From Methylomarinovum caldicuralii (GTDB lineage: Bacteria > Pseudomonadota > Gammaproteobacteria > Methylococcales > Methylothermaceae): 64,000 nt of DNA. The position numbers and the translations under genes are program-made. How positions within the stretch are numbered: the stretch's first letter is position 1; each line of letters begins with the position of its first letter. The stretch lies in contig NZ_AP024714.1 in assembly GCF_033126985.1 (NCBI RefSeq), forward strand, positions 62,001-126,000. Direction: 5' to 3'. The notes beneath the pieces were generated by a model that saw nothing but the letters and a program-made list of their open reading frames with translations, was not told the origin of the DNA and searched no databases. Below are positions 1 to 64,000 of the stretch, piece after piece.

Positions 1-1209
1 CCCGTGGTTGGCGAGCACGTGGGCATCGTACTTGAGATGCTGGCCCACCTTGGGATGATCTTCCGACTCCAGCAGCGGCCGCAGTCTCTCCAAAACGGCC
101 TCACGGTCCAGCTGCGCCGGGGCCGCGGGATAGTCGTGTCCCACCGGCACGTAGGCGGCCTCCCCCGCCTCCACCGCGAACGACAGCCCCACCAGCCGGG
201 CGTCGAGATAGGCGAGATCGGTGGTTTCGGTATCGAAGGCGAACAGGGGGCTGGCCTCCAGGCGCTCGAGCCAGGTCCGCAACTGATCCGCGGCCAGCAC
301 CGCCTGATAATCGGCGGGATCGCCATCCTGGGCCGATTCCCCCTGGGTCGTGGGCAGATCGAGCTGGCGCAGCCAGGTGGTGAATTCGAAACGCTTGAGC
401 AGCTCGATCAGCCGGGCGGTGTCCGGCGGCCGCCGTTTCAGATCTTCCGGATTCAGATCCAGGGGGAGGTCATCGTGCACCTTGACCAGTTCGCGCGACA
501 GCCGCAGCCGGTCCAGATGGGCGCGCAGGTTCTCCCCCACCTTGCCCCTGATCTCGCCGGCGTGGGCGATGATCTCGTCCAGGGAGCCATACTGCCGCAG
601 CAGTTTGGCCGCGGTCTTGGGGCCGATGCCGGGAACGCCGGGGACGTTGTCGGAAGTATCCCCCACCAGCGCCAGGTAATCGGCGATCTGGTCGGGGTGG
701 ACGCCGAACTTTGCCATCACCCCGGCCGGGTCGAGGCGGGTTTCCGACATCGTGTTGTCGAGGAGGATGTGGTCGTCCACCAGTTGGGCCAGATCCTTGT
801 CGCTGGTGGCCACCACCACGTCGAATCCCTCCCGCTCGGCCCGGCGCGCCAGGGTGGCGATGACGTCATCGGCCTCGACGCCCTCGATCTCCACCACTGG
901 AATCCCCATGGCCCGGATCAGTTCCTTCAGCGGCCCCAGCTGGACCTTGAGCTCGTCCGGCATCGGCGGGCGGTGGGCCTTGTAGGCGGCGAACAGGTCG
1001 TTGCGGAAGGTCTTGCCGGGGGCGTCGAACACCACCGCGAACCAGGGGGTGTCGTAAGTCTCCAGCAGCTTGCGCAGCATGTTGGCGACGCCGTAGATGG
1101 CGCCGGTGGGCTCGCCGCGGGCGTTGCTCAGGGGCGGCAGGGCGTGGAAGGCCCGGTACAGGAAGGAGGACCCGTCCACCAGGACGAGGCGTTTGCGGTC
1201 TTGGCTCAT
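1..1209 (-). CDS. polA: DNA polymerase I, N-terminal part (3' end outside window)
   Basis: The first 403 codons of DNA polymerase I are visible, read leftward off the window edge. Residues up to about 260 form the FEN-like 5'-nuclease domain; it opens MSQDRKRLVLVDGSSFLYRA and carries the GIGPKTA helix-hairpin-helix. A proofreading-type 3'-5' exonuclease domain starts near residue 305, with the DxE motif intact (FAFDTET). The polymerase domain lies outside the window. The protein fills gaps and removes RNA primers in replication and excision repair. The ATG is supported by the conserved N-terminus. A separate gene for a periplasmic rhodanese lies just upstream on the same strand. Confidence 0.95.
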   Translation of the reverse strand, partial: MSQDRKRLVLVDGSSFLYRAFHALPPLSNARGEPTGAIYGVANMLRKLLETYDTPWFAVVFDAPGKTFRNDLFAAYKAHRPPMPDELKVQLGPLKELIRAMGIPVVEIEGVEADDVIATLARRAEREGFDVVVATSDKDLAQLVDDHILLDNTMSETRLDPAGVMAKFGVHPDQIADYLALVGDTSDNVPGVPGIGPKTAAKLLRQYGSLDEIIAHAGEIRGKVGENLRAHLDRLRLSRELVKVHDDLPLDLNPEDLKRRPPDTARLIELLKRFEFTTWLRQLDLPTTQGESAQDGDPADYQAVLAADQLRTWLERLEASPLFAFDTETTDLAYLDARLVGLSFAVEAGEAAYVPVGHDYPAAPAQLDREAVLERLRPLLESEDHPKVGQHLKYDAHVLANHG

Positions 1210-1248
1210 GGCGTTTCCGGATGGGACCGGCGTTTTCGATACCGGAGA

Positions 1249-1809
1249 TCAGCGGTGTTTGGCGGCGTCGTAGGGACGGTAAAGCAGCTCGTCCTTCAAT
1301 TCGTAGGTGTACGGAAGGCCGTCGTATTGCCAGCCTTCCACCCGTCCCCGGTTACCATAGAAGGGACTGTATTTGCGCAGCAAAGTTTTCTCCTCCGGGG
1401 TGCGGCCGGTGAAGGCAGCGCCCTCGAAACCGTCGCGGACGTTGTAGACATGTTTGAAACCGGCCTGCACCAGGGCATCGGCCGCCGGGGCGCTGCGTCC
1501 GCCACTGCGGCAGATCACCAGCAGGGTGTCGGTTTTCTTGAAGCGGCTGGCCACGTCCTCGACGAAATGAGGGTTGCGGTGAGGCCCCCCGCGGAAGAAA
1601 ACGAAGGGAATATTGTAGGCCATGGGCGGATGGCCCACCAGCCGGTACTCCTCCGGGCTGCGCACGTCGAGAAGATAGACCGAACCGCCCCCGGTCATCA
1701 GCCTGTCGTAAGCCTCTAGGGCGGTGATGTTTTGCGCCAGGCGCGCGTCCCCGGCCGCCTGGGCCAGGCCGGAAAGCAGAAGCAACAGCAAAAGCGAGCG
1801 TTTGAACAT
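1249..1809 (-). CDS. Periplasmic rhodanese-like sulfurtransferase
   Basis: A 186-residue protein with a signal peptide (MFKRS, a run of leucines, then AQA-AG) and a single rhodanese domain. The active-site loop is CRSGGRS with Cys100, and the DVRSPEEY motif of the family precedes it. After the domain there is a basic, aromatic tail (residues about 140-186) of unknown role. The start at 1809 is preferred over a GTG at 1824 because GGGAGA lies inside the longer version at Shine-Dalgarno distance from this ATG. Exported rhodaneses move sulfane sulfur or handle thiosulfate or cyanide; the actual substrate cannot be read from sequence. It lies just upstream of polA on the same strand and divergent from rnd. 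Confidence 0.85.
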   Translation of the reverse strand: MFKRSLLLLLLLSGLAQAAGDARLAQNITALEAYDRLMTGGGSVYLLDVRSPEEYRLVGHPPMAYNIPFVFFRGGPHRNPHFVEDVASRFKKTDTLLVICRSGGRSAPAADALVQAGFKHVYNVRDGFEGAAFTGRTPEEKTLLRKYSPFYGNRGRVEGWQYDGLPYTYELKDELLYRPYDAAKHR

Positions 1810-1917
1810 CGGTATCTCTCCCACGTCTATGGAATGAAGGCAACAGGATACCGCCTTCCCGGTCTTTTGGTATATTTGCCGCAGCCCGTGCTTTATCGAA
1901 ATCCACCCAGGAACCCC

Positions 1918-3084
1918 ATGACCACCCTATCCAAAGCCCCGGTACGCTACGTCGACACCCCCGTGCAGCTGCGCCGGCTCTGCGACCGACTCAAGGACAG
2001 CCCGTTCTTCGCCCTCGACACCGAGTTCCTGCGCGAATCCACCTACCACCCGCAGTTCTGCCTGCTGCAGATCGCCGCCGCCGATCAGGTGGCTTGCGTC
2101 GACCCCATCCGCCTGCCCGATCTCGACCCGCTCTGGCAACTGCTGTACGAATCGGACGCCACCAAGGTCTTCCACGCCGGCTTCCAGGACCTGGAAATCT
2201 TCCATCACCTGCACGGCCGCCTGCCCGCGCCCGTCTTCGACACCCAGCTGGCCGCCCCGCTGCTGGGCTACGGCGACCAGATCGGCTACGCCCAGCTGGT
2301 GGAGGAGGTGCTGGGGGTGACCCTGGGAAAAGGCCACAGCCGCACCGACTGGCGCCGCCGCCCCTTGAGTCCGCAGCAGATCGACTACGCCGCCGACGAC
2401 GTCCGCTATCTGGTCCCCCTGTATCTGGAACTGCGCCGCCGCCTGGAGGAAAGCGGCCGGGTCGACTGGCTGAGCGAGGACTTCGAGCGCCTGACCCGGC
2501 CGGAAACCTACCGCAATCCGCCCCAGGACGCCTGGCGCCGCATCAAGGGCACCCGCCGCCTCAAGGGACGGCAGCTGGCGGCCCTCAAACGCCTGGCGGC
2601 CTGGCGCGAGGAAACCGCCCGGCGGGAGAACCTGCCCCGCGGCTGGGTGGTCAAGGACGATCTTCTGTGCCACATCGCCCGCCTGCAGCCGCAGAATCCC
2701 CAGCAACTGAAACAGCTGCGCGGCCTCAGCGACAAGGCCGTCGCCCGTTACGGGCAGGACATCTGCGCCCAGGTCGCCGCCGCCTGCGACGATGCGCCGG
2801 AAAAGGCCCCGCCCCGGCCGCCCGCCCGCACCCCCCGGCAGGAAGCCCTGCTCGATCTGCTCAGCGCCGTGGTGCGGCTTCGGGCCGAAGCCCAGAATCT
2901 TCATCCCAACGCCCTGGCCAGCCGCAAGGACCTGGAGAAATTCCTCGCCGACCCGGCCGGATCGCGCCTGTGCCAGGGCTGGCGCCAGCAGGTGATCGGC
3001 GACGATCTGGTGGCGTTTCTGGAAGGCCGGCGGCATCTGCGGGTGGTCGGCGGCGAGCCGGTGCTGGACGAGGCCGCCGCATGA
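1918..3084 (+). CDS. rnd: Ribonuclease D
   Basis: A 388-residue DEDD-family 3'-5' exoribonuclease that trims tRNA and other stable RNA precursors in the cytoplasm. The catalytic DxE is D34/E36 (ALDTEF). HAGFQDLEIF and YAADDVRYL supply the other acidic and tyrosine residues. HRDC-like helical domains fill the C-terminal half. The start at MTTLSKAP matches the beginning of the conserved fold; longer in-frame extensions run into the upstream promoter region. The stop overlaps the ATG of the next gene (ATGA), so the two are translationally coupled. Confidence 0.95.
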   Translation: MTTLSKAPVRYVDTPVQLRRLCDRLKDSPFFALDTEFLRESTYHPQFCLLQIAAADQVACVDPIRLPDLDPLWQLLYESDATKVFHAGFQDLEIFHHLHGRLPAPVFDTQLAAPLLGYGDQIGYAQLVEEVLGVTLGKGHSRTDWRRRPLSPQQIDYAADDVRYLVPLYLELRRRLEESGRVDWLSEDFERLTRPETYRNPPQDAWRRIKGTRRLKGRQLAALKRLAAWREETARRENLPRGWVVKDDLLCHIARLQPQNPQQLKQLRGLSDKAVARYGQDICAQVAAACDDAPEKAPPRPPARTPRQEALLDLLSAVVRLRAEAQNLHPNALASRKDLEKFLADPAGSRLCQGWRQQVIGDDLVAFLEGRRHLRVVGGEPVLDEAAA

Positions 3085-4637
3085 CGCTGCCGCCGCTGAT
3101 CCGGGCGCTGCTGAATCCGGCGGTCTATCCCCATCCGACGGAGAATCTCCGTTACCGCGAAACCCACATCTCCTGGGTCATTCTCACCGGCCCCTACGCC
3201 TACAAACTCAAAAAGCCGGTGGACTTCGGCTTTATCGACTTTTCCACCCTGGAAAAGCGCCGCTTCTACTGCCACGAGGAACTGCGTCTCAACCGCCGCC
3301 TGGCGCCGCAGTTGTACCTGGCCGTGGTGACGGTCACCGGCACCCCGCAAAACCCCCGTCTGGACGGGGACGGCGAGCCCCTGGAATACGTGGTGAAGAT
3401 GCGCCAGTTCGCCGACCGCGACCTGCTCAGCCGCATGACCGAAGAAGGCCGGCTGCGGGAGAGCCACCTCGAAACCCTGGCCGCACGCATCGCCCGCTTT
3501 CACGAAAGCGTCACCCGGGCAGGCGCCGGCGACCCCTACGGTGAACCGCAGACGATCCAGAGCGCCGCGCTGCAAAACTTCCGGAGCATCGACGCCGGGG
3601 CCCTCGATCCCGCCCGCGCCGCCCGGCTGGACGCGCTGCGCCGTTGGACCGAGGCTGCGTTCGAACCGCTGGCGTCCTGCATGGCCCAGCGCAAACGCGA
3701 CGGCTGGGTGCGCGAATGCCACGGCGACCTGCACCTGGGAAACATTGTCCTCTGGCAGGGGGAGCCGCTGCCGTTCGACTGCATCGAATTCAACCCCCAG
3801 CTGCGCTGGATCGACGTCGTCAGCGAGATCGCCTTCACGGTCATGGACCTGGCCGCCCGCGGCCGCCGCCCCCTGGGCTTCCTGTTCCTCAACGACTGGC
3901 TCAGCCTTACCGGAGACTACGAGGGAGTGCGCCTGCTGCGCTACTACCTGATCTACCGGGCCATGGTGCGGGCCAAGATCGCCTGGTTGAGCGCGCGCCA
4001 GCACCCCGAAACCCGAGAATCTCTGGAGGCGTGCGCCCGTTACCTGGATCTGGCCGAGTACTTCCGCCAGTCCCGGCGCCCGCTGCTGCTGGTCACCCAC
4101 GGCTTTTCCGGCAGCGGCAAGTCCTACGCCAGCCGCCGGCTGGCGGCCCGTCTGGGGGCGATCCACCTGCGCTCGGACGTGGAGCGCAAGCGCCTGGCGG
4201 GACTCCCGGCCGAAGCCCGTACCGATGCCGGGCTGGAGCGCGGCATCTATGGGGCCGATTTCACCCGCCGCACGTATGCCAAGCTGCTGCGCGACGCCGA
4301 GACGATTCTGGCGGCCGGCTGGCCGGTGATCGTGGATGCCACGTTCCTGAAGCGGGAATACCGCCAGTGGTTCCAGGCGCTGGCCGAACGTCTGCATGTT
4401 CCTTGGCGCATGCTCGACTTCCAGGCCGACGAAACCGTGCTGCGGGCCCGGATCGAACAGCGGCTGCGGCAGCGCCGCGATCCCTCGGAGGCCGACCTTC
4501 AGGTGCTGGCCTACCAATTGCGCCACCATCAGCCCCTGAGCGAAGCAGAGCGCGCCGGGGCCGTCTCCATCGACACCAGCCGGGGCTTCGACATCGAAGC
4601 CGTGCTTCAGTGCTTGAATTCCCGCGGGTCAAGCTGA
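3081..4637 (+). CDS. Fusion of aminoglycoside-phosphotransferase-like domain and P-loop kinase
   Basis: A 518-residue two-domain protein of the COG2187/COG0645 type. The N-terminal two thirds resembles an aminoglycoside or small-molecule phosphotransferase: HGDLHLGN at 214-221 is the Brenner-type catalytic loop and FDCIEFN the metal-binding region. The C-terminal third is a separate nucleotide kinase-like domain with Walker A GFSGSGKS at 341-348. Substrates are unknown. The name used in databases (APH-like/ATP-binding) should not be taken as evidence of antibiotic resistance. It is coupled to rnd by a 4-nt overlap. Its 3' end overlaps the convergent glrR by 31 bp. Confidence 0.8.
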   Translation: MTLPPLIRALLNPAVYPHPTENLRYRETHISWVILTGPYAYKLKKPVDFGFIDFSTLEKRRFYCHEELRLNRRLAPQLYLAVVTVTGTPQNPRLDGDGEPLEYVVKMRQFADRDLLSRMTEEGRLRESHLETLAARIARFHESVTRAGAGDPYGEPQTIQSAALQNFRSIDAGALDPARAARLDALRRWTEAAFEPLASCMAQRKRDGWVRECHGDLHLGNIVLWQGEPLPFDCIEFNPQLRWIDVVSEIAFTVMDLAARGRRPLGFLFLNDWLSLTGDYEGVRLLRYYLIYRAMVRAKIAWLSARQHPETRESLEACARYLDLAEYFRQSRRPLLLVTHGFSGSGKSYASRRLAARLGAIHLRSDVERKRLAGLPAEARTDAGLERGIYGADFTRRTYAKLLRDAETILAAGWPVIVDATFLKREYRQWFQALAERLHVPWRMLDFQADETVLRARIEQRLRQRRDPSEADLQVLAYQLRHHQPLSEAERAGAVSIDTSRGFDIEAVLQCLNSRGSS

Positions 4638-5968
4638 TGGCGGTTGAGCAGGCGGTAGAACTCGGTGCGGTTGCGCTTGGCCAGCTGGGCCGCGTGGGTG
4701 ACGTTGCCGCGGGTGATCTGTAGCAGACGGACCAGATATTCGCGCTCGAAGCGGCGCTTGGCTTCCTTGAGGGGGGGCAGCGTCGCCTCGCCTGCCTCCC
4801 CGCTGATCGCCCGCTGCACTAGGCTCAGGGGAATCAGCGGCGTGTTGGTCAGGGCCACGCACTGCTCCACCAGGTTGTGAAGCTGGCGCACGTTGCCGGG
4901 CCATTCGTAACGCACCAGGTATTCCAGCGCTTCCGGGGAAAAACCCTTGACCTTGCTGCCATAGGACTCGGCCACCTGCTTGAGGAAATGGTCGAGCAGC
5001 AAGGGGATGTCCTCGGGACGCTCGCGCAGGGGCGGCACCTTGAGGGTGACGACGTTGAGGCGGTAATAGAGGTCTTCGCGGAAATCGCCTGCCTCGACCG
5101 CCGCCGTCAGATCCACGTGGCTGGCGGAAACGACACGCACATCCACGGCCACGGTCTGGGTGCTGCCCACCGGGCGGACGGCCATTTCCTGCAGCGCCCG
5201 CAGCAGCTTCACCTGGAACATCTTCGGCATGTCGCCGACTTCGTCGAGGAACAGGGTCCCGCCGTCGGCGGCCTGGAACAGGCCGGGATGGTCCTGGGTC
5301 GCGCCGGTGAACGCCCCCCGCTTGTGGCCGAAGAGTTCCGATTCGAACAAATGTTCGGGAATGGCGGTGCAGTTGACCGCGATGAAAGGTCCCTCGCACC
5401 GGGGACTGGCCTCATGGATGGCCCGGGCCAGCAATTCCTTGCCGGTGCCGCTTTCCCCGTGAATGTAGACGCTGGCGCGGCCGCGGGCGACCTTGGCCAC
5501 CTGGTTGAGGAGGTCCTCGATGCCCGGACTCTGGGTGACGATGCGGCGGCGCCAGTCTTCGCCCTCTTCCTCCGGCTCGGCATCGACGCCCTGGCAAATT
5601 TCCAGCGCTTGGGTGACATGGTGCAGCAGCGCCTTGTTGTCCACCGGCTTGGTCAGAAAACCGAACACGCCTTTCTTGGTGGCGTCCACGGCATCGTTAA
5701 TCGTGCCATGGGCGGTGAGGATGATGATGGGCAGGGTGGGACAGCGGCGGTGGATCTCGTCGAACAGCGCCATCCCGTCCATTCCATCCATCATCAGGTC
5801 TGTGACCACCACATGGGGCCGGAACCGCAGCAGATCGTCGAGGGCCTGCTCCCTGCTGCCGACCGGCTTGACGGTGAAACCCGCCGCGCTCAGGCGCATG
5901 GTCAGCAGCCGCAGGAAGCTCTCATCGTCGTCGACCACCAGGATGCGTTTGCGAATGTCCTGATCCAT
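4607..5968 (-). CDS. glrR: Sigma-54-dependent response regulator GlrR (QseF)
   Basis: A 453-residue NtrC-family regulator. The receiver domain carries phospho-acceptor D57 (VVVTDLMM). The AAA+ domain has Walker A GESGTGKE at 171-178 and the sigma-54 contact loop GAFTGA at 218-223. A short Fis-type helix-turn-helix occupies the last about 45 residues. In enterobacteria GlrR, phosphorylated by GlrK, activates sigma-54 promoters including glmY and rpoE, linking envelope state to amino-sugar synthesis. The ATG follows the qseG stop directly (TGA-ATG), so translation is coupled. No target promoter was identified in the window. Confidence 0.92.
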   Translation of the reverse strand: MDQDIRKRILVVDDDESFLRLLTMRLSAAGFTVKPVGSREQALDDLLRFRPHVVVTDLMMDGMDGMALFDEIHRRCPTLPIIILTAHGTINDAVDATKKGVFGFLTKPVDNKALLHHVTQALEICQGVDAEPEEEGEDWRRRIVTQSPGIEDLLNQVAKVARGRASVYIHGESGTGKELLARAIHEASPRCEGPFIAVNCTAIPEHLFESELFGHKRGAFTGATQDHPGLFQAADGGTLFLDEVGDMPKMFQVKLLRALQEMAVRPVGSTQTVAVDVRVVSASHVDLTAAVEAGDFREDLYYRLNVVTLKVPPLRERPEDIPLLLDHFLKQVAESYGSKVKGFSPEALEYLVRYEWPGNVRQLHNLVEQCVALTNTPLIPLSLVQRAISGEAGEATLPPLKEAKRRFEREYLVRLLQITRGNVTHAAQLAKRNRTEFYRLLNRHQLDPREFKH

Positions 5969-6544
5969 TCAGGGAACCCCGTGATGATTGAGACTCTTTT
6001 CCAAGGCTTTGAGCGCCTCCAGTTTGCTCTGGCACTGGCTGAGGGTGGTCTGACAGCGCTGCAGCCGTTGCCCCTGCTGCCGGCAATACCGCCGCAGCCG
6101 GGCCAGTTTGCGGCTCCATTCCCGCTCGTGACGGCGGCTGCTGAACAGGCGTTGGGCGATCAGACGCTGATAGGCCAGAAACGCCCGCAGATCGGCCGGG
6201 CGCACTTGTTTTCCGGCCTCATCCAGCAACTCGAGGGCGACGCGCAGCTCGTCCTGTTCCGCCAGACAGTCCGGCGTGACCAACAACGCCAGCGCCAGGT
6301 GCAACCGCCCCCCGAGACTCGGCGCTTCGGTGACAAAATCGTGCAGCCAGCGGCACTCATCCCGCCGTTGCAACGGCGGCAGCCCCGCCAGATAACCCAG
6401 ATAGCCGCTCAGCTCGGTCAGCGTGACGGCCTCGTAGTCAGGTTCCTGGAACTGCGGTCTGGGCGCCTCTGCCGTCACCGTCCGGCTGCCTCCGCAGCCG
6501 GCCAGAATCAGACAGAGCAACCCGATGCCAAACCAAGGTTTCAA
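5969..6544 (-). CDS. qseG: QseG-like lipoprotein of the GlrK/GlrR system
   Basis: A lipoprotein of 191 residues, between kinase and regulator as in enteric glrK-qseG-glrR. The lipobox is LAGC with lipid-modified Cys17. The rest is helical and charged, with paired cysteines, and predicted to lie in the periplasm. I place the start at a TTG (6544) inside the glrK stop codon: it gives MKPWFGIG and a normal signal peptide, and GGAG lies 7 nt upstream. An ATG 48 nt further up would add a hydrophilic leader that spoils the signal. QseG is reported to interact with the kinase and regulate its output. Sequence similarity is modest, so the name rests partly on position. Confidence 0.75.
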   Translation of the reverse strand: MKPWFGIGLLCLILAGCGGSRTVTAEAPRPQFQEPDYEAVTLTELSGYLGYLAGLPPLQRRDECRWLHDFVTEAPSLGGRLHLALALLVTPDCLAEQDELRVALELLDEAGKQVRPADLRAFLAYQRLIAQRLFSSRRHEREWSRKLARLRRYCRQQGQRLQRCQTTLSQCQSKLEALKALEKSLNHHGVP

Positions 6545-7983
6545 ATGCGTACTCCATCCACCGGCAGCGTCACCCGCAAACAGGCGCCCCACCCTTCCAC
6601 ATCGACGATTTCAACCCTGCCACGATGAATCATCGCACATTCGTTGACGATCGACAGGCCCAGCCCCGTCCCTTCGATCCCCATCCGTTTCCCCAGCCGC
6701 CCCTGGTACAGGGCATCGAAGACCCGTTCGCGTTCCTCGGGCGGAATCCCGGGTCCCTGGTCGCGGATTTCGAAGATCACATTCCCCTTGCGCCGCTGCA
6801 GCTTCAGCTCGATCACCCCCCCCCGGGGGGAGTATTTGACCGCGTTGGACAACAGGTTGTCGATCATCGAGCGCAGCTGCTCCGCAAACCCGAACAGTTG
6901 ACAGGATTCGAGCTGCTTGCGCACCTGAATCTCGTTGACCCGGAGACGGACCCGGTAATCCTCGAGCACGTCATCAACCAGACGGTGCATGTCCACCTGC
7001 TGCGGCTTCTGCACGGTTTCGGTGCTCTGCAACTGGCTGTAACGGATCAGATCCTCGATCATCCGATACAGGCGGCCGGCGTTGACGCCGATGATACGGA
7101 CGATCTCTTCCTGTTCGGTGTTCAAATCTCCGACCACCCGGTCGGCCAACAATTCCGTCCCTTCGTGAACATTGGCCAGCGGGGTCTTCAGTTCGTGGGA
7201 GATGTTGCGCATGAAGCGGCGTTTCTCCGCCTCCAGCATGCGCAGGCGGAGACGCAGCCAGTCCAGACGCTGACCGAGGGACTCCAGGTCCCGGGGGCCC
7301 TGTACCACGATCGGCTGGTCGAAGTCGCGGTCCCCCAGTTTGCGGATGGCCGCATCCAGCTGCTTCATCGGCCGGGTGATGAGATAGATGAAAACGGCGA
7401 CCAGCCCCAGGGCGACCGGCAACAGGATGACCAGATGGCGCATGGTCTGCTGGCGCGCCTGGCGCGAGCGCTCCTCCAGGTTCTGGAGATGACGCCCCAC
7501 CAGCTGAATGCTGAGTTCCCAGATGCGTTCGGCCAGCTGGCGCAGCTGCGCCAGCTGATCGGCGACCGCCAGCTTGGTCTGCCGATCGAGTTTGGGGTCG
7601 CTCAGCTGGGCATACAGGTCAAATTCGTCGCCTTCCAGGCGGCGCAGCAGGCGGCGCAGTTCCGGCTCTCCCGCGGACATTTTCGCCAAGCCTTGCAGTT
7701 CGCTGACGAAAGTCTGGCGCAGCTTCCGGTAATGCTCGAACAGAGCCGCATCCTCCAGAATCAGCGCCTGCTTGACGCTGCGCTCCATCGCGGTCAGGCG
7801 TTCCAGCAACATGCGGCTCGCCTGGGTCAGGCTGACTGCCTGATAGACCACCCTCTGACTCTGGCCGGTCAGCTGTTCCAGGGAGTAGAGCGCGGAACCC
7901 AGCGCCAGGATCAGCGGCGCCAGCACCAGGATGAAGCTGACCAGCAGCAGCACGGATAGGGAGGGAAAACGCAGGCGCTTCAA
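6541..7983 (-). CDS. glrK: Membrane histidine kinase GlrK (QseE)
   Basis: A 480-residue sensor kinase. TM1 lies at about 9-31 and is followed by a helical periplasmic sensor domain. TM2 is at about 183-203, then a HAMP segment beginning ITRPMKQL, a dimerisation helix with H263 (NISHELKTP), and the HATPase domain with its N box (DNLLSNAVKY), DQGPGIP and GTGLGLSIV. It is expected to phosphorylate GlrR in response to an envelope signal. Its start codon overlaps the epmA stop by 4 nt and its stop overlaps the qseG start, so the system is embedded in the EF-P operon. Confidence 0.92.
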   Translation of the reverse strand: MKRLRFPSLSVLLLVSFILVLAPLILALGSALYSLEQLTGQSQRVVYQAVSLTQASRMLLERLTAMERSVKQALILEDAALFEHYRKLRQTFVSELQGLAKMSAGEPELRRLLRRLEGDEFDLYAQLSDPKLDRQTKLAVADQLAQLRQLAERIWELSIQLVGRHLQNLEERSRQARQQTMRHLVILLPVALGLVAVFIYLITRPMKQLDAAIRKLGDRDFDQPIVVQGPRDLESLGQRLDWLRLRLRMLEAEKRRFMRNISHELKTPLANVHEGTELLADRVVGDLNTEQEEIVRIIGVNAGRLYRMIEDLIRYSQLQSTETVQKPQQVDMHRLVDDVLEDYRVRLRVNEIQVRKQLESCQLFGFAEQLRSMIDNLLSNAVKYSPRGGVIELKLQRRKGNVIFEIRDQGPGIPPEERERVFDALYQGRLGKRMGIEGTGLGLSIVNECAMIHRGRVEIVDVEGWGACLRVTLPVDGVRI

Positions 7984-8954
7984 TGGAGTCGCTGCCAGGA
8001 AAAACTGACGACCGCGTCAATGTCGCGGCGCTGCAGCCGCAGCATGAGCAGACGGTCGAGACCGACGGCGACGCCGCTGCAACGGGGCAGACCGGCGCGG
8101 AGGGCGGCGACGAAAGCCTCGTCCAGCGGCGGCACCGGCAGTCCCTGCCGGCGTCTGGCGTTCCGGTCGGCCTCGAGACGGCGGCGCTGTTCCTCGGGAT
8201 CGGTCAGTTCGTCGTAGCCGTTGCCCAGCTCGACGCCGTTACAGAAGACCTCGAAGCGCCGGGCGGTCCGGCCGTCCTCGTTCAAACGCGCCAACGCCGC
8301 CAGCGGGGCGGGATAGTCGCAGACGAAGACGGGCCGGTGGCGGGGGAGATTGGGCTGCACCCGGTGGGAGAACAGCAGATCCAGCCACAGGCTGCGGTCT
8401 TCGCCGCACAGGGCGGCAGCCTCCGGCAGCCCCAGGCGCCGGGCGCGTTCGGCCAGCGCTGGCAGCGGCGCATGCCAGGAAACCCCGACCCAGCGCTCGA
8501 ACACCTCGGTATAGGACAGGCGGCAGCTGTCCTCCAGGGGGGGCAGCAGGATCCGCAGCAGGTCGGCGACCTCGTCCATCAGGTCCGCAAGCTCGAAACC
8601 CGGACGATACCACTCCAGCAGGGTGAATTCGGGATTGTGCCAGCGCCCGGCCTCCCCGCGGCGGAAGGCCTTGCAGATCTGGTAGATGGGGCCGGAACCG
8701 GCGGCCAGCAGGCGCTTCATCAGCAGTTCCGGCGAGGTCTGCAGATAACGGGTCCGGCCGGCATCGGGAACGGCGAAGAAATCCAGCTGCGGGTCGGTGC
8801 TGACCGTCGGCGCCAGCAGCGGGGTTTCCACCTCCATCACCCCCCGTTCGGCGAAGAAGCGGCGAACGCAAGCCAGAAGCCCGGCGCGGGCCCGCAGCGC
8901 CTTGAGATCGCAGCCGGGCTGCCAGCTATTTGGTGACGCGGGAGACGTATTCAC
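7980..8954 (-). CDS. epmA: EF-P (R)-beta-lysine ligase EpmA (PoxA/GenX)
   Basis: A 324-residue truncated class II lysyl-tRNA synthetase-like enzyme without the anticodon-binding domain, the usual EpmA length. Class II motif 2 ([15 protein letters not shown]) and motif 3 ([10 protein letters not shown]) are present. It adenylates (R)-beta-lysine and attaches it to the conserved lysine of EF-P, whose gene lies immediately upstream and overlaps it by 29 bp. The beta-lysine would come from EpmB, encoded divergently. Its stop overlaps the glrK start (ATGA). Confidence 0.95.
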
Positions 8955-9495
8955 CGGTTCGGGTGTCCACCTTGATGACCTCGCCCTCCTGCACGAACAG
9001 CGGCACCCTCACCACGGCGCCGGTTTCCAGCTTGGCGGGCTTGGCGCCGCCGCTGGAGGTGTCCCCGCGCACCCCCGGGTCGGTTTCCACAATCTGCAGT
9101 TCGACGAAATTGGGTGGGGTCACGGCGATGGGCTGGCCGTTCCACAGCGTGACGGTGCAGGTGGTCTGCTCCTTGAGCCACTTGGCCGCATCCCCGACCG
9201 CCTTGGCGTCGGCGGCCACCTGCTCGAAAGTGTTGGGGTCCATGAAATACCAGAACTCGCCGTCGCTGTAGAGGTACTGCATCTCCACCTCCAGAACGTC
9301 GGCGGCCTCGATGCTTTCCCCCGACTTGAAGGTGCGCTCGAGCACCCGGCCGGTCTTGAGGTTGCGGAACTTGACCCGGTTGAAGGCCTGCCCCTTGCCG
9401 GGCTTGACGAATTCGTTCTCGAGAATGACGCAGGGATCGCCGTCCAGCAACACTTTCAGCCCCGGCTTGAATTCGTTGGTACTATAGCTCGCCAT
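8926..9495 (-). CDS. efp: Translation elongation factor P
   Basis: EF-P of 189 residues with the three beta-barrel domains. The modified residue is K34 in FVKPGKGQA, exactly the position lysylated by EpmA in E. coli. It relieves ribosome stalling at consecutive prolines. A TATAAT-like hexamer lies on the minus strand at 9539-9544 but I see no convincing -35. The gene is first in a five-gene minus-strand chain. Its coding end overlaps epmA by 29 bp. Confidence 0.97.
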
Positions 9496-9529
9496 GAAAT
9501 CAGCTTCCTTGTGTTAGGGTTGATCGAAA

Positions 9530-10528
9530 ATGGCCTCCATTATAACCCAGCCCTCCCCCCTGCCGGCGTGGCGCCGGGAACTGGCTGAGGGTTTCAAGCG
9601 CCCGGAGGAATTGCTCGCCTTCCTGGGGCTGCCCGCCAGCGGCTGGGATGCGGCCGCGCAGCGGGATTTCCCCCTGCGCGTCCCCCGGGCCTTCGCCCGG
9701 CGGATGCGCCGCGGCGATCCCGACGATCCGCTGCTGCGCCAGGTACTGCCGCTGGCGGCGGAGAACGCGGTCGCCCCGGGATTCGTCAGCGACCCGGTGG
9801 GGGACGGCCGCGCCCGGGCCGCCCCGGGACTGCTGCACAAATATCACGGCCGCGCCCTGCTGGTCACCACCGGGGCCTGCGCGATCCACTGCCGCTACTG
9901 CTTCCGGCGTCATTTCCCCTATTCCCGGGCGCAGCTGACCCCCGCGCGCCTGCGGCCAGCGCTCGACTATCTGCGGCGTCATGAGGAGATCAGCGAGATC
10001 ATCCTCAGCGGCGGCGACCCGCTGATGCTCGCCGATGCCCGGCTGAGCGGGCTGATCCGGGCTCTGGAGGACATTCCCCAGCTGCGCCGCCTGCGCCTGC
10101 ACACCCGCCTGCCGGTGGTCCTGCCCAGCCGGATCACCGAGGCGCTGACCGAGCGGCTGGCCGCATCCCGCCTACAATGCGTGATCGTGGTGCACGTCAA
10201 CCACGCCAACGAGATCGACGCCGATGTCGCGGCGGCGGTGACCCGGCTGCGCCAGGCGGGCATCACCGTCCTCAACCAGGGCACCCTGCTGGCCGGCGTC
10301 AACGACACCCTGGGAGCGCTCGTCGCCCTGCAGGAGCAGTGCTTTGCCACCGGGATCCTGCCCTATTACCTGCACCTGCTGGACCGCACGCGGGGAACCG
10401 ACCACTTTGAGGTGGAGGCGCTGCGGGCCAGGGAGCTCTACGAGGCCCTCCGCCGCCGCCTGCCCGGCTATCTCACACCCCGTCTGGCGCGCGAAAGCCC
10501 CGGAGCTCCCTATAAAATCTGGTTTTAG
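9530..10528 (+). CDS. epmB: EF-P lysine 2,3-aminomutase-like EpmB
   Basis: A 332-residue radical SAM enzyme of the KamA/EpmB family. The [4Fe-4S] motif CxxxCxxC is C117/C121/C124 (CAIHCRYC), followed by RRHFPY. GGDPL is the usual SAM-side motif. It converts (S)-lysine to (R)-beta-lysine for EpmA. The N-terminus (MASIITQ, then LLAFLGL and LRVPRAF) aligns with E. coli EpmB, supporting this ATG. It is transcribed away from efp with only 34 nt between the start codons, so the modification enzymes and their target form one locus. Confidence 0.95.
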   Translation: MASIITQPSPLPAWRRELAEGFKRPEELLAFLGLPASGWDAAAQRDFPLRVPRAFARRMRRGDPDDPLLRQVLPLAAENAVAPGFVSDPVGDGRARAAPGLLHKYHGRALLVTTGACAIHCRYCFRRHFPYSRAQLTPARLRPALDYLRRHEEISEIILSGGDPLMLADARLSGLIRALEDIPQLRRLRLHTRLPVVLPSRITEALTERLAASRLQCVIVVHVNHANEIDADVAAAVTRLRQAGITVLNQGTLLAGVNDTLGALVALQEQCFATGILPYYLHLLDRTRGTDHFEVEALRARELYEALRRRLPGYLTPRLARESPGAPYKIWF

Positions 10529-10562
10529 ATCAAAAACATATCGCGGCGATATGGTATTGATC
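10528..10562. promoter_or_regulatory. 35-bp interrupted dyad, candidate operator
   Basis: An inverted repeat centred on 10545. The inner arms CATATCGC/GCGATATG are perfect around a single G. The outer arms GATCAA/TTGATC are also perfect, with three unpaired positions per arm between. It starts on the epmB stop codon and ends 11 nt upstream of a -35 box. No T-run follows, so a terminator is unlikely. The position suits a dimeric regulator binding upstream of the promoter of the small lipoprotein gene. The regulator is unknown. Confidence 0.6.
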
Positions 10563-10573
10563 GACAACAGGTG

Positions 10574-10602
10574 TTGAATTATTTCCTCATCTTCGCTATA
10601 AC
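10574..10602 (+). promoter_or_regulatory. Sigma-70 promoter of the small lipoprotein gene
   Basis: TTGAAT (10574-10579), a 17-nt spacer, then TATAAC (10597-10602). Two near-consensus hexamers at ideal spacing in otherwise GC-rich DNA. Transcription would begin near 10609, giving a leader of about 55 nt. Confidence 0.7.
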
Positions 10603-10663
10603 CACACCCGTGCATTGAGCACTCAATAACAATCGTTCACGACGATACGACGAGGAGGAAAAC

Positions 10664-10795
10664 ATGAAGAAAATTCTTGGCATCCTGGCCCTGGCGATGA
10701 TTTCCGTCAGCCTGATGGGTTGCGATCCGGCCGGTGAACCCACCAACAAGCAGCGTCTTTCCAGCGCTGACGTCGAGCACAGCACCGCTGCCTGA
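10664..10795 (+). CDS. Small lipoprotein of 43 residues, unknown function
   Basis: Opens with MKKILGILAL, a short signal peptide ending in LMGC with Cys20 as the lipidation site. The mature part is only 24 residues (Cys20 to Ala43), polar, with Asp at +2. In E. coli Asp at +2 keeps lipoproteins in the inner membrane, so this one may avoid the Lol pathway. It has a strong Shine-Dalgarno (GAGGAGG), a sigma-70 promoter, an upstream dyad and its own terminator, so it looks like a genuine monocistronic gene. I recognise no family. Confidence 0.75.
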   Translation: MKKILGILALAMISVSLMGCDPAGEPTNKQRLSSADVEHSTAA

Positions 10796-10846
10796 TTCAG
10801 AATCCCAACGCCCAATCTGATAACAATAACGACAAGACGCGATTCG

Positions 10847-10873
10847 ACCCGGGGAGCGATCCCCGGGTTTTTT
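10847..10873 (+). terminator. Rho-independent terminator after the small lipoprotein
   Basis: A perfect 9-bp stem (ACCCGGGGA/TCCCCGGGT) with a GCGA loop, running into six T residues (10868-10873). It isolates the lipoprotein unit from gshA. Confidence 0.9.
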
Positions 10874-10895
10874 ATTGCCCGCTTTCCGGACAGGC

Positions 10896-10901
10896 TATAA
10901 T
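10896..10901 (+). promoter_or_regulatory. -10 box of the gshA promoter
   Basis: A perfect TATAAT 38 nt upstream of the gshA start. Only a weak -35 (TTATTG at 18-nt spacing, overlapping the T-run of the terminator) is visible. Confidence 0.45.
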
Positions 10902-10939
10902 GGCCGCCTGTCGCGTATTCCTCCGGGAGAATTCAACCG

Positions 10940-12535
10940 TTGAACACCCACCGCTTCCAGCAGCGTCTGGCAAGCCTGGCCACGCTGCCGTTGCCGCTGT
11001 CCCCTGTCCTGGGCCTGAAGGGGCTGGAAAAGGAGAGCCTGCGCGTCACCCGTGACGGCCGCATCGCCCGGACGCCGCATCCACAGGCCCTGGGATCGGC
11101 GCTGACACACCCGCACATCACCACCGATTATTCGGAAGCGCTGTTGGAGTTCATCACCCCTCCGGCCGAACTTCCCGAGACCGGCCTGGGTTTTCTCGAC
11201 GAGATTCACCGCTTCGTCTACGCCGTCCTGCCGCAGGACGAACTGCTGCTGTGCACCAGCATGCCCATCGGCTTCGAACGGGACGAGGACATCCCCATCG
11301 CCCGTTACGGGGACTCCAACATCGGGCGGATGAAACACATCTACCGGGTCGGGCTGGCCTACCGCTACGGCCGGGCGATGCAGGCCATCGCCGGTATCCA
11401 TTTCAACTATTCGCTGCCGACCGCGCTGTGGCCGGCGCTCAGCCCGCTGCTGGAACTGGGACCGGCCTCCCGGGCCAGTCAGGCGGCGGCCTATTTCGCC
11501 CTCATCCGCAACGTGTTGCGCTACGGTTGGCTGCTGCTCTACCTGTTCGGCGCCTCGCCGGCGGTGGATCGTCGCTTTCTCACCTGCCGCGGCGGCATTC
11601 CCCAGGGCTTCGAGGAGCTGACGCCCGACACGTTCGCGCCGCCCTTCGCCACTTCCCTGCGGATGAGCGACATCGGCTACAAGAACAAGACCCAGGCAGC
11701 CCTGTTCATCTCCACCAACACCCTGGACGAATACGTCCGCAGCCTGTGCCACGCCATCGAAACCCCCCACCCGCCCTATCAGGCGATCGGCGTCAAGGTC
11801 GGTGACCGCTACCGTCAGCTCAACGCCAACATCCTCCAGATCGAGAACGAATACTACAGCCCCATCCGTCCCAAACAGATCGCCCGGCCGTACGAAAAGC
11901 CCACCCTGGCGCTCAAGCGACGCGGGGTCCGCTACGTGGAGCTGCGCGCCCTGGATCTCGACCCGTTCGAGCCGCTGGGGATCGGCGTCGGGCAGATGCG
12001 TTTCCTCGAACTGTTCCTGTGGTTCTGCCTGCTGCAGGACAGCCCGCCGCTGGACCGCGAGGAACACCAATGCTGCCAGCACAATCTGCTGCTGACCGCC
12101 CAGCGGGGCCGGGATCCGCAGCTGCGCCTCCGGGACGACGGCGGGGAGATCCCGCTGCGGCAGTGGGCCGAACGGATTCTAGCCTGCCTGGAACCCTTGA
12201 GCCGCCTGTTCGACGAACAGGGCGGCGCCGGCGCCTACGGACAGGCGCTGGCCGACCAGCAACGCAAGGTGGCCGATGCCGCACACACCCCCTCGGCGCG
12301 CATGATCGCCGAAATGACCTCCCGAAGCGAACCGTTCACCGCCTTCGCCCTGCGCCTGTCCCAGGCCCATGCCGACCACTTCCGCCAGCGTCCGCTGCCA
12401 GAGGAGCGGCGCCGCTGGTTCGAGCAGCAGGCGCAGCGCTCGTGGGCCGACCAGCACCGTCTGGAACAGGAGGACCGGCTCAGCTTCGAGGAATTCCTGC
12501 GGCGTTATTTCAGCGAAACCTGTCAGGCAGCCTAG
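10940..12535 (+). CDS. gshA: Glutamate-cysteine ligase
   Basis: A 531-residue ligase of the proteobacterial (E. coli GshA) class, close to the usual 518 residues. It makes gamma-glutamylcysteine from glutamate, cysteine and ATP, the first step of glutathione synthesis. Family hallmarks include GLEKESLRV near the N-terminus, DYSEALLEFITPP, RYGDSNIGRMKHIYRVGLA and the C-terminal AEMTSRSEPF. The start is a TTG at 10940 with GGGAGA about 9 nt upstream; no better in-frame start precedes the conserved region. It lies next to cysH and cysB, a natural pairing because cysteine is its substrate. Confidence 0.95.
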   Translation: MNTHRFQQRLASLATLPLPLSPVLGLKGLEKESLRVTRDGRIARTPHPQALGSALTHPHITTDYSEALLEFITPPAELPETGLGFLDEIHRFVYAVLPQDELLLCTSMPIGFERDEDIPIARYGDSNIGRMKHIYRVGLAYRYGRAMQAIAGIHFNYSLPTALWPALSPLLELGPASRASQAAAYFALIRNVLRYGWLLLYLFGASPAVDRRFLTCRGGIPQGFEELTPDTFAPPFATSLRMSDIGYKNKTQAALFISTNTLDEYVRSLCHAIETPHPPYQAIGVKVGDRYRQLNANILQIENEYYSPIRPKQIARPYEKPTLALKRRGVRYVELRALDLDPFEPLGIGVGQMRFLELFLWFCLLQDSPPLDREEHQCCQHNLLLTAQRGRDPQLRLRDDGGEIPLRQWAERILACLEPLSRLFDEQGGAGAYGQALADQQRKVADAAHTPSARMIAEMTSRSEPFTAFALRLSQAHADHFRQRPLPEERRRWFEQQAQRSWADQHRLEQEDRLSFEEFLRRYFSETCQAA

Positions 12536-12541
12536 TATAAT
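12536..12541 (+). promoter_or_regulatory. -10 box upstream of cysH
   Basis: A perfect TATAAT that begins right after the gshA stop, 35 nt before cysH. I find no good -35 at 16-18 nt, as is common for activator-dependent cys promoters. Dependence on CysB is an inference. Confidence 0.4.
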
Positions 12542-12576
12542 CGCCTCATTGAGCAAGCAAACGGAAACGAACCCCT

Positions 12577-13299
12577 ATGAGCCAGGTGGAATTCGATCTG
12601 GAACACTGGCAGACGGTACTGGCGGGCAAAAAACCCAACGCCATCCTGAGGGCCGCCTTCGAACACTTCGAGAATATCGCCATCGCCTTCAGCGGCGCCG
12701 AGGACGTGGTGCTTATCGATCTGGCCTGCCGCCTCCACGACCACGTCCAGGTCTTCACCCTGGATACCGGCCGCCTGCATCCGGAAACCTACCGTTTCAT
12801 CGAACAGGTGCGCGAGCGTTACCCGATAGAGCTGGATGTCCTCTATCCCGATGCCGAGGCTGTTCGTGATCTGGTCGGCCGCAAGGGGCTGTTCAGCTTC
12901 TACCGCGACGGCCATCAGGAATGCTGCGCCATCCGCAAGGTCGGCCCCCTGAAACGCAAGCTGGCGACGCTGGACGCCTGGATCACCGGCCAGCGCCGCG
13001 ATCAGAATCCCGACACCCGCGCCACCCTGGTGGAGGTGGAGGCGGATAGCGCCTTCGCAGGGCGCCACGGCCGCCTGATCAAATTCAACCCCCTGTGCAA
13101 CTGGACCTCACAGCAGGTCTGGGATCATATCGAAGCCTTCGAAGTCCCCTACAACGCACTGCACCGCCACGGCTTCCGCAGCATCGGCTGCGAACCCTGC
13201 ACCCGCCCCACCCTACCGCACCAGCCGGAACGGGAAGGACGCTGGTGGTGGGAGGAAAGCGCCAAGAAGGAATGCGGCCTCCACCGCAAACCTCAGTAA
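12577..13299 (+). CDS. cysH: Adenylyl-sulfate (APS) reductase, thioredoxin-dependent
   Basis: A 240-residue CysH-family reductase. The PP-loop is AFSGAED (37-43) and the catalytic cysteine is in the C-terminal KKECGLH (C233). It also has CC at 116-117 and CxxC at 205-208 (GCEPC), the four ligands of a [4Fe-4S] cluster. That cluster marks reductases that use APS rather than PAPS; E. coli CysH lacks these cysteines. It reduces activated sulfate to sulfite for cysteine synthesis. It is convergent with cysB, overlapping by 7 bp. Confidence 0.93.
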
Positions 13300-14103
13300 C
13301 GCGGCAGGGAAACCCCGGCGAACAGGGCGTCTATCTCCTGTTTGTCGCGCAGTTTCAGCGCCCGCTCCACCACCTCCCGGCTCAGGTGGGGGGCGAACGC
13401 GTGAATGAAGTCGAAGATGTACCCCCGCACGAAGCTGTCGCGCCGCAGACCGATGCGGGTGACGCTGTCGCGGAACAAATGGCTGGCGTCCAGGGCGACC
13501 AGATCCGCATCAGCTTGCGGATCGTAGGCCATGTGGGCCACGATCCCCACCCCCAGGCCGAGACGGACGTAGGTCTTGATGACATCAGAATCGACCGCAG
13601 TCAGCGCCACCTTGGGCTGCAGGTTCTCCCGGGAGAAGGCCTCGTCGAGTTTGGAGCGGCCGGTAAAACCGAACACGTAAGTGATGAGGGGATACTGGGC
13701 GATGTCCTGGAGTGACAGCCCTTCCTTCTCCGCCAGCGGATGCCCCCGCGGCACCAGAATACAGCGGTTCCAGCGGTAACAGGGCAGCATCACCAGGTTG
13801 TCGAACAGCTCCATCGCCTCCGTCGCGATCGCCAGATCCGCCTCCCCTTTGGAAACCATGTCGGCGATCTGCACCGGCGTTCCCTGGTGCATGGTCAGGC
13901 TGACCTGGGGATAACGCTGCATGAACGCCCGCACCACCCTGGGAAGGGCGTAACGGGCCTGGGTATGGGTAGTGGCGATGGCCAGCGTTCCGCTGCGCTC
14001 GTCCCGGAACTCGTCGGCGACGTGACGAATGTCATCCACCTTGGAGAGAATCTCCCCTGCAAGCTGAATGATCAGTTTGCCGGCCGGGGTGATTTCGGGC
14101 CGG
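13293..14103 (-). CDS. cysB: CysB regulator, 3' exon (effector-binding domain)
   Basis: The C-terminal about 270 residues of a LysR-type regulator, from [11 protein letters not shown] to the stop. The CysB signature [10 protein letters not shown], followed by [26 protein letters not shown] and MLPCYRWNR, separates it from other LysR proteins. CysB controls sulfate assimilation, sensing (N- or O-)acetylserine. The helix-turn-helix half lies about 2 kb upstream, beyond the group II intron. An ATG-like start inside the intron 3' end can be read in frame but gives no DNA-binding domain. The exon edge is uncertain by about 3 nt. Confidence 0.9.
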
Positions 14104-14172
14104 GTGACCGCGGGCGATTGCTCACCCGCGGTTCCCACAGATCCGGACGTGCCCGATTAAGGCATCCGGCTC
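14104..14172 (-). ncRNA. Group II intron domains V and VI
   Basis: Domain V spans 14172 to 14139, exactly 34 nt: it begins GAGCCGGATGCC (with the AGC catalytic triad), has a short loop, and ends CACGTCCGGATCT. Domain VI follows as an ACCGCGGG/CCCGCGGT stem with a 10-nt A-containing loop that could hold the branch-point adenosine. The intron 3' end lies just after it (TCAC). Both elements look intact. Confidence 0.85.
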
Positions 14173-14178
14173 CTCGGA

Positions 14179-15492
14179 CTATGGCGTCGCTACGCAACGG
14201 GCAATTCCGTGAACCACGCGCGGTGGGGGGAGTGGGTATCGTTTGTACAGCCGCCCAAAATGGTCCCGGTTCATCCGTTCCCGGTTGCGGCGGGACAACC
14301 ATTTGTACCAGCGCCGTCTGACCTCGTACAGGAAGCGGGCCAGCGATTGGCTGTTGCCGACGATCCCATAGTAGGCATAATGCCCCTTGAGTTTGCGGCT
14401 CAGGGCCGCTTGTTGGTCTGCAACCGGCCAGTGGCGGTGCATCCGGCACCAGTGGTTGATCGCCTGCAGGGAGCGGCTGAGCCGGGCTTGGGCGGTCTTG
14501 CGTTTGACGACCCAACGCCCTTTCCTTGAGCGTCCCCAGTAGTGGGTGAATCCCAGGTATTGGAAGCTCTGGCCTTTCCGTCCGGGTTTTCTGAAGTCGA
14601 GCAGGCGGGTTTTGTCCGGGTGCAGGCGCAGGCCGTATTTGGCCAGGCGCTTGCCCAGAACGGCCAATACCCGCCGGGCGTCTTCTTCCCGTTTGAACAC
14701 CAGGACCGCATCGTCGGCGAACCGGACTTCGAAGGCGCTGCCTTGCAGTCGCGGTTTGACCGTCTGCTCGAACCACAGGTCGAGCACGTGATGCAGGTAG
14801 AGGTTGGCCAGCAGTGGGGAGATCACCCCACCTTGCGGTGTCCCTTGTTCGGGGTAGTGAAGCTGTCCGCCTTCCATGACACCGGCATTCAGCCATTTAC
14901 CGATCACGCGGCAGATCACGCCGTCGCGCACCCTCTGCCCCAGAAAGTTCCGCAGCCGGTCCCGGTCCACATCGTCGAAGAAGTTTTGGATGTCCAGGTC
15001 GATGACCCAGCCACCGCCCATGGCCATCAGCCCGCCCCATAGCCTCTCCAGGGCCTGGTGGGCACTGCGTCCGGGCCGGAACCCGTAGGCGCAGTCGAGA
15101 AAGTCCTGCTCGAAGATGGGTTCCAGCGCCATCAGCACCGCCCGTTGCAGCACCTTGTCTTCCAGCGTGGGAATGCCGATCGGGCGGGTCTTTCCCGTTC
15201 CCGGCTTGGGCAGGTGGACGCGCCGTACCGCAGGCGCCCGATACCGGCCGGTCTTGAACCGTTCCAGCAGGCGCGTCAGGTTCTCCTCTAAGTCGGCTGC
15301 GTATTGGGATGCAGTCACGCCGTCCACCCCGGCGGCCCCGTCCTTGCGGGTGCGCCGCCAGGCTTCTTCCAGCCACACCACGTCGATGTGGTGGGCAATC
15401 GTGGTCAGTTCCAGCTTCGGTTCGATCCGGGCCAGTTCCGCTAGCTTCCGTTGTCGTGTTGAGATGTTCTCCTGGCTCGATGTCCCGGCCAT
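14179..15492 (-). CDS. ltrA: Group II intron reverse transcriptase/maturase
   Basis: A 437-residue intron-encoded protein located in domain IV. Reverse transcriptase motifs are in order: [47 protein letters not shown] (216-228) and FADD (258-261) as the catalytic box. The maturase X domain follows. It ends with [13 protein letters not shown] and shows no HNH endonuclease domain, so this is an En-minus type. The start at 15492 is chosen over 15513 because GGAGGG lies 4 nt upstream of it. Its stop is only 6 nt from domain V. It promotes splicing and retrohoming. No frameshift or stop is seen. Confidence 0.95.
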
Positions 15493-16011
15493 CTGTCCCT
15501 CCGAAAGCCCCATCGTCCGACCTGCCGCTTCCCTCCATCGGGTCCCTTGGGGCAGGTTCCCCGACTTCCCAGGTACTATCGGCAGGCTCCGATTGCTCGA
15601 TCACCTTCCCAGCGCGCTTCGTCGCCTTCGCGCGCCGGTACCCTGCTTCGTGTCCCGTTCGCTCCCATCGGCCGGACACCGCTCCGATGGGCCTGGGCCT
15701 TTTCTCACACGGCGCCCGCACCGCTCTTCCCGCAAGGAGTGATCGAGCCCTCCCAGGTTCCTGGGCGACCCTTGCCCTGCATGCCCCGCTCTTCGACCCC
15801 GGCGGAGGGATGATGCCAGGCCAGTACAGCACCACCCCTGTTGCCTTCCGTCCGTTCAACAACGTCGGCTCCGCATTCCGTACTTTCGAGGCTCCATCAC
15901 GCGGCCTACAGGCCCCCTGTGTACGCTTCGCAGTCGGGATCGCTCCTCGACCACGCAACACTCGGTTCCGGCTGGTGGCCAGCCTTGGCCGGACAGGACT
16001 TGCACCTGTCA

Positions 16012-16257
<246 letters not shown>

Positions 16258-16295
16258 TCAATTCAGAATAGAAAAATAATTATTTAATACTTTTA

Positions 16296-16323
16296 ATTAT
16301 AAGACGATTCTCCGATAATTCAA
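16296..16323 (-). promoter_or_regulatory. cysB promoter in the AT-rich divergent region
   Basis: On the minus strand TTGAAT (16323-16318), a 16-nt spacer, then TATAAT (16301-16296), giving a leader of about 35 nt to the cysB ATG. The 95-bp cysB/exporter intergenic region is strikingly AT-rich compared with its surroundings, as expected for LysR-type operators. On the plus strand TTTTAA (16291) and GATAAT (16314) at 17-nt spacing could serve the exporter gene. Confidence 0.6.
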
Positions 16324-16349
16324 TAAGGATAAAGCAAAAGGTTATTTGC

Positions 16350-17153
16350 ATGGAAATCGGCTTCATCATCGCCGGCGCGGTCGTCGGCTTCGTCATCGGC
16401 CTGACCGGTGTCGGCGGCGGTTCGTTGATGACCCCCATCCTGATCCTGGGATTTCACATCAATCCGGCCACGGCGGTTGGGACCGATCTGCTCTATGCGG
16501 CCCTCACCAAGGCCAACGGGGTCTATTTCCACCATCGCCAGGGTTCCATCGAGTGGGGCATCGCCGCACGCATGGCCCTGGGCAGCCTGCCCGCTGTCGC
16601 CGCCACCATCTTCGCCATTCACTGGCTGCAGCGCCAAGGCTTCGCCTACGAACCCCTCATGACAGCGACCCTGGGCGTCATGCTGATCCTGACCTCCCTG
16701 GTGGTCTTTGCCCGGCGCCAGATCCTCGCCTTTCTGTACCGGAACCTGGAACGGCAGGATTCATGCGTCGGCCGCCTGAAGCGCCACCGGGGCGGCATCA
16801 CCACCCTCATGGGCTTCCTTCTCGGCATCCTGGTGACCCTGTCTTCGGTGGGAGCGGGCGCTATCGGCACCGCGCTGCTGTTCCTGCTTTATCCCAACCG
16901 CCGCACGGTGACCATCGTCGGCACCGATCTTGCCCACGCGGTTCCGCTCACCGCCGTCGCCGGGCTCGGCCACTGGCAGCTGGGCAGCGTCGACGGGTTC
17001 CTGCTGCTGGGGTTGCTTGCTGGCGGCCTGCCGGCTATCTATCTCGGCAGTCTGGTGGGCAAATTCCTGCCGGACCGCTGGCTACGCCCCCTGGTGGCGG
17101 TGATTCTGCTGGTGCTGGGGGTCCGCTTCAGTTTGCAGGGGGCTCTGGTATAA
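16350..17153 (+). CDS. TauE/SafE family membrane protein, possible sulfite/sulfur-compound exporter
   Basis: A 267-residue polytopic protein with two related halves, each beginning with a glycine-rich membrane motif ([13 protein letters not shown] near residue 20; [14 protein letters not shown] in the second half), about eight membrane segments in all. TauE/SafE proteins are proposed to move sulfite, sulfonates or related anions across the inner membrane. The divergent cysB and nearby cysH favour a sulfur role, but the substrate is not shown. Shine-Dalgarno AAGG lies about 9 nt before the ATG. Confidence 0.85.
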
Positions 17154-17154
17154 T
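17146..17154 (+). promoter_or_regulatory. Extended -10 promoter of fdxA
   Basis: TGG followed by TATAAT (17149-17154), an extended -10 element laid across the stop codon of the exporter gene, 35 nt before fdxA. The -35 region is poor, as is common for extended -10 promoters. Confidence 0.5.
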
Positions 17155-17188
17155 TTCCGATTCACAAACATCATTTCAGGACGGTTCC

Positions 17189-17518
17189 ATGGCGTTTGTC
17201 ATCACAGAAAACTGCATCAACTGCAAATACACCGATTGTGTGGACGTGTGCCCGGTCGACTGTTTCCATGAAGGGCCCAACATGCTGGTCATCGATCCGG
17301 ACGAGTGCATCGACTGCACCCTGTGCGAGCCGGAATGTCCTGCCAACGCCATCTTCTCGGAAGACGAGGTTCCTGAGGATCAGCGGGTCTTCATCGAGCT
17401 GAACGCCGAGCTGGCCAAAAAGTGGCCGGTCATCACCGAGGTCAAGGAGCCATTTCCCGATGCCGACGAATGGAACGGCAAGCCGGGGAAGCTGAAGTTC
17501 CTCAAGAAGGATTGGTAA
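17189..17518 (+). CDS. fdxA: Seven-iron ferredoxin, [3Fe-4S][4Fe-4S]
   Basis: A 109-residue ferredoxin of the Azotobacter FdI/FdxA type. Cysteines C9, C12, C17, C21 and C25 in the first half and C40, C43, C46, C50 ([11 protein letters not shown]) in the second bind one [3Fe-4S] and one [4Fe-4S] cluster. The tail of about 55 residues after the clusters is typical for this class. It is a cytoplasmic electron carrier. In Azotobacter FdI works with and influences the ferredoxin-NADP reductase Fpr, and an fpr-like gene is also present here (59164-59925). A strong terminator follows. Confidence 0.95.
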
Positions 17519-17526
17519 CCATACAC

Positions 17527-17556
17527 GAAAAAGCCGGGAAAATTCCCGGCTTTTTC
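17527..17556. terminator. Bidirectional terminator between fdxA and rplQ
   Basis: A perfect 14-bp inverted repeat (17527-17540 with 17543-17556) with a 2-nt loop. It starts with A5 and ends with T5, so it works as an intrinsic terminator on both strands: it ends fdxA from the left and the long ribosomal-protein operon from the right. Confidence 0.92.
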
Positions 17557-17577
17557 GCATCTGAACCGCAGACCGGA

Positions 17578-17958
17578 TTATTCGGACGCTTCCTCCGCTT
17601 GGGGACGGTCGACCAGCTCCACATAGGCCATCGGCGCGGCGTCACCGGCCCGGTAACCGCATTTCAGAATCCGAACATACCCGCCCGGACGCTCCCGGTA
17701 GCGGGGACCCAGTTCCTCGAACAGCTTGGTCACCATCTCCTTGTCCCGGAGACGGGCGAACGCCAACCGGCGGCGGGCCGTGTTGTCCTCCTTGGCCAGG
17801 GTGATCAGCGGCTCGGCGATACGCCGCAGCTCCTTGGCCTTCGGCAGGGTCGTCTTGATCAGCTCGTGCCGGAACAGCGACGCCGCCATGTTGCGGAACA
17901 TCAGCTGCCGGTGGCTGCTGGTTCGGTTGAGATGTTTTCCGGCTTTGTGATGACGCAC
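17578..17958 (-). CDS. rplQ: 50S ribosomal protein L17
   Basis: A 126-residue L17. The N-terminus [17 protein letters not shown] and [17 protein letters not shown] are diagnostic. It is the last gene of the alpha operon, 37 nt after rpoA, and ends 21 nt before the bidirectional terminator. L17 sits near the peptide exit tunnel of the large subunit. Confidence 0.97.
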
Positions 17959-17995
17959 TTTCCTTTACCTTCCGTTTATTTCGATCCGTATCTTT

Positions 17996-19033
17996 TTAAG
18001 AGGCTTTGGCCTTCTCGCCCTTCTTCGCCTCTTCAGGGCGCTTGAGATCCTCCGGCGGCCAACCTTCCAGTTTCATTCCCAGGGACAGGCCCTTATCCGC
18101 CAGTACCTGCTTGATTTCGGTCAGGGACTTCTTACCCAGATTGGGCGTCTTGAGCAGTTCCACCTCGGTGCGTTGCACCAGGTCGCCGATGTAGAAGATG
18201 TTTTCCGCCTTGAGGCAGTTGGCCGAACGGACCGTCAGCTCCAGATCGTCCACCGGCCGCAACAGGATTGGGGCGAACTTCGGCTGCTTTTCCTGGGGCT
18301 CCTCGCGGGCTTCCTCCTTGAGATCCACCAGCACCACCAGATGCTCGTTAAGGATCCTGGCCGCCAGTTTGACACAGCCTTCCGGATCCACCGTCCCATT
18401 GGTTTCCAGTTCGAGGATGAGACGGTCCAGATCGGTGCGCTGATCCACACGGGTACTCTCGACCCGGTAGGCCACCTTGCGGATGGGACTGAAGGAGGCA
18501 TCCAGACGCAGGGTACCGATAGGCCTTTCCTCTTCCACCGCGTGATCCCTCGAGGCCGGCTGATAGCCGCGTCCCTTCTCCACCTTCAGGGTCATGTTCA
18601 GTTCACCCACGTCGGTCAGGTGGGCGATCACCATCTCCGGATTGACGATCTCCACATCGTGGGTGACCCGAATGTCACCCGCGGTCACCGCCCCTGGGCC
18701 TTTCTTGCTCAGAGTCAGCTCAACCGATTCCCCCTGATGGAGAATGACCGCCAGCTGTTTGAGGTTCAGCAGGATGTCGATGACATCCTCCTGCACCCCT
18801 TCGATCGGCATGTATTCGTGCAGCACGCCCTCGATCCTGACCTCGGTCACGGCGCTGCCGGGAATGGAGGACAACAGTACCCGACGCAGCGCATTACCCA
18901 GGGTGTGACCGTAACCCCGCTCCAGCGGCTCGATCGCGATACGCGAACGGTGCTGCTCGGTGTCGGTGTCGATACTGACGATGCGGGGCTTGTGGGTATC
19001 CAACAAAAAATCTACCATAGACGTTTCGACCAC
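17996..19033 (-). CDS. rpoA: RNA polymerase alpha subunit
   Basis: A 345-residue alpha subunit. The N-terminal assembly domain contains [19 protein letters not shown]. The C-terminal domain ([21 protein letters not shown], then [10 protein letters not shown]) binds UP elements and activators. There are two possible starts: GTG at 19033, giving a leader like the E. coli one, or ATG at 19018 (MVDFLLDT). Neither has a strong Shine-Dalgarno; I keep the GTG because the length then matches the family N-terminus. The last residues are a lysine- and glutamate-rich tail. Confidence 0.95.
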
Positions 19034-19042
19034 TTAAGGTGA

Positions 19043-19666
19043 TTACTTGGAGTACAGCTCGACCACCAGCTGTTCCTGGATGTCGGAACCCAGGTCAGCG
19101 CGGTCAGGCAGCGATTTGAAGACGCCGGACAGGTTCTTCACATCCATTTCCACCCAGGTAGGGAAGCCGTACTGTTCCGCCACCGTCAGGGCGTCCTGGA
19201 TCCGCTGCTGGTTCTTGGCCTTCTCCCGCACCGCGACCACATCGCCGGGCTTGACCTGATAAGACGGAATGTTGACCACCTTGCCGTTGACAGTGATGGC
19301 CTTGTGCCCAACCAGCTGACGCGCCTCGATCCGGGTGGAGGCAAAGCCCATGCGATAGACCACGTTGTCCAGGCGGCTTTCCAGCAGGAACAGCAGGTTC
19401 TCACCGGTGGAGCCTTTCTGGCGTGCCGCCTTCTTGTAATAGTTACGGAACTGGCGCTCCAGTACCTGATAGATGCGTTTGATTTTCTGCTTCTCGCGCA
19501 GCTGCATCGCATAGTTGGACAGACGCGCCCGCCGCCGCTGGCCATGCTGGCCCGGAGGCTGGTCAAGCTTGCACTTCTTGTCCAGCGAAGCGCCGCGGGC
19601 CTTCAGAAACAGGTCGGTCCCTTCCCGGCGCATCAGTTTGCAGCGCGGTCCCAGATATCTTGCCAT
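19043..19666 (-). CDS. rpsD: 30S ribosomal protein S4
   Basis: A 207-residue S4: [16 protein letters not shown] at the start and the S4 RNA-binding fold ([23 protein letters not shown]) in the second half. It is a primary 16S rRNA binder and, in E. coli, the translational repressor of the alpha operon. It lies 14 nt after rpsK and 9 nt before rpoA. The N-terminus lacks a zinc-finger cysteine set (single C9 and C32), so it is the zinc-independent form. Confidence 0.97.
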
Positions 19667-19680
19667 CGTGCTTTTCCTCC

Positions 19681-20067
19681 TTAGACGCGGCGTTTCTTCG
19701 GCGGACGACAGCCGTTGTGGGGAATGGGGGTCACATCGGCAATCTGCACGATGCGAAAGCCCAGGTTGTGCAGGGCGCGCACGGCCGATTCGCGGCCCGG
19801 ACCGGGGCCCTTGACCTGAACGTCAAGATTGCGCATCCCGTATTCCTTGACCACGTTGCCGGCCTTCTCCGCCGCCACCTGGGCCGCGAACGGGGTGCTC
19901 TTGCGGGAACCGCGAAAACCGCTGCCGCCGGCAGAAGCCCAGGCCAAGGTGTTCCCCTTGCGATCGGTAATGGTGATGATCGTGTTGTTGAAGGATGCGT
20001 GAATATGCGCAATCCCGTCGGAGATTTCTCTCTTGATGCGCTTACGACTACGACTCGGAGCCGCCAT
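19681..20067 (-). CDS. rpsK: 30S ribosomal protein S11
   Basis: A 128-residue S11. The conserved [21 protein letters not shown] and the C-terminal [19 protein letters not shown] identify it. It forms part of the platform of the small subunit near the mRNA exit. It is the second gene of the alpha operon, 31 nt after rpsM. Confidence 0.97.
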
Positions 20068-20098
20068 TCGGATACCTCTTTGCTCTCAAACCAGACGA

Positions 20099-20455
20099 TT
20101 ACTTGCGGATTGGACGCCGTGGACCCTTGCGGGTTCTGGCATTGGTACGGGTGCGCTGGCCGCGCACAGGCAGACCGCGGCGATGCCGCAGGCCACGATA
20201 GCAACCCAGATCCATCAAACGCTTGATGTTCATGGAGACTTCACGGCGAAGATCGCCCTCGACCGTGTATTTCCCCACTTCGTTTCGAATCTTGTCGACC
20301 TGCTCGTCGGTCAGATCCCTGACCTTGGTGGTCGGATCGATTTGAGTTGCCTCGCAAATCTCTTTAGCCCGTGACCGGCCGATGCCGTAGATCGCCGTCA
20401 ATGCGATCACGACATGCTTGTGGACCGGAATGTTAACTCCCGCAATACGCGCCAT
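20099..20455 (-). CDS. rpsM: 30S ribosomal protein S13
   Basis: A 118-residue S13. It starts [14 protein letters not shown], contains the helix-two-turn-helix [16 protein letters not shown], and ends in the arginine-rich tail ([18 protein letters not shown]) that reaches the P-site tRNA. It is the first gene of the alpha operon. Only 32 nt separate it from rpmJ, too little for the long pseudoknot leader that S4 binds in E. coli. Confidence 0.97.
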
Positions 20456-20487
20456 GCACCTATTCTCCTAAATTCCGTTCGATGATT

Positions 20488-20601
20488 TCAGCCCTGGCGC
20501 TGCTTGTGCCGGGGCTCTTTGCAAATGATCCGAACAACGCCCTTGCGGCGAATCACTTTACAGTTGCGGCAAATCCGCTTGACCGATGCCTGTACTTTCA
20601 T
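20488..20601 (-). CDS. rpmJ: 50S ribosomal protein L36, zinc-binding form
   Basis: A 37-residue L36, [20 protein letters not shown] to the C-terminal HKQRQG, too short for most gene tracks. C11, C14, C27 and H32 form the zinc ribbon, so this is the C+ paralogue. It ends the spc operon, 20 nt after secY. Confidence 0.97.
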
Positions 20602-20621
20602 TGCTTACTCCTAAAAATTCT

Positions 20622-21980
20622 TCAACGGATAAATCCGGTGCTCGGCGAACCCCCACGCCCCTTCTTCAGGTTCGCCTTGCGCATCAGCCCTTCGTACTGC
20701 TGCGACATCAGATGGGTCTGCAGCTGGGCCATGAAGTCCATCACCACCACGACGATGATCAGCAACGAGGTCCCGCCGAAATAAAACGGCACGTTCCAGT
20801 ACATGATCAAGAAGTTCGGCAACAGACAGACCGCGGTGATGTACAACGCCCCGATCAGGGTCAGGCGGGTGAGCACCCGGTCGATGTACTGAGCCGTCTG
20901 CAGGCCGGGGCGGATGCCGGGGATGAAGGCGCCCGACTTCTTCAAATTCTCCGCGGTTTCCTTGGCGTTGAAGACGACCGCGGTATAGAAGAAGCAGAAG
21001 AAGATGATTGCCGCCGAATAGAAAATGATGTAAAGCGGCTGGCCGGGCGACAGTGCATCGGCGACATCCTGGAGCCATTCCATGCCCTCGGCGTTGGAGA
21101 ACCAGCTGGCCACCGTGGCCGGGAACAGGATGATGCTGGAAGCGAAAATCGGCGGAATCACCCCTGCCATGTTCAGCTTCAGGGGCAGAAAGCTCCGCTG
21201 ACCGCCATAAACCTGGCGCCCCACCTGGCGCTTGGCGTAATGGATCGGAATCCGCCGCTGGGCCCGTTCCATATAGACCACGAACGCGGTTACCGCGATC
21301 GCCAGGATGAACAGGATCACCACCGTCAGGGGGCTCATCTCCCCGGTGCGGGCCAGCTCCAGGGTCGCCGCCACCGCGGACGGCAGACCGGCGACGATCC
21401 CGGCGAAGATGATCATCGAAATGCCGTTGCCAATGCCGCGTTCAGTCACCTGCTCGCCAAGCCACATCAGGAACATGGTGCCGGTCACCAGCGTCACCGT
21501 GGTGAGGAAGACGAACTGCGGCCCCGGATTGATGACCACCGGCAACCCGCCTGCGGTCTGATTCTGCAACGCGATCGCCACCCCGATGGACTGGAAGGTC
21601 GCCAACACCAAGGTGGTATAGCGGGTGTACTGGGTAATCTTGCGCCGCCCGGATTCGCCTTCCTTCTTCAGCTGCTCCAGCTTCGGCACCACCACGGTCA
21701 GCAGCTGGATGATGATGGAGGCCGAAATGTACGGCATGATCCCCAAGGCGAAGATACTCAACCGCTTGAGCGCACCGCCGGAAAACATGTTGAACATGTC
21801 GAGAATCGATCCGCCCTGCTGCTGGAACATCAACGCCAGCGCCTGGGGATCGATTCCAGGCACAGGAATGTGCGCGCCCAAGCGGAACACCACCAGGGCC
21901 CCCAGTAGAAAAAGCAAGCGCTGGCGCAGTTCGGTCAGGTTACCGAACCGCCCCAGCATCGCCGCGCTCGGAGTGCTCAC
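20622..21980 (-). CDS. secY: Protein translocase subunit SecY
   Basis: A 452-residue polytopic channel protein with ten membrane segments; [22 protein letters not shown] and the C-terminal [11 protein letters not shown] regions are typical. With SecE (encoded at 46837-47223) and SecG it forms the export channel in the inner membrane. The GTG start overlaps the rplO stop (GTGA) and has AGAGGA upstream, so it is coupled to rplO. A second in-frame ATG seven codons later is possible. Confidence 0.97.
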
Positions 21981-22414
21981 GAATCCTCTACCTTTCCACC
22001 TGCCGCCTCGATGGCCTGGCGCGCGCCCTTGGTCACGGCCAGCCCCCTGACCGTCACGGCACGCTCCAGCTGACCGGAAGCGATGATTTTCACCCGTTTG
22101 ACGATGGAAGTGATCAGACCGGCCTGACGCAGGGCCTTCAGGTCGATCACGTCCCCCGGCACCTGGTTCAGTTCGTGAAGGCGGATTTCATCCACGAACC
22201 GCTTGGTGCGGGAGCGGAACCCCACTTTCGGCAGCCGCCGGTGCAACGGCATCTGGCCGCCTTCGAAGCCGACTTTGTGATAACCGCCGGACCGGGCCTT
22301 CTGACCCTTGTGCCCCCGGCCGCAGGTCTTGCCCAGCGTGCTGCCGATTCCCCGACCGACACGCTTGGGCGCGTGCTTGCTGCCCGGTGCCGGCTTCAAC
22401 GAATTCAGTCGCAT
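21977..22414 (-). CDS. rplO: 50S ribosomal protein L15
   Basis: A 145-residue L15. [22 protein letters not shown] and the glycine-rich [14 protein letters not shown] stretch are characteristic of this late-assembly 50S protein. It overlaps rpmD by 1 nt (TAATG) and secY by 4 nt. Confidence 0.97.
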
Positions 22415-22602
22415 TATCCTACTTCCTCGACGTTCAACAGGTAGGCGATTTTCTTGATCATACCGCGGATCTCCGGGGTGTCCTGAAGCTCCACGGTCTG
22501 GTGCATCCGCCGCAATCCCAGCCCCCGCACGGTATCGCGGTGGGACTTGATCCGGCCTATTGTACTGCGCACCAGGGTAACTTTAAGTGTTTTTTCCGCC
22601 AT
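22414..22602 (-). CDS. rpmD: 50S ribosomal protein L30
   Basis: A 62-residue L30, of normal bacterial size: [12 protein letters not shown] and the [16 protein letters not shown] segment are conserved. It lies 4 nt after rpsE and shares one base with the rplO start. Confidence 0.96.
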
Positions 22603-22606
22603 CGCT

Positions 22607-23110
22607 TCAGCCCAGAATCTCTTTCACCGGTTTGCCACGCTTGGCTGCCACGTACTTGGGATCGTGCATTTCCGCCAAGCCCTTGATCGTCGCCCGCACC
22701 ACGTTGATCGGATTGGTGGTGCCGATGCATTTGGCCAGGACGTTGTGGACCCCGACAGCCTCGAACACCGCACGCATGGCGCCGCCGGCGATGATGCCGG
22801 TCCCCTCGGCGGCCGGCTGCATGTAGACCTTGGCGGCGCCTTCGGTCACCGTGATGGGATACTGCAGGGTGTCGCCCCGCAATTTGACGTGCACCATGTT
22901 CTTGCGCGCCTGCTCCAGTGACTTCTGGATCGCCACCGGCACCTCGCGGGCCTTGCTGAGACCGAAACCGACCCGGCCGTTGCCGTCGCCGACGACGGTC
23001 AGCGCGGTGAAACCGAATTGGCGACCGCCCTTGACCACCTTGGCGACCCGGCGGACCGCAACCAGCTTCTCCTGCAGTTCGCCGCCCGTTTCCATCGTTC
23101 CGTTTGCCAT
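22607..23110 (-). CDS. rpsE: 30S ribosomal protein S5
   Basis: A 167-residue S5 with the double-stranded RNA-binding N-terminal domain ([20 protein letters not shown]) and the C-terminal domain ([19 protein letters not shown]). S5 helps decoding accuracy. The start at 23110 is set by GGAG 7 nt upstream; a longer in-frame version would overlap the rplR end. Confidence 0.96.
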
Positions 23111-23120
23111 CTTCTCGCTC

Positions 23121-23474
23121 CTAGAATCGTAATCCGCCTTCGCGGGCTGCATCCGCCAACGCCTTCACCCGGCCGTGATACTTGAAACCGGAACGGTCGA
23201 AAGCCACTTCCTCGATACCTGCCTCTTTGGCCTTGGCGGCGATCGCCGCCCCCACCAGCTTGGCCGCCTCGATATTGCCGGGGCTTTTCACCTGGCTGCG
23301 AATATCGGCCTGGACCGTCGCCGCCGCTGCCAAGACTTTCGAGCCATCCGCCGTGGTGATCTGGGCGTAGATGTGCTTCGGTGTCCGGTGCACCGTCAGA
23401 CGGTGGATGCCCAACCGCCGGATCCGCGCGCGTGCCTTGGCCGCACGGCGCATACGCGATGCTTTCTTGTCCAT
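23121..23474 (-). CDS. rplR: 50S ribosomal protein L18
   Basis: A 117-residue L18, a 5S rRNA-binding protein. [18 protein letters not shown] and [26 protein letters not shown] are the conserved ends. It lies 10 nt before rpsE in the spc operon. Confidence 0.97.
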
Positions 23475-23485
23475 GTCTACCTCGG

Positions 23486-24019
23486 TTATTTCTTCTTCGC
23501 TTCTTTACGAACCACGTGCTCATCCGCGTAACGGATGCCCTTGCCCTTGTAGGGCTCGGGGGGCCGGAAAGCGCGAATTTCCGCAGCCACCTGACCGACC
23601 TTCTGCTTGTCGGCACCCTTGACCACGATTTCCGTCTGACTGGGGGTTTCGATGGTAATGCCTTCGGGCACCTCGTAAACCACCGGATGGGAGAATCCCA
23701 AGGTCAGATTCAATTTTCTGCCCTGAACCTGGGCGCGATAACCCACGCCCTGGAGCAGCAGCTTCTTTTCAAAGCCCTGACTGACGCCGGTCACCATGTT
23801 GTTGATCAGGGCACGCATGGTCCCGGCCATGGCGACCGCCTGCTTGGCCTCGATCCGGGGGCGGACCCGAACCACACCATCCTCCATGATCACCTCCACG
23901 GTGTCGTGGACCTGCCAGGACAGGTTACCCTTGGGACCCTTGACGGCGATGTCCTGCCCCTGAAGCTTGATTTCCACCCCCTGGGGGACGGGGATCGGCT
24001 TGTTCGCTATTCTCGACAT
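23486..24019 (-). CDS. rplF: 50S ribosomal protein L6
   Basis: A 177-residue L6 with two duplicated domains; [17 protein letters not shown] and the C-terminal [20 protein letters not shown] are diagnostic. It sits near the factor-binding site. It lies 11 nt before rplR. Confidence 0.97.
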
Positions 24020-24037
24020 TGCTTCCTAACCCTCACA

Positions 24038-24433
24038 TCAGGCGACGACACAGATGACTTCACCACCGAATCCCTGCTTGCGTGCGGCTTTATCGGTCAT
24101 CACCCCTTTCGAGGTGGAAACGATGGCGATTCCCAAACCGCCCCGGACCTTCGGCAACGTTTCCTTGCCGCGATAGATCCGCCGGCTGGGCTTGCTTACC
24201 CGCTGGATGTGCTCGATGACGGGACGGCCTTCGAAATACTTGAGACGGATGGTGAGAAAGGCCTTGTTGCCTTCCCGCTCGACGTCGAATCCTTCGATGT
24301 AACCTTCATCCTGCAACACCTGGCAGATGGCTTCCTTCTGCTTGGAGGAAGGCATGGAGACGGTTTCCATCCCCGCCTGCTGGGCGTTACGGATGCGGGT
24401 CAGCATATCGGCGATAGGATCACTCATGCTCAT
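24038..24433 (-). CDS. rpsH: 30S ribosomal protein S8
   Basis: A 131-residue S8: [18 protein letters not shown] and the C-terminal [21 protein letters not shown]. It binds the central domain of 16S rRNA and in E. coli represses the spc operon at rplE. It lies 12 nt after rpsN. Confidence 0.97.
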
Positions 24434-24445
24434 AGCGCCACCCCT

Positions 24446-24751
24446 TTACCAGCTCGCCTTGGTGATACCCGGAACGTCACCGCGCATGGCCAGCTCGCGC
24501 AGCTTGTTGCGCCCCAGGCCGAACTTGCGGTAGACCGCATGGGGCCGCCCGGTCAACTGACAGCGGTTCTGGACCCGAACCGGACAGGAATCGCGCGGCA
24601 GTTCCTGCAGCTTGCGCTGGGCTTCCATTTTGGCCTCGAAGGAGGCTTCGGGATCTTTCAGAATCGCCCGCAGCGCGGCCCGCTTGGCGGCATACTTGGC
24701 CACCAGCTTCTGGCGCCGCACTTCGCGTGCGATCATCGACTTCTTCGCCAT
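24446..24751 (-). CDS. rpsN: 30S ribosomal protein S14, zinc-free form
   Basis: A 101-residue S14, the long proteobacterial form: [16 protein letters not shown] at the start and [19 protein letters not shown] in the second half. It lacks the CxxC-x(12)-CxxC zinc finger of short S14, so it is the C- paralogue. It assembles in the 30S head. Confidence 0.97.
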
Positions 24752-24759
24752 ATCCTAAC

Positions 24760-25305
24760 CTAGCTCCTGAATGGGAAATTGAATGATTCTAACAGAGCCC
24801 GCCCCTCTTCGTCATCACGCGCGCTGGTGGTAATGGTGATGTCCATTCCCCGGATGGCATCGATCTTCTCGTAATCGATTTCGGGGAAGATGATCTGTTC
24901 CTTCACCCCCATCGTGTAATTGCCGCGGCCGTCGAAAGCTTTGGGACTCAGACCGCGGAAGTCGCGGATGCGCGGAATCGCCACGTTGATCAGACGATCG
25001 AGGAATTCGTACATGCGTTCGCGCCGCAGCGTCACCTTGCAGCCGATGGGCATGCCTTCGCGAATCTTGAAGCCGGCGATGGACTTGCGCGCCCGGGTCA
25101 CCACCCCTTTCTGACCGGCAATCAGCGCCAGGTCTTCCATGGCATGTTCCAGGACCTTCTTGTCCGCCACCGCTTCACCCAGCCCCATGTTGATGGTGAT
25201 CTTGGTGATCTTGGGCACCTGCATGACGGACTTGTAATTGAAGCGTTTCATCAGTTCCGGCACGATCCGCTCTTTGTATTCGGTTTCCAATCTTGGTTTA
25301 GCCAT
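24760..25305 (-). CDS. rplE: 50S ribosomal protein L5
   Basis: A 181-residue L5 that carries 5S rRNA and contacts the P-site t[19 protein letters not shown] and the [20 protein letters not shown] segment near the end are family signatures. It lies 12 nt after rplX. In E. coli S8 binds the start region of this gene; I could not confirm an equivalent RNA fold by eye. Confidence 0.97.
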
Positions 25306-25317
25306 ACCACCGCCCGC

Positions 25318-25635
25318 TTAAACGTCAATCACTTCGTTCGTGGATTTGAAATACCGCACCTTGCGGCCGTCTTCCAGAACCCGGAATCCGACCCGGTCGG
25401 CCTTTTCGGTCTGCGGATTGTAGATCGCCACATTGGAAACGTGGAGGGGCATCTCCTTCTCGATGATGCCACCGGGAATCCCTCGTGCCGGGTTCGGCTT
25501 CTGGTGTTTCTTGGCGATATTGATGCCTTCGACGATCACCCGATCGTCGGCCAGCACCTGTTTGACCGTACCGCGTTTGCCCCGGTCCTTACCGGCCAGG
25601 ACAATCACTTCATCGCCTTTCTTGATCTTGCGCAT
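25318..25635 (-). CDS. rplX: 50S ribosomal protein L24
   Basis: A 105-residue L24 with the KOW motif at the N-terminus ([21 protein letters not shown]) and [16 protein letters not shown] following. It is an assembly initiator near the exit tunnel. It lies 19 nt after rplN. Confidence 0.97.
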
Positions 25636-25654
25636 TTCCCTTAACCTACCTGCT

Positions 25655-26023
25655 TTAAAGCACTTCCGGCGCCAGCGAGATGATCTTCATGAACCGCTCG
25701 CTACGCAATTCGCGGGTCACCGGGCCGAAGATGCGGGTTCCGATGGGCTGCATCTGGTTGTTCAACAACACGGCCGCGTTGGTATCGAAGCGGATGACAG
25801 AACCGTCCGGACGGCGCACGCCTTTCTTGGTCCGTACCACCACGGCGTTGTAGACATCGCCCTTCTTGACCCGGCCCCGTGGAATCGCGTCCTTGACGCT
25901 GACCTTGATGATGTCGCCGATGTTAGCGTAGCGCCGGTGCGATCCGCCCAGCACCTTGATGCACTGGACTTTTTTGGCACCGCTGTTGTCCGCCACCTCG
26001 AGCTTCGTCTGCATCTGGATCAT
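25655..26023 (-). CDS. rplN: 50S ribosomal protein L14
   Basis: A 122-residue L14: [22 protein letters not shown] and the C-terminal [19 protein letters not shown]. It lies at the subunit interface and binds the silencing factor RsfS in other bacteria. It is the first gene of the classical spc operon but lies only 12 nt after rpsQ, so no separate promoter is obvious. Confidence 0.97.
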
Positions 26024-26035
26024 GACGGTTCTCCT

Positions 26036-26290
26036 TTATTTGGCTCGTTCCAGAATCTTCACCAGCGTCCATGCCTTGCGCTTGGACAGGGGACGGGATG
26101 AAGTGATGGCGACCACATCACCTTCCTGGCACGCGTTGTCCTCATCGTGGGCGAGCAGCTTGGTCGAACGCTTGATGTACTTGCCGTACAAAGGATGCTT
26201 GACCAAGCGATCCACCCGCACCGTGATGGTCTTGTCCATCTTGTTGCTGACCACGGTGCCGGTCAGCGTCCGAATCTTTTTCTCGCTCAT
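26036..26290 (-). CDS. rpsQ: 30S ribosomal protein S17
   Basis: An 84-residue S17, OB-fold rRNA-binding protein: [18 protein letters not shown] and [25 protein letters not shown]. Its start overlaps the rpmC stop by 4 nt. It is the last gene of the S10 group. Confidence 0.97.
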
Positions 26291-26484
26291 GCTTCCGCTC
26301 TCGCCATTTCGCCCAATATCGTCTTCACCCGCGCGATGTCGCGGCGGACCTTACGCAACAGGTCGGGCTTGGTCAAAGCCCCCGTGCCTTTCTGCATCCG
26401 CAGGTTGAACTGCTCCTTGTGCAGCTCGACCAGCAGGTTTTCGAGTTCTTCCTTCGTCTTCTGCCGCAGTTCGCTCGCCTTCAT
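26287..26484 (-). CDS. rpmC: 50S ribosomal protein L29
   Basis: A 65-residue L29 ([18 protein letters not shown]), a helical hairpin at the tunnel exit. I start it at the ATG at 26484, which shares one base with the rplP stop (TGATG). A GTG one codon earlier is possible but not needed. Confidence 0.95.
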
Positions 26485-26897
26485 CACATCACCGTCCGTA
26501 CCGTAAACGTGGTTTTCACCGGCAGCTTGGCGGCCGCCAGACGGAACGCTTCCCGGGCCACATCCTCGGGAATCCCCTCGATTTCGTACAGCACTGTTCC
26601 CGGCTTGACCTCGGCCACCCAGTACTCGACGCTGCCCTTGCCCTTACCCATACGCACTTCGAGCGGTTTCTTGGTGATGGGCTTGTCCGGGAAGATGCGA
26701 ATCCACAGCTTGCCGCCGCGGCGTACGTGACGGGTGATCGCCCGGCGGGCCGCCTCGATCTGGCGGGCGGTGATCCGGCCCCGGCCCACCGCCTTGAGAC
26801 CGAACTCGCCGAAGCTGACCTTGTTTCCGCGCAGCGCCAGGCCGGTGTTGCGGCCTTTCTGTTGTTTGCGATATTTGGTTCGTTTAGGCTGAAGCAT
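26484..26897 (-). CDS. rplP: 50S ribosomal protein L16
   Basis: A 137-residue L16: [21 protein letters not shown] and [23 protein letters not shown] are highly conserved. It lies by the A-site tRNA elbow. It lies 18 nt after rpsC. Confidence 0.97.
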
Positions 26898-26915
26898 GCC
26901 GCTCTCCTGTACTCC

Positions 26916-27569
26916 TTATTTTCCTTCGGACCAGCCGGTGTCTTCGAACACTTCGCCCTTGAAGATCCAGACTTTCACCCCCAGCACGCCGTAAGTGGTG
27001 CGCGCCTCGGCGAAACCGTAGTCAATGTCGGCACGCAGGGTGTGCAGCGGCACCCGCCCTTCGCGGTACCATTCGCTGCGGGCGATTTCGGCGCCGTTCA
27101 GGCGGCCGGCGACGTTGATCTTGATCCCTTCGGCACCGCGGCGCATGGTGTTCTGCACCGCCCGCTTCATCGCCCGGCGGAACATGATGCGCTTCTCCAG
27201 CTGCTGGGCGACGCCTTCAGCCACCAGCTGGGCGTCGAGCTCCGGCTTGCGGATCTCTTCGACGTTGATCTGCAGCGGAATCTGCAGTTTGGCGCCCACT
27301 TCACGGCGCAGGCGGTCGATGTCCTCGCCCTTTTTTCCGATCACCAGGCCGGGGCGGGCGGTGTGAATGGTGATCTGGGCGTTGTTGGCCGCGCGGCTGA
27401 TGTGAATCCGGCTGACGGAAGCATGCGCCAGTTTCTTCTTGATGAAATCGCGCACTTCCACATCCTGGAGCAGCAGGCGGGAATAATCCTTGTTACCGGC
27501 ATACCAGCGCGAATTCCAGTCTTTGATATAGCCCAACCGGATACCGATCGGATGTACTTTCTGTCCCAT
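26916..27569 (-). CDS. rpsC: 30S ribosomal protein S3
   Basis: A 217-residue S3 with an N-terminal KH domain ([16 protein letters not shown]) and a C-terminal domain ending in [31 protein letters not shown] is the universal start. It forms part of the mRNA entry channel. Only 2 nt separate it from rplV. Confidence 0.97.
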
Positions 27570-27571
27570 GA

Positions 27572-27907
27572 TTATTCGCTCTCAGCTACTTTGACGGTGA
27601 TGTGGCAAGTACGCTTCAGGATCTGGCTGGCACGCCCCTTGGCCCGGGCCTTGAAACGCTTCATCGTCGGCCCTTCGTCGACGCAGACGGTCGAGACCCT
27701 GAGTTCGTCGATGTCCAGGCCTTCGTTGTGTTCGGCATTGGCGATCGCCGACTCCAGCACCTTGCGGACCAGCCCCGCGGCCTTCTTGTTGCTGAAGCGC
27801 AGGATGTCCAGCGCCCTGTCCACCGGCAGGCCACGAATCTGATCGGCGACGAGACGGCATTTCTGCGCCGAGATCCGGGCATAACGCAGTTTGGCTGCGA
27901 CTTCCAT
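27572..27907 (-). CDS. rplV: 50S ribosomal protein L22
   Basis: A 111-residue L22: [16 protein letters not shown] and the tunnel-lining beta-hairpin near [19 protein letters not shown]. That hairpin is where some erythromycin-resistance changes occur in other species; no such change is evident. It lies 12 nt after rpsS. Confidence 0.97.
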
Positions 27908-27919
27908 CGGTCTTCCTCC

Positions 27920-28192
27920 TTACCTGGATTTCTTGTCCGCCGCGTGGCCGCGGAAAGTGCGGGTCGGGGCGAACTCGCCCAGCTTCATCCCCACCATGTT
28001 CTCGGTGATCAACACCGGCACATGCTGGCGGCCGTTATGCACTGCGATGGTCAGACCGATCATCTCGGGCACGATCATGGACCGCCGCGACCAAGTCTTA
28101 ATCGGCTTTTTGCTGTTGGTTGCGAGCGCTTGCTCGACCTTCTTCATCAGATGATGATCGACAAACGGACCTTTTTTAACCGAACGTGGCAC
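27920..28192 (-). CDS. rpsS: 30S ribosomal protein S19
   Basis: A 90-residue S19: [20 protein letters not shown] and [23 protein letters not shown]. It is a 30S head protein that contacts S13 and the A-site. It lies 22 nt after rplB. Confidence 0.97.
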
Positions 28193-28214
28193 TGCCTTTT
28201 CCTCTCAACTTGAA

Positions 28215-29039
28215 TTACTTCGCCTTGCGCCGCCGCACAATCATCTTGTCGGTACGCTTGTTGCGGCGGGTCTTGTAACCTTTGGTCGGCTGTCCCCAGG
28301 GCGAAGTCGGGTGCTTGCCCTTGTTGCGGCCTTCACCCCCGCCGTGCGGATGGTCGACCGGGTTCATGGCCACCCCGCGCACCGTGGGCCGGCGGCCACG
28401 CCAACGGCTGGCCCCTGCCTTCCCCAGGGAAATCAGATTATGCTCGGAATTGCCCACCTCACCGATGGTGGCCTTGCAGTCGATGTGAACCTTGCGCATC
28501 TCGCCGGAGCGCAGCCGCAGGGTGGCGTAGATGCCCTCTTTGGCGAGCAGCTGTGCCGACGCCCCGGCGCTGCGGGCCAGCTGGGCGCCCTTGCCGGGCT
28601 TGAGCTCGATGCAGTGCACCTGGGTACCCACCGGCATGTTGCGCAGGGGCATGCAGTTGCCCACCTTCACTGGTACTTCGCGGTCGGACAGGATTTCCTG
28701 CCCCACCTGAAGCCCCTTGGGCGCGATGATGTAACGGCGCTCGCCGTCCCGATACAGGATCAGAGCGATGTGGGCGCTGCGGTTGGGATCGTATTCGATC
28801 CGCTCCACCCTGCCGGGGATGCCGGTTTTGTCGCGCTTGAAATCGATGATCCGATAACGCCGCTTGTGGCCACCACCGCGATGGCGGGTGGAAATCCGGC
28901 CGGCGTTGTTGCGCCCGCCGCTCTTGGTCAGTTTCTCCACCAGAGGTTCGTAGGGCTCTCCCTTCCACAACCCCTCGGTCTTGACGTACACCACGAAACG
29001 GCGCCCGGGAGAAGTCGGCTTACATTTGACAATTGCCAT
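28215..29039 (-). CDS. rplB: 50S ribosomal protein L2
   Basis: A 274-residue L2, one of the most conserved ribosomal proteins. [19 protein letters not shown] begins it. The C-terminal [21 protein letters not shown] contains the conserved histidine region near the peptidyl-transferase centre. It lies 38 nt after rplW. Confidence 0.98.
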
Positions 29040-29077
29040 GATCGGTCTCTCGCCTCGTTACCTTGGAATCCGCCGCA

Positions 29078-29371
29078 TCAGGCTGCGGACAGATCGATTT
29101 CATGTCCCGGCTTCAGGCGCACATAGGCCTTCTTCCAGTCGGGACGCTTACCCATGATGCGGCCGAAGCGCTTGGTCTTGCCTTTCATGTTGAGCAGACG
29201 CACTTCATCGACTTCGACATCGAACAGCTGTTCCACCGCCTTCTTCACCTGAAACTTGGTAGCATCCCTGCGAACCTTGAACACAAAGCAGTTTTCGCTG
29301 TCCGCCAGGCGGGTGCTCTTTTCCGAGATGACCGGCGCCACCAGCACCTTCATCAGTTCTAGCTGACTCAT
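29078..29371 (-). CDS. rplW: 50S ribosomal protein L23
   Basis: A 97-residue L23: [19 protein letters not shown] at the start. It sits at the tunnel exit and docks trigger factor and SRP. Its ATG overlaps the rplD stop by 4 nt (ATGA). Confidence 0.97.
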
Positions 29372-29991
29372 GCCAAACGCTCCTCTAGAATCTTGGCCGC
29401 CGCCGCGGTCATCACCACCTTGTCCGCCGCAACCAGGGAAACCGGATCGACGCGGGCGGCTTCGCTGACCTGCACGTTGGGCACGTTGCGCACCGCCCGC
29501 TCCAGTACCGGATTCTCCGCCTCGACCAGGATCAACACCCGGCGGCCCAATTCATATTCCCGTAACTTTCCGGCAATAACCTTGGTCTTAGGCTCGCTGG
29601 GGATCAGGTCGGCGCTGACGCCCAGCCGCTGCTGGCGCAGCAGCTCGGACAGAATGGCCCGCATGCCGGCCCGGTACATTTTTTTGTTCAGTTTCTGGTG
29701 AAACGTGCGCGGGGAAGCTGCGAAGGTCACACCACCGCCACGCCAGATCGGGCTGCGGATGCTGCCGGCCCGGGCCCGGCCGGTGCCTTTCTGGCGCCAG
29801 GGTTTCTTGCCGCCGCCGCTGACAGCAGAGCGGTTCTTCTGGGCCTTGGTACCGGCACGACCGTTGGTCAGGTAGGTCGTCACCAGCTGGTGAACCAGCG
29901 GCTCGTTGAACTCCCGGGCGAACACGGCCTCGGAAACGCTGACCGGCTGCGCCGAGTCCTTTGCGTGAATAACTGGAATTTCTACACTCAT
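29368..29991 (-). CDS. rplD: 50S ribosomal protein L4
   Basis: A 207-residue L4: [25 protein letters not shown]-type tunnel loop (within residues 50-75) is present. In E. coli L4 represses its own operon by binding the S10 leader; no such leader exists here, because rpsJ follows tufA after 7 nt. It lies 6 nt after rplC. Confidence 0.97.
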
Positions 29992-29997
29992 GGCTGG

Positions 29998-30645
29998 TTA
30001 TCCCTTCTTCGCTTTGACCGCCGGCCGCACGAGCACATCGGCCCCCTTGTGACCCGGCACGGCGCCTTTGACCAACAGCAGGTTGCGATCCTTATCGACA
30101 GCCACGACCTTCAGATTCTGCACCGTACGGCGGACGTTGCCCAGATGCCCGGCCATGCGCTTGCCCTTGAACACCCGTCCCGGCGTCTGACACTGGCCGA
30201 TGGAGCCGGGAACCCGGTGGGACAGGGAGTTGCCGTGACTGGCATCCTGACTGTTGAAATTGTGGCGCTTGATCGTGCCGGCAAAACCCTTACCGATCGT
30301 GGTACCCGTGACATCGATGAGCTGACCTTCGCTGAAGATCTCAACGCCGATGGTGGCGCCAACCTCCAGATCCTCACCCTCGCCCGCCTCGAGACGGAAT
30401 TCCCACAGGCCGCGCCCCGGCTCGACGCCGTTCTTGGCGAAATGCCCGGCTTCCGGCTTGGTCAACCGCGACGGTTTCTTGCTGCCCGCGGTCACCTGGA
30501 CCGCGCGATAGCCATCCTTTTCCTCGGTGCGCAGCTGGGTGACGCGGTTGACGTCAACCTCGATCACGGTGACCGGTACGGATTGACCATCCTCGGTGAA
30601 GATCCGGGTCATGCCCCGTTTACGCCCGACTACTCCAATCGTCAT
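29998..30645 (-). CDS. rplC: 50S ribosomal protein L3
   Basis: A 215-residue L3: [16 protein letters not shown] at the start, and the [21 protein letters not shown] segment containing the glutamine that PrmB methylates in E. coli. The ATG at 30645 is chosen over one 15 nt upstream, since it fits the family N-terminus and has GAGGA 8 nt before it. It lies 11 nt after rpsJ. Confidence 0.97.
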
Positions 30646-30656
30646 GGCACCCATCC

Positions 30657-30971
30657 TCAATTCAGCTTGATTTGCACATCGACACCCGCCGCCAGATCGA
30701 GCTTCATCAGCGCGTCTACGGTCTTGTCGGTGGGCTCGACGATGTCGATCAGACGCTTGTGGGTCCGGATCTCGTACTGGTCACGCGCGTCCTTGTTGAC
30801 GTGCGGCGAGATCAGGACCGTATAGCGCTCCTTTCGGGTCGGCAGCGGGATGGGACCCAGCACCTGGGCCCCGGTCCGCTTCGCGGTTTCGACGATTTCC
30901 TGGGTGGATTGCTCGACCAGACGATGGTCGAAACCTTTCAACCGAATACGAATACGTTGGCGTTTATCCAT
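30657..30971 (-). CDS. rpsJ: 30S ribosomal protein S10
   Basis: A 104-residue S10 (NusE): [33 protein letters not shown] and the C-terminal [14 protein letters not shown]. Besides ribosome assembly it binds NusB in antitermination. The start is fixed by homology. A longer reading frame would run into tufA, which ends 7 nt upstream. Confidence 0.98.
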
Positions 30972-30978
30972 GGATAGG

Positions 30979-32172
<1,194 letters not shown>

Positions 32173-32220
32173 TGCTCTACCTCTCTTAACTCAAAGATCC
32201 AACGATTTGCAAAAACTGTC

Positions 32221-34317
<2,097 letters not shown>

Positions 34318-34347
34318 TGCTGCTAAACCTTAAAAACTTGAAACAAA

Positions 34348-34821
<474 letters not shown>

Positions 34822-34835
34822 CTACTCGAAATGGA

Positions 34836-35210
34836 TTAACTTTTGGGTTTCTTGGCGCCGTATTTGGAACGCCCCTGACGCCGGCCGTCGACACCGGCGC
34901 AGTCCAGGGCGCCGCGAATGACGTGGTAACGCACACCCGGCAGGTCCTTGACACGACCGCCGCGGATCAGCACCACGGAGTGCTCCTGCAGGTTGTGCCC
35001 CTCGCCCCCGATGTAACTGGTCACTTCAGCACCGTTCGTGAGCCGCACACGCGCCACCTTGCGCAGGGCGGAGTTCGGCTTTTTTGGCGTGGTGGTATAG
35101 ACTCGGGTACAGACGCCGCGCTTCTGGGGACAGGCGTCCAGCGCAGGAACGTTACTCTTTTCCTTCTTGCGGACCCGAGGTTTTCTAACCAACTGGTTGA
35201 TTGTGGCCAT
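34836..35210 (-). CDS. rpsL: 30S ribosomal protein S12
   Basis: A 124-residue S12: [12 protein letters not shown], the [16 protein letters not shown] decoding loop with the lysine linked to streptomycin sensitivity unchanged, and the GVKDRRQ-equivalent region reading [16 protein letters not shown]. It is the first gene of the str-S10-spc-alpha transcription unit. Confidence 0.97.
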
Positions 35211-35360
35211 ACCTGTTAAAACTCCCTACAACCTTCGAACGGCACTGAAACGGATAAATTCTTCAAGCGTAAAAAGCGCTTAACCCCCTTCCTGCTTTCC
35301 TTCTCGTCAGATCAAGCGCTTAGGGGTGTAAGCGGCTTCCAGCTGAAAGCCGGGTATTCT
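35211..35360 (-). promoter_or_regulatory. rpoC-rpsL intergenic region, leader of the str operon
   Basis: About 150 nt between the rpoC terminator and rpsL, the only non-coding gap of this size between rpoC and rplQ. It must hold the promoter of the 17.6-kb ribosomal-protein operon. I see AT-richer blocks (around 35255-35285) but no hexamer pair I would defend. Confidence 0.4.
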
Positions 35361-35395
35361 AGAAAGAAAAGCGCCCGCTGTCAACAGCGGGCGCT
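35361..35395 (-). terminator. Rho-independent terminator after rpoC
   Basis: Perfect 11-bp stem (35370-35380 with 35385-35395) with a 4-nt loop. On the minus strand it is followed by TTTTCTTTCT. It ends the tRNA-tufB-secE-nusG-rplKAJL-rpoBC unit. Confidence 0.9.
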
Positions 35396-35423
35396 GGAAT
35401 CACACCGGGACCCCGATGGGGGA

Positions 35424-39629
<4,206 letters not shown>

Positions 39630-39678
39630 AGCTTCAGCTCCCGCTAGATTGGTGAACTCGGAACTCGATCACGGACCG

Positions 39679-42600
39679 TCAGTCCTGCTCCAGTTCGATA
39701 TTGATGGCCAGGGCACGGATCTCCTTGATCAGCACCTTGAAGGACTCCGGCATACCGGCTTCCATGCGGTAGTCGCCATCGACGATGTTCTTGTACATCT
39801 TGGTGCGACCGGTGACGTCGTCCGACTTGACCGTGAGCATCTCCTGCAGGGTGTAGGCCGCCCCGTAGGCTTCCAGGGCCCAGACCTCCATCTCCCCGAA
39901 CCGCTGACCGCCGAACTGGGCCTTGCCCCCCAACGGCTGCTGGGTCACCAGGCTGTAAGGCCCGGTGGAACGGGCGTGCATCTTGTCGTCCACCAGGTGG
40001 TTCAGCTTGAGCATGTACATGTAGCCCACGGTGACGTCGCGGTCGAAGGCATCGCCGGTACGGCCGTCGAACAGCCGGGTCTGGCCGCTGTCGGGAAGAT
40101 CGGCCAGGCGCAGCATGGACTTGATCTCCTCTTCGGTAGCGCCGTCGAACACCGGCGTCGCCATCGGCACCCCCTCCTTGAGGTTGTGGGCCAGTTCCAC
40201 GATCTCTTCGTCGCTGAGGCTGTCGAGATCCTCCCTGCGGCCGGTCCGGTTGTAGACCTGCTCCAGGAATTCGCGCAGTTCATGCACCTTGGCCTTGGCC
40301 TCGAGCATGCGGCCGATCTTCAGCCCCAGACCGCGGGCGGCCCAGCCCAGGTGGGTTTCGAGCACCTGCCCCACGTTCATGCGCGAGGGCACCCCCAAGG
40401 GATTGAGGACAATGTCCACCGGGGTGCCGTCCTCCAGGTAGGGCATGTCCTCCACCGGCACGATCTGGGAGATCACCCCCTTGTTGCCGTGGCGGCCGGC
40501 CATCTTGTCGCCGGGCTGGATGCGGCGCTTGACCGCGAGATAGACCTTGACCATCTTCAACACCCCGGGCGGCAGATCGTCGCCCATGGTGATCTTGGCC
40601 TTCTTCTCCTCGAAACGCTGGTCCATCTCCTTGCGCAGTTTCTCCAGCTGCTCGGCCACCGCCTCGAGCTGGACATTGATGTCTTCATCCTGAAGGCGGA
40701 TCCGCAGCCATTCCTCCGGCTTGAGGCCATCGAGATAGTCCTGGGTAATCTCGGTTCCCGGCGCCAGCCCCTTCGGCCCCTGCTCGGCCACCTTGCCCAG
40801 CAGCATCTGGCGCACCCGCTCGAAGGTGTCCTGCTCGACGATCTTGAGCTGGTCGTCGAGGTCCTTGCGTACCTTCTCCAGCTGCGCCTGCTCGATGGCC
40901 TTGGCGCGGGCATCCTTTTCCACCCCGTCGCGGGTGAACACCTGGACGTCGATCACCGTCCCCGCCATCCCGGAAGGCACCCGTAGGGAGGTGTCCTTCA
41001 CGTCGGAGGCCTTCTCACCGAAGATGGCCCGCAGCAGCTTCTCCTCCGGCGTCAGCTGGGTTTCCCCTTTCGGGGTCACCTTGCCCACCAGAATGTCGCC
41101 TTCCTTGACCTCGGCACCGATATAGACGATGCCGGACTCGTCCAACTTGGCCAGGGCCGCCTCGCTGACATTGGGGATGTCGGCGGTGATCTCCTCCGGT
41201 CCCAGCTTGGTGTCGCGGGCGACGCAGGTCTTCTCCTCGATGTGAATGGTGGTGTAACGGTCCTCCTCCACCACCCGCTCGGAGATCAGGATCGAATCCT
41301 CGAAGTTGTAACCGTGCCAGGGCATGAAGGCCACCAGCAGGTTCTGCCCCAGGGCCAGTTCCCCCATGTCGGTGGAGGCACCGTCGGCGAGGATGTCGCC
41401 CCGGGCGATGCGGTCACCCGGCGTCACCAGCGGCTTCTGGTTGATGCAGGTGTTCTGGTTGGAGCGGGTGTACTTGGTCAGATTGTAGATATCGACCCCC
41501 GGTTCGCCTGGCTCGGTTTCGTCGTCGTTGACCCGCACCACGATGCGGGCCGCATCCACCGACACCACCTCGCCCCCGCGGCGTGCCACCACCGTGGCAC
41601 CGGAATCGCGGGCGACGATGCGTTCCATCCCGGTCCCCACCAGGGGCTTCTGGGAACGCAGCATCGGCACCGCCTGACGCTGCATGTTGGAGCCCATGAG
41701 GGCACGGTTGGCGTCGTCATGCTCCAGGAACGGAATCAGGGAGGCCGCCACCGAGACGATCTGCTTGGGGGAGACGTCCATGTACTGGATCATCTCCGGC
41801 GAGGCCAGGGTGAATTCGTTCTTGTGCCGGCAGGACACCATCTCGTCCACGAGGCGTCCTTCCTCATCCACCGTGGCGCCGGCCTGGGCGATCATGTACT
41901 CGCTTTCCTCGATGGCCGAAAGATAATGGATCTCGTCGGTCACCCTGCCGTCCACCACCTTGCGGTAGGGGGTCTCCAGGAAGCCGTACTCGTTGGCCCG
42001 GGCGTAGACCGCCAGGGAGTTGATCAGGCCGATGTTGGGGCCTTCCGGGGTTTCGATCGGACACAGGCGGCCGTAGTGGGTCGGATGCACGTCGCGGACC
42101 TCGAAACCGGCACGCTCACGCGACAGCCCTCCCGGCCCCAGGGCCGAGACCCGGCGCTTGTGGGTCACTTCCGACAGCGGGTTGTTCTGGTCCATGAACT
42201 GGGACAGCTGGCTGGAGCCGAAGAATTCCTTGATTGCCGCCACCACCGGCTTGGTATTGATCACCTCCTGGGGCGTGAAATCCTCGCTGGCGGCCAGGGT
42301 CAGGCGTTCCTTCACCGCCCGCTCGACCCGCACCAAGCCGATGCGGAACTGGTTTTCCACCATCTCACCGACGCTGCGCACCCGGCGGTTGCCCAGATGG
42401 TCGATGTCGTCCACCTGGCCTTTGCCGTTGCGGATGTTGATGAGTTCCTTGAGAACATCGATGATGTCCTCCTGGGTCAGGACCCGGGGACCTTCGGTTT
42501 CCTTGCGTCCCAGGCGCAGATTGAGCTTCATCCGCCCCACTTCGGAGAGGTCGTAGCGCTCCGGGGAGAAGAACAGGTTCTCGAACAGCGTTTCAGCCGC

Positions 42601-43758
42601 TTCCTGGGTGGGCGGCTCGCCCGGACGCATCATGCGGTAGATCTCGACCAGCGCCTCCAGCCGGGTGGTGGTGTGATCGATCTTCAGGGTGTTGGAAATG
42701 TACGGCCCGCGGTCGAGCTCGTTGACGTAGAGGGTCTCGATCCTGTCGATTCCCTTTTCGATCAGGGTTTCCAGCAACTCCGGCGTGATCTCGGTGTTGA
42801 CCGCGGCGATCAGCTCCCCGGTTTCCCGGTCAACGAGGTTATGGGCCAGGATCTTGCCGTAAAGGTATTCCGGCGGCACCACCAACTGTGTGAGTCCGGC
42901 CTTCTTCATCTGGCGGATGTGCTTGGGGGTGATGCGCCGCCCCTCCTCGACGAGTACGGTGCCGTCGTCGAGCTTGATGTCGAAAGGCGCGATCTCCCCG
43001 CGCAGGCGCTCGGGAATCAGGTCGAGAACGATCCGGTCCTTGCTCAGGTGGAACGTGTCGGTCTCGAAGAACATGCGGATCATCTGCTCGTTGTCGAAAC
43101 CGAGCGCCCGCAGCAGTACCGTCGCCGGCAGCTTGCGGCGGCGGTCGATACGCACGTAGACGATGTCCTTGTGGTCGAATTCGAAATCGAGCCAGGAACC
43201 GCGATAGGGAATCACCCGGGCGTTGAACAACAGCTTGCCGGAGGAATGGTTCTTGCCCCGGTCGTGGTCGAAGAACACCCCCGGCGAACGGTGCAACTGG
43301 GACACCACCACCCGTTCGGTGCCGTTGATGACAAAGGTGCCGTTCTCGGTCATCAGCGGCAGTTCGCCCATGTAGACTTCCTGCTCCTTGATGTCCCTGA
43401 CAACCTTGCTGCTTGCCGGTGAATTCTTGTCGTACAGCACCAGGCGCACCTTGACCCGCAGCGGCGCCGCATAGGTCGCCCCGCGCAGCTGACATTCCTT
43501 GACGTCGAAAGTGGGCTCGCCCAGGCGGTAACTCACGTATTCGAGCGCGGCGTAGCCGTTGTGGCTCTCGATCGGAAACACCGACTTGAAGGCCGCGTGC
43601 AGCCCCTTGTCGGCACGCTGATCAGGACGCTTGTCCGCCTGGAGGAACTGCCGGTATGATTCAATCTGGGTTTGGAGCAGATAGGGAACGTCGAGAACTT
43701 CGGGACGTTTGGCAAAGCTCTTGCGAAGTCGCTTTTTCTCGGTGAACGAATAGGCCAT
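39679..43758 (-). CDS. rpoB: RNA polymerase beta subunit
   Basis: A 1359-residue beta subunit. The rifampicin-pocket region ([22 protein letters not shown]) has the sensitive-type residues. The conserved active-site segments (e.g. [15 protein letters not shown]) are present. It is transcribed from rplL across an attenuator-like hairpin and followed by rpo[20 protein letters not shown] is the usual proteobacterial start. Confidence 0.98.
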
Positions 43759-43913
43759 AGCGGTTCCTTAAGATCCTGCGAAGAATTGGGTTGCCTGGGG
43801 GATGGTCAGTCCGCCGGTATGAAATACAGTGAGATCGTCTTTGACCACAAGCGCTCGCTCAACCTAACGAATGCTGCATGCTGCCTCCGTGTTGTTTCTG
43901 TCATTCAAGCGGG

Positions 43914-43941
43914 AAAAGGCCGGCAGTCGAAACTGCCAGCC
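43914..43941 (-). terminator. Attenuator-like terminator between rplL and rpoB
   Basis: On the minus strand a 10-bp stem (one G-U pair) with a TTCG tetraloop, followed by TTTT, midway in the 212-nt rplL-rpoB gap. In E. coli a partial terminator at the same place lowers rpoBC transcription relative to rplJL. The rest of the gap holds no gene that I can see. Confidence 0.8.
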
Positions 43942-43970
43942 ATCCCTAAAAGCAACGCGTGGAAATGCGC

Positions 43971-44351
43971 TTATTTGATTTCGACAGAAGCGCCCGCCTC
44001 TTCCAGTTGCTTCTTGATTTCTTCTGCCTCTTCCTTGCTGACGCCTTCCTTGACCGGCGCCGGGGCGCCTTCGACCAGCGCCTTGGCTTCCTTCAGGCCC
44101 AGGCCGGTGATGCCACGGACCGCCTTGATGACCGCCACCTTGTTGGAACCGAAGCCGGTCAGAACGACATCGAACTCGGTCTTTTCCTCGGCCGCACCGC
44201 CGGCTTCGCCACCGCCGGCAACGGCGACCGCCGCCACAGGGGCTGCCGCGGAAACACCGAACTTCTCTTCCATGGCCTCGATCAGATCCACCACTTCCAT
44301 GACGGTCATGTTCGCGATCGCATCCAGGATTTCTTCTTTAGACAGAGCCAT
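43971..44351 (-). CDS. rplL: 50S ribosomal protein L7/L12
   Basis: A 126-residue L12: N-terminal dimerisation domain ([23 protein letters not shown]), an alanine/glycine hinge ([13 protein letters not shown]) and the C-terminal factor-recruiting domain ([23 protein letters not shown]). Multiple copies sit on L10 as the stalk. It lies 53 nt after rplJ. Confidence 0.97.
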
Positions 44352-44404
44352 TGTTTTTACACTCCAAAATTTGCAACAGTTTTAATGACAACCCAATGCC
44401 CGGA

Positions 44405-44932
44405 TCACGCCGCCTGCTTTTGATCGCGCACGGCAGCGAGGGTCCGTACCAGTTTCGCGTGGGGCTCGGCCAGCGTTCTCACCAGTTTCTCCACCGGCGC
44501 CTTCATCACGCCCATCAGCATGCTGATGGCCTGTTCCTTGGTGGGCAGGCTGGCCAGACGTTCCAGTTCCTCCGGACCGTAAACCTTGCCGCCCACGGCG
44601 ACCAGTTTGGGCTGCAGGTGCTCGTGTTCTTTCAGGAATTCCTTGATGACACGGGCAGCCGAACCCGGTTCTTCCAGTGAAAACGCATACAGCAGGGGAC
44701 CGACCAGCTTGTCGTTCATGCAGGCGTAGTCGGTACCCTCCAGCGCACGACGCGCCAGCGTGTTTTTCACCACGCGAAGGTACACCTGGGACTCCCGGGC
44801 CTTCTTCCGCAGCTCGGTCATTTCCGGCACCGTCAGACCCCGGTATTCCGCGGCGATGGCGGAATGGGCCTTGGCGGCGACTTCGGAGACCTCGGCCACG
44901 ATGGCCTTTTTCTGTTCCAGTCTCAGTGCCAC
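44405..44932 (-). CDS. rplJ: 50S ribosomal protein L10
   Basis: A 175-residue L10, base of the L12 stalk: EQKKAIVAEVSEVAAKA and the AEYRGLTVPEMTELRKKARE region. The start is a GTG at 44932 with a GGAGG 7-8 nt upstream. Its mRNA leader carries the L10-binding motif (see 44940-45075), so the L10-L12 complex should repress its own translation. Confidence 0.96.
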   Translation of the reverse strand: MALRLEQKKAIVAEVSEVAAKAHSAIAAEYRGLTVPEMTELRKKARESQVYLRVVKNTLARRALEGTDYACMNDKLVGPLLYAFSLEEPGSAARVIKEFLKEHEHLQPKLVAVGGKVYGPEELERLASLPTKEQAISMLMGVMKAPVEKLVRTLAEPHAKLVRTLAAVRDQKQAA

Positions 44933-44939
44933 GTGATAC

Positions 44940-45075
44940 CTCCGTTTGCCTCCCCCGGCAGTACCGGGGGATCACTCACGCACCCATAAAGGGCGCTCCC
45001 GTTACGGCTCCCCGTCCTTCTGGTCCGGTTCACCGTCTGCGCAGGCGATTAAGCGCTCACGCGCTCCTGCGGTCT
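44940..45075 (-). promoter_or_regulatory. L10 leader: autoregulatory mRNA element
   Basis: The 184-nt rplA-rplJ gap contains, on the minus strand at about 45030-45046, the CTGCGCAGACGGTGA core typical of the beta/gammaproteobacterial L10 leader. Pairing segments flank it, and a strong hairpin (CCCCCGG/CCGGGGG, 44951-44971) lies just before the rplJ Shine-Dalgarno. In E. coli the L10(L12)4 complex binds this element and shuts off rplJL translation. Boundaries are approximate. Confidence 0.75.
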
Positions 45076-45116
45076 TTGACGATCACCGGTCATCCGGCAA
45101 TCCAAAGTCGTCAGAA

Positions 45117-45812
45117 TCAGATATCCAGGGTGGACTGATCGATGGTCAAGCCTGGCCCCATGGTGGTTGAAAGGGAGACTTTCTTCAGATAGGTTCCCTT
45201 GCTGCTGGCCGGCTTGGCCTTCTTCAGGTCGGCAAGCAGGGCCTCGAGATTCTCCTTCAGGGCATTGACGTCGAAATCCACCTTGCCGATGGTGCAGTGG
45301 ATGATACCCGCCTTGTCGGTGCGGTAACGCACCTGGCCGGCCTTGGCATTCTTCACTGCGGTGGCGACATCCGGCGTCACCGTGCCCACCTTGGGATTCG
45401 GCATCAGGCCGCGCGGCCCCAGAATTGGCCCCAGCTGACCGACGATGCGCATCGCGTCGGGACTGGCGATCACCACGTCGAAATCCAGATTGCCCTTCTT
45501 GACCTCTTCGGCCAGGTCTTCCATGCCGACGACATCGGCGCCGGCCTCCTTGGCCGCCTCGGCATTGGCCCCCTGGGCGAAAACCGCCACCCGCACGCTC
45601 TTGCCGGTTCCGTGAGGCAGCACCGTGGAACCCCGGACCACCTGGTCGGACTTGCGCGGATCGACCCCGAGGTTGACCGCCACATCCACGGACTCGGTGA
45701 ACTTGACCGAGGACAGCTCCTTCAGCAGGTTAATAGCTTCCTCGACGGGATAGACCTGGGCGGGATCCACTTTCTCGCGGATCATCTTCATGCGTTTGGA
45801 CAGCTTGGCCAT
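45117..45812 (-). CDS. rplA: 50S ribosomal protein L1
   Basis: A 231-residue L1, the mobile E-site stalk protein: [35 protein letters not shown] and [15 protein letters not shown] are signatures. In E. coli L1 represses rplKA translation. It lies only 1 nt after rplK. Confidence 0.97.
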
Positions 45813-45813
45813 G

Positions 45814-46245
45814 TCACACCCCCTCCACGTCGATGCCCATGCTGCGGGCGGTCCCGGCGATGGTCCGGACCGCGGCGTCCATGTCGGCGGCCGTCAGATC
45901 CGGTTCCTTGATCTTGGCGATCTCTTCCAGCTGCTCGCGGGTTACAGTGCCGATCTTCTCCAGATTGGGCACCGAGCTTCCCTTTTCCGCGCCCACGGCT
46001 TTCTTCAGCAGATATGAGGCCGGCGGGGTCTTGATGATGAAGGTGAAGCTGCGGTCGTTGTAGACCGTGATGATCACCGGCAGGGGCAACCCCTTCTCCA
46101 TGCCCTGGGTCTGGGCGTTGAACGCCTTGCAGAACTCCATGATGTTGACGCCGTGCTGGCCCAGCGCCGGGCCTACCGGCGGGCTGGGATTGGCTTCCCC
46201 GGCCTTGACCTGCAGCTTGATGTAAGCCTCTACTTTCTTTGCCAT
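45814..46245 (-). CDS. rplK: 50S ribosomal protein L11
   Basis: A 143-residue L11, part of the GTPase centre. [35 protein letters not shown]-type N-terminus (residues 8-42) with the conserved prolines, and TVREQ-type linker reading [17 protein letters not shown]. It is needed for the RelA-dependent stringent response. It lies 53 nt after nusG. Confidence 0.97.
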
Positions 46246-46298
46246 GTTACGACTCTCCTAGGATGGGTACCAACGCCTTGCGGCTCCCCGGATGGCAG

Positions 46299-46832
46299 TC
46301 AGACCTTCTCGACCTGACTGAAATCGAACTCAACCGGCGTCTGCCGGCCGAAGATGACGACCGAAGCCTTGAGCTTGTTCTTTTCGTAGTCGACTTCCTC
46401 GACCACGCAGGTGAAATCCTTGAACGGCCCCTCGATGATGCGCACCACCTCGCCGGGCTCGAACAACACCTTGGGCCTGGGCTTGCTGAGACCCTCCTCC
46501 ACCCGGGCCAGGATCGCTTCGGCTTCCTCGTCGGAAATGGGCGCCGGCTTCTCCGGCGTGCCGCCGATGAATCCCAGCACGTTGGGGATGCTGCGCACCA
46601 GGTGCCAGGTCTTGTCGTTCATTTCCATCTGCACCAGCACGTAACCGGGGAAGAACTTGCGATCGGTCTTACGCCGCTGGCCCATGCGCATCTCGATCAC
46701 TTCCTCAGTCGGCACCAGAATCTTGCCGAAATACTTTTCCAGGCCCGCTTGTTTGATACGCTCTTCCAGGGAGCGCTTGACCTGATTCTCGTAGTTTGAA
46801 TAGGTATGTACGACGTACCAACGCATCGCCAC
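46299..46832 (-). CDS. nusG: Transcription elongation/antitermination factor NusG
   Basis: A 177-residue NusG. The NGN domain ([32 protein letters not shown]) binds the polymerase clamp, and the KOW domain ([24 protein letters not shown]) binds Rho or S10. It couples transcription to translation. The GTG start at 46832 (MAMRWY) has GGGGGT at good distance; an ATG two codons later is possible. It lies 4 nt after secE. Confidence 0.97.
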
Positions 46833-46836
46833 GGAC

Positions 46837-47223
46837 TTACCCCCCCTGACCGGTCAGCAGCTTCACCAGCCACAGGAACAGGGAATCGAAGAGCCACAGG
46901 ATCAGGCCCACGATCACCACCATCACCACCACCATCAGGGTGGTATGGATGGTTTCCTGGCGGGTCGGCCAGGTCACCTTGCGCAGCTCCGCGCGTGCTT
47001 CCTGAATGAAGCTCCACAGCATCTGCCCGGGTGCGGTAGCGAAGAACAGCCCCGCCGCCACCAGTACTATGCCGATCAGCGCCAGGGTGCGATAGAGGAC
47101 GGAATACTCCGGATACCAGTAAAAGCCCACCACGCCTGCCGTCAGCAGCAGGACGGACAGAATCACCTTGACGAGATCGAAAGGGGAAAGTGACAAATCT
47201 TGAGACTGGGCCTGTGTTGTCAT
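46837..47223 (-). CDS. secE: Protein translocase subunit SecE
   Basis: A 128-residue SecE with three membrane segments, as in E. coli, and the conserved cytoplasmic [17 protein letters not shown] followed by the last membrane helix. It clamps SecY (encoded at 20622-21980). The ATG at 47223 excludes a longer frame that would run into tRNA-Trp. The Shine-Dalgarno is weak. secE-nusG is the standard pair. Confidence 0.95.
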
Positions 47224-47268
47224 GGAATCAACCGTGTGGTGGGAGGAGAACCGATACCCAATAAAAAA

Positions 47269-47344
47269 TGGCAGGCCAGGAGGGACTCGAACCCCCAACC
47301 TGCGGTTTTGGAGACCGCTGCTCTACCAATTGAGCTACTGACCT
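47269..47344 (-). tRNA. trpT: tRNA-Trp (CCA)
   Basis: A 76-nt cloverleaf including an encoded CCA. Acceptor AGGTCAG pairs with CTGGCCT (one U-G); the anticodon loop CTCCAAA reads UGG; the T-loop is GGTTCGAGT-like. Directly after the CCA there is a T6 run. It sits between tufB and secE as in E. coli-like rpoBC clusters. Confidence 0.97.
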
Positions 47345-47361
47345 GTATCGCCTCAACCTGT

Positions 47362-47387
47362 GGCGCCGCCTGGGAAGCGGCGGCGCC
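47362..47387 (-). repeat. Strong hairpin between tufB and tRNA-Trp
   Basis: A perfect 9-bp GC-only stem (GGCGCCGCC/GGCGGCGCC) with an 8-nt loop, 13 nt after the tufB stop and 17 nt before tRNA-Trp. It has no T-run, so I read it as a processing or mRNA 3'-end stabilising structure rather than a terminator. Confidence 0.6.
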
Positions 47388-47400
47388 TGTGTGCTAACAA

Positions 47401-48594
<1,194 letters not shown>

Positions 48595-48641
48595 GAGAAC
48601 TCGATCCTCTTAATTATCTTACGATGGCATCGATAAAAAAA

Positions 48642-48717
<76 letters not shown>

Positions 48718-48740
48718 TGTGAAACGCAAACCCCGCATTT

Positions 48741-48814
<74 letters not shown>

Positions 48815-48830
48815 ACAAACCTTCCCAATC

Positions 48831-48915
48831 TGGTGGAGGGGGGAGGATTCGAACCTCCGAAGGCGAAGCCGCCAGATTTACAGTCTGGTCCCTTTGACCG
48901 CTCGGGAACCCCTCC
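48831..48915 (-). tRNA. tyrU: tRNA-Tyr (GTA)
   Basis: An 85-nt type II tRNA with a long variable arm and encoded CCA. Acceptor GGAGGGG/CCCCTCC; anticodon stem CAGAC-TGTAAAT context, anticodon GTA. It is the first gene of the tRNA-tufB transcript. Confidence 0.97.
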
Positions 48916-48932
48916 CGACTAAAGAGCGCATT

Positions 48933-48961
48933 ATTGTTTCCGATCCCCGCGTGGCTGTCAA
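48933..48961 (-). promoter_or_regulatory. Promoter of the tRNA-Tyr-Gly-Thr-tufB operon
   Basis: On the minus strand a perfect TTGACA (48961-48956), 17-nt spacer, AACAAT (48938-48933), then a GC-rich TGCGCTC discriminator and the tRNA-Tyr 5' end 18 nt beyond the -10. The -35 overlaps the pth stop codon. The GC discriminator is typical of stringently controlled stable-RNA promoters. Confidence 0.65.
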
Positions 48962-49557
48962 CCCTTTGGGCCGAATTTCTGCGCCGCTTGCGCGTGAAGG
49001 CGATTCATGGCCTTCTCGACCCCTTCATCGAGCAACAGTGGCAGACAGTCCGCCGCCCGCGCGATGGCCGCCGTGATCGCCGCCCGTTCCTCATTGGAGG
49101 GCCGCCCCAGAACGTAGTCGGTGACCGAACCGTGACGGGGACGGCCGATGCCTATCCGCAGCCGCACAAAGTCACGTCGCCCCAGATGCTGCACGATGCT
49201 GCGGAGACCGTTGTGCCCGCCGTGGCCGCCGTCCACCTTGAGGCGCACCTCGCCGGCGGGGAAATCCAGCTCATCGTGGGCGACCAGCAGCTGCGGCGCC
49301 TCGATGCCGAAATAACGGCACACCGCCGTGACCGGCCCGCCGCTGCGGTTCATGAACTGGCCCGGCTTGAACAGACGCACCGCCTCGCTGTGGTGAAAGA
49401 ACTGCCCCAACCAACCGCCGAAACGCGCCTCCCAGCGCAGATCCACCCCTTCGCGCCGGGCCACCTCGTCCACAAACCAGAACCCGGCATTATGCCGGGT
49501 TCTTTCATACTGTCTGCCGGGGTTCCCCAACCCCGCAATCAGGACAATTCCGGTCAA
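48958..49557 (-). CDS. pth: Peptidyl-tRNA hydrolase
   Basis: A 199-residue Pth that rescues tRNA from dropped-off peptidyl-tRNA. Catalytic H22 lies in RTRHNAG; N12 in LGNPG and the HDELDF segment complete the site. The start is a TTG at 49557, two bases after the rplY stop, so translation is probably by re-initiation. No ATG fits upstream of the conserved IVLIAGLGNPG. It is the last gene of the lolB-ispE-prs-rplY operon. Confidence 0.95.
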   Translation of the reverse strand: MTGIVLIAGLGNPGRQYERTRHNAGFWFVDEVARREGVDLRWEARFGGWLGQFFHHSEAVRLFKPGQFMNRSGGPVTAVCRYFGIEAPQLLVAHDELDFPAGEVRLKVDGGHGGHNGLRSIVQHLGRRDFVRLRIGIGRPRHGSVTDYVLGRPSNEERAAITAAIARAADCLPLLLDEGVEKAMNRLHAQAAQKFGPKG

Positions 49558-49559
49558 AC

Positions 49560-50189
49560 TCAGGCTTCACCAGCGGCTTCTTCGCCTTCGCCGCTTTCCC
49601 CGCTTTCGGTTTCGACCCGCGGCGGCAGAATGGTGACGACCGGCGCGTCGGCACCGTGCAGCAGCTCAACCACTTTGGCCCCTTCCGGCAGCTTCAGCTC
49701 GGACAGGTGGATGGATTCGCCGACATCCAGATTCGCCAGATCCACTTCGATGAACTCAGGCAACTGGCCGGGCAGACAGGCGATTTCCACTTCCACCAAG
49801 TGATGGTTGACGATACCGCCCTTCTTTACGCCGACGGACGTATCTTCGTTGACGAAATGCAGCGGCACATGGACCCGGATCTCCTCGTCCGCATAGACGC
49901 GCTGAAAGTCCAGATGCAACACCGCCTCCTTGCTCGGATGCCGCTGGACCTCCTTCAGAATCGCCTGCACCGGCGCCTGGCCCGGAATCTTCAGGGTCAG
50001 GATGTGGGAATACACCGCCTCCTGTTCCAGGTTCTTGTCCACCTGAGGCTTGGACAGCGTCAGCGGCAACGGCTGTTCCTCACCACCATACAACACTGCG
50101 GGAATCTTCAACTCACGCCGCAACCTGCGGGCCGCACGGGTGCCGGCCTCGGACCTGACTTCCGCCTCGAACTCGAAACTCACTTCCAT
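49560..50189 (-). CDS. rplY: 50S ribosomal protein L25, long CTC/TL5 form
   Basis: A 209-residue L25 with the CTC-type C-terminal domain; E. coli L25 has only the first 94 residues. The N-terminal 5S rRNA-binding part (AGTRAARRLRRELKIPAVLYGG) and the beta domain (VHVPLHFVNEDTSVGVKKGG) are clear. The acidic tail is rich in Glu, Ser and Gly. The ATG at 50189 has GGGAG upstream; a TTG at 50204 is rejected. It lies 21 nt after prs. Confidence 0.96.
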   Translation of the reverse strand: MEVSFEFEAEVRSEAGTRAARRLRRELKIPAVLYGGEEQPLPLTLSKPQVDKNLEQEAVYSHILTLKIPGQAPVQAILKEVQRHPSKEAVLHLDFQRVYADEEIRVHVPLHFVNEDTSVGVKKGGIVNHHLVEVEIACLPGQLPEFIEVDLANLDVGESIHLSELKLPEGAKVVELLHGADAPVVTILPPRVETESGESGEGEEAAGEA

Positions 50190-50210
50190 CTTGATCGCTC
50201 CCAAAAAAAC

Positions 50211-51161
50211 TTAATCCACATACAAAGAACTGACCGACTCGCCAACCGCAATGCGGCGGATGGTTTCGGCCAACATGTCCGCCACGCTCAGCTGCCGGAT
50301 CTTGGGACACGCCGCCGCCTCGCGGCGCAACGGAATGGTGTCGGTGACCACCAGCTCGTCCAGTTGCGAAGCGCCGATGTTGTCCACCGCCGGCCCTGAC
50401 AGCACCGGGTGGGTACAGTAGGCCACCACCCGCACGGCCCCCTGCGCCTTGAGCGCGGCCGCCGCCTGGCACAGGGTGCCGGCGGTATCCACCAGATCGT
50501 CCACCAGGATGCAGGTCCGCCCCTCGACCTCGCCGATGATGTTCATCACCTGGGCCTCGTTGGCCTTGGGCCGGCGCTTGTCGATGATGGCCAGGTCCGC
50601 GTCTCCCAAGCGCTTGGCCAGGGCCCGGGCCCGGACCACCCCGCCCACGTCCGGCGACACCACGATCTGGTTGTCGTACTTCTGCCGCCAGATGTCGCCC
50701 AAAAGCAGGGGCGAGGCGTAAACGTTGTCCACCGGGATGTCGAAGAACCCCTGCACCTGGTCGGCGTGCAGGTCCACGGTCAACAGCCGGTCCACCCCGG
50801 CGGCGGAAATCATCTTCGCCACCAGCTTGGCGGTGATCGGCACCCGCGCCGACCGCGGCCGCCGGTCCTGACGGGCATAACCGAGATAGGGAATCACTGC
50901 TGTGATCGTCCCCGCCGAGGCCCGCCGCAGGGCGTCGACGATGATCAGCAGTTCCATGAGGTTGTCATGGGGCATGTGGGTGGACTGGATGACGAAGATT
51001 TCCCGGCCGCGGACGTGCTCCTCGATCTCGACCGCGATCTCGCCGTCACTGAAACGTCCCACCGACGCCAGCCCCAACCGCATGCCGAGCCGCTCGACGA
51101 TGTGCTGCGCCAGAGGCCGGTTGGCGTTGCCGGAAAAAATCATGAAGCTGGCATCGCCCAT
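50211..51161 (-). CDS. prs: Ribose-phosphate pyrophosphokinase
   Basis: A 316-residue PRPP synthase. [11 protein letters not shown] is the class I catalytic region and [12 protein letters not shown] the PRPP-binding loop. It transfers pyrophosphate from ATP to ribose 5-phosphate, feeding nucleotides, histidine and tryptophan. The ATG at 51161 has GAGGTGG upstream. A longer frame would include tRNA-Gln and is rejected. Confidence 0.97.
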
Positions 51162-51205
51162 GACGCCACCTCTGCCGAATGCATTGCGGGATGAATGGAC
51201 AGGAT

Positions 51206-51280
51206 TGGCTGGGGCGCCAGGATTCGAACCTGGGAATGCGGGGATCAAAACCCCGTGCCTTACCGCTTGGCGACGCCCCA
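51206..51280 (-). tRNA. tRNA-Gln (TTG)
   Basis: A 75-nt cloverleaf with encoded CCA. Acceptor TGGGGCG/CGCCCCA; anticodon stem CGGGG/CCCCG with loop TTTTGAT, anticodon TTG. It lies between ispE (9 nt) and prs (44 nt) in the same direction, so it is probably released from an mRNA precursor. Confidence 0.97.
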
Positions 51281-51289
51281 TTGGATCTT

Positions 51290-52138
51290 TCATCGTAACT
51301 GTGCCAGTTTGTCGAGCAACGGCGAGCGATTCAAACCTCGGGCGACCTGGACCCGCCAACGCCGCGCCAACGCCGCAGCCACCGCTTCCGCCCGGTCACG
51401 CTCCGGAAACGCCGCATACACACAGGCACCGGTGCCCGTCAGACGGGGCTGACCATGGCGCGCCAGGTCGGCCAGCGCCGCATCCACCTGGGGATACAGC
51501 CGCCGCACGACCGGCAGGAAGTCGTTGCCACACAGCCCGGCGAGAAAGTCGGATATTTTGGCAGGCGGGCTGTTTCTTGTCAAATCTTCCGCCCCGAACA
51601 CCGCCGCTGTCGCCACCTCGCAGGGAGGGACGAGGATCACGTACCAGGGCTGGGGAGGTTCCACCGGCGTCAGCCGCTCACCGACCCCTTCGGCCCAGGC
51701 CGCCACCCCCTTGATGAAAACCGGCACGTCGGCGCCAAGCTCGACCCCCACTTCCAGCAATGCTGTCTCGCTCAATCCCAACCCCCACAGGGCATTGAGC
51801 GCCACCAGCACCGTGGCCGCATCGGAGCTGCCGCCCCCCAGCCCGCCGCCCATGGGCAGGCGCTTGTCCAAGCGGATCTCCACCCCGCGCCGCACCCCGG
51901 TCAAACGCTGCAGCGCGCGGGCGGCGCGCACGGTCAGATCACGATCCGGAGGCACCCCCGGCAGCGGCGTCGCCAGCACCACCTGATCGTCATCGCGCCA
52001 GCGAAAGTGCAGGCTGTCGGCCCAATCGACGAACTGGAACACCGTCTGCAGCAGGTGGTAACCGTCGGGCCGGCGGCCGACGATCCGCAGCATCAGGTTC
52101 AACTTGGCAGGCGCCGGCCAGTTTTCAAGTTCGGTCAC
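51290..52138 (-). CDS. ispE: 4-diphosphocytidyl-2-C-methyl-D-erythritol kinase
   Basis: A 282-residue GHMP kinase of the MEP isoprenoid pathway. [21 protein letters not shown] at the start and the ATP-binding [13 protein letters not shown] loop identify it. GTG start at 52138; the 5' end overlaps lolB by 14 bp. lolB-ispE-prs is the conserved gammaproteobacterial order. Confidence 0.96.
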
Positions 52139-52724
52139 GGTCGATTTCCCAGCGATCGATCAACAATTTCACACGCACCCCATCAGGACCCAACAACCGC
52201 AGTTTCGTCGGCAACGCTCCTGCGGTAACGACCCCATAGGCCAGATAGTCGACCTCCCAACCCTGTTGCCGCAGCCGCCGCAACCGCCCGGCCGGGTCGT
52301 GCTCGACGGCGGCCGGGCCGGGTGCGGCCAGCCCCAGAACCCAGTAACGCAATGCCGTCAGCGGCACGGCGACGCCCAGCACCTGGTGCAGCAAATGGTT
52401 GGGATCGGCCGATTCCAGCATCCGGCCATCGGGATAGCGCAGCCGGATCCAGCCGGGGCCCGCCTCGACCACCGCCCCACCCTGGCCGAAGGGACCGCTC
52501 AGAACCAGACGGTCCAACCCCTGCCCGTGTTCCCAGCGCAGATGGCCGTGCCAGCTGTCGCGGCCGCCGCTGACACCGATCCGGCCCTGCAGCTGCCAGG
52601 GATGCTCGATCAGCCCGGAACGCCAGCGGCGCTCGGCCTCGCCCACAGCGGGCAAAGGAGGCTTGTGCCAGCCGGCGCAACCCGCCAGCGCCAACAGCAG
52701 CAACAACAGCGGAATGCGGTTCAC
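52125..52724 (-). CDS. lolB: Outer-membrane lipoprotein receptor LolB
   Basis: A 199-residue lipoprotein with lipobox LAGC (Cys16). It receives lipoproteins from LolA and inserts them in the outer membrane. The body has the LolB-type beta sheet pattern (WQLQGRIGVSGG, HGHLRWEHG, and GWEVDYLAYG). The GTG start at 52724 sits in the stop of the upstream TPR gene (GTGA) and gives a proper signal peptide; a longer frame does not. Confidence 0.9.
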   Translation of the reverse strand: MNRIPLLLLLLALAGCAGWHKPPLPAVGEAERRWRSGLIEHPWQLQGRIGVSGGRDSWHGHLRWEHGQGLDRLVLSGPFGQGGAVVEAGPGWIRLRYPDGRMLESADPNHLLHQVLGVAVPLTALRYWVLGLAAPGPAAVEHDPAGRLRRLRQQGWEVDYLAYGVVTAGALPTKLRLLGPDGVRVKLLIDRWEIDRDRT

Positions 52725-54451
52725 GGTACCAGGCGGTCCGCCACCCGTTTGCGGAATCTGGCCACCCGCGGATCGTCGCCCGCTTCGGCAAGCGCCTTGC
52801 GCCATACCTTCCGGGCTTTGTCGCGTTGCCCCAGGGCCCAGTAGACCTCGCCTAAGTGGTAGGCGATCTCCGGATCCGGATTGGCGGCATAGGCGCGCTG
52901 CAGGTATTCCAGCGCCTGGGAATAATGGCCGAGCCTGTACTGCAGCCAGCCGTAGCTGTCGAGGACGGCGGGATCGTCGGGTTTGAGGCGGATGGCCTTC
53001 TCCAGATAGGTTCTGGCCTCGTCAAGCGGCCCCTGATATTCCAGCAGAGTGTAGCCCAGGGCATTGAGCAGATTGGGATCATCGGGCTTCTTCTCCAGCG
53101 CCGCCCGCAGGTCGGCGATGGCCTGGTGGGGTTTGCCCATCTGTTCGGCCACCAGGGCGCGAGCATAGAGCAGGTCGGGGTGGGCGGGGAAATCCGCCAG
53201 GGCCTGGGTGAGGGCATCGAAGGCGGCCTGCAGCCGCCGGGCCTGGGTCAGGATCTCCGCTTTGAGCAGATGCAGCTGCAGGCGGAATTTGGGATAGCGG
53301 TCGTACAGGGTTTCGATGCGCCGCAGCGCCTCGTCGATCCGCTTCAGCTTGGCCAGGGCCATCACGGCGTTGACGCGGGCATCGAAGCCGAGCTTATCGT
53401 CCTTGACCTTGTCGAACCAGGCCAGCGCTTCCTGATAGCGGTGGTGACGCAACGCGATCCGCCCCAGATAGGAATAGGCTTCGACGCGCCACTTGGGCTG
53501 CTTGAGCAGGCGCCGCAGTGTTGTCTCCGCGACCTTGTCCCTGCCCTGCTGCAGATTTACCAGGGCGTAGGCGTAGAGGGCGTCCGGATGGTCCGGATCG
53601 CGCTTGAGGATCCGTTTCAGTTCCGCCTCGGCCGCCTCGAAATCCTTGAGTTTCAGCAGCAATTGGGCGTAAAGCAGACGCAATTGCAGATCGTCGGGAT
53701 GCTCGCGCACCAGGTCGCGCAATATCCGCCGGGCCTTGTCGGATTCCCCGAGCTGGGTCAGGAGATGGCTTTGCAACAACCGCAGGCGGGTCGACTCCGG
53801 TTGCAGTTTCACCGCCCGGCTCACCTGCGCCAGGGCCTTGCGGACGTCCCCCTGGCGCAGCGCCAGCATCGCGTGGGCGTACAGCACTTCCGGAGCGTCG
53901 GCGAAATGCCGGCTCACCTGCGCCATCACCGCCGCCGCCACCTTCTTGTCCACGCTGCGGTCCATATAACGGAGGATTTCCATCAGCACCTCGGTGCGCC
54001 GGGACGGCGGGGTCAGGGTCAGGAGGCGGATGAAATGGGCGGCGGCCGCGTCGGCCTCTCCCTGACGCAGCGCCAGTATCAACGCCAGCTCGTGGGCGTC
54101 CGGGGAATCGGGCGCCTGCTGCAGCCAGCGCCTGACCGCCTCGGCCGCCTTGTCGTATTGCTTCAGATACAGGGCGATGCGGGCGGCGCGTTCGGCGACC
54201 CGGGGATCGGGAACTTTGTCCAGCACCTGCAGGTAAAGCTTCAGGGCCAGCGGATAATCGCCCCGCCGGCCCGCCAGTTCCGCCGCCAACAGAGCGTAGA
54301 GAATGTCGCTCTTGATGGCGGAAGCCTTATCGACGTGCTTGATCTCCAGAATCGGCTCGGCAAAGGCTGGCGGCGAGGTTTCGCGTTTGAGCGCCTGACA
54401 GCCGGAAAACACGAGAACGGCAATGAAAAGGGAAACGAGGCGTATGATCAC
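52721..54451 (-). CDS. TPR-repeat outer-membrane lipoprotein
   Basis: A 576-residue lipoprotein: lipobox FSGC with Cys18 and Gln at +2, which should not retain it in the inner membrane. Then about a dozen 34-residue tetratricopeptide repeats, the clearest near the C-terminus (NPDPEIAYHLGEVYWALGQ and YSQALEYLQRAYAANP). TPR proteins act as scaffolds; the partner is unknown. It starts at a GTG with AAGGAAG upstream and is coupled to lolB by a 4-nt overlap, which suggests a role in envelope biogenesis. Confidence 0.85.
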   Translation of the reverse strand: MIIRLVSLFIAVLVFSGCQALKRETSPPAFAEPILEIKHVDKASAIKSDILYALLAAELAGRRGDYPLALKLYLQVLDKVPDPRVAERAARIALYLKQYDKAAEAVRRWLQQAPDSPDAHELALILALRQGEADAAAAHFIRLLTLTPPSRRTEVLMEILRYMDRSVDKKVAAAVMAQVSRHFADAPEVLYAHAMLALRQGDVRKALAQVSRAVKLQPESTRLRLLQSHLLTQLGESDKARRILRDLVREHPDDLQLRLLYAQLLLKLKDFEAAEAELKRILKRDPDHPDALYAYALVNLQQGRDKVAETTLRRLLKQPKWRVEAYSYLGRIALRHHRYQEALAWFDKVKDDKLGFDARVNAVMALAKLKRIDEALRRIETLYDRYPKFRLQLHLLKAEILTQARRLQAAFDALTQALADFPAHPDLLYARALVAEQMGKPHQAIADLRAALEKKPDDPNLLNALGYTLLEYQGPLDEARTYLEKAIRLKPDDPAVLDSYGWLQYRLGHYSQALEYLQRAYAANPDPEIAYHLGEVYWALGQRDKARKVWRKALAEAGDDPRVARFRKRVADRLVP

Positions 54452-54506
54452 GGACAGCTTCCTTATCCTGATGCGGGCGGGTCCGCCCGCAGGACGGGGC
54501 GAACAG

Positions 54507-54535
54507 TTGGTTTAATTATATTTTGTTTTTACAAT
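54507..54535 (+). promoter_or_regulatory. hemA promoter, with opposing -10 for the TPR gene
   Basis: TTGGTT (54507-54512), 17-nt spacer, TACAAT (54530-54535) on the plus strand, about 34 nt before the hemA ATG. On the other strand a perfect TATAAT (54520-54515) lies inside the same AT-rich patch and could serve the TPR-lolB-ispE operon; its -35 is poor. The two promoters would overlap and compete. Confidence 0.55.
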
Positions 54536-54568
54536 GCAGAATAATCTTATCTTGGATCGTTTCATCCC

Positions 54569-55819
54569 ATGACGCTGCTTGCCTTAGGACTCAACCATAC
54601 CACGGCGCCGGTGGCGGTACGCGAACGCCTCGCGTTTCCCGGCGACCGCGCCACCGAAGTGTTACGCACCCTGCTGAGGCTGCCGGGCGTTCAGGAGGCG
54701 GCGCTCCTTTCCACCTGCAACCGCACCGAAGTTTATTGCCGCACCGAACACCCCGATCCCAAACTCCTGGTAAACTGGCTCGCCGAGACCCAGCAGATCG
54801 AACCCGAGGACTTCGAGCCTTATCTGTACGTCCACACCGACGCCGCCACCATCCGCCACCTGTTCCGGGTCGCCTGCGGCCTCGACTCGATGGTCCTGGG
54901 CGAACCACAGATCCTGGGACAGATAAAGGATGCCTATCAGGCCGCCCGCCAGGCCGGGGCCCTGGGCAAGATTCTCAGCCGGCTGTTCCAGCACACCTTC
55001 AGCGCCGCCAAGAAGGTACGCACCGACACCGCCATCGGCGCCAGTCCCATTTCCGTGGCCTTCGCCGCGGTGCGCCTGGCCCAGCAGATCTTCGACGGCC
55101 TGGGGGAGCAGACCGCCCTGCTGATCGGCGCCGGGGAAACCATCGAACTGACCGCCCGCCACCTGCACCAACAGGGCATCGGCCGCATCATCGTCGCCAA
55201 CCGCACCTTCGACAAGGCCCATGCGCTGGCCGCCCAGTTCGGCGGTTACGCCATCGCCCTGCGGGAACTGCCGGCCCATCTGCATGAAGGGGACATCGTG
55301 GTTTCCTCCACCGCCAGCCAGCTGCCGATCCTCGGCAAGGGGGCGATCGAGCGGGCGGTCAAAAAACGCCGCCACAAGCCCATCTTCATGGTCGATCTGG
55401 CGGTGCCCCGCGACATCGAGCCCGAGGTGGAGACCCTTGACGACGTCTATCTCTACACCGTGGACGATCTCCAGGACATCGTCGAGGAGAACCGCCAGGC
55501 CCGCCGCGAGGCCGCCCTCGAGGCCGAAGAGATTATCGACATGGAGGTGGAGCACTTTCTCGCCTGGCTCCGAGCCCAGGGCGCCGGCGACACCATCCGC
55601 GCTTTGCGCCGCCAGGCCGAGGACCACAAACAGGCGGCCCTGGAGCGGGCCCGCCGGGCCTTGCAGCGGGGCGCATCCCCGGAAGAAGCCCTGGAACTGC
55701 TGGCCCACACCCTGACCCAGAAACTCCTCCATACCCCCAGCGTCCAACTCAAGCAGGCCGGCAGTCACGAACGTCACGACCTCATCGCCGCGGCCCGTGA
55801 ACTGTTCAAGCTTACCTGA
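54569..55819 (+). CDS. hemA: Glutamyl-tRNA reductase
   Basis: A 416-residue enzyme. Catalytic C50 lies in STCNRTEVY. The NADPH domain ([15 protein letters not shown]) and C-terminal dimerisation helix follow. It reduces Glu-tRNA to glutamate-1-semialdehyde, the first committed step to tetrapyrroles. Its stop shares one base with the prfA ATG (TGATG). hemA-prfA-prmC is the standard gammaproteobacterial order. Confidence 0.97.
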
Positions 55820-56901
55820 TGCAAGATTCCATCCGCACCCGCCTCGACCAGCTCAGCGACCGTTTCGAGGAAATCACCGCCCTCCTCAGCCTGCCGGAAG
55901 TGCAGACCGACACCCGGCGCTTCCGTGAGCTGAGCCAGGAATACGCCCAGCTCGAACCCCTGATCGCCACTTACCGCGATTACCAGCAGACCGCCGCCGC
56001 CCTGGCCGAGGCCGAAGCCCTGCTGGCGGAAGGCGATGCGGAACTGAAGGAATTGGCCCGGGAGGAAATCGCCACCGCCAAAGCCCGCCTGGCCACCCTG
56101 GAACAGGAGCTGCGGATTCTGCTGCTGCCCAAGGATCCCCACGACCGGCGCAGCGTGTTTCTGGAGATCCGCGCCGGTACCGGCGGCGCCGAAGCGGCCC
56201 TGTTCGCCGGCGATCTTTTGCGCATGTACAGCCGCTATGCGGAAAAGCGCGGCTGGAAGGTGGAAATCATCGGCGAAAGCCCCGGGGAACTGGGCGGCTA
56301 CAAGGAAGTCATTCTCAAAATTTCCGGACCGGACGTCTACGGCCGCCTCAAGTTCGAGGCCGGGACCCACCGGGTCCAGCGGGTCCCGGAAACCGAATCC
56401 CAGGGACGCATCCACACCTCCGCCTGCACCGTGGCGGTGCTGCCGGAAGTGGAGGCGGTGGACGAGGTGGAAATCAACCCGGCGGAGTTGCGCATCGACA
56501 CCTTCCGCTCCTCCGGCGCCGGCGGCCAGCACGTCAACACCACCGACTCGGCGGTGCGCATCACCCATCTTCCCACCGGCATCGTGGTCGAATGTCAGGA
56601 CGAGCGCTCCCAGCACCAGAACAAGGCCAAGGCCATGGCCCTGCTCCAGGCCCGCCTGCTGGCGGCGGAACAGGCCAAGCAGCAGGCCGAGCAGGCCCGC
56701 TCGCGCCGGCACCAGGTGGGCTCCGGCGACCGTTCCGAACGCATCCGCACCTACAATTTCCCCCAGGGCCGGGTCACCGATCACCGCATCAACCTGACGC
56801 TGTACAAGCTCGACGAGATTCTCGAGGGCAACCTCGACGAACTGATCGAACCCTTGCTCCAGCACCACCAGGCCGAACTGCTGGCGGAAACCTTTGCCTG
56901 A
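55819..56901 (+). CDS. prfA: Peptide chain release factor 1
   Basis: A 360-residue RF1. The GGQ motif is at 235-237 ([12 protein letters not shown]), and its glutamine is the substrate of PrmC, encoded next. The stop-codon recognition tripeptide PxT is at 190-192 ([13 protein letters not shown]), so it reads UAG and UAA. The start overlaps the hemA stop and its stop overlaps the prmC start (TGATG). Confidence 0.97.
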
Positions 56902-57737
56902 TGCCCACCATCTCCGAACTGCTACGCCAGGGCTGCCAGCGCCTGCGGAATGTCTCGCCTACCCCGGAACTGGACGCCGAGGTGCTGCTGGCCCATGTCC
57001 TGTGGAAGCCGCGCAGCCATCTGCGGGCCTGGCCCGAACGGGAACCGGAACCGGCACAGATCCGGCGCTACCTGGAACTGCTGGAACGCCGCCGCCACCG
57101 GGAACCGGTAGCCTATCTCACCGGCCGGCGGGAATTCTGGTCCCATACCTTTGAGGTCTGTCCCGGGGTGCTGATCCCTCGCCCGGAAACCGAGTTGCTG
57201 GTGGAACGGGCCCTGCATCACATCCCTCCGGAAGCCGAGTGGCGGCTGGCCGACGCCGGTACCGGGTCGGGCGCCCTGGCGGTCACCTTGCAGCGGGAAC
57301 GCCCCCGCTGTTTCGTCCTCGCCACCGACCGCTCCTTCACCGCCCTGCATCTGGCGCGGCGCAACGCCCGCCGCCTCGGCGCCCGGATCGCCCTGATCCA
57401 GGCCGACTGGCTCGCCCCCATCGCCACCGCCAGCCTGGACCTGATCGTCAGCAATCCGCCCTACATTCCCGCCGGCGATCCCCATCTGCGGGGGGAAATC
57501 CGCTTCGAGCCTCCCCAGGCCCTGGTCGCCGGGGCCGACGGCCTTGCCGCCTACCGCACCCTGATCCCCCAGGCCCGGCGGGTGTTGCGCGCCGGCGGCT
57601 GGCTGCTGCTGGAACACGGCCACGACCAGCACGAGGCGGTGGCGGAATTGCTGAAACAGGCCGGTTTCCGTAACATCAGCGGACACCCCGACCTGCAAGG
57701 CCACATCCGAGTCACCGAGGCACAGAGGAGCCCCTGA
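56901..57737 (+). CDS. prmC: Release factor glutamine methyltransferase
   Basis: A 278-residue HemK/PrmC. The SAM-binding loop is DAGTGSG at 118-124 and NPPY at 185-188 orients the substrate glutamine. It methylates the GGQ glutamine of RF1 and RF2. The ATG shares one base with the prfA stop. The next gene starts directly after its stop. Confidence 0.97.
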   Translation: MPTISELLRQGCQRLRNVSPTPELDAEVLLAHVLWKPRSHLRAWPEREPEPAQIRRYLELLERRRHREPVAYLTGRREFWSHTFEVCPGVLIPRPETELLVERALHHIPPEAEWRLADAGTGSGALAVTLQRERPRCFVLATDRSFTALHLARRNARRLGARIALIQADWLAPIATASLDLIVSNPPYIPAGDPHLRGEIRFEPPQALVAGADGLAAYRTLIPQARRVLRAGGWLLLEHGHDQHEAVAELLKQAGFRNISGHPDLQGHIRVTEAQRSP

Positions 57738-58154
57738 ATGCCCGACACCATCGTCCTGCCCCGTTCCCTGGTCACCCGTCTGCTGCATCAGGCCCAGAGC
57801 CGCCCCGATTACGAGGTCTGCGGCCTCATCGGCGCCCGCGACGGCAAACCGGTGAACGTCTATCCGGTGGCCAACGTCGCCGCCGATCCCGGGCGCCATT
57901 TCGAAATGGACCCCGCCGGCCAGATCCGGGCGATGAAAACCATGCGCCAGCGGGGCGAGACCCTGTTCGCCATCTACCACTCCCATCCCCACGCCCCGCC
58001 CTTTCCCTCCAGCGAGGATCTCGAAGCGGTCAGCTATCCCGAAGCCCTGAGCCTGATCATCTCCCTGAACACCAAAGGGGTGCTGGAAATCCGCGGCTTC
58101 CGTCTCGAGGGCCGGCAGCCGGAGGAAGTGGAACTGGTGATGGAAGAGGCGTGA
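57738..58154 (+). CDS. JAMM/MPN+ metallopeptidase (Mov34 family)
   Basis: A 138-residue protein with the complete zinc-peptidase signature: E26, then H81-x-H83-x7-S91-x2-D94 (YHSHPHAPPFPSSED). Bacterial relatives cleave C-terminal extensions or conjugates of ubiquitin-like sulfur carriers (for example Mec, which acts on CysO). No E1-like or ThiS-like gene lies in the window, so the substrate is open. It begins directly after the prmC stop and overlaps the rtcA start by 4 nt. Confidence 0.88.
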   Translation: MPDTIVLPRSLVTRLLHQAQSRPDYEVCGLIGARDGKPVNVYPVANVAADPGRHFEMDPAGQIRAMKTMRQRGETLFAIYHSHPHAPPFPSSEDLEAVSYPEALSLIISLNTKGVLEIRGFRLEGRQPEEVELVMEEA

Positions 58155-59173
58155 ACGAACTGGAGATCGACGGCAGCTTCGGCGAAGGCGGCGGCCAGAT
58201 CCTGCGCACGACCCTGGCGCTTGCGGTGCATCTGCGACAGCCGGTGCGCTTGGTCAACATCCGCGCCAGGCGGCGCCCGCCGGGACTGCGGCGCCAGCAT
58301 CTGGCCTGCGTCCTCGCCGCCGCCGCAATCAGCAGCGGCCAGGTGGAAGGCGCCGAGGTGGGCTCGCAGGCGATCCGCTTCCGGCCGGGGCCGGTGCGGC
58401 CCGGGGACTACACCTTCGACATCGGCACCGCCGGCAGCACCACTCTGCTGCTCCAGGCCATCCTGCCCCCGCTGCTGCTCGCCGACGGTCCCAGCCGACT
58501 GACCCTCAAGGGCGGCACCCACAATCCCCACGCCCCGCCTTTCGACTTTCTCGATCAGGTCCTGCTGCCGCAGCTGCACAAGATGGGGGCGAAGGTCACG
58601 CTGCGGCTGGTCCGCCCCGGCTTCTACCCCCGCGGCGGCGGTGTCCTGGAAGCCCACATCGAGCCGGTGAAACGACTCAACCCCATCACCCGCCTCCGGC
58701 GGGGGGAAGTGCTGGAAATCGCCGCCAAGGCGGTGGTCGCCGGTCTGCCCCGCCACATCGCCGCCCGCGAACTGGGCGTGCTGGCCCAGCGCATGGAACT
58801 GGCCAACCCGGCCCTGACCATCGAGGAACTGCGCAGCTGCGGCATCGGCAACGTGGTCACGGTAACAATCCGCAGCCGCCACATCACCGAGCTGTTCACC
58901 GGCTTCGGCGAGAAGGGCGTTCCGGCGGAGACTGTCGCCAGCCGACTGGCGGACGAGGTGGAGAGCTATCTGGCAGCCGGCGTGCCGGTGGGACCGTACC
59001 TGGCCGACCAGCTATTGGTGCCGCTGGCCCTGGCCGGCGGCGGGGAATTTCTGACCCTGCCCCCCACGCGCCACACCACCACCAATATCGCGGTGATCGA
59101 AAAGTTTCTGCCGCTGCGTTTCCAGGTGGAGCGCGAAGACGGACGCTGCCGGATCCGCTTAACTTACCAGTAA
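58151..59173 (+). CDS. rtcA: RNA 3'-terminal phosphate cyclase
   Basis: A 340-residue RtcA. It converts RNA 3'-phosphate to a 2',3'-cyclic phosphate through a covalent AMP-histidine; the candidate is H308 in PTRHTTTNIAVIEKFLP, at the position of E. coli H309. IDGSFGEGGGQILRTTLAL is the N-terminal signature. GTG start inside the stop of the JAMM gene (GTGA). Neither the ligase gene rtcB nor the regulator rtcR is in the window. The 3' end overlaps convergent fpr by 10 bp. Confidence 0.95.
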   Translation: MNELEIDGSFGEGGGQILRTTLALAVHLRQPVRLVNIRARRRPPGLRRQHLACVLAAAAISSGQVEGAEVGSQAIRFRPGPVRPGDYTFDIGTAGSTTLLLQAILPPLLLADGPSRLTLKGGTHNPHAPPFDFLDQVLLPQLHKMGAKVTLRLVRPGFYPRGGGVLEAHIEPVKRLNPITRLRRGEVLEIAAKAVVAGLPRHIAARELGVLAQRMELANPALTIEELRSCGIGNVVTVTIRSRHITELFTGFGEKGVPAETVASRLADEVESYLAAGVPVGPYLADQLLVPLALAGGGEFLTLPPTRHTTTNIAVIEKFLPLRFQVEREDGRCRIRLTYQ

Positions 59174-59925
59174 CGCTCGGTGGTGATCTGCCCCGGCTCC
59201 TTGCGCAGGTTCTCCTTCAGGCCCCGGCGCTTGAGCAGCGCGACAGTATCCTTCACCATCGCCGGATTGCCGCAGATCATCACCTGGCTGTCGGCCGGGT
59301 CTATCTTCAGGCCAGCGCGTTGCTCCAGCTCGCCGGATTCGATGGCCTGGGTGATCCGCATCGGCAGCGCCCCCGGCACGGCTTCGCGGGTGACGCTGGC
59401 GAAAAACCGGAACTGCTCCGGATGGTCCTGGCGGAAGCCCTGAATGGTGTCCTGGTAGGCCAGTTCGGCGCCGGTGCGCACCCCGTGGACCAGGACGATC
59501 CGTTCGAAACGTCGCCAGGGTGCCTCGGTCTTGAGGATGGAAAGGAAGGGACCCAAGGCGGTGCCGGTGGCCAGCATCCAAAGGTGCCGGCCTTCGGGCA
59601 CCTGGTTCAGGGTGAAGAAGCCGGCGGCCTTGCGCGCCACCCAGACCGAATCCCCCGGCTGCAGCGTGGCCAGCTTCGGCGTCAGCTTGCCCTCGGGAAT
59701 GACGATGAAGTAGAAGTCCAGGGGACGCTCGTCGGGCGCGTTGACGAAGGAATAAGGCCGCGAGACGAATTCCCCCTCGATTTCCAGACCCAGACGGCCG
59801 AACTGGCCGGCGACGAACGGTTCGATGTCGGCCTCCACCCGCAGGGAGTAGAGACGCTCGGCCCAGCGGTACAGCTCCACCACCCGGCCCTGACACCACT
59901 TGCGGGAATCGATAGTGACGCTCAC
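59164..59925 (-). CDS. fpr: Ferredoxin/flavodoxin-NADP reductase
   Basis: A 253-residue FAD enzyme of the bacterial Fpr type. RPYSFVNAP binds FAD, ATGTALGPFLSIL the NADP pyrophosphate, and CGNPAMV is the conserved C-terminal site. It moves electrons between NADPH and ferredoxin; FdxA at 17189-17518 is a possible partner. GTG start overlaps the ald stop by 4 nt. It is the last of five coupled genes. Confidence 0.94.
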   Translation of the reverse strand: MSVTIDSRKWCQGRVVELYRWAERLYSLRVEADIEPFVAGQFGRLGLEIEGEFVSRPYSFVNAPDERPLDFYFIVIPEGKLTPKLATLQPGDSVWVARKAAGFFTLNQVPEGRHLWMLATGTALGPFLSILKTEAPWRRFERIVLVHGVRTGAELAYQDTIQGFRQDHPEQFRFFASVTREAVPGALPMRITQAIESGELEQRAGLKIDPADSQVMICGNPAMVKDTVALLKRRGLKENLRKEPGQITTERYW

Positions 59926-61046
59926 GGACTCTCTCCCAGCAGTTCATCAAGAGACCGGTAGCGTTCCAGCAGCCCCCAGTATTCGGCCACCGGCCGGCAG
60001 GTGATCCAGCCCCGGTAGGTATTGACCGCCTTGGCGAAACCCGGATCGCCCCGCACCGCCTCGATGCCCTGCTCCGCCAGGCGCAGCACGTAAGGCAGGG
60101 TGGCCCGCGTCAGCGCCAGGGTGGAGGTGCGCGGATAGGCGCCGGGCATGTTGGTGACGCAGTAATGGATGACGCCGTGGACGGTATAGACGGGATCGGC
60201 GTGGGTGGTGGGACGGGAGGTGGCGACGCAGCCGCCCTGATCGATGCTGACATCGACGATCACCGCACCGGCCGCCATGCGTCTGACCATGTCTTCGGTG
60301 ACCACATGGGGCGCCCGGGCGCCGCGGATCAGCACAGCACCGACGACCAGATCGGCTGCGGTGATCTCCGCGGCGATGGTCTGCGGGCTGGAATGGACGA
60401 AACGGAAGCAATCGGGGTACTGGGCCTGCAGATCCGCCGCCCGGGACGAATCGAGCCCGGCCATCACCACCTCGGTGCCCATGGCGCAGGCACGCTGAGC
60501 GGCGTGATGGGCTACCACGCCGTCGCCGATGATGAGCACCCGGCCGTAACCGACGCCGAGTACCTTGGCCGGCAGAGTACCGCGGCCGCCGTTGAAGCGG
60601 GCCAGATAGTAGGCGCCCATCAGGGTCGCCATGTTGCCCGCCACCCCGCTCATGAGAGCCAGCAGGGGCAGATGCCCTTGTTCGTCCTCCAGGGTTTCGT
60701 AGGCGACGGCGGTGGTGCCGCTCCCGAGCAGGGCGTCGAGCAATTCGCGGGGGGCGGCGGCCAGATGAAAATAGGTGAACACGATCTGGCCGCGCAAATA
60801 GCCGTATTCGTCAGGCTGCGGCTCCTTGACCTTGACCACTAGATCGGCACCCCAGGCCGCGGCGGCATCGCCCAGCTCGGCACCGGCATCCCGGTAGGCG
60901 GCGTCCTCGAAACCGGAACCCTCGCCGGCGCCACGCTCCACCGTGACCGCATGACCGGCCTGAATCAAGGCGCGCACACCGGCGGGCGTGAGGCCGACCC
61001 GGTACTCCTCGGTCTTGGTTTCTTTCGGAACCCCGACCCGCATCAT
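59922..61046 (-). CDS. ald: Alanine dehydrogenase
   Basis: A 374-residue NAD-dependent enzyme interconverting alanine and pyruvate plus ammonia. MMRVGVPKETKTEEYRVGL at the start and the VLIIGDGVVAHHAAQRA nucleotide-binding fold are clear. The usual motif reads GxGxxG; here it is GDGVVA, with the third glycine replaced by alanine, a common Ald pattern. HGVIHYCVTNMPGA is a family signature. It is coupled both ways by 4-nt overlaps. Confidence 0.94.
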   Translation of the reverse strand: MMRVGVPKETKTEEYRVGLTPAGVRALIQAGHAVTVERGAGEGSGFEDAAYRDAGAELGDAAAAWGADLVVKVKEPQPDEYGYLRGQIVFTYFHLAAAPRELLDALLGSGTTAVAYETLEDEQGHLPLLALMSGVAGNMATLMGAYYLARFNGGRGTLPAKVLGVGYGRVLIIGDGVVAHHAAQRACAMGTEVVMAGLDSSRAADLQAQYPDCFRFVHSSPQTIAAEITAADLVVGAVLIRGARAPHVVTEDMVRRMAAGAVIVDVSIDQGGCVATSRPTTHADPVYTVHGVIHYCVTNMPGAYPRTSTLALTRATLPYVLRLAEQGIEAVRGDPGFAKAVNTYRGWITCRPVAEYWGLLERYRSLDELLGESP

Positions 61047-61480
61047 TCCAGCTCGATGGCGGCCTTGCGGATGGTTTCCTCATCCGCCCGGATCAGGTTC
61101 TTGCTCACAGTCTTGACCAGCGTCTTCAGGGTCGGCGCATGCAGGTGCTTGCGCACCATGCCGATGAATTTGGGCTCGCCGACCAGCACCAGCTCTTCGA
61201 ACCGGTTGGTGGCCCGGGCCTTTTCGATGTGTTCGGCGACCTCCTTGGCGAACATGTCAGCCTCGTGGGTCTTGGGATCGACCTCGCTTTCCATGTGATG
61301 GATGCCCTGGCCCATGCGATCGTACACCTTGCCGGCGTTGTCGGCGTTGATGTCGAGCACCTTGGCGCGGGACTTGGGATGGGACAGATCTTCCAGTTCC
61401 GTCATCGGCTTGACGCGGCTGTTGGCCTCGAAGATCCGCGCCCGGCTGCCTTCAGCGACGACGACCCACGTTTTCTTCAT
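61043..61480 (-). CDS. Host-attachment-like protein (Host_attach family)
   Basis: A 145-residue soluble protein resembling the family named after Agrobacterium attachment genes: [18 protein letters not shown] at the start and LVLVGEPKFIGMVRKHL in the middle. The fold is related to archaeal/eukaryotic release-factor-like proteins. No signal peptide is seen, so a direct role in adhesion is unlikely and the name is only a family label. It has AAGGAG upstream, overlaps glk by 29 bp and ald by 4 nt. Confidence 0.8.
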   Translation of the reverse strand: MKKTWVVVAEGSRARIFEANSRVKPMTELEDLSHPKSRAKVLDINADNAGKVYDRMGQGIHHMESEVDPKTHEADMFAKEVAEHIEKARATNRFEELVLVGEPKFIGMVRKHLHAPTLKTLVKTVSKNLIRADEETIRKAAIELE

Positions 61481-62540
61481 GATCGGCTTCTCCTTGTGTC
61501 AGTGATTCAGATTCCCGCAGACCATTGTACACCGCCGCCTCCCCCACACCGAGCAGATGGCGGCAGCCCCAGGCCAGCGCGCCGAGCAGCACCACCTCGG
61601 TGAACAGCACCACCTGCAGCGGCACCTCCGCCAGCAGTTCCCGGTAGCGCCCCTTGGCGGTGAAGCCGGCGAGAAAATGGCCCTGCTGCAATACCGGCAG
61701 GATCTTCGGTGCGATCCCGCCTGCGATATAAATGCCGCCCAAGGCCAGGCTTTTCAAGGCCAGATTGCCCGCCTCGGCGCCGTAAAGCGCGGCGAACCAA
61801 CGCAGCGTCTCGAGGCACAGGGGATCGCCCCATTCCAGCGCCCCGCGGCTGACCACGGCAGCCGGATCGGCCGTCGCCATCGCCGCCGCCACTTGCGCGC
61901 TCTCCCGCGCCGGTTCCCGCTCGCGCAGGAAGCGGTACAACAGCGCCAGCCCCGGCCCGGACACCGCCCGCTCGTAACTGACGTGGTCCGGATAGCTGCG
62001 CCGCAGCCACGCCAGCAGCGCGTCCTCGCGCGCATCGCGGGGGGCGAAATCGCAGTGACCGCCTTCGGTCGCCACCACGGTGACGCCGTCGCCGCTGCGG
62101 ATCAGCAGCGCCTCCCCCAGGCCGGTGCCGGCGGCGATCACCGCCCGATGGGCATCAGCCCGTTCCCGGGCCCGGGGATTCAAGGCTATGAACTGATCCG
62201 GCGGCAGTGCCAGGATGCCGTGGGCGGCCGCCTCCAGATCGTTGAGCAGCGCCACCGGAGCGCCGTCCAACTGCCGCGACAGAACAGCGGCATCCAGCAC
62301 CCAGGGCAGATTGGTGGTACGGCAGACGCCATCCTTCACCGGCCCGGCGACCCCGAAGCAAGCGGCATCCACAGGCGCCGGCCAGCGGGCGCGGAAGCGC
62401 GCCAGCACCGCCTCGAAACGCTCGAAATCCCCGCTGGGAAAACGCTCGCGGGCGATCACCCGCACCCGGCCGCCGGCCACCTCGGCCAGACACAGCCAGG
62501 TCTTGGTGCCGCCGATGTCCCCCGCCAGCAGCCGCTTCAT
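61452..62540 (-). CDS. glk: Glucokinase
   Basis: A 362-residue ROK-unrelated glucokinase of the E. coli Glk type: [14 protein letters not shown] (phosphate 1), [21 protein letters not shown] (phosphate 2), [10 protein letters not shown] and [14 protein letters not shown]. It phosphorylates glucose with ATP. The last about 30 residues extend beyond the usual end and overlap the next gene by 29 bp. It overlaps yjbQ by 4 nt. Confidence 0.93.
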
Positions 62541-62956
62541 TCGCCCTGCAGGGTGGCGATCACGGTGCGCCGCCCGCCGTGGTTACGGTGTTCGCCCAGA
62601 TAAATGCCCTGCCAGGTGCCCAGCAGCAGCCGTCCCCCGCCGATGGGGACGGTCACCGAGGATCCCAGCAGCGACGCCTTGATATGGGCCGGCATGTCGT
62701 CCGGCCCTTCCAGGGTATGGCGGTAGTAGGGGGCGTCCTCAGGGACGAAATGGCGAAAATGCGCCTCCATGTCGGCCCGCACGGTGGGATCGGCATTCTC
62801 GTTGATGGTCAGGGAGGCGGAGGTGTGCTGGATGAAGAAATGGGCCAGCCCGACCCGGAAATCCCGGATCTCCGGCAGCTGTTCCAGCAACTCGCGGGTG
62901 ACCAGATGAAACCCGCGCGGCCTGGGGGAAAGGACGAGTCGTTTCTGCACCCACAT
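62537..62956 (-). CDS. yjbQ: YjbQ family protein (UPF0047)
   Basis: A 139-residue trimeric-fold protein: [18 protein letters not shown], then GNSVTVPI-type region reading [27 protein letters not shown]. Homologues have weak thiamine-phosphate synthase activity; the physiological role is unsettled. It is the first gene of the glk-ald-fpr chain. Confidence 0.9.
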
Positions 62957-63019
62957 GACGTCTGCATCCCGTGGAAGGGTTAAAGAATAGCATGGATTCC
63001 CACCGCCCGGGCCACGCCC

Positions 63020-63853
63020 TCAGCCGTTCCCGTCCGGCGCCCGGAAGCCATAGATCATGTAGCGCAGCAGCCGCAAGCGGCTGACGAGCTCTGCGAAACC
63101 GGTTTCGGCGATCGCCGCCGCATCCACCTGCAGCGCGCCGCCGAAACGCCGCAGGAACGAATAGGTGGGCAGGGTGCCTGCGGTGATGTCGCGTTCCGTT
63201 TCGACGACGAAGCCGGCCGCCTCCGCCAGCCTTCGGTAACCGCCGCGGGTGTAGCTGAGATCGCAGCGGCCGTAGAAACCGCCGCCGATCCCCAACCGGG
63301 ACCAAAGGGTGACGGGCAAAAGCGGCGCGGTGGAAACGAAATCCGACAGCGCCAGCCGCCCGCCGGGCTTCAGGACCCGCCGGGCTTCTGCGAAGAACCG
63401 GCGCCGGTCGGGAAAATGGAAGATGCACTCGACCGCAACCACCGCATCGAAGCTACGATCCGCAAACGGCAGGGCACAGGCATCGCCGGCCACAAAGCAG
63501 ATGCGGTTGCCGGGCCTCGCCGCCACCTGCCGGCGGGCACGGCGCAACTGGCGCCGGTCGATGTTGAGGCCGCAGAGGTCCATGTAAGCGTGGTTTTCAT
63601 TCAGACTGGCCACAGTGCCGCCGAAACCGCAGCCGGCATCGAGCACCCGCTGCCCATCCCCGATCGCCGCCGCCCGGCACACCTCCCGGGTCAGGGCTTC
63701 CGCCGCCGCGGCGAACGCCTCTGGCGTCAGTTCCGCAGCCTGCGGCTCGGGCCAGTAGCCCCAGTGGACATGGCGGCCGAAGGCCCGCTCCACAACCGGA
63801 TCGCCACGCTCCAGCGATGCCAGCAGGGCATCGAAATAGGGAAGTTTGATCAT
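63020..63853 (-). CDS. Class I SAM-dependent methyltransferase
   Basis: A 277-residue methyltransferase. Motif I is VLDAGCGFGGTV (70-81), acidic loop NIDRRQL, motif II-III region FDAVVAVECIFHFPDR and KPGGRLALSDF. The N-terminus (RHVHWGYWPEP) resembles sterol or tocopherol-type methyltransferases, so a small hydrophobic substrate is likely, but it is not identified. ATG at 63853; the neighbour yjbQ is 63 nt downstream, perhaps in the same transcript. Confidence 0.85.
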   Translation of the reverse strand: MIKLPYFDALLASLERGDPVVERAFGRHVHWGYWPEPQAAELTPEAFAAAAEALTREVCRAAAIGDGQRVLDAGCGFGGTVASLNENHAYMDLCGLNIDRRQLRRARRQVAARPGNRICFVAGDACALPFADRSFDAVVAVECIFHFPDRRRFFAEARRVLKPGGRLALSDFVSTAPLLPVTLWSRLGIGGGFYGRCDLSYTRGGYRRLAEAAGFVVETERDITAGTLPTYSFLRRFGGALQVDAAAIAETGFAELVSRLRLLRYMIYGFRAPDGNG

Positions 63854-63981
63854 TTAGGCGAAACCTGGGATCGTCAACTTCGCAGGCTGCAGTATACGTC
63901 CGCCGCCGCCTCAGACGTAAGCACCTTACAACCGAAACCAAGTTGAAATCGGTCGTTTTATCCGCGAGGATTAAGGAACGA

Positions 63982-64000
63982 ATGCGCGCAGGCGGTCAAA
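63982..64000 (+). CDS. Possible start of a plus-strand gene at the window edge
   Basis: An ATG preceded by AAGGA, reading MRAGGQ before the window ends. The 128 bp between this and the methyltransferase start look like a divergent regulatory region, with TATACT on the minus strand near 63891-63896. Too short to identify. Confidence 0.3.

Follow-up and report, generated by a model that had tools for sequence, protein, structure and literature searches.

Is an open reading frame (ORF) of 43 codons between epmB and gshA in the marine, methane-oxidising bacterium Methylomarinovum caldicuralii a gene, and if so, what might its product do? Genes of such size are easily lost from annotation. A first-pass annotation, made from the sequence alone, had proposed a lipoprotein gene at this locus, with its own promoter, Shine-Dalgarno (SD) sequence and terminator, and with a long dyad upstream. 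Here we examine this proposal by comparison with related genomes. The window is the whole stretch of 64,000 nucleotides that was analysed, and all positions refer to it unless a contig is named. It comes from a genome (G000) of 2,694,844 bases in one contig; the sister genome (G009) is 2.42 Mb in two contigs. The strains M. caldicuralii IT-9 and M. tepidoasis IN45 have been described (PMC10950024). We infer that the window genome is that of IT-9 and that G009 is that of IN45.

Table 1. Features of the epmB-gshA interval and its flanking genes
Feature	Position	Strand	Remarks
epmB (EF-P beta-lysylation protein)	9530-10528	+	upstream neighbour, kept across the genus; stop codon TAG 10526-10528
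imperfect dyad ATCAAAAACATATCGC/G/GCGATATGGTATTGAT	10529-10561	.	directly past the epmB stop codon; 16-bp arms, 14/16 paired
promoter TTGAAT-17-TATAAC	10574-10602	+	-35 10574-10579, -10 10597-10602; order-wide form TTG(A/C)AT-17-TATAAA
predicted hairpin GUGC-AUUGA-GCAC	10609-10622 (stem-loop 10610-10622)	+	at the predicted transcription start, 7-8 nt past the -10
Shine-Dalgarno GAGGAGG	10652-10658	+	5 nt before the ATG; kept in all same-genus relatives
small lipoprotein gene, 43 aa	10664-10795	+	ATG 10664, end of stop codon 10795; evidence from homologues and dN/dS
intrinsic terminator	10846-10873	+	stem GACCCGGGGA/TCCCCGGGTT 10846-10869, 10-bp, G+C-rich, 4-nt loop, then T-run
gshA (glutamate-cysteine ligase)	10940-12535	+	downstream neighbour; own TATAAT element at 10896

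A conserved gene for a small lipoprotein

The ORF, the SD sequence, the lipobox and the terminator of the first-pass annotation are all confirmed in the sequence (Table 1). The encoded protein has the layout of a Sec/SPII lipoprotein, with a basic n-region, a hydrophobic h-region and a lipobox ending in Cys (MKK...LMGC). Residues 1-19 form the signal peptide, and the lipobox is LMGC. As had been claimed, the mature peptide of the window protein, CDPAGEPTNKQRLSSADVEHSTAA, is 24 residues long and carries Asp at +2. Across homologues the mature part is 18-26 residues long. In an alignment of 25 homologues M1, K2, K3 and C20 are invariant. The core motif of the mature part is C..(S/D)PDG.KQ(K/R), followed by Ser-rich residues, and Leu is the last residue in 48 of 74 members.

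How widely is this gene distributed? In a search of 61 genomes it was present in nine of the same genus, including the window's own, every time between epmB (NCBIfam match TIGR03821, 447 bits) and gshA (TIGR01434, 548 bits). For more distant relatives we used a profile of 17 sequences. The families coded f1, f4 and f8 are, we assume, the Methylothermaceae, Methylococcaceae and Methylomonadaceae. The first-pass annotation had staked its gene on conservation of the ORF and lipobox in relatives, and this is what the profile revealed, with matches at E<=1e-9 in 211 of 234 Methylococcales genomes (f1 9/10, f3 1/1, f4 31/31 and f8 170/179). Diverged forms are carried by f2 and f3, for example MKKLLSIIAIIMVTFGSLSACLDDPNVQTQRPQSGKYGAD in f3, and no convincing match was found by the profile search in f5, f6 (0/10) or f7. 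Nine f8 genomes and one same-genus genome also gave no convincing match; the gene may be dispensable there, or the assemblies may have gaps. Beyond the order, no convincing relative was found among about 660 Pseudomonadota (a class sample of 370 genomes and a phylum sample of 299), and the only two weak matches (E 7e-6 to 9e-6) covered profile positions 1 to 23-28, mostly signal peptide.

Pfam gave no family at E<=1 for the 43-aa protein, and it was not recognised by NCBIfam, in which weak matches (E 0.03) lay mainly over the signal peptide and far under the cut-offs; the first-pass annotation had likewise recognised no family. This is an order-wide mini-lipoprotein family that is missing from the curated libraries searched (Pfam and NCBIfam). 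In the papers on methanotroph expression that were searched, nothing on the gene was found.

The median dN/dS is 0.11 overall, with 0.05 in the mature region versus 0.14 in the signal peptide (201 comparable pairs, which are not mutually independent), and selection therefore acts on the mature peptide. Judged by its sequence, the 43-residue ORF is a real gene for a strongly conserved mini-lipoprotein. In nearly all of the Methylococcales methanotrophs examined, strong selection has preserved the gene along with its promoter and leader. At four loci (L014, L016, L044 and L049, from genus g12 and others) there are two or three tandem copies, among which one paralogue type has a differing mature part, CMDDPDQGNPKPKNYGTPNQVGSGVN, that resembles the QRP..GKYG form of f3.

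The transcription unit

In other families the gene is found in unrelated places, yet the same promoter, 5' hairpin and terminator accompany it in nearly every case. Because these travel with the gene across unrelated neighbourhoods, it is its own unit. The recurrent order, present at 74 loci in several unrelated neighbourhoods, is TTG(A/C)AT, 17 nt, TATAAA, about 6 nt, GTGC(T)...(A)G(C/T)AC, an A-rich leader, a strong SD sequence and the ORF. The conserved entity is a predicted monocistronic unit made up of the promoter, the GUGC...GCAC hairpin, the A-rich leader, the strong SD sequence and the terminator.

The promoter had been described as near-consensus with 17-nt spacing. The spacing holds, being 17 nt in 62 of 72 loci, and so does the conservation, with TATAAA as the -10 of relatives; the window promoter itself is not quite consensus, matching at 4/6 (-35) and 5/6 (-10) positions. 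It is absent from the list of an automatic promoter scan that requires T as the final -10 base. At the other end of the unit, the fold of the terminator beats all 200 shuffles (z = -3.7). A computed intrinsic terminator is found at the corresponding position in 71 of the 74 homologous loci, and its stem sequence differs between lineages.

A putative hairpin at the predicted transcription start

Along with the order-wide spread of the gene, the first-pass annotation had overlooked a conserved 5'-terminal hairpin at the predicted start. Counting 7 nt from the -10 to +1 puts the first base of the stem at +1 or +2, and the stem score along the leader sequence peaks exactly at the predicted +1. Over 15 mutually dissimilar leaders the mean stem score at +1 is 13.0, versus 6.6 in dinucleotide shuffles (z = 5.2; 0 of 1000 shuffle rounds as high). 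Single leaders, including that of the window (z = -0.5), are mostly non-significant alone, and the signal resides in the set. In the short-loop set the 4-bp stem pairs in 100% of cells, and pairing over the whole structure is 91.1%, which drops to 21-60% when the structure is slid. The few double changes concern the fourth pair, where f3 has U-A for C-G, and the loop-closing pair. Covariation is limited because the GUGC/GCAC core is nearly invariant in f1 and f4.

The dyad downstream of epmB

The dyad had been placed 11 nt upstream of the -35 and counted as part of the unit. It is present, with arms that end 12 nt before the -35, and its fold beats all 200 shuffles, with z from -3.7 to -4.9 in M. 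caldicuralii. Among the nine same-genus loci, however, it is strong in M. caldicuralii, decayed in M. tepidoasis (z -2.6) and absent in the seven others. In addition, no full second copy was found in the M. caldicuralii genome. For these two reasons it was rejected as a regulatory site of the lipoprotein unit, outside which it probably lies. It may instead be a hairpin that protects the 3' end of the epmB mRNA. On the minus strand a T-run comes after the dyad, which gives it the appearance of a terminator.

Localisation and possible role

Where would the lipoprotein reside? In E. coli, Asp at +2 can hold a lipoprotein in the inner membrane, and the first-pass annotation had read the Asp of the window protein in this way. 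Inner-membrane retention, by avoidance of Lol, was rejected as a family trait because only 4 of 74 members have Asp at +2, where Met (37) and Gly (24) predominate, followed by Leu (4), Ile (3) and Ser (2); Met, Gly, Leu and Ile together account for 68/74. Since LolB is present (5 of 5 genomes tested), sorting to the outer membrane is the likelier predicted fate in most species. The Asp-Pro at +2/+3 of the window protein is compatible with either membrane.

The gene is probably transcribed constitutively, and transcription would start at the GUGC hairpin. In the E. coli ompA mRNA a 5'-terminal stem stabilises the message, and the stem described here could likewise shield its mRNA from decay that depends on the 5' end, while the unstructured A-rich leader and strong SD sequence would give heavy translation. 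After lipidation by Lgt, the prolipoprotein would be cleaved by LspA just ahead of Cys20 and then acylated by Lnt; in most species Lol would carry the product to the periplasmic side of the outer membrane. In this place the hydrophilic lipopeptide of 18-26 residues would be an abundant, small component of the envelope. It might be a peptide for the packing or tuning of the outer membrane, or, by way of the PDG.KQ(K/R) motif, the partner of a single envelope protein.

We give about an even chance to this explanation as a whole, that is, to an autonomous, constitutively transcribed gene for a very short Methylococcales lipoprotein that acts as an abundant envelope component. The conservation itself covers the gene, its lipobox, promoter and terminator, and the mature peptide. 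It is from the promoter, leader and SD sequence only that we infer that the mRNA is stable and abundant and that the small lipoprotein is abundant in the envelope. A bolder version seems to us rather improbable: here the protein would be a core lipopeptide of gammaproteobacterial methanotrophs, would rank with the most abundant molecules of their envelope and would be required for a trait peculiar to methanotrophs, for instance intracytoplasmic membranes or the housing of the methane-oxidation machinery. As a lineage-wide lipoprotein gene it is a good candidate for envelope biology peculiar to methane oxidisers; the promoter and leader could also be of use as parts for gene expression in engineered methanotrophs.

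Alternative explanations

Might the lipoprotein be a small protein dedicated to one membrane machine, as its partner or regulator, in the way that AcrZ serves AcrB? The machine could be a pump, the particulate methane monooxygenase (pMMO) or a 634-aa membrane protein with a DCC1-like thiol-oxidoreductase domain (PF04134). The gene for the last of these (L060:5072-6976 and relatives) lies directly upstream of the lipoprotein gene in Methylomonadaceae, in 11 of 12 loci from different genera. The 634-aa protein is also present in 16 of 16 tested genomes with the lipoprotein and in 0 of 2 f6 genomes without it, and pmoCAB lies 1-5 kb beyond the locus in three genera (g8, g36 and g37). However, this co-occurrence may reflect clade history only. 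The 634-aa gene, found in all f1 and f4 genomes tested, lies elsewhere, among unrelated neighbours, in f1, f4 and genus g21, and in f1 the neighbours of the lipoprotein gene are epmB and gshA. A functional link with pMMO was rejected, as the adjacency is confined to those three genera and as f6 and f7 have pmoA-like genes without the lipoprotein. The link to the 634-aa protein is a weak lead from synteny in f8 only, and a dedicated partner is on balance unlikely.

Alternatively, the GTGC-N-GCAC element could be a DNA operator and not an RNA hairpin, and the lipoprotein would then be a regulated, for example stress-induced, one. The near-invariance of the core in f1 and f4 would suit an operator, as would its overlap with the transcription start, the usual position of a repressor. 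In contrast, the spacing between half-sites ranges from 3 to 16 nt, and a loop this variable fits a putative RNA stem better; in f3 the sequence is altered on both sides (GUGUC/GACAC). Three genomes of the same genus (G000, G009 and G008) each have a single composite site, in every case at the lipoprotein gene. There is therefore no sign of a regulon, which was rejected, and we consider an operator distinctly unlikely. Even less credence is due to an entericidin-like membrane peptide, acting in a toxin/antidote pair or as a stress-lysis lipoprotein. EcnA and EcnB (PF08085) are lipoproteins of about 40-48 aa, similar in size and architecture and sometimes in tandem, and tandem diverged copies are found here in g12 and related genomes. 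However, PF08085 matched neither the protein nor anything in eight genomes, the motif is a different one, and the gene is usually single copy, with a 5' hairpin and a strong housekeeping-type promoter that would be odd for a toxin. Finally, the unit could specify a non-coding or dual-function RNA in which the ORF is incidental. The predicted transcript is short and discrete, with structured 5' and 3' ends, but the low dN/dS of the mature region makes this highly improbable. In addition, the 3' UTR is unconserved except for a terminator, and Rfam 15 gave no match at the gathering threshold (best E 0.077, far below the gathering score of that family).

Comparison with other small proteins

An envelope lipopeptide as proposed here would have parallels among known proteins. 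LptM (YifL, PF13627) is also a very short lipoprotein, and its mature part is likewise hydrophilic and conserved immediately past the Cys, but its motif, CG.KGPL, differs from the one found here. Identity with LptM was rejected, as 7 of 7 Methylococcales genomes tested have a separate LptM-like gene, that of the window genome at G000:C1:899025. Braun's Lpp of E. coli likewise comes from a short, monocistronic unit whose signals are strong and whose transcript is compact. Unlike Lpp, the proteins described here are without a conserved C-terminal Lys for attachment to peptidoglycan, and their mature parts are too short for an Lpp-type coiled coil.

Two further cases come from methanotrophs. In Methylacidiphilum fumariolicum SolV a highly expressed lipoprotein of 139 aa, WP_009060351, has an N-terminal part limited to methanotrophic genera (PMC10260701). 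It is verrucomicrobial and serves as a parallel only. WatS1-WatS5 of Methylomonas sp. DH-1 come from unannotated ORFs about 50 aa long, and some contain a single hydrophobic segment; their promoters carry a WatR site, ATTGTT-N11-AACAA (PMC10355033). These and the mini-lipoprotein genes are all tiny Methylococcales ORFs, compared here by their promoters: over the -35, the site was found with fewer than two mismatches in 0 of 74 lipoprotein loci and with two mismatches in 3.

Other genes in the window

A LolB gene is also present in the window, at about 52149-52601 on the minus strand (G000:C1:114149-114601). Beyond gshA, cysB is split by a group II intron (13293-16300, minus strand). Its N-terminal part lies at about 16.0-16.3 kb and the rest at 13293-14100; between the two parts lie, at 15787-16002, a match to an intron RNA (RF02005, 151.9 bits) and, at 14179-15513, an ORF that resembles a reverse transcriptase.
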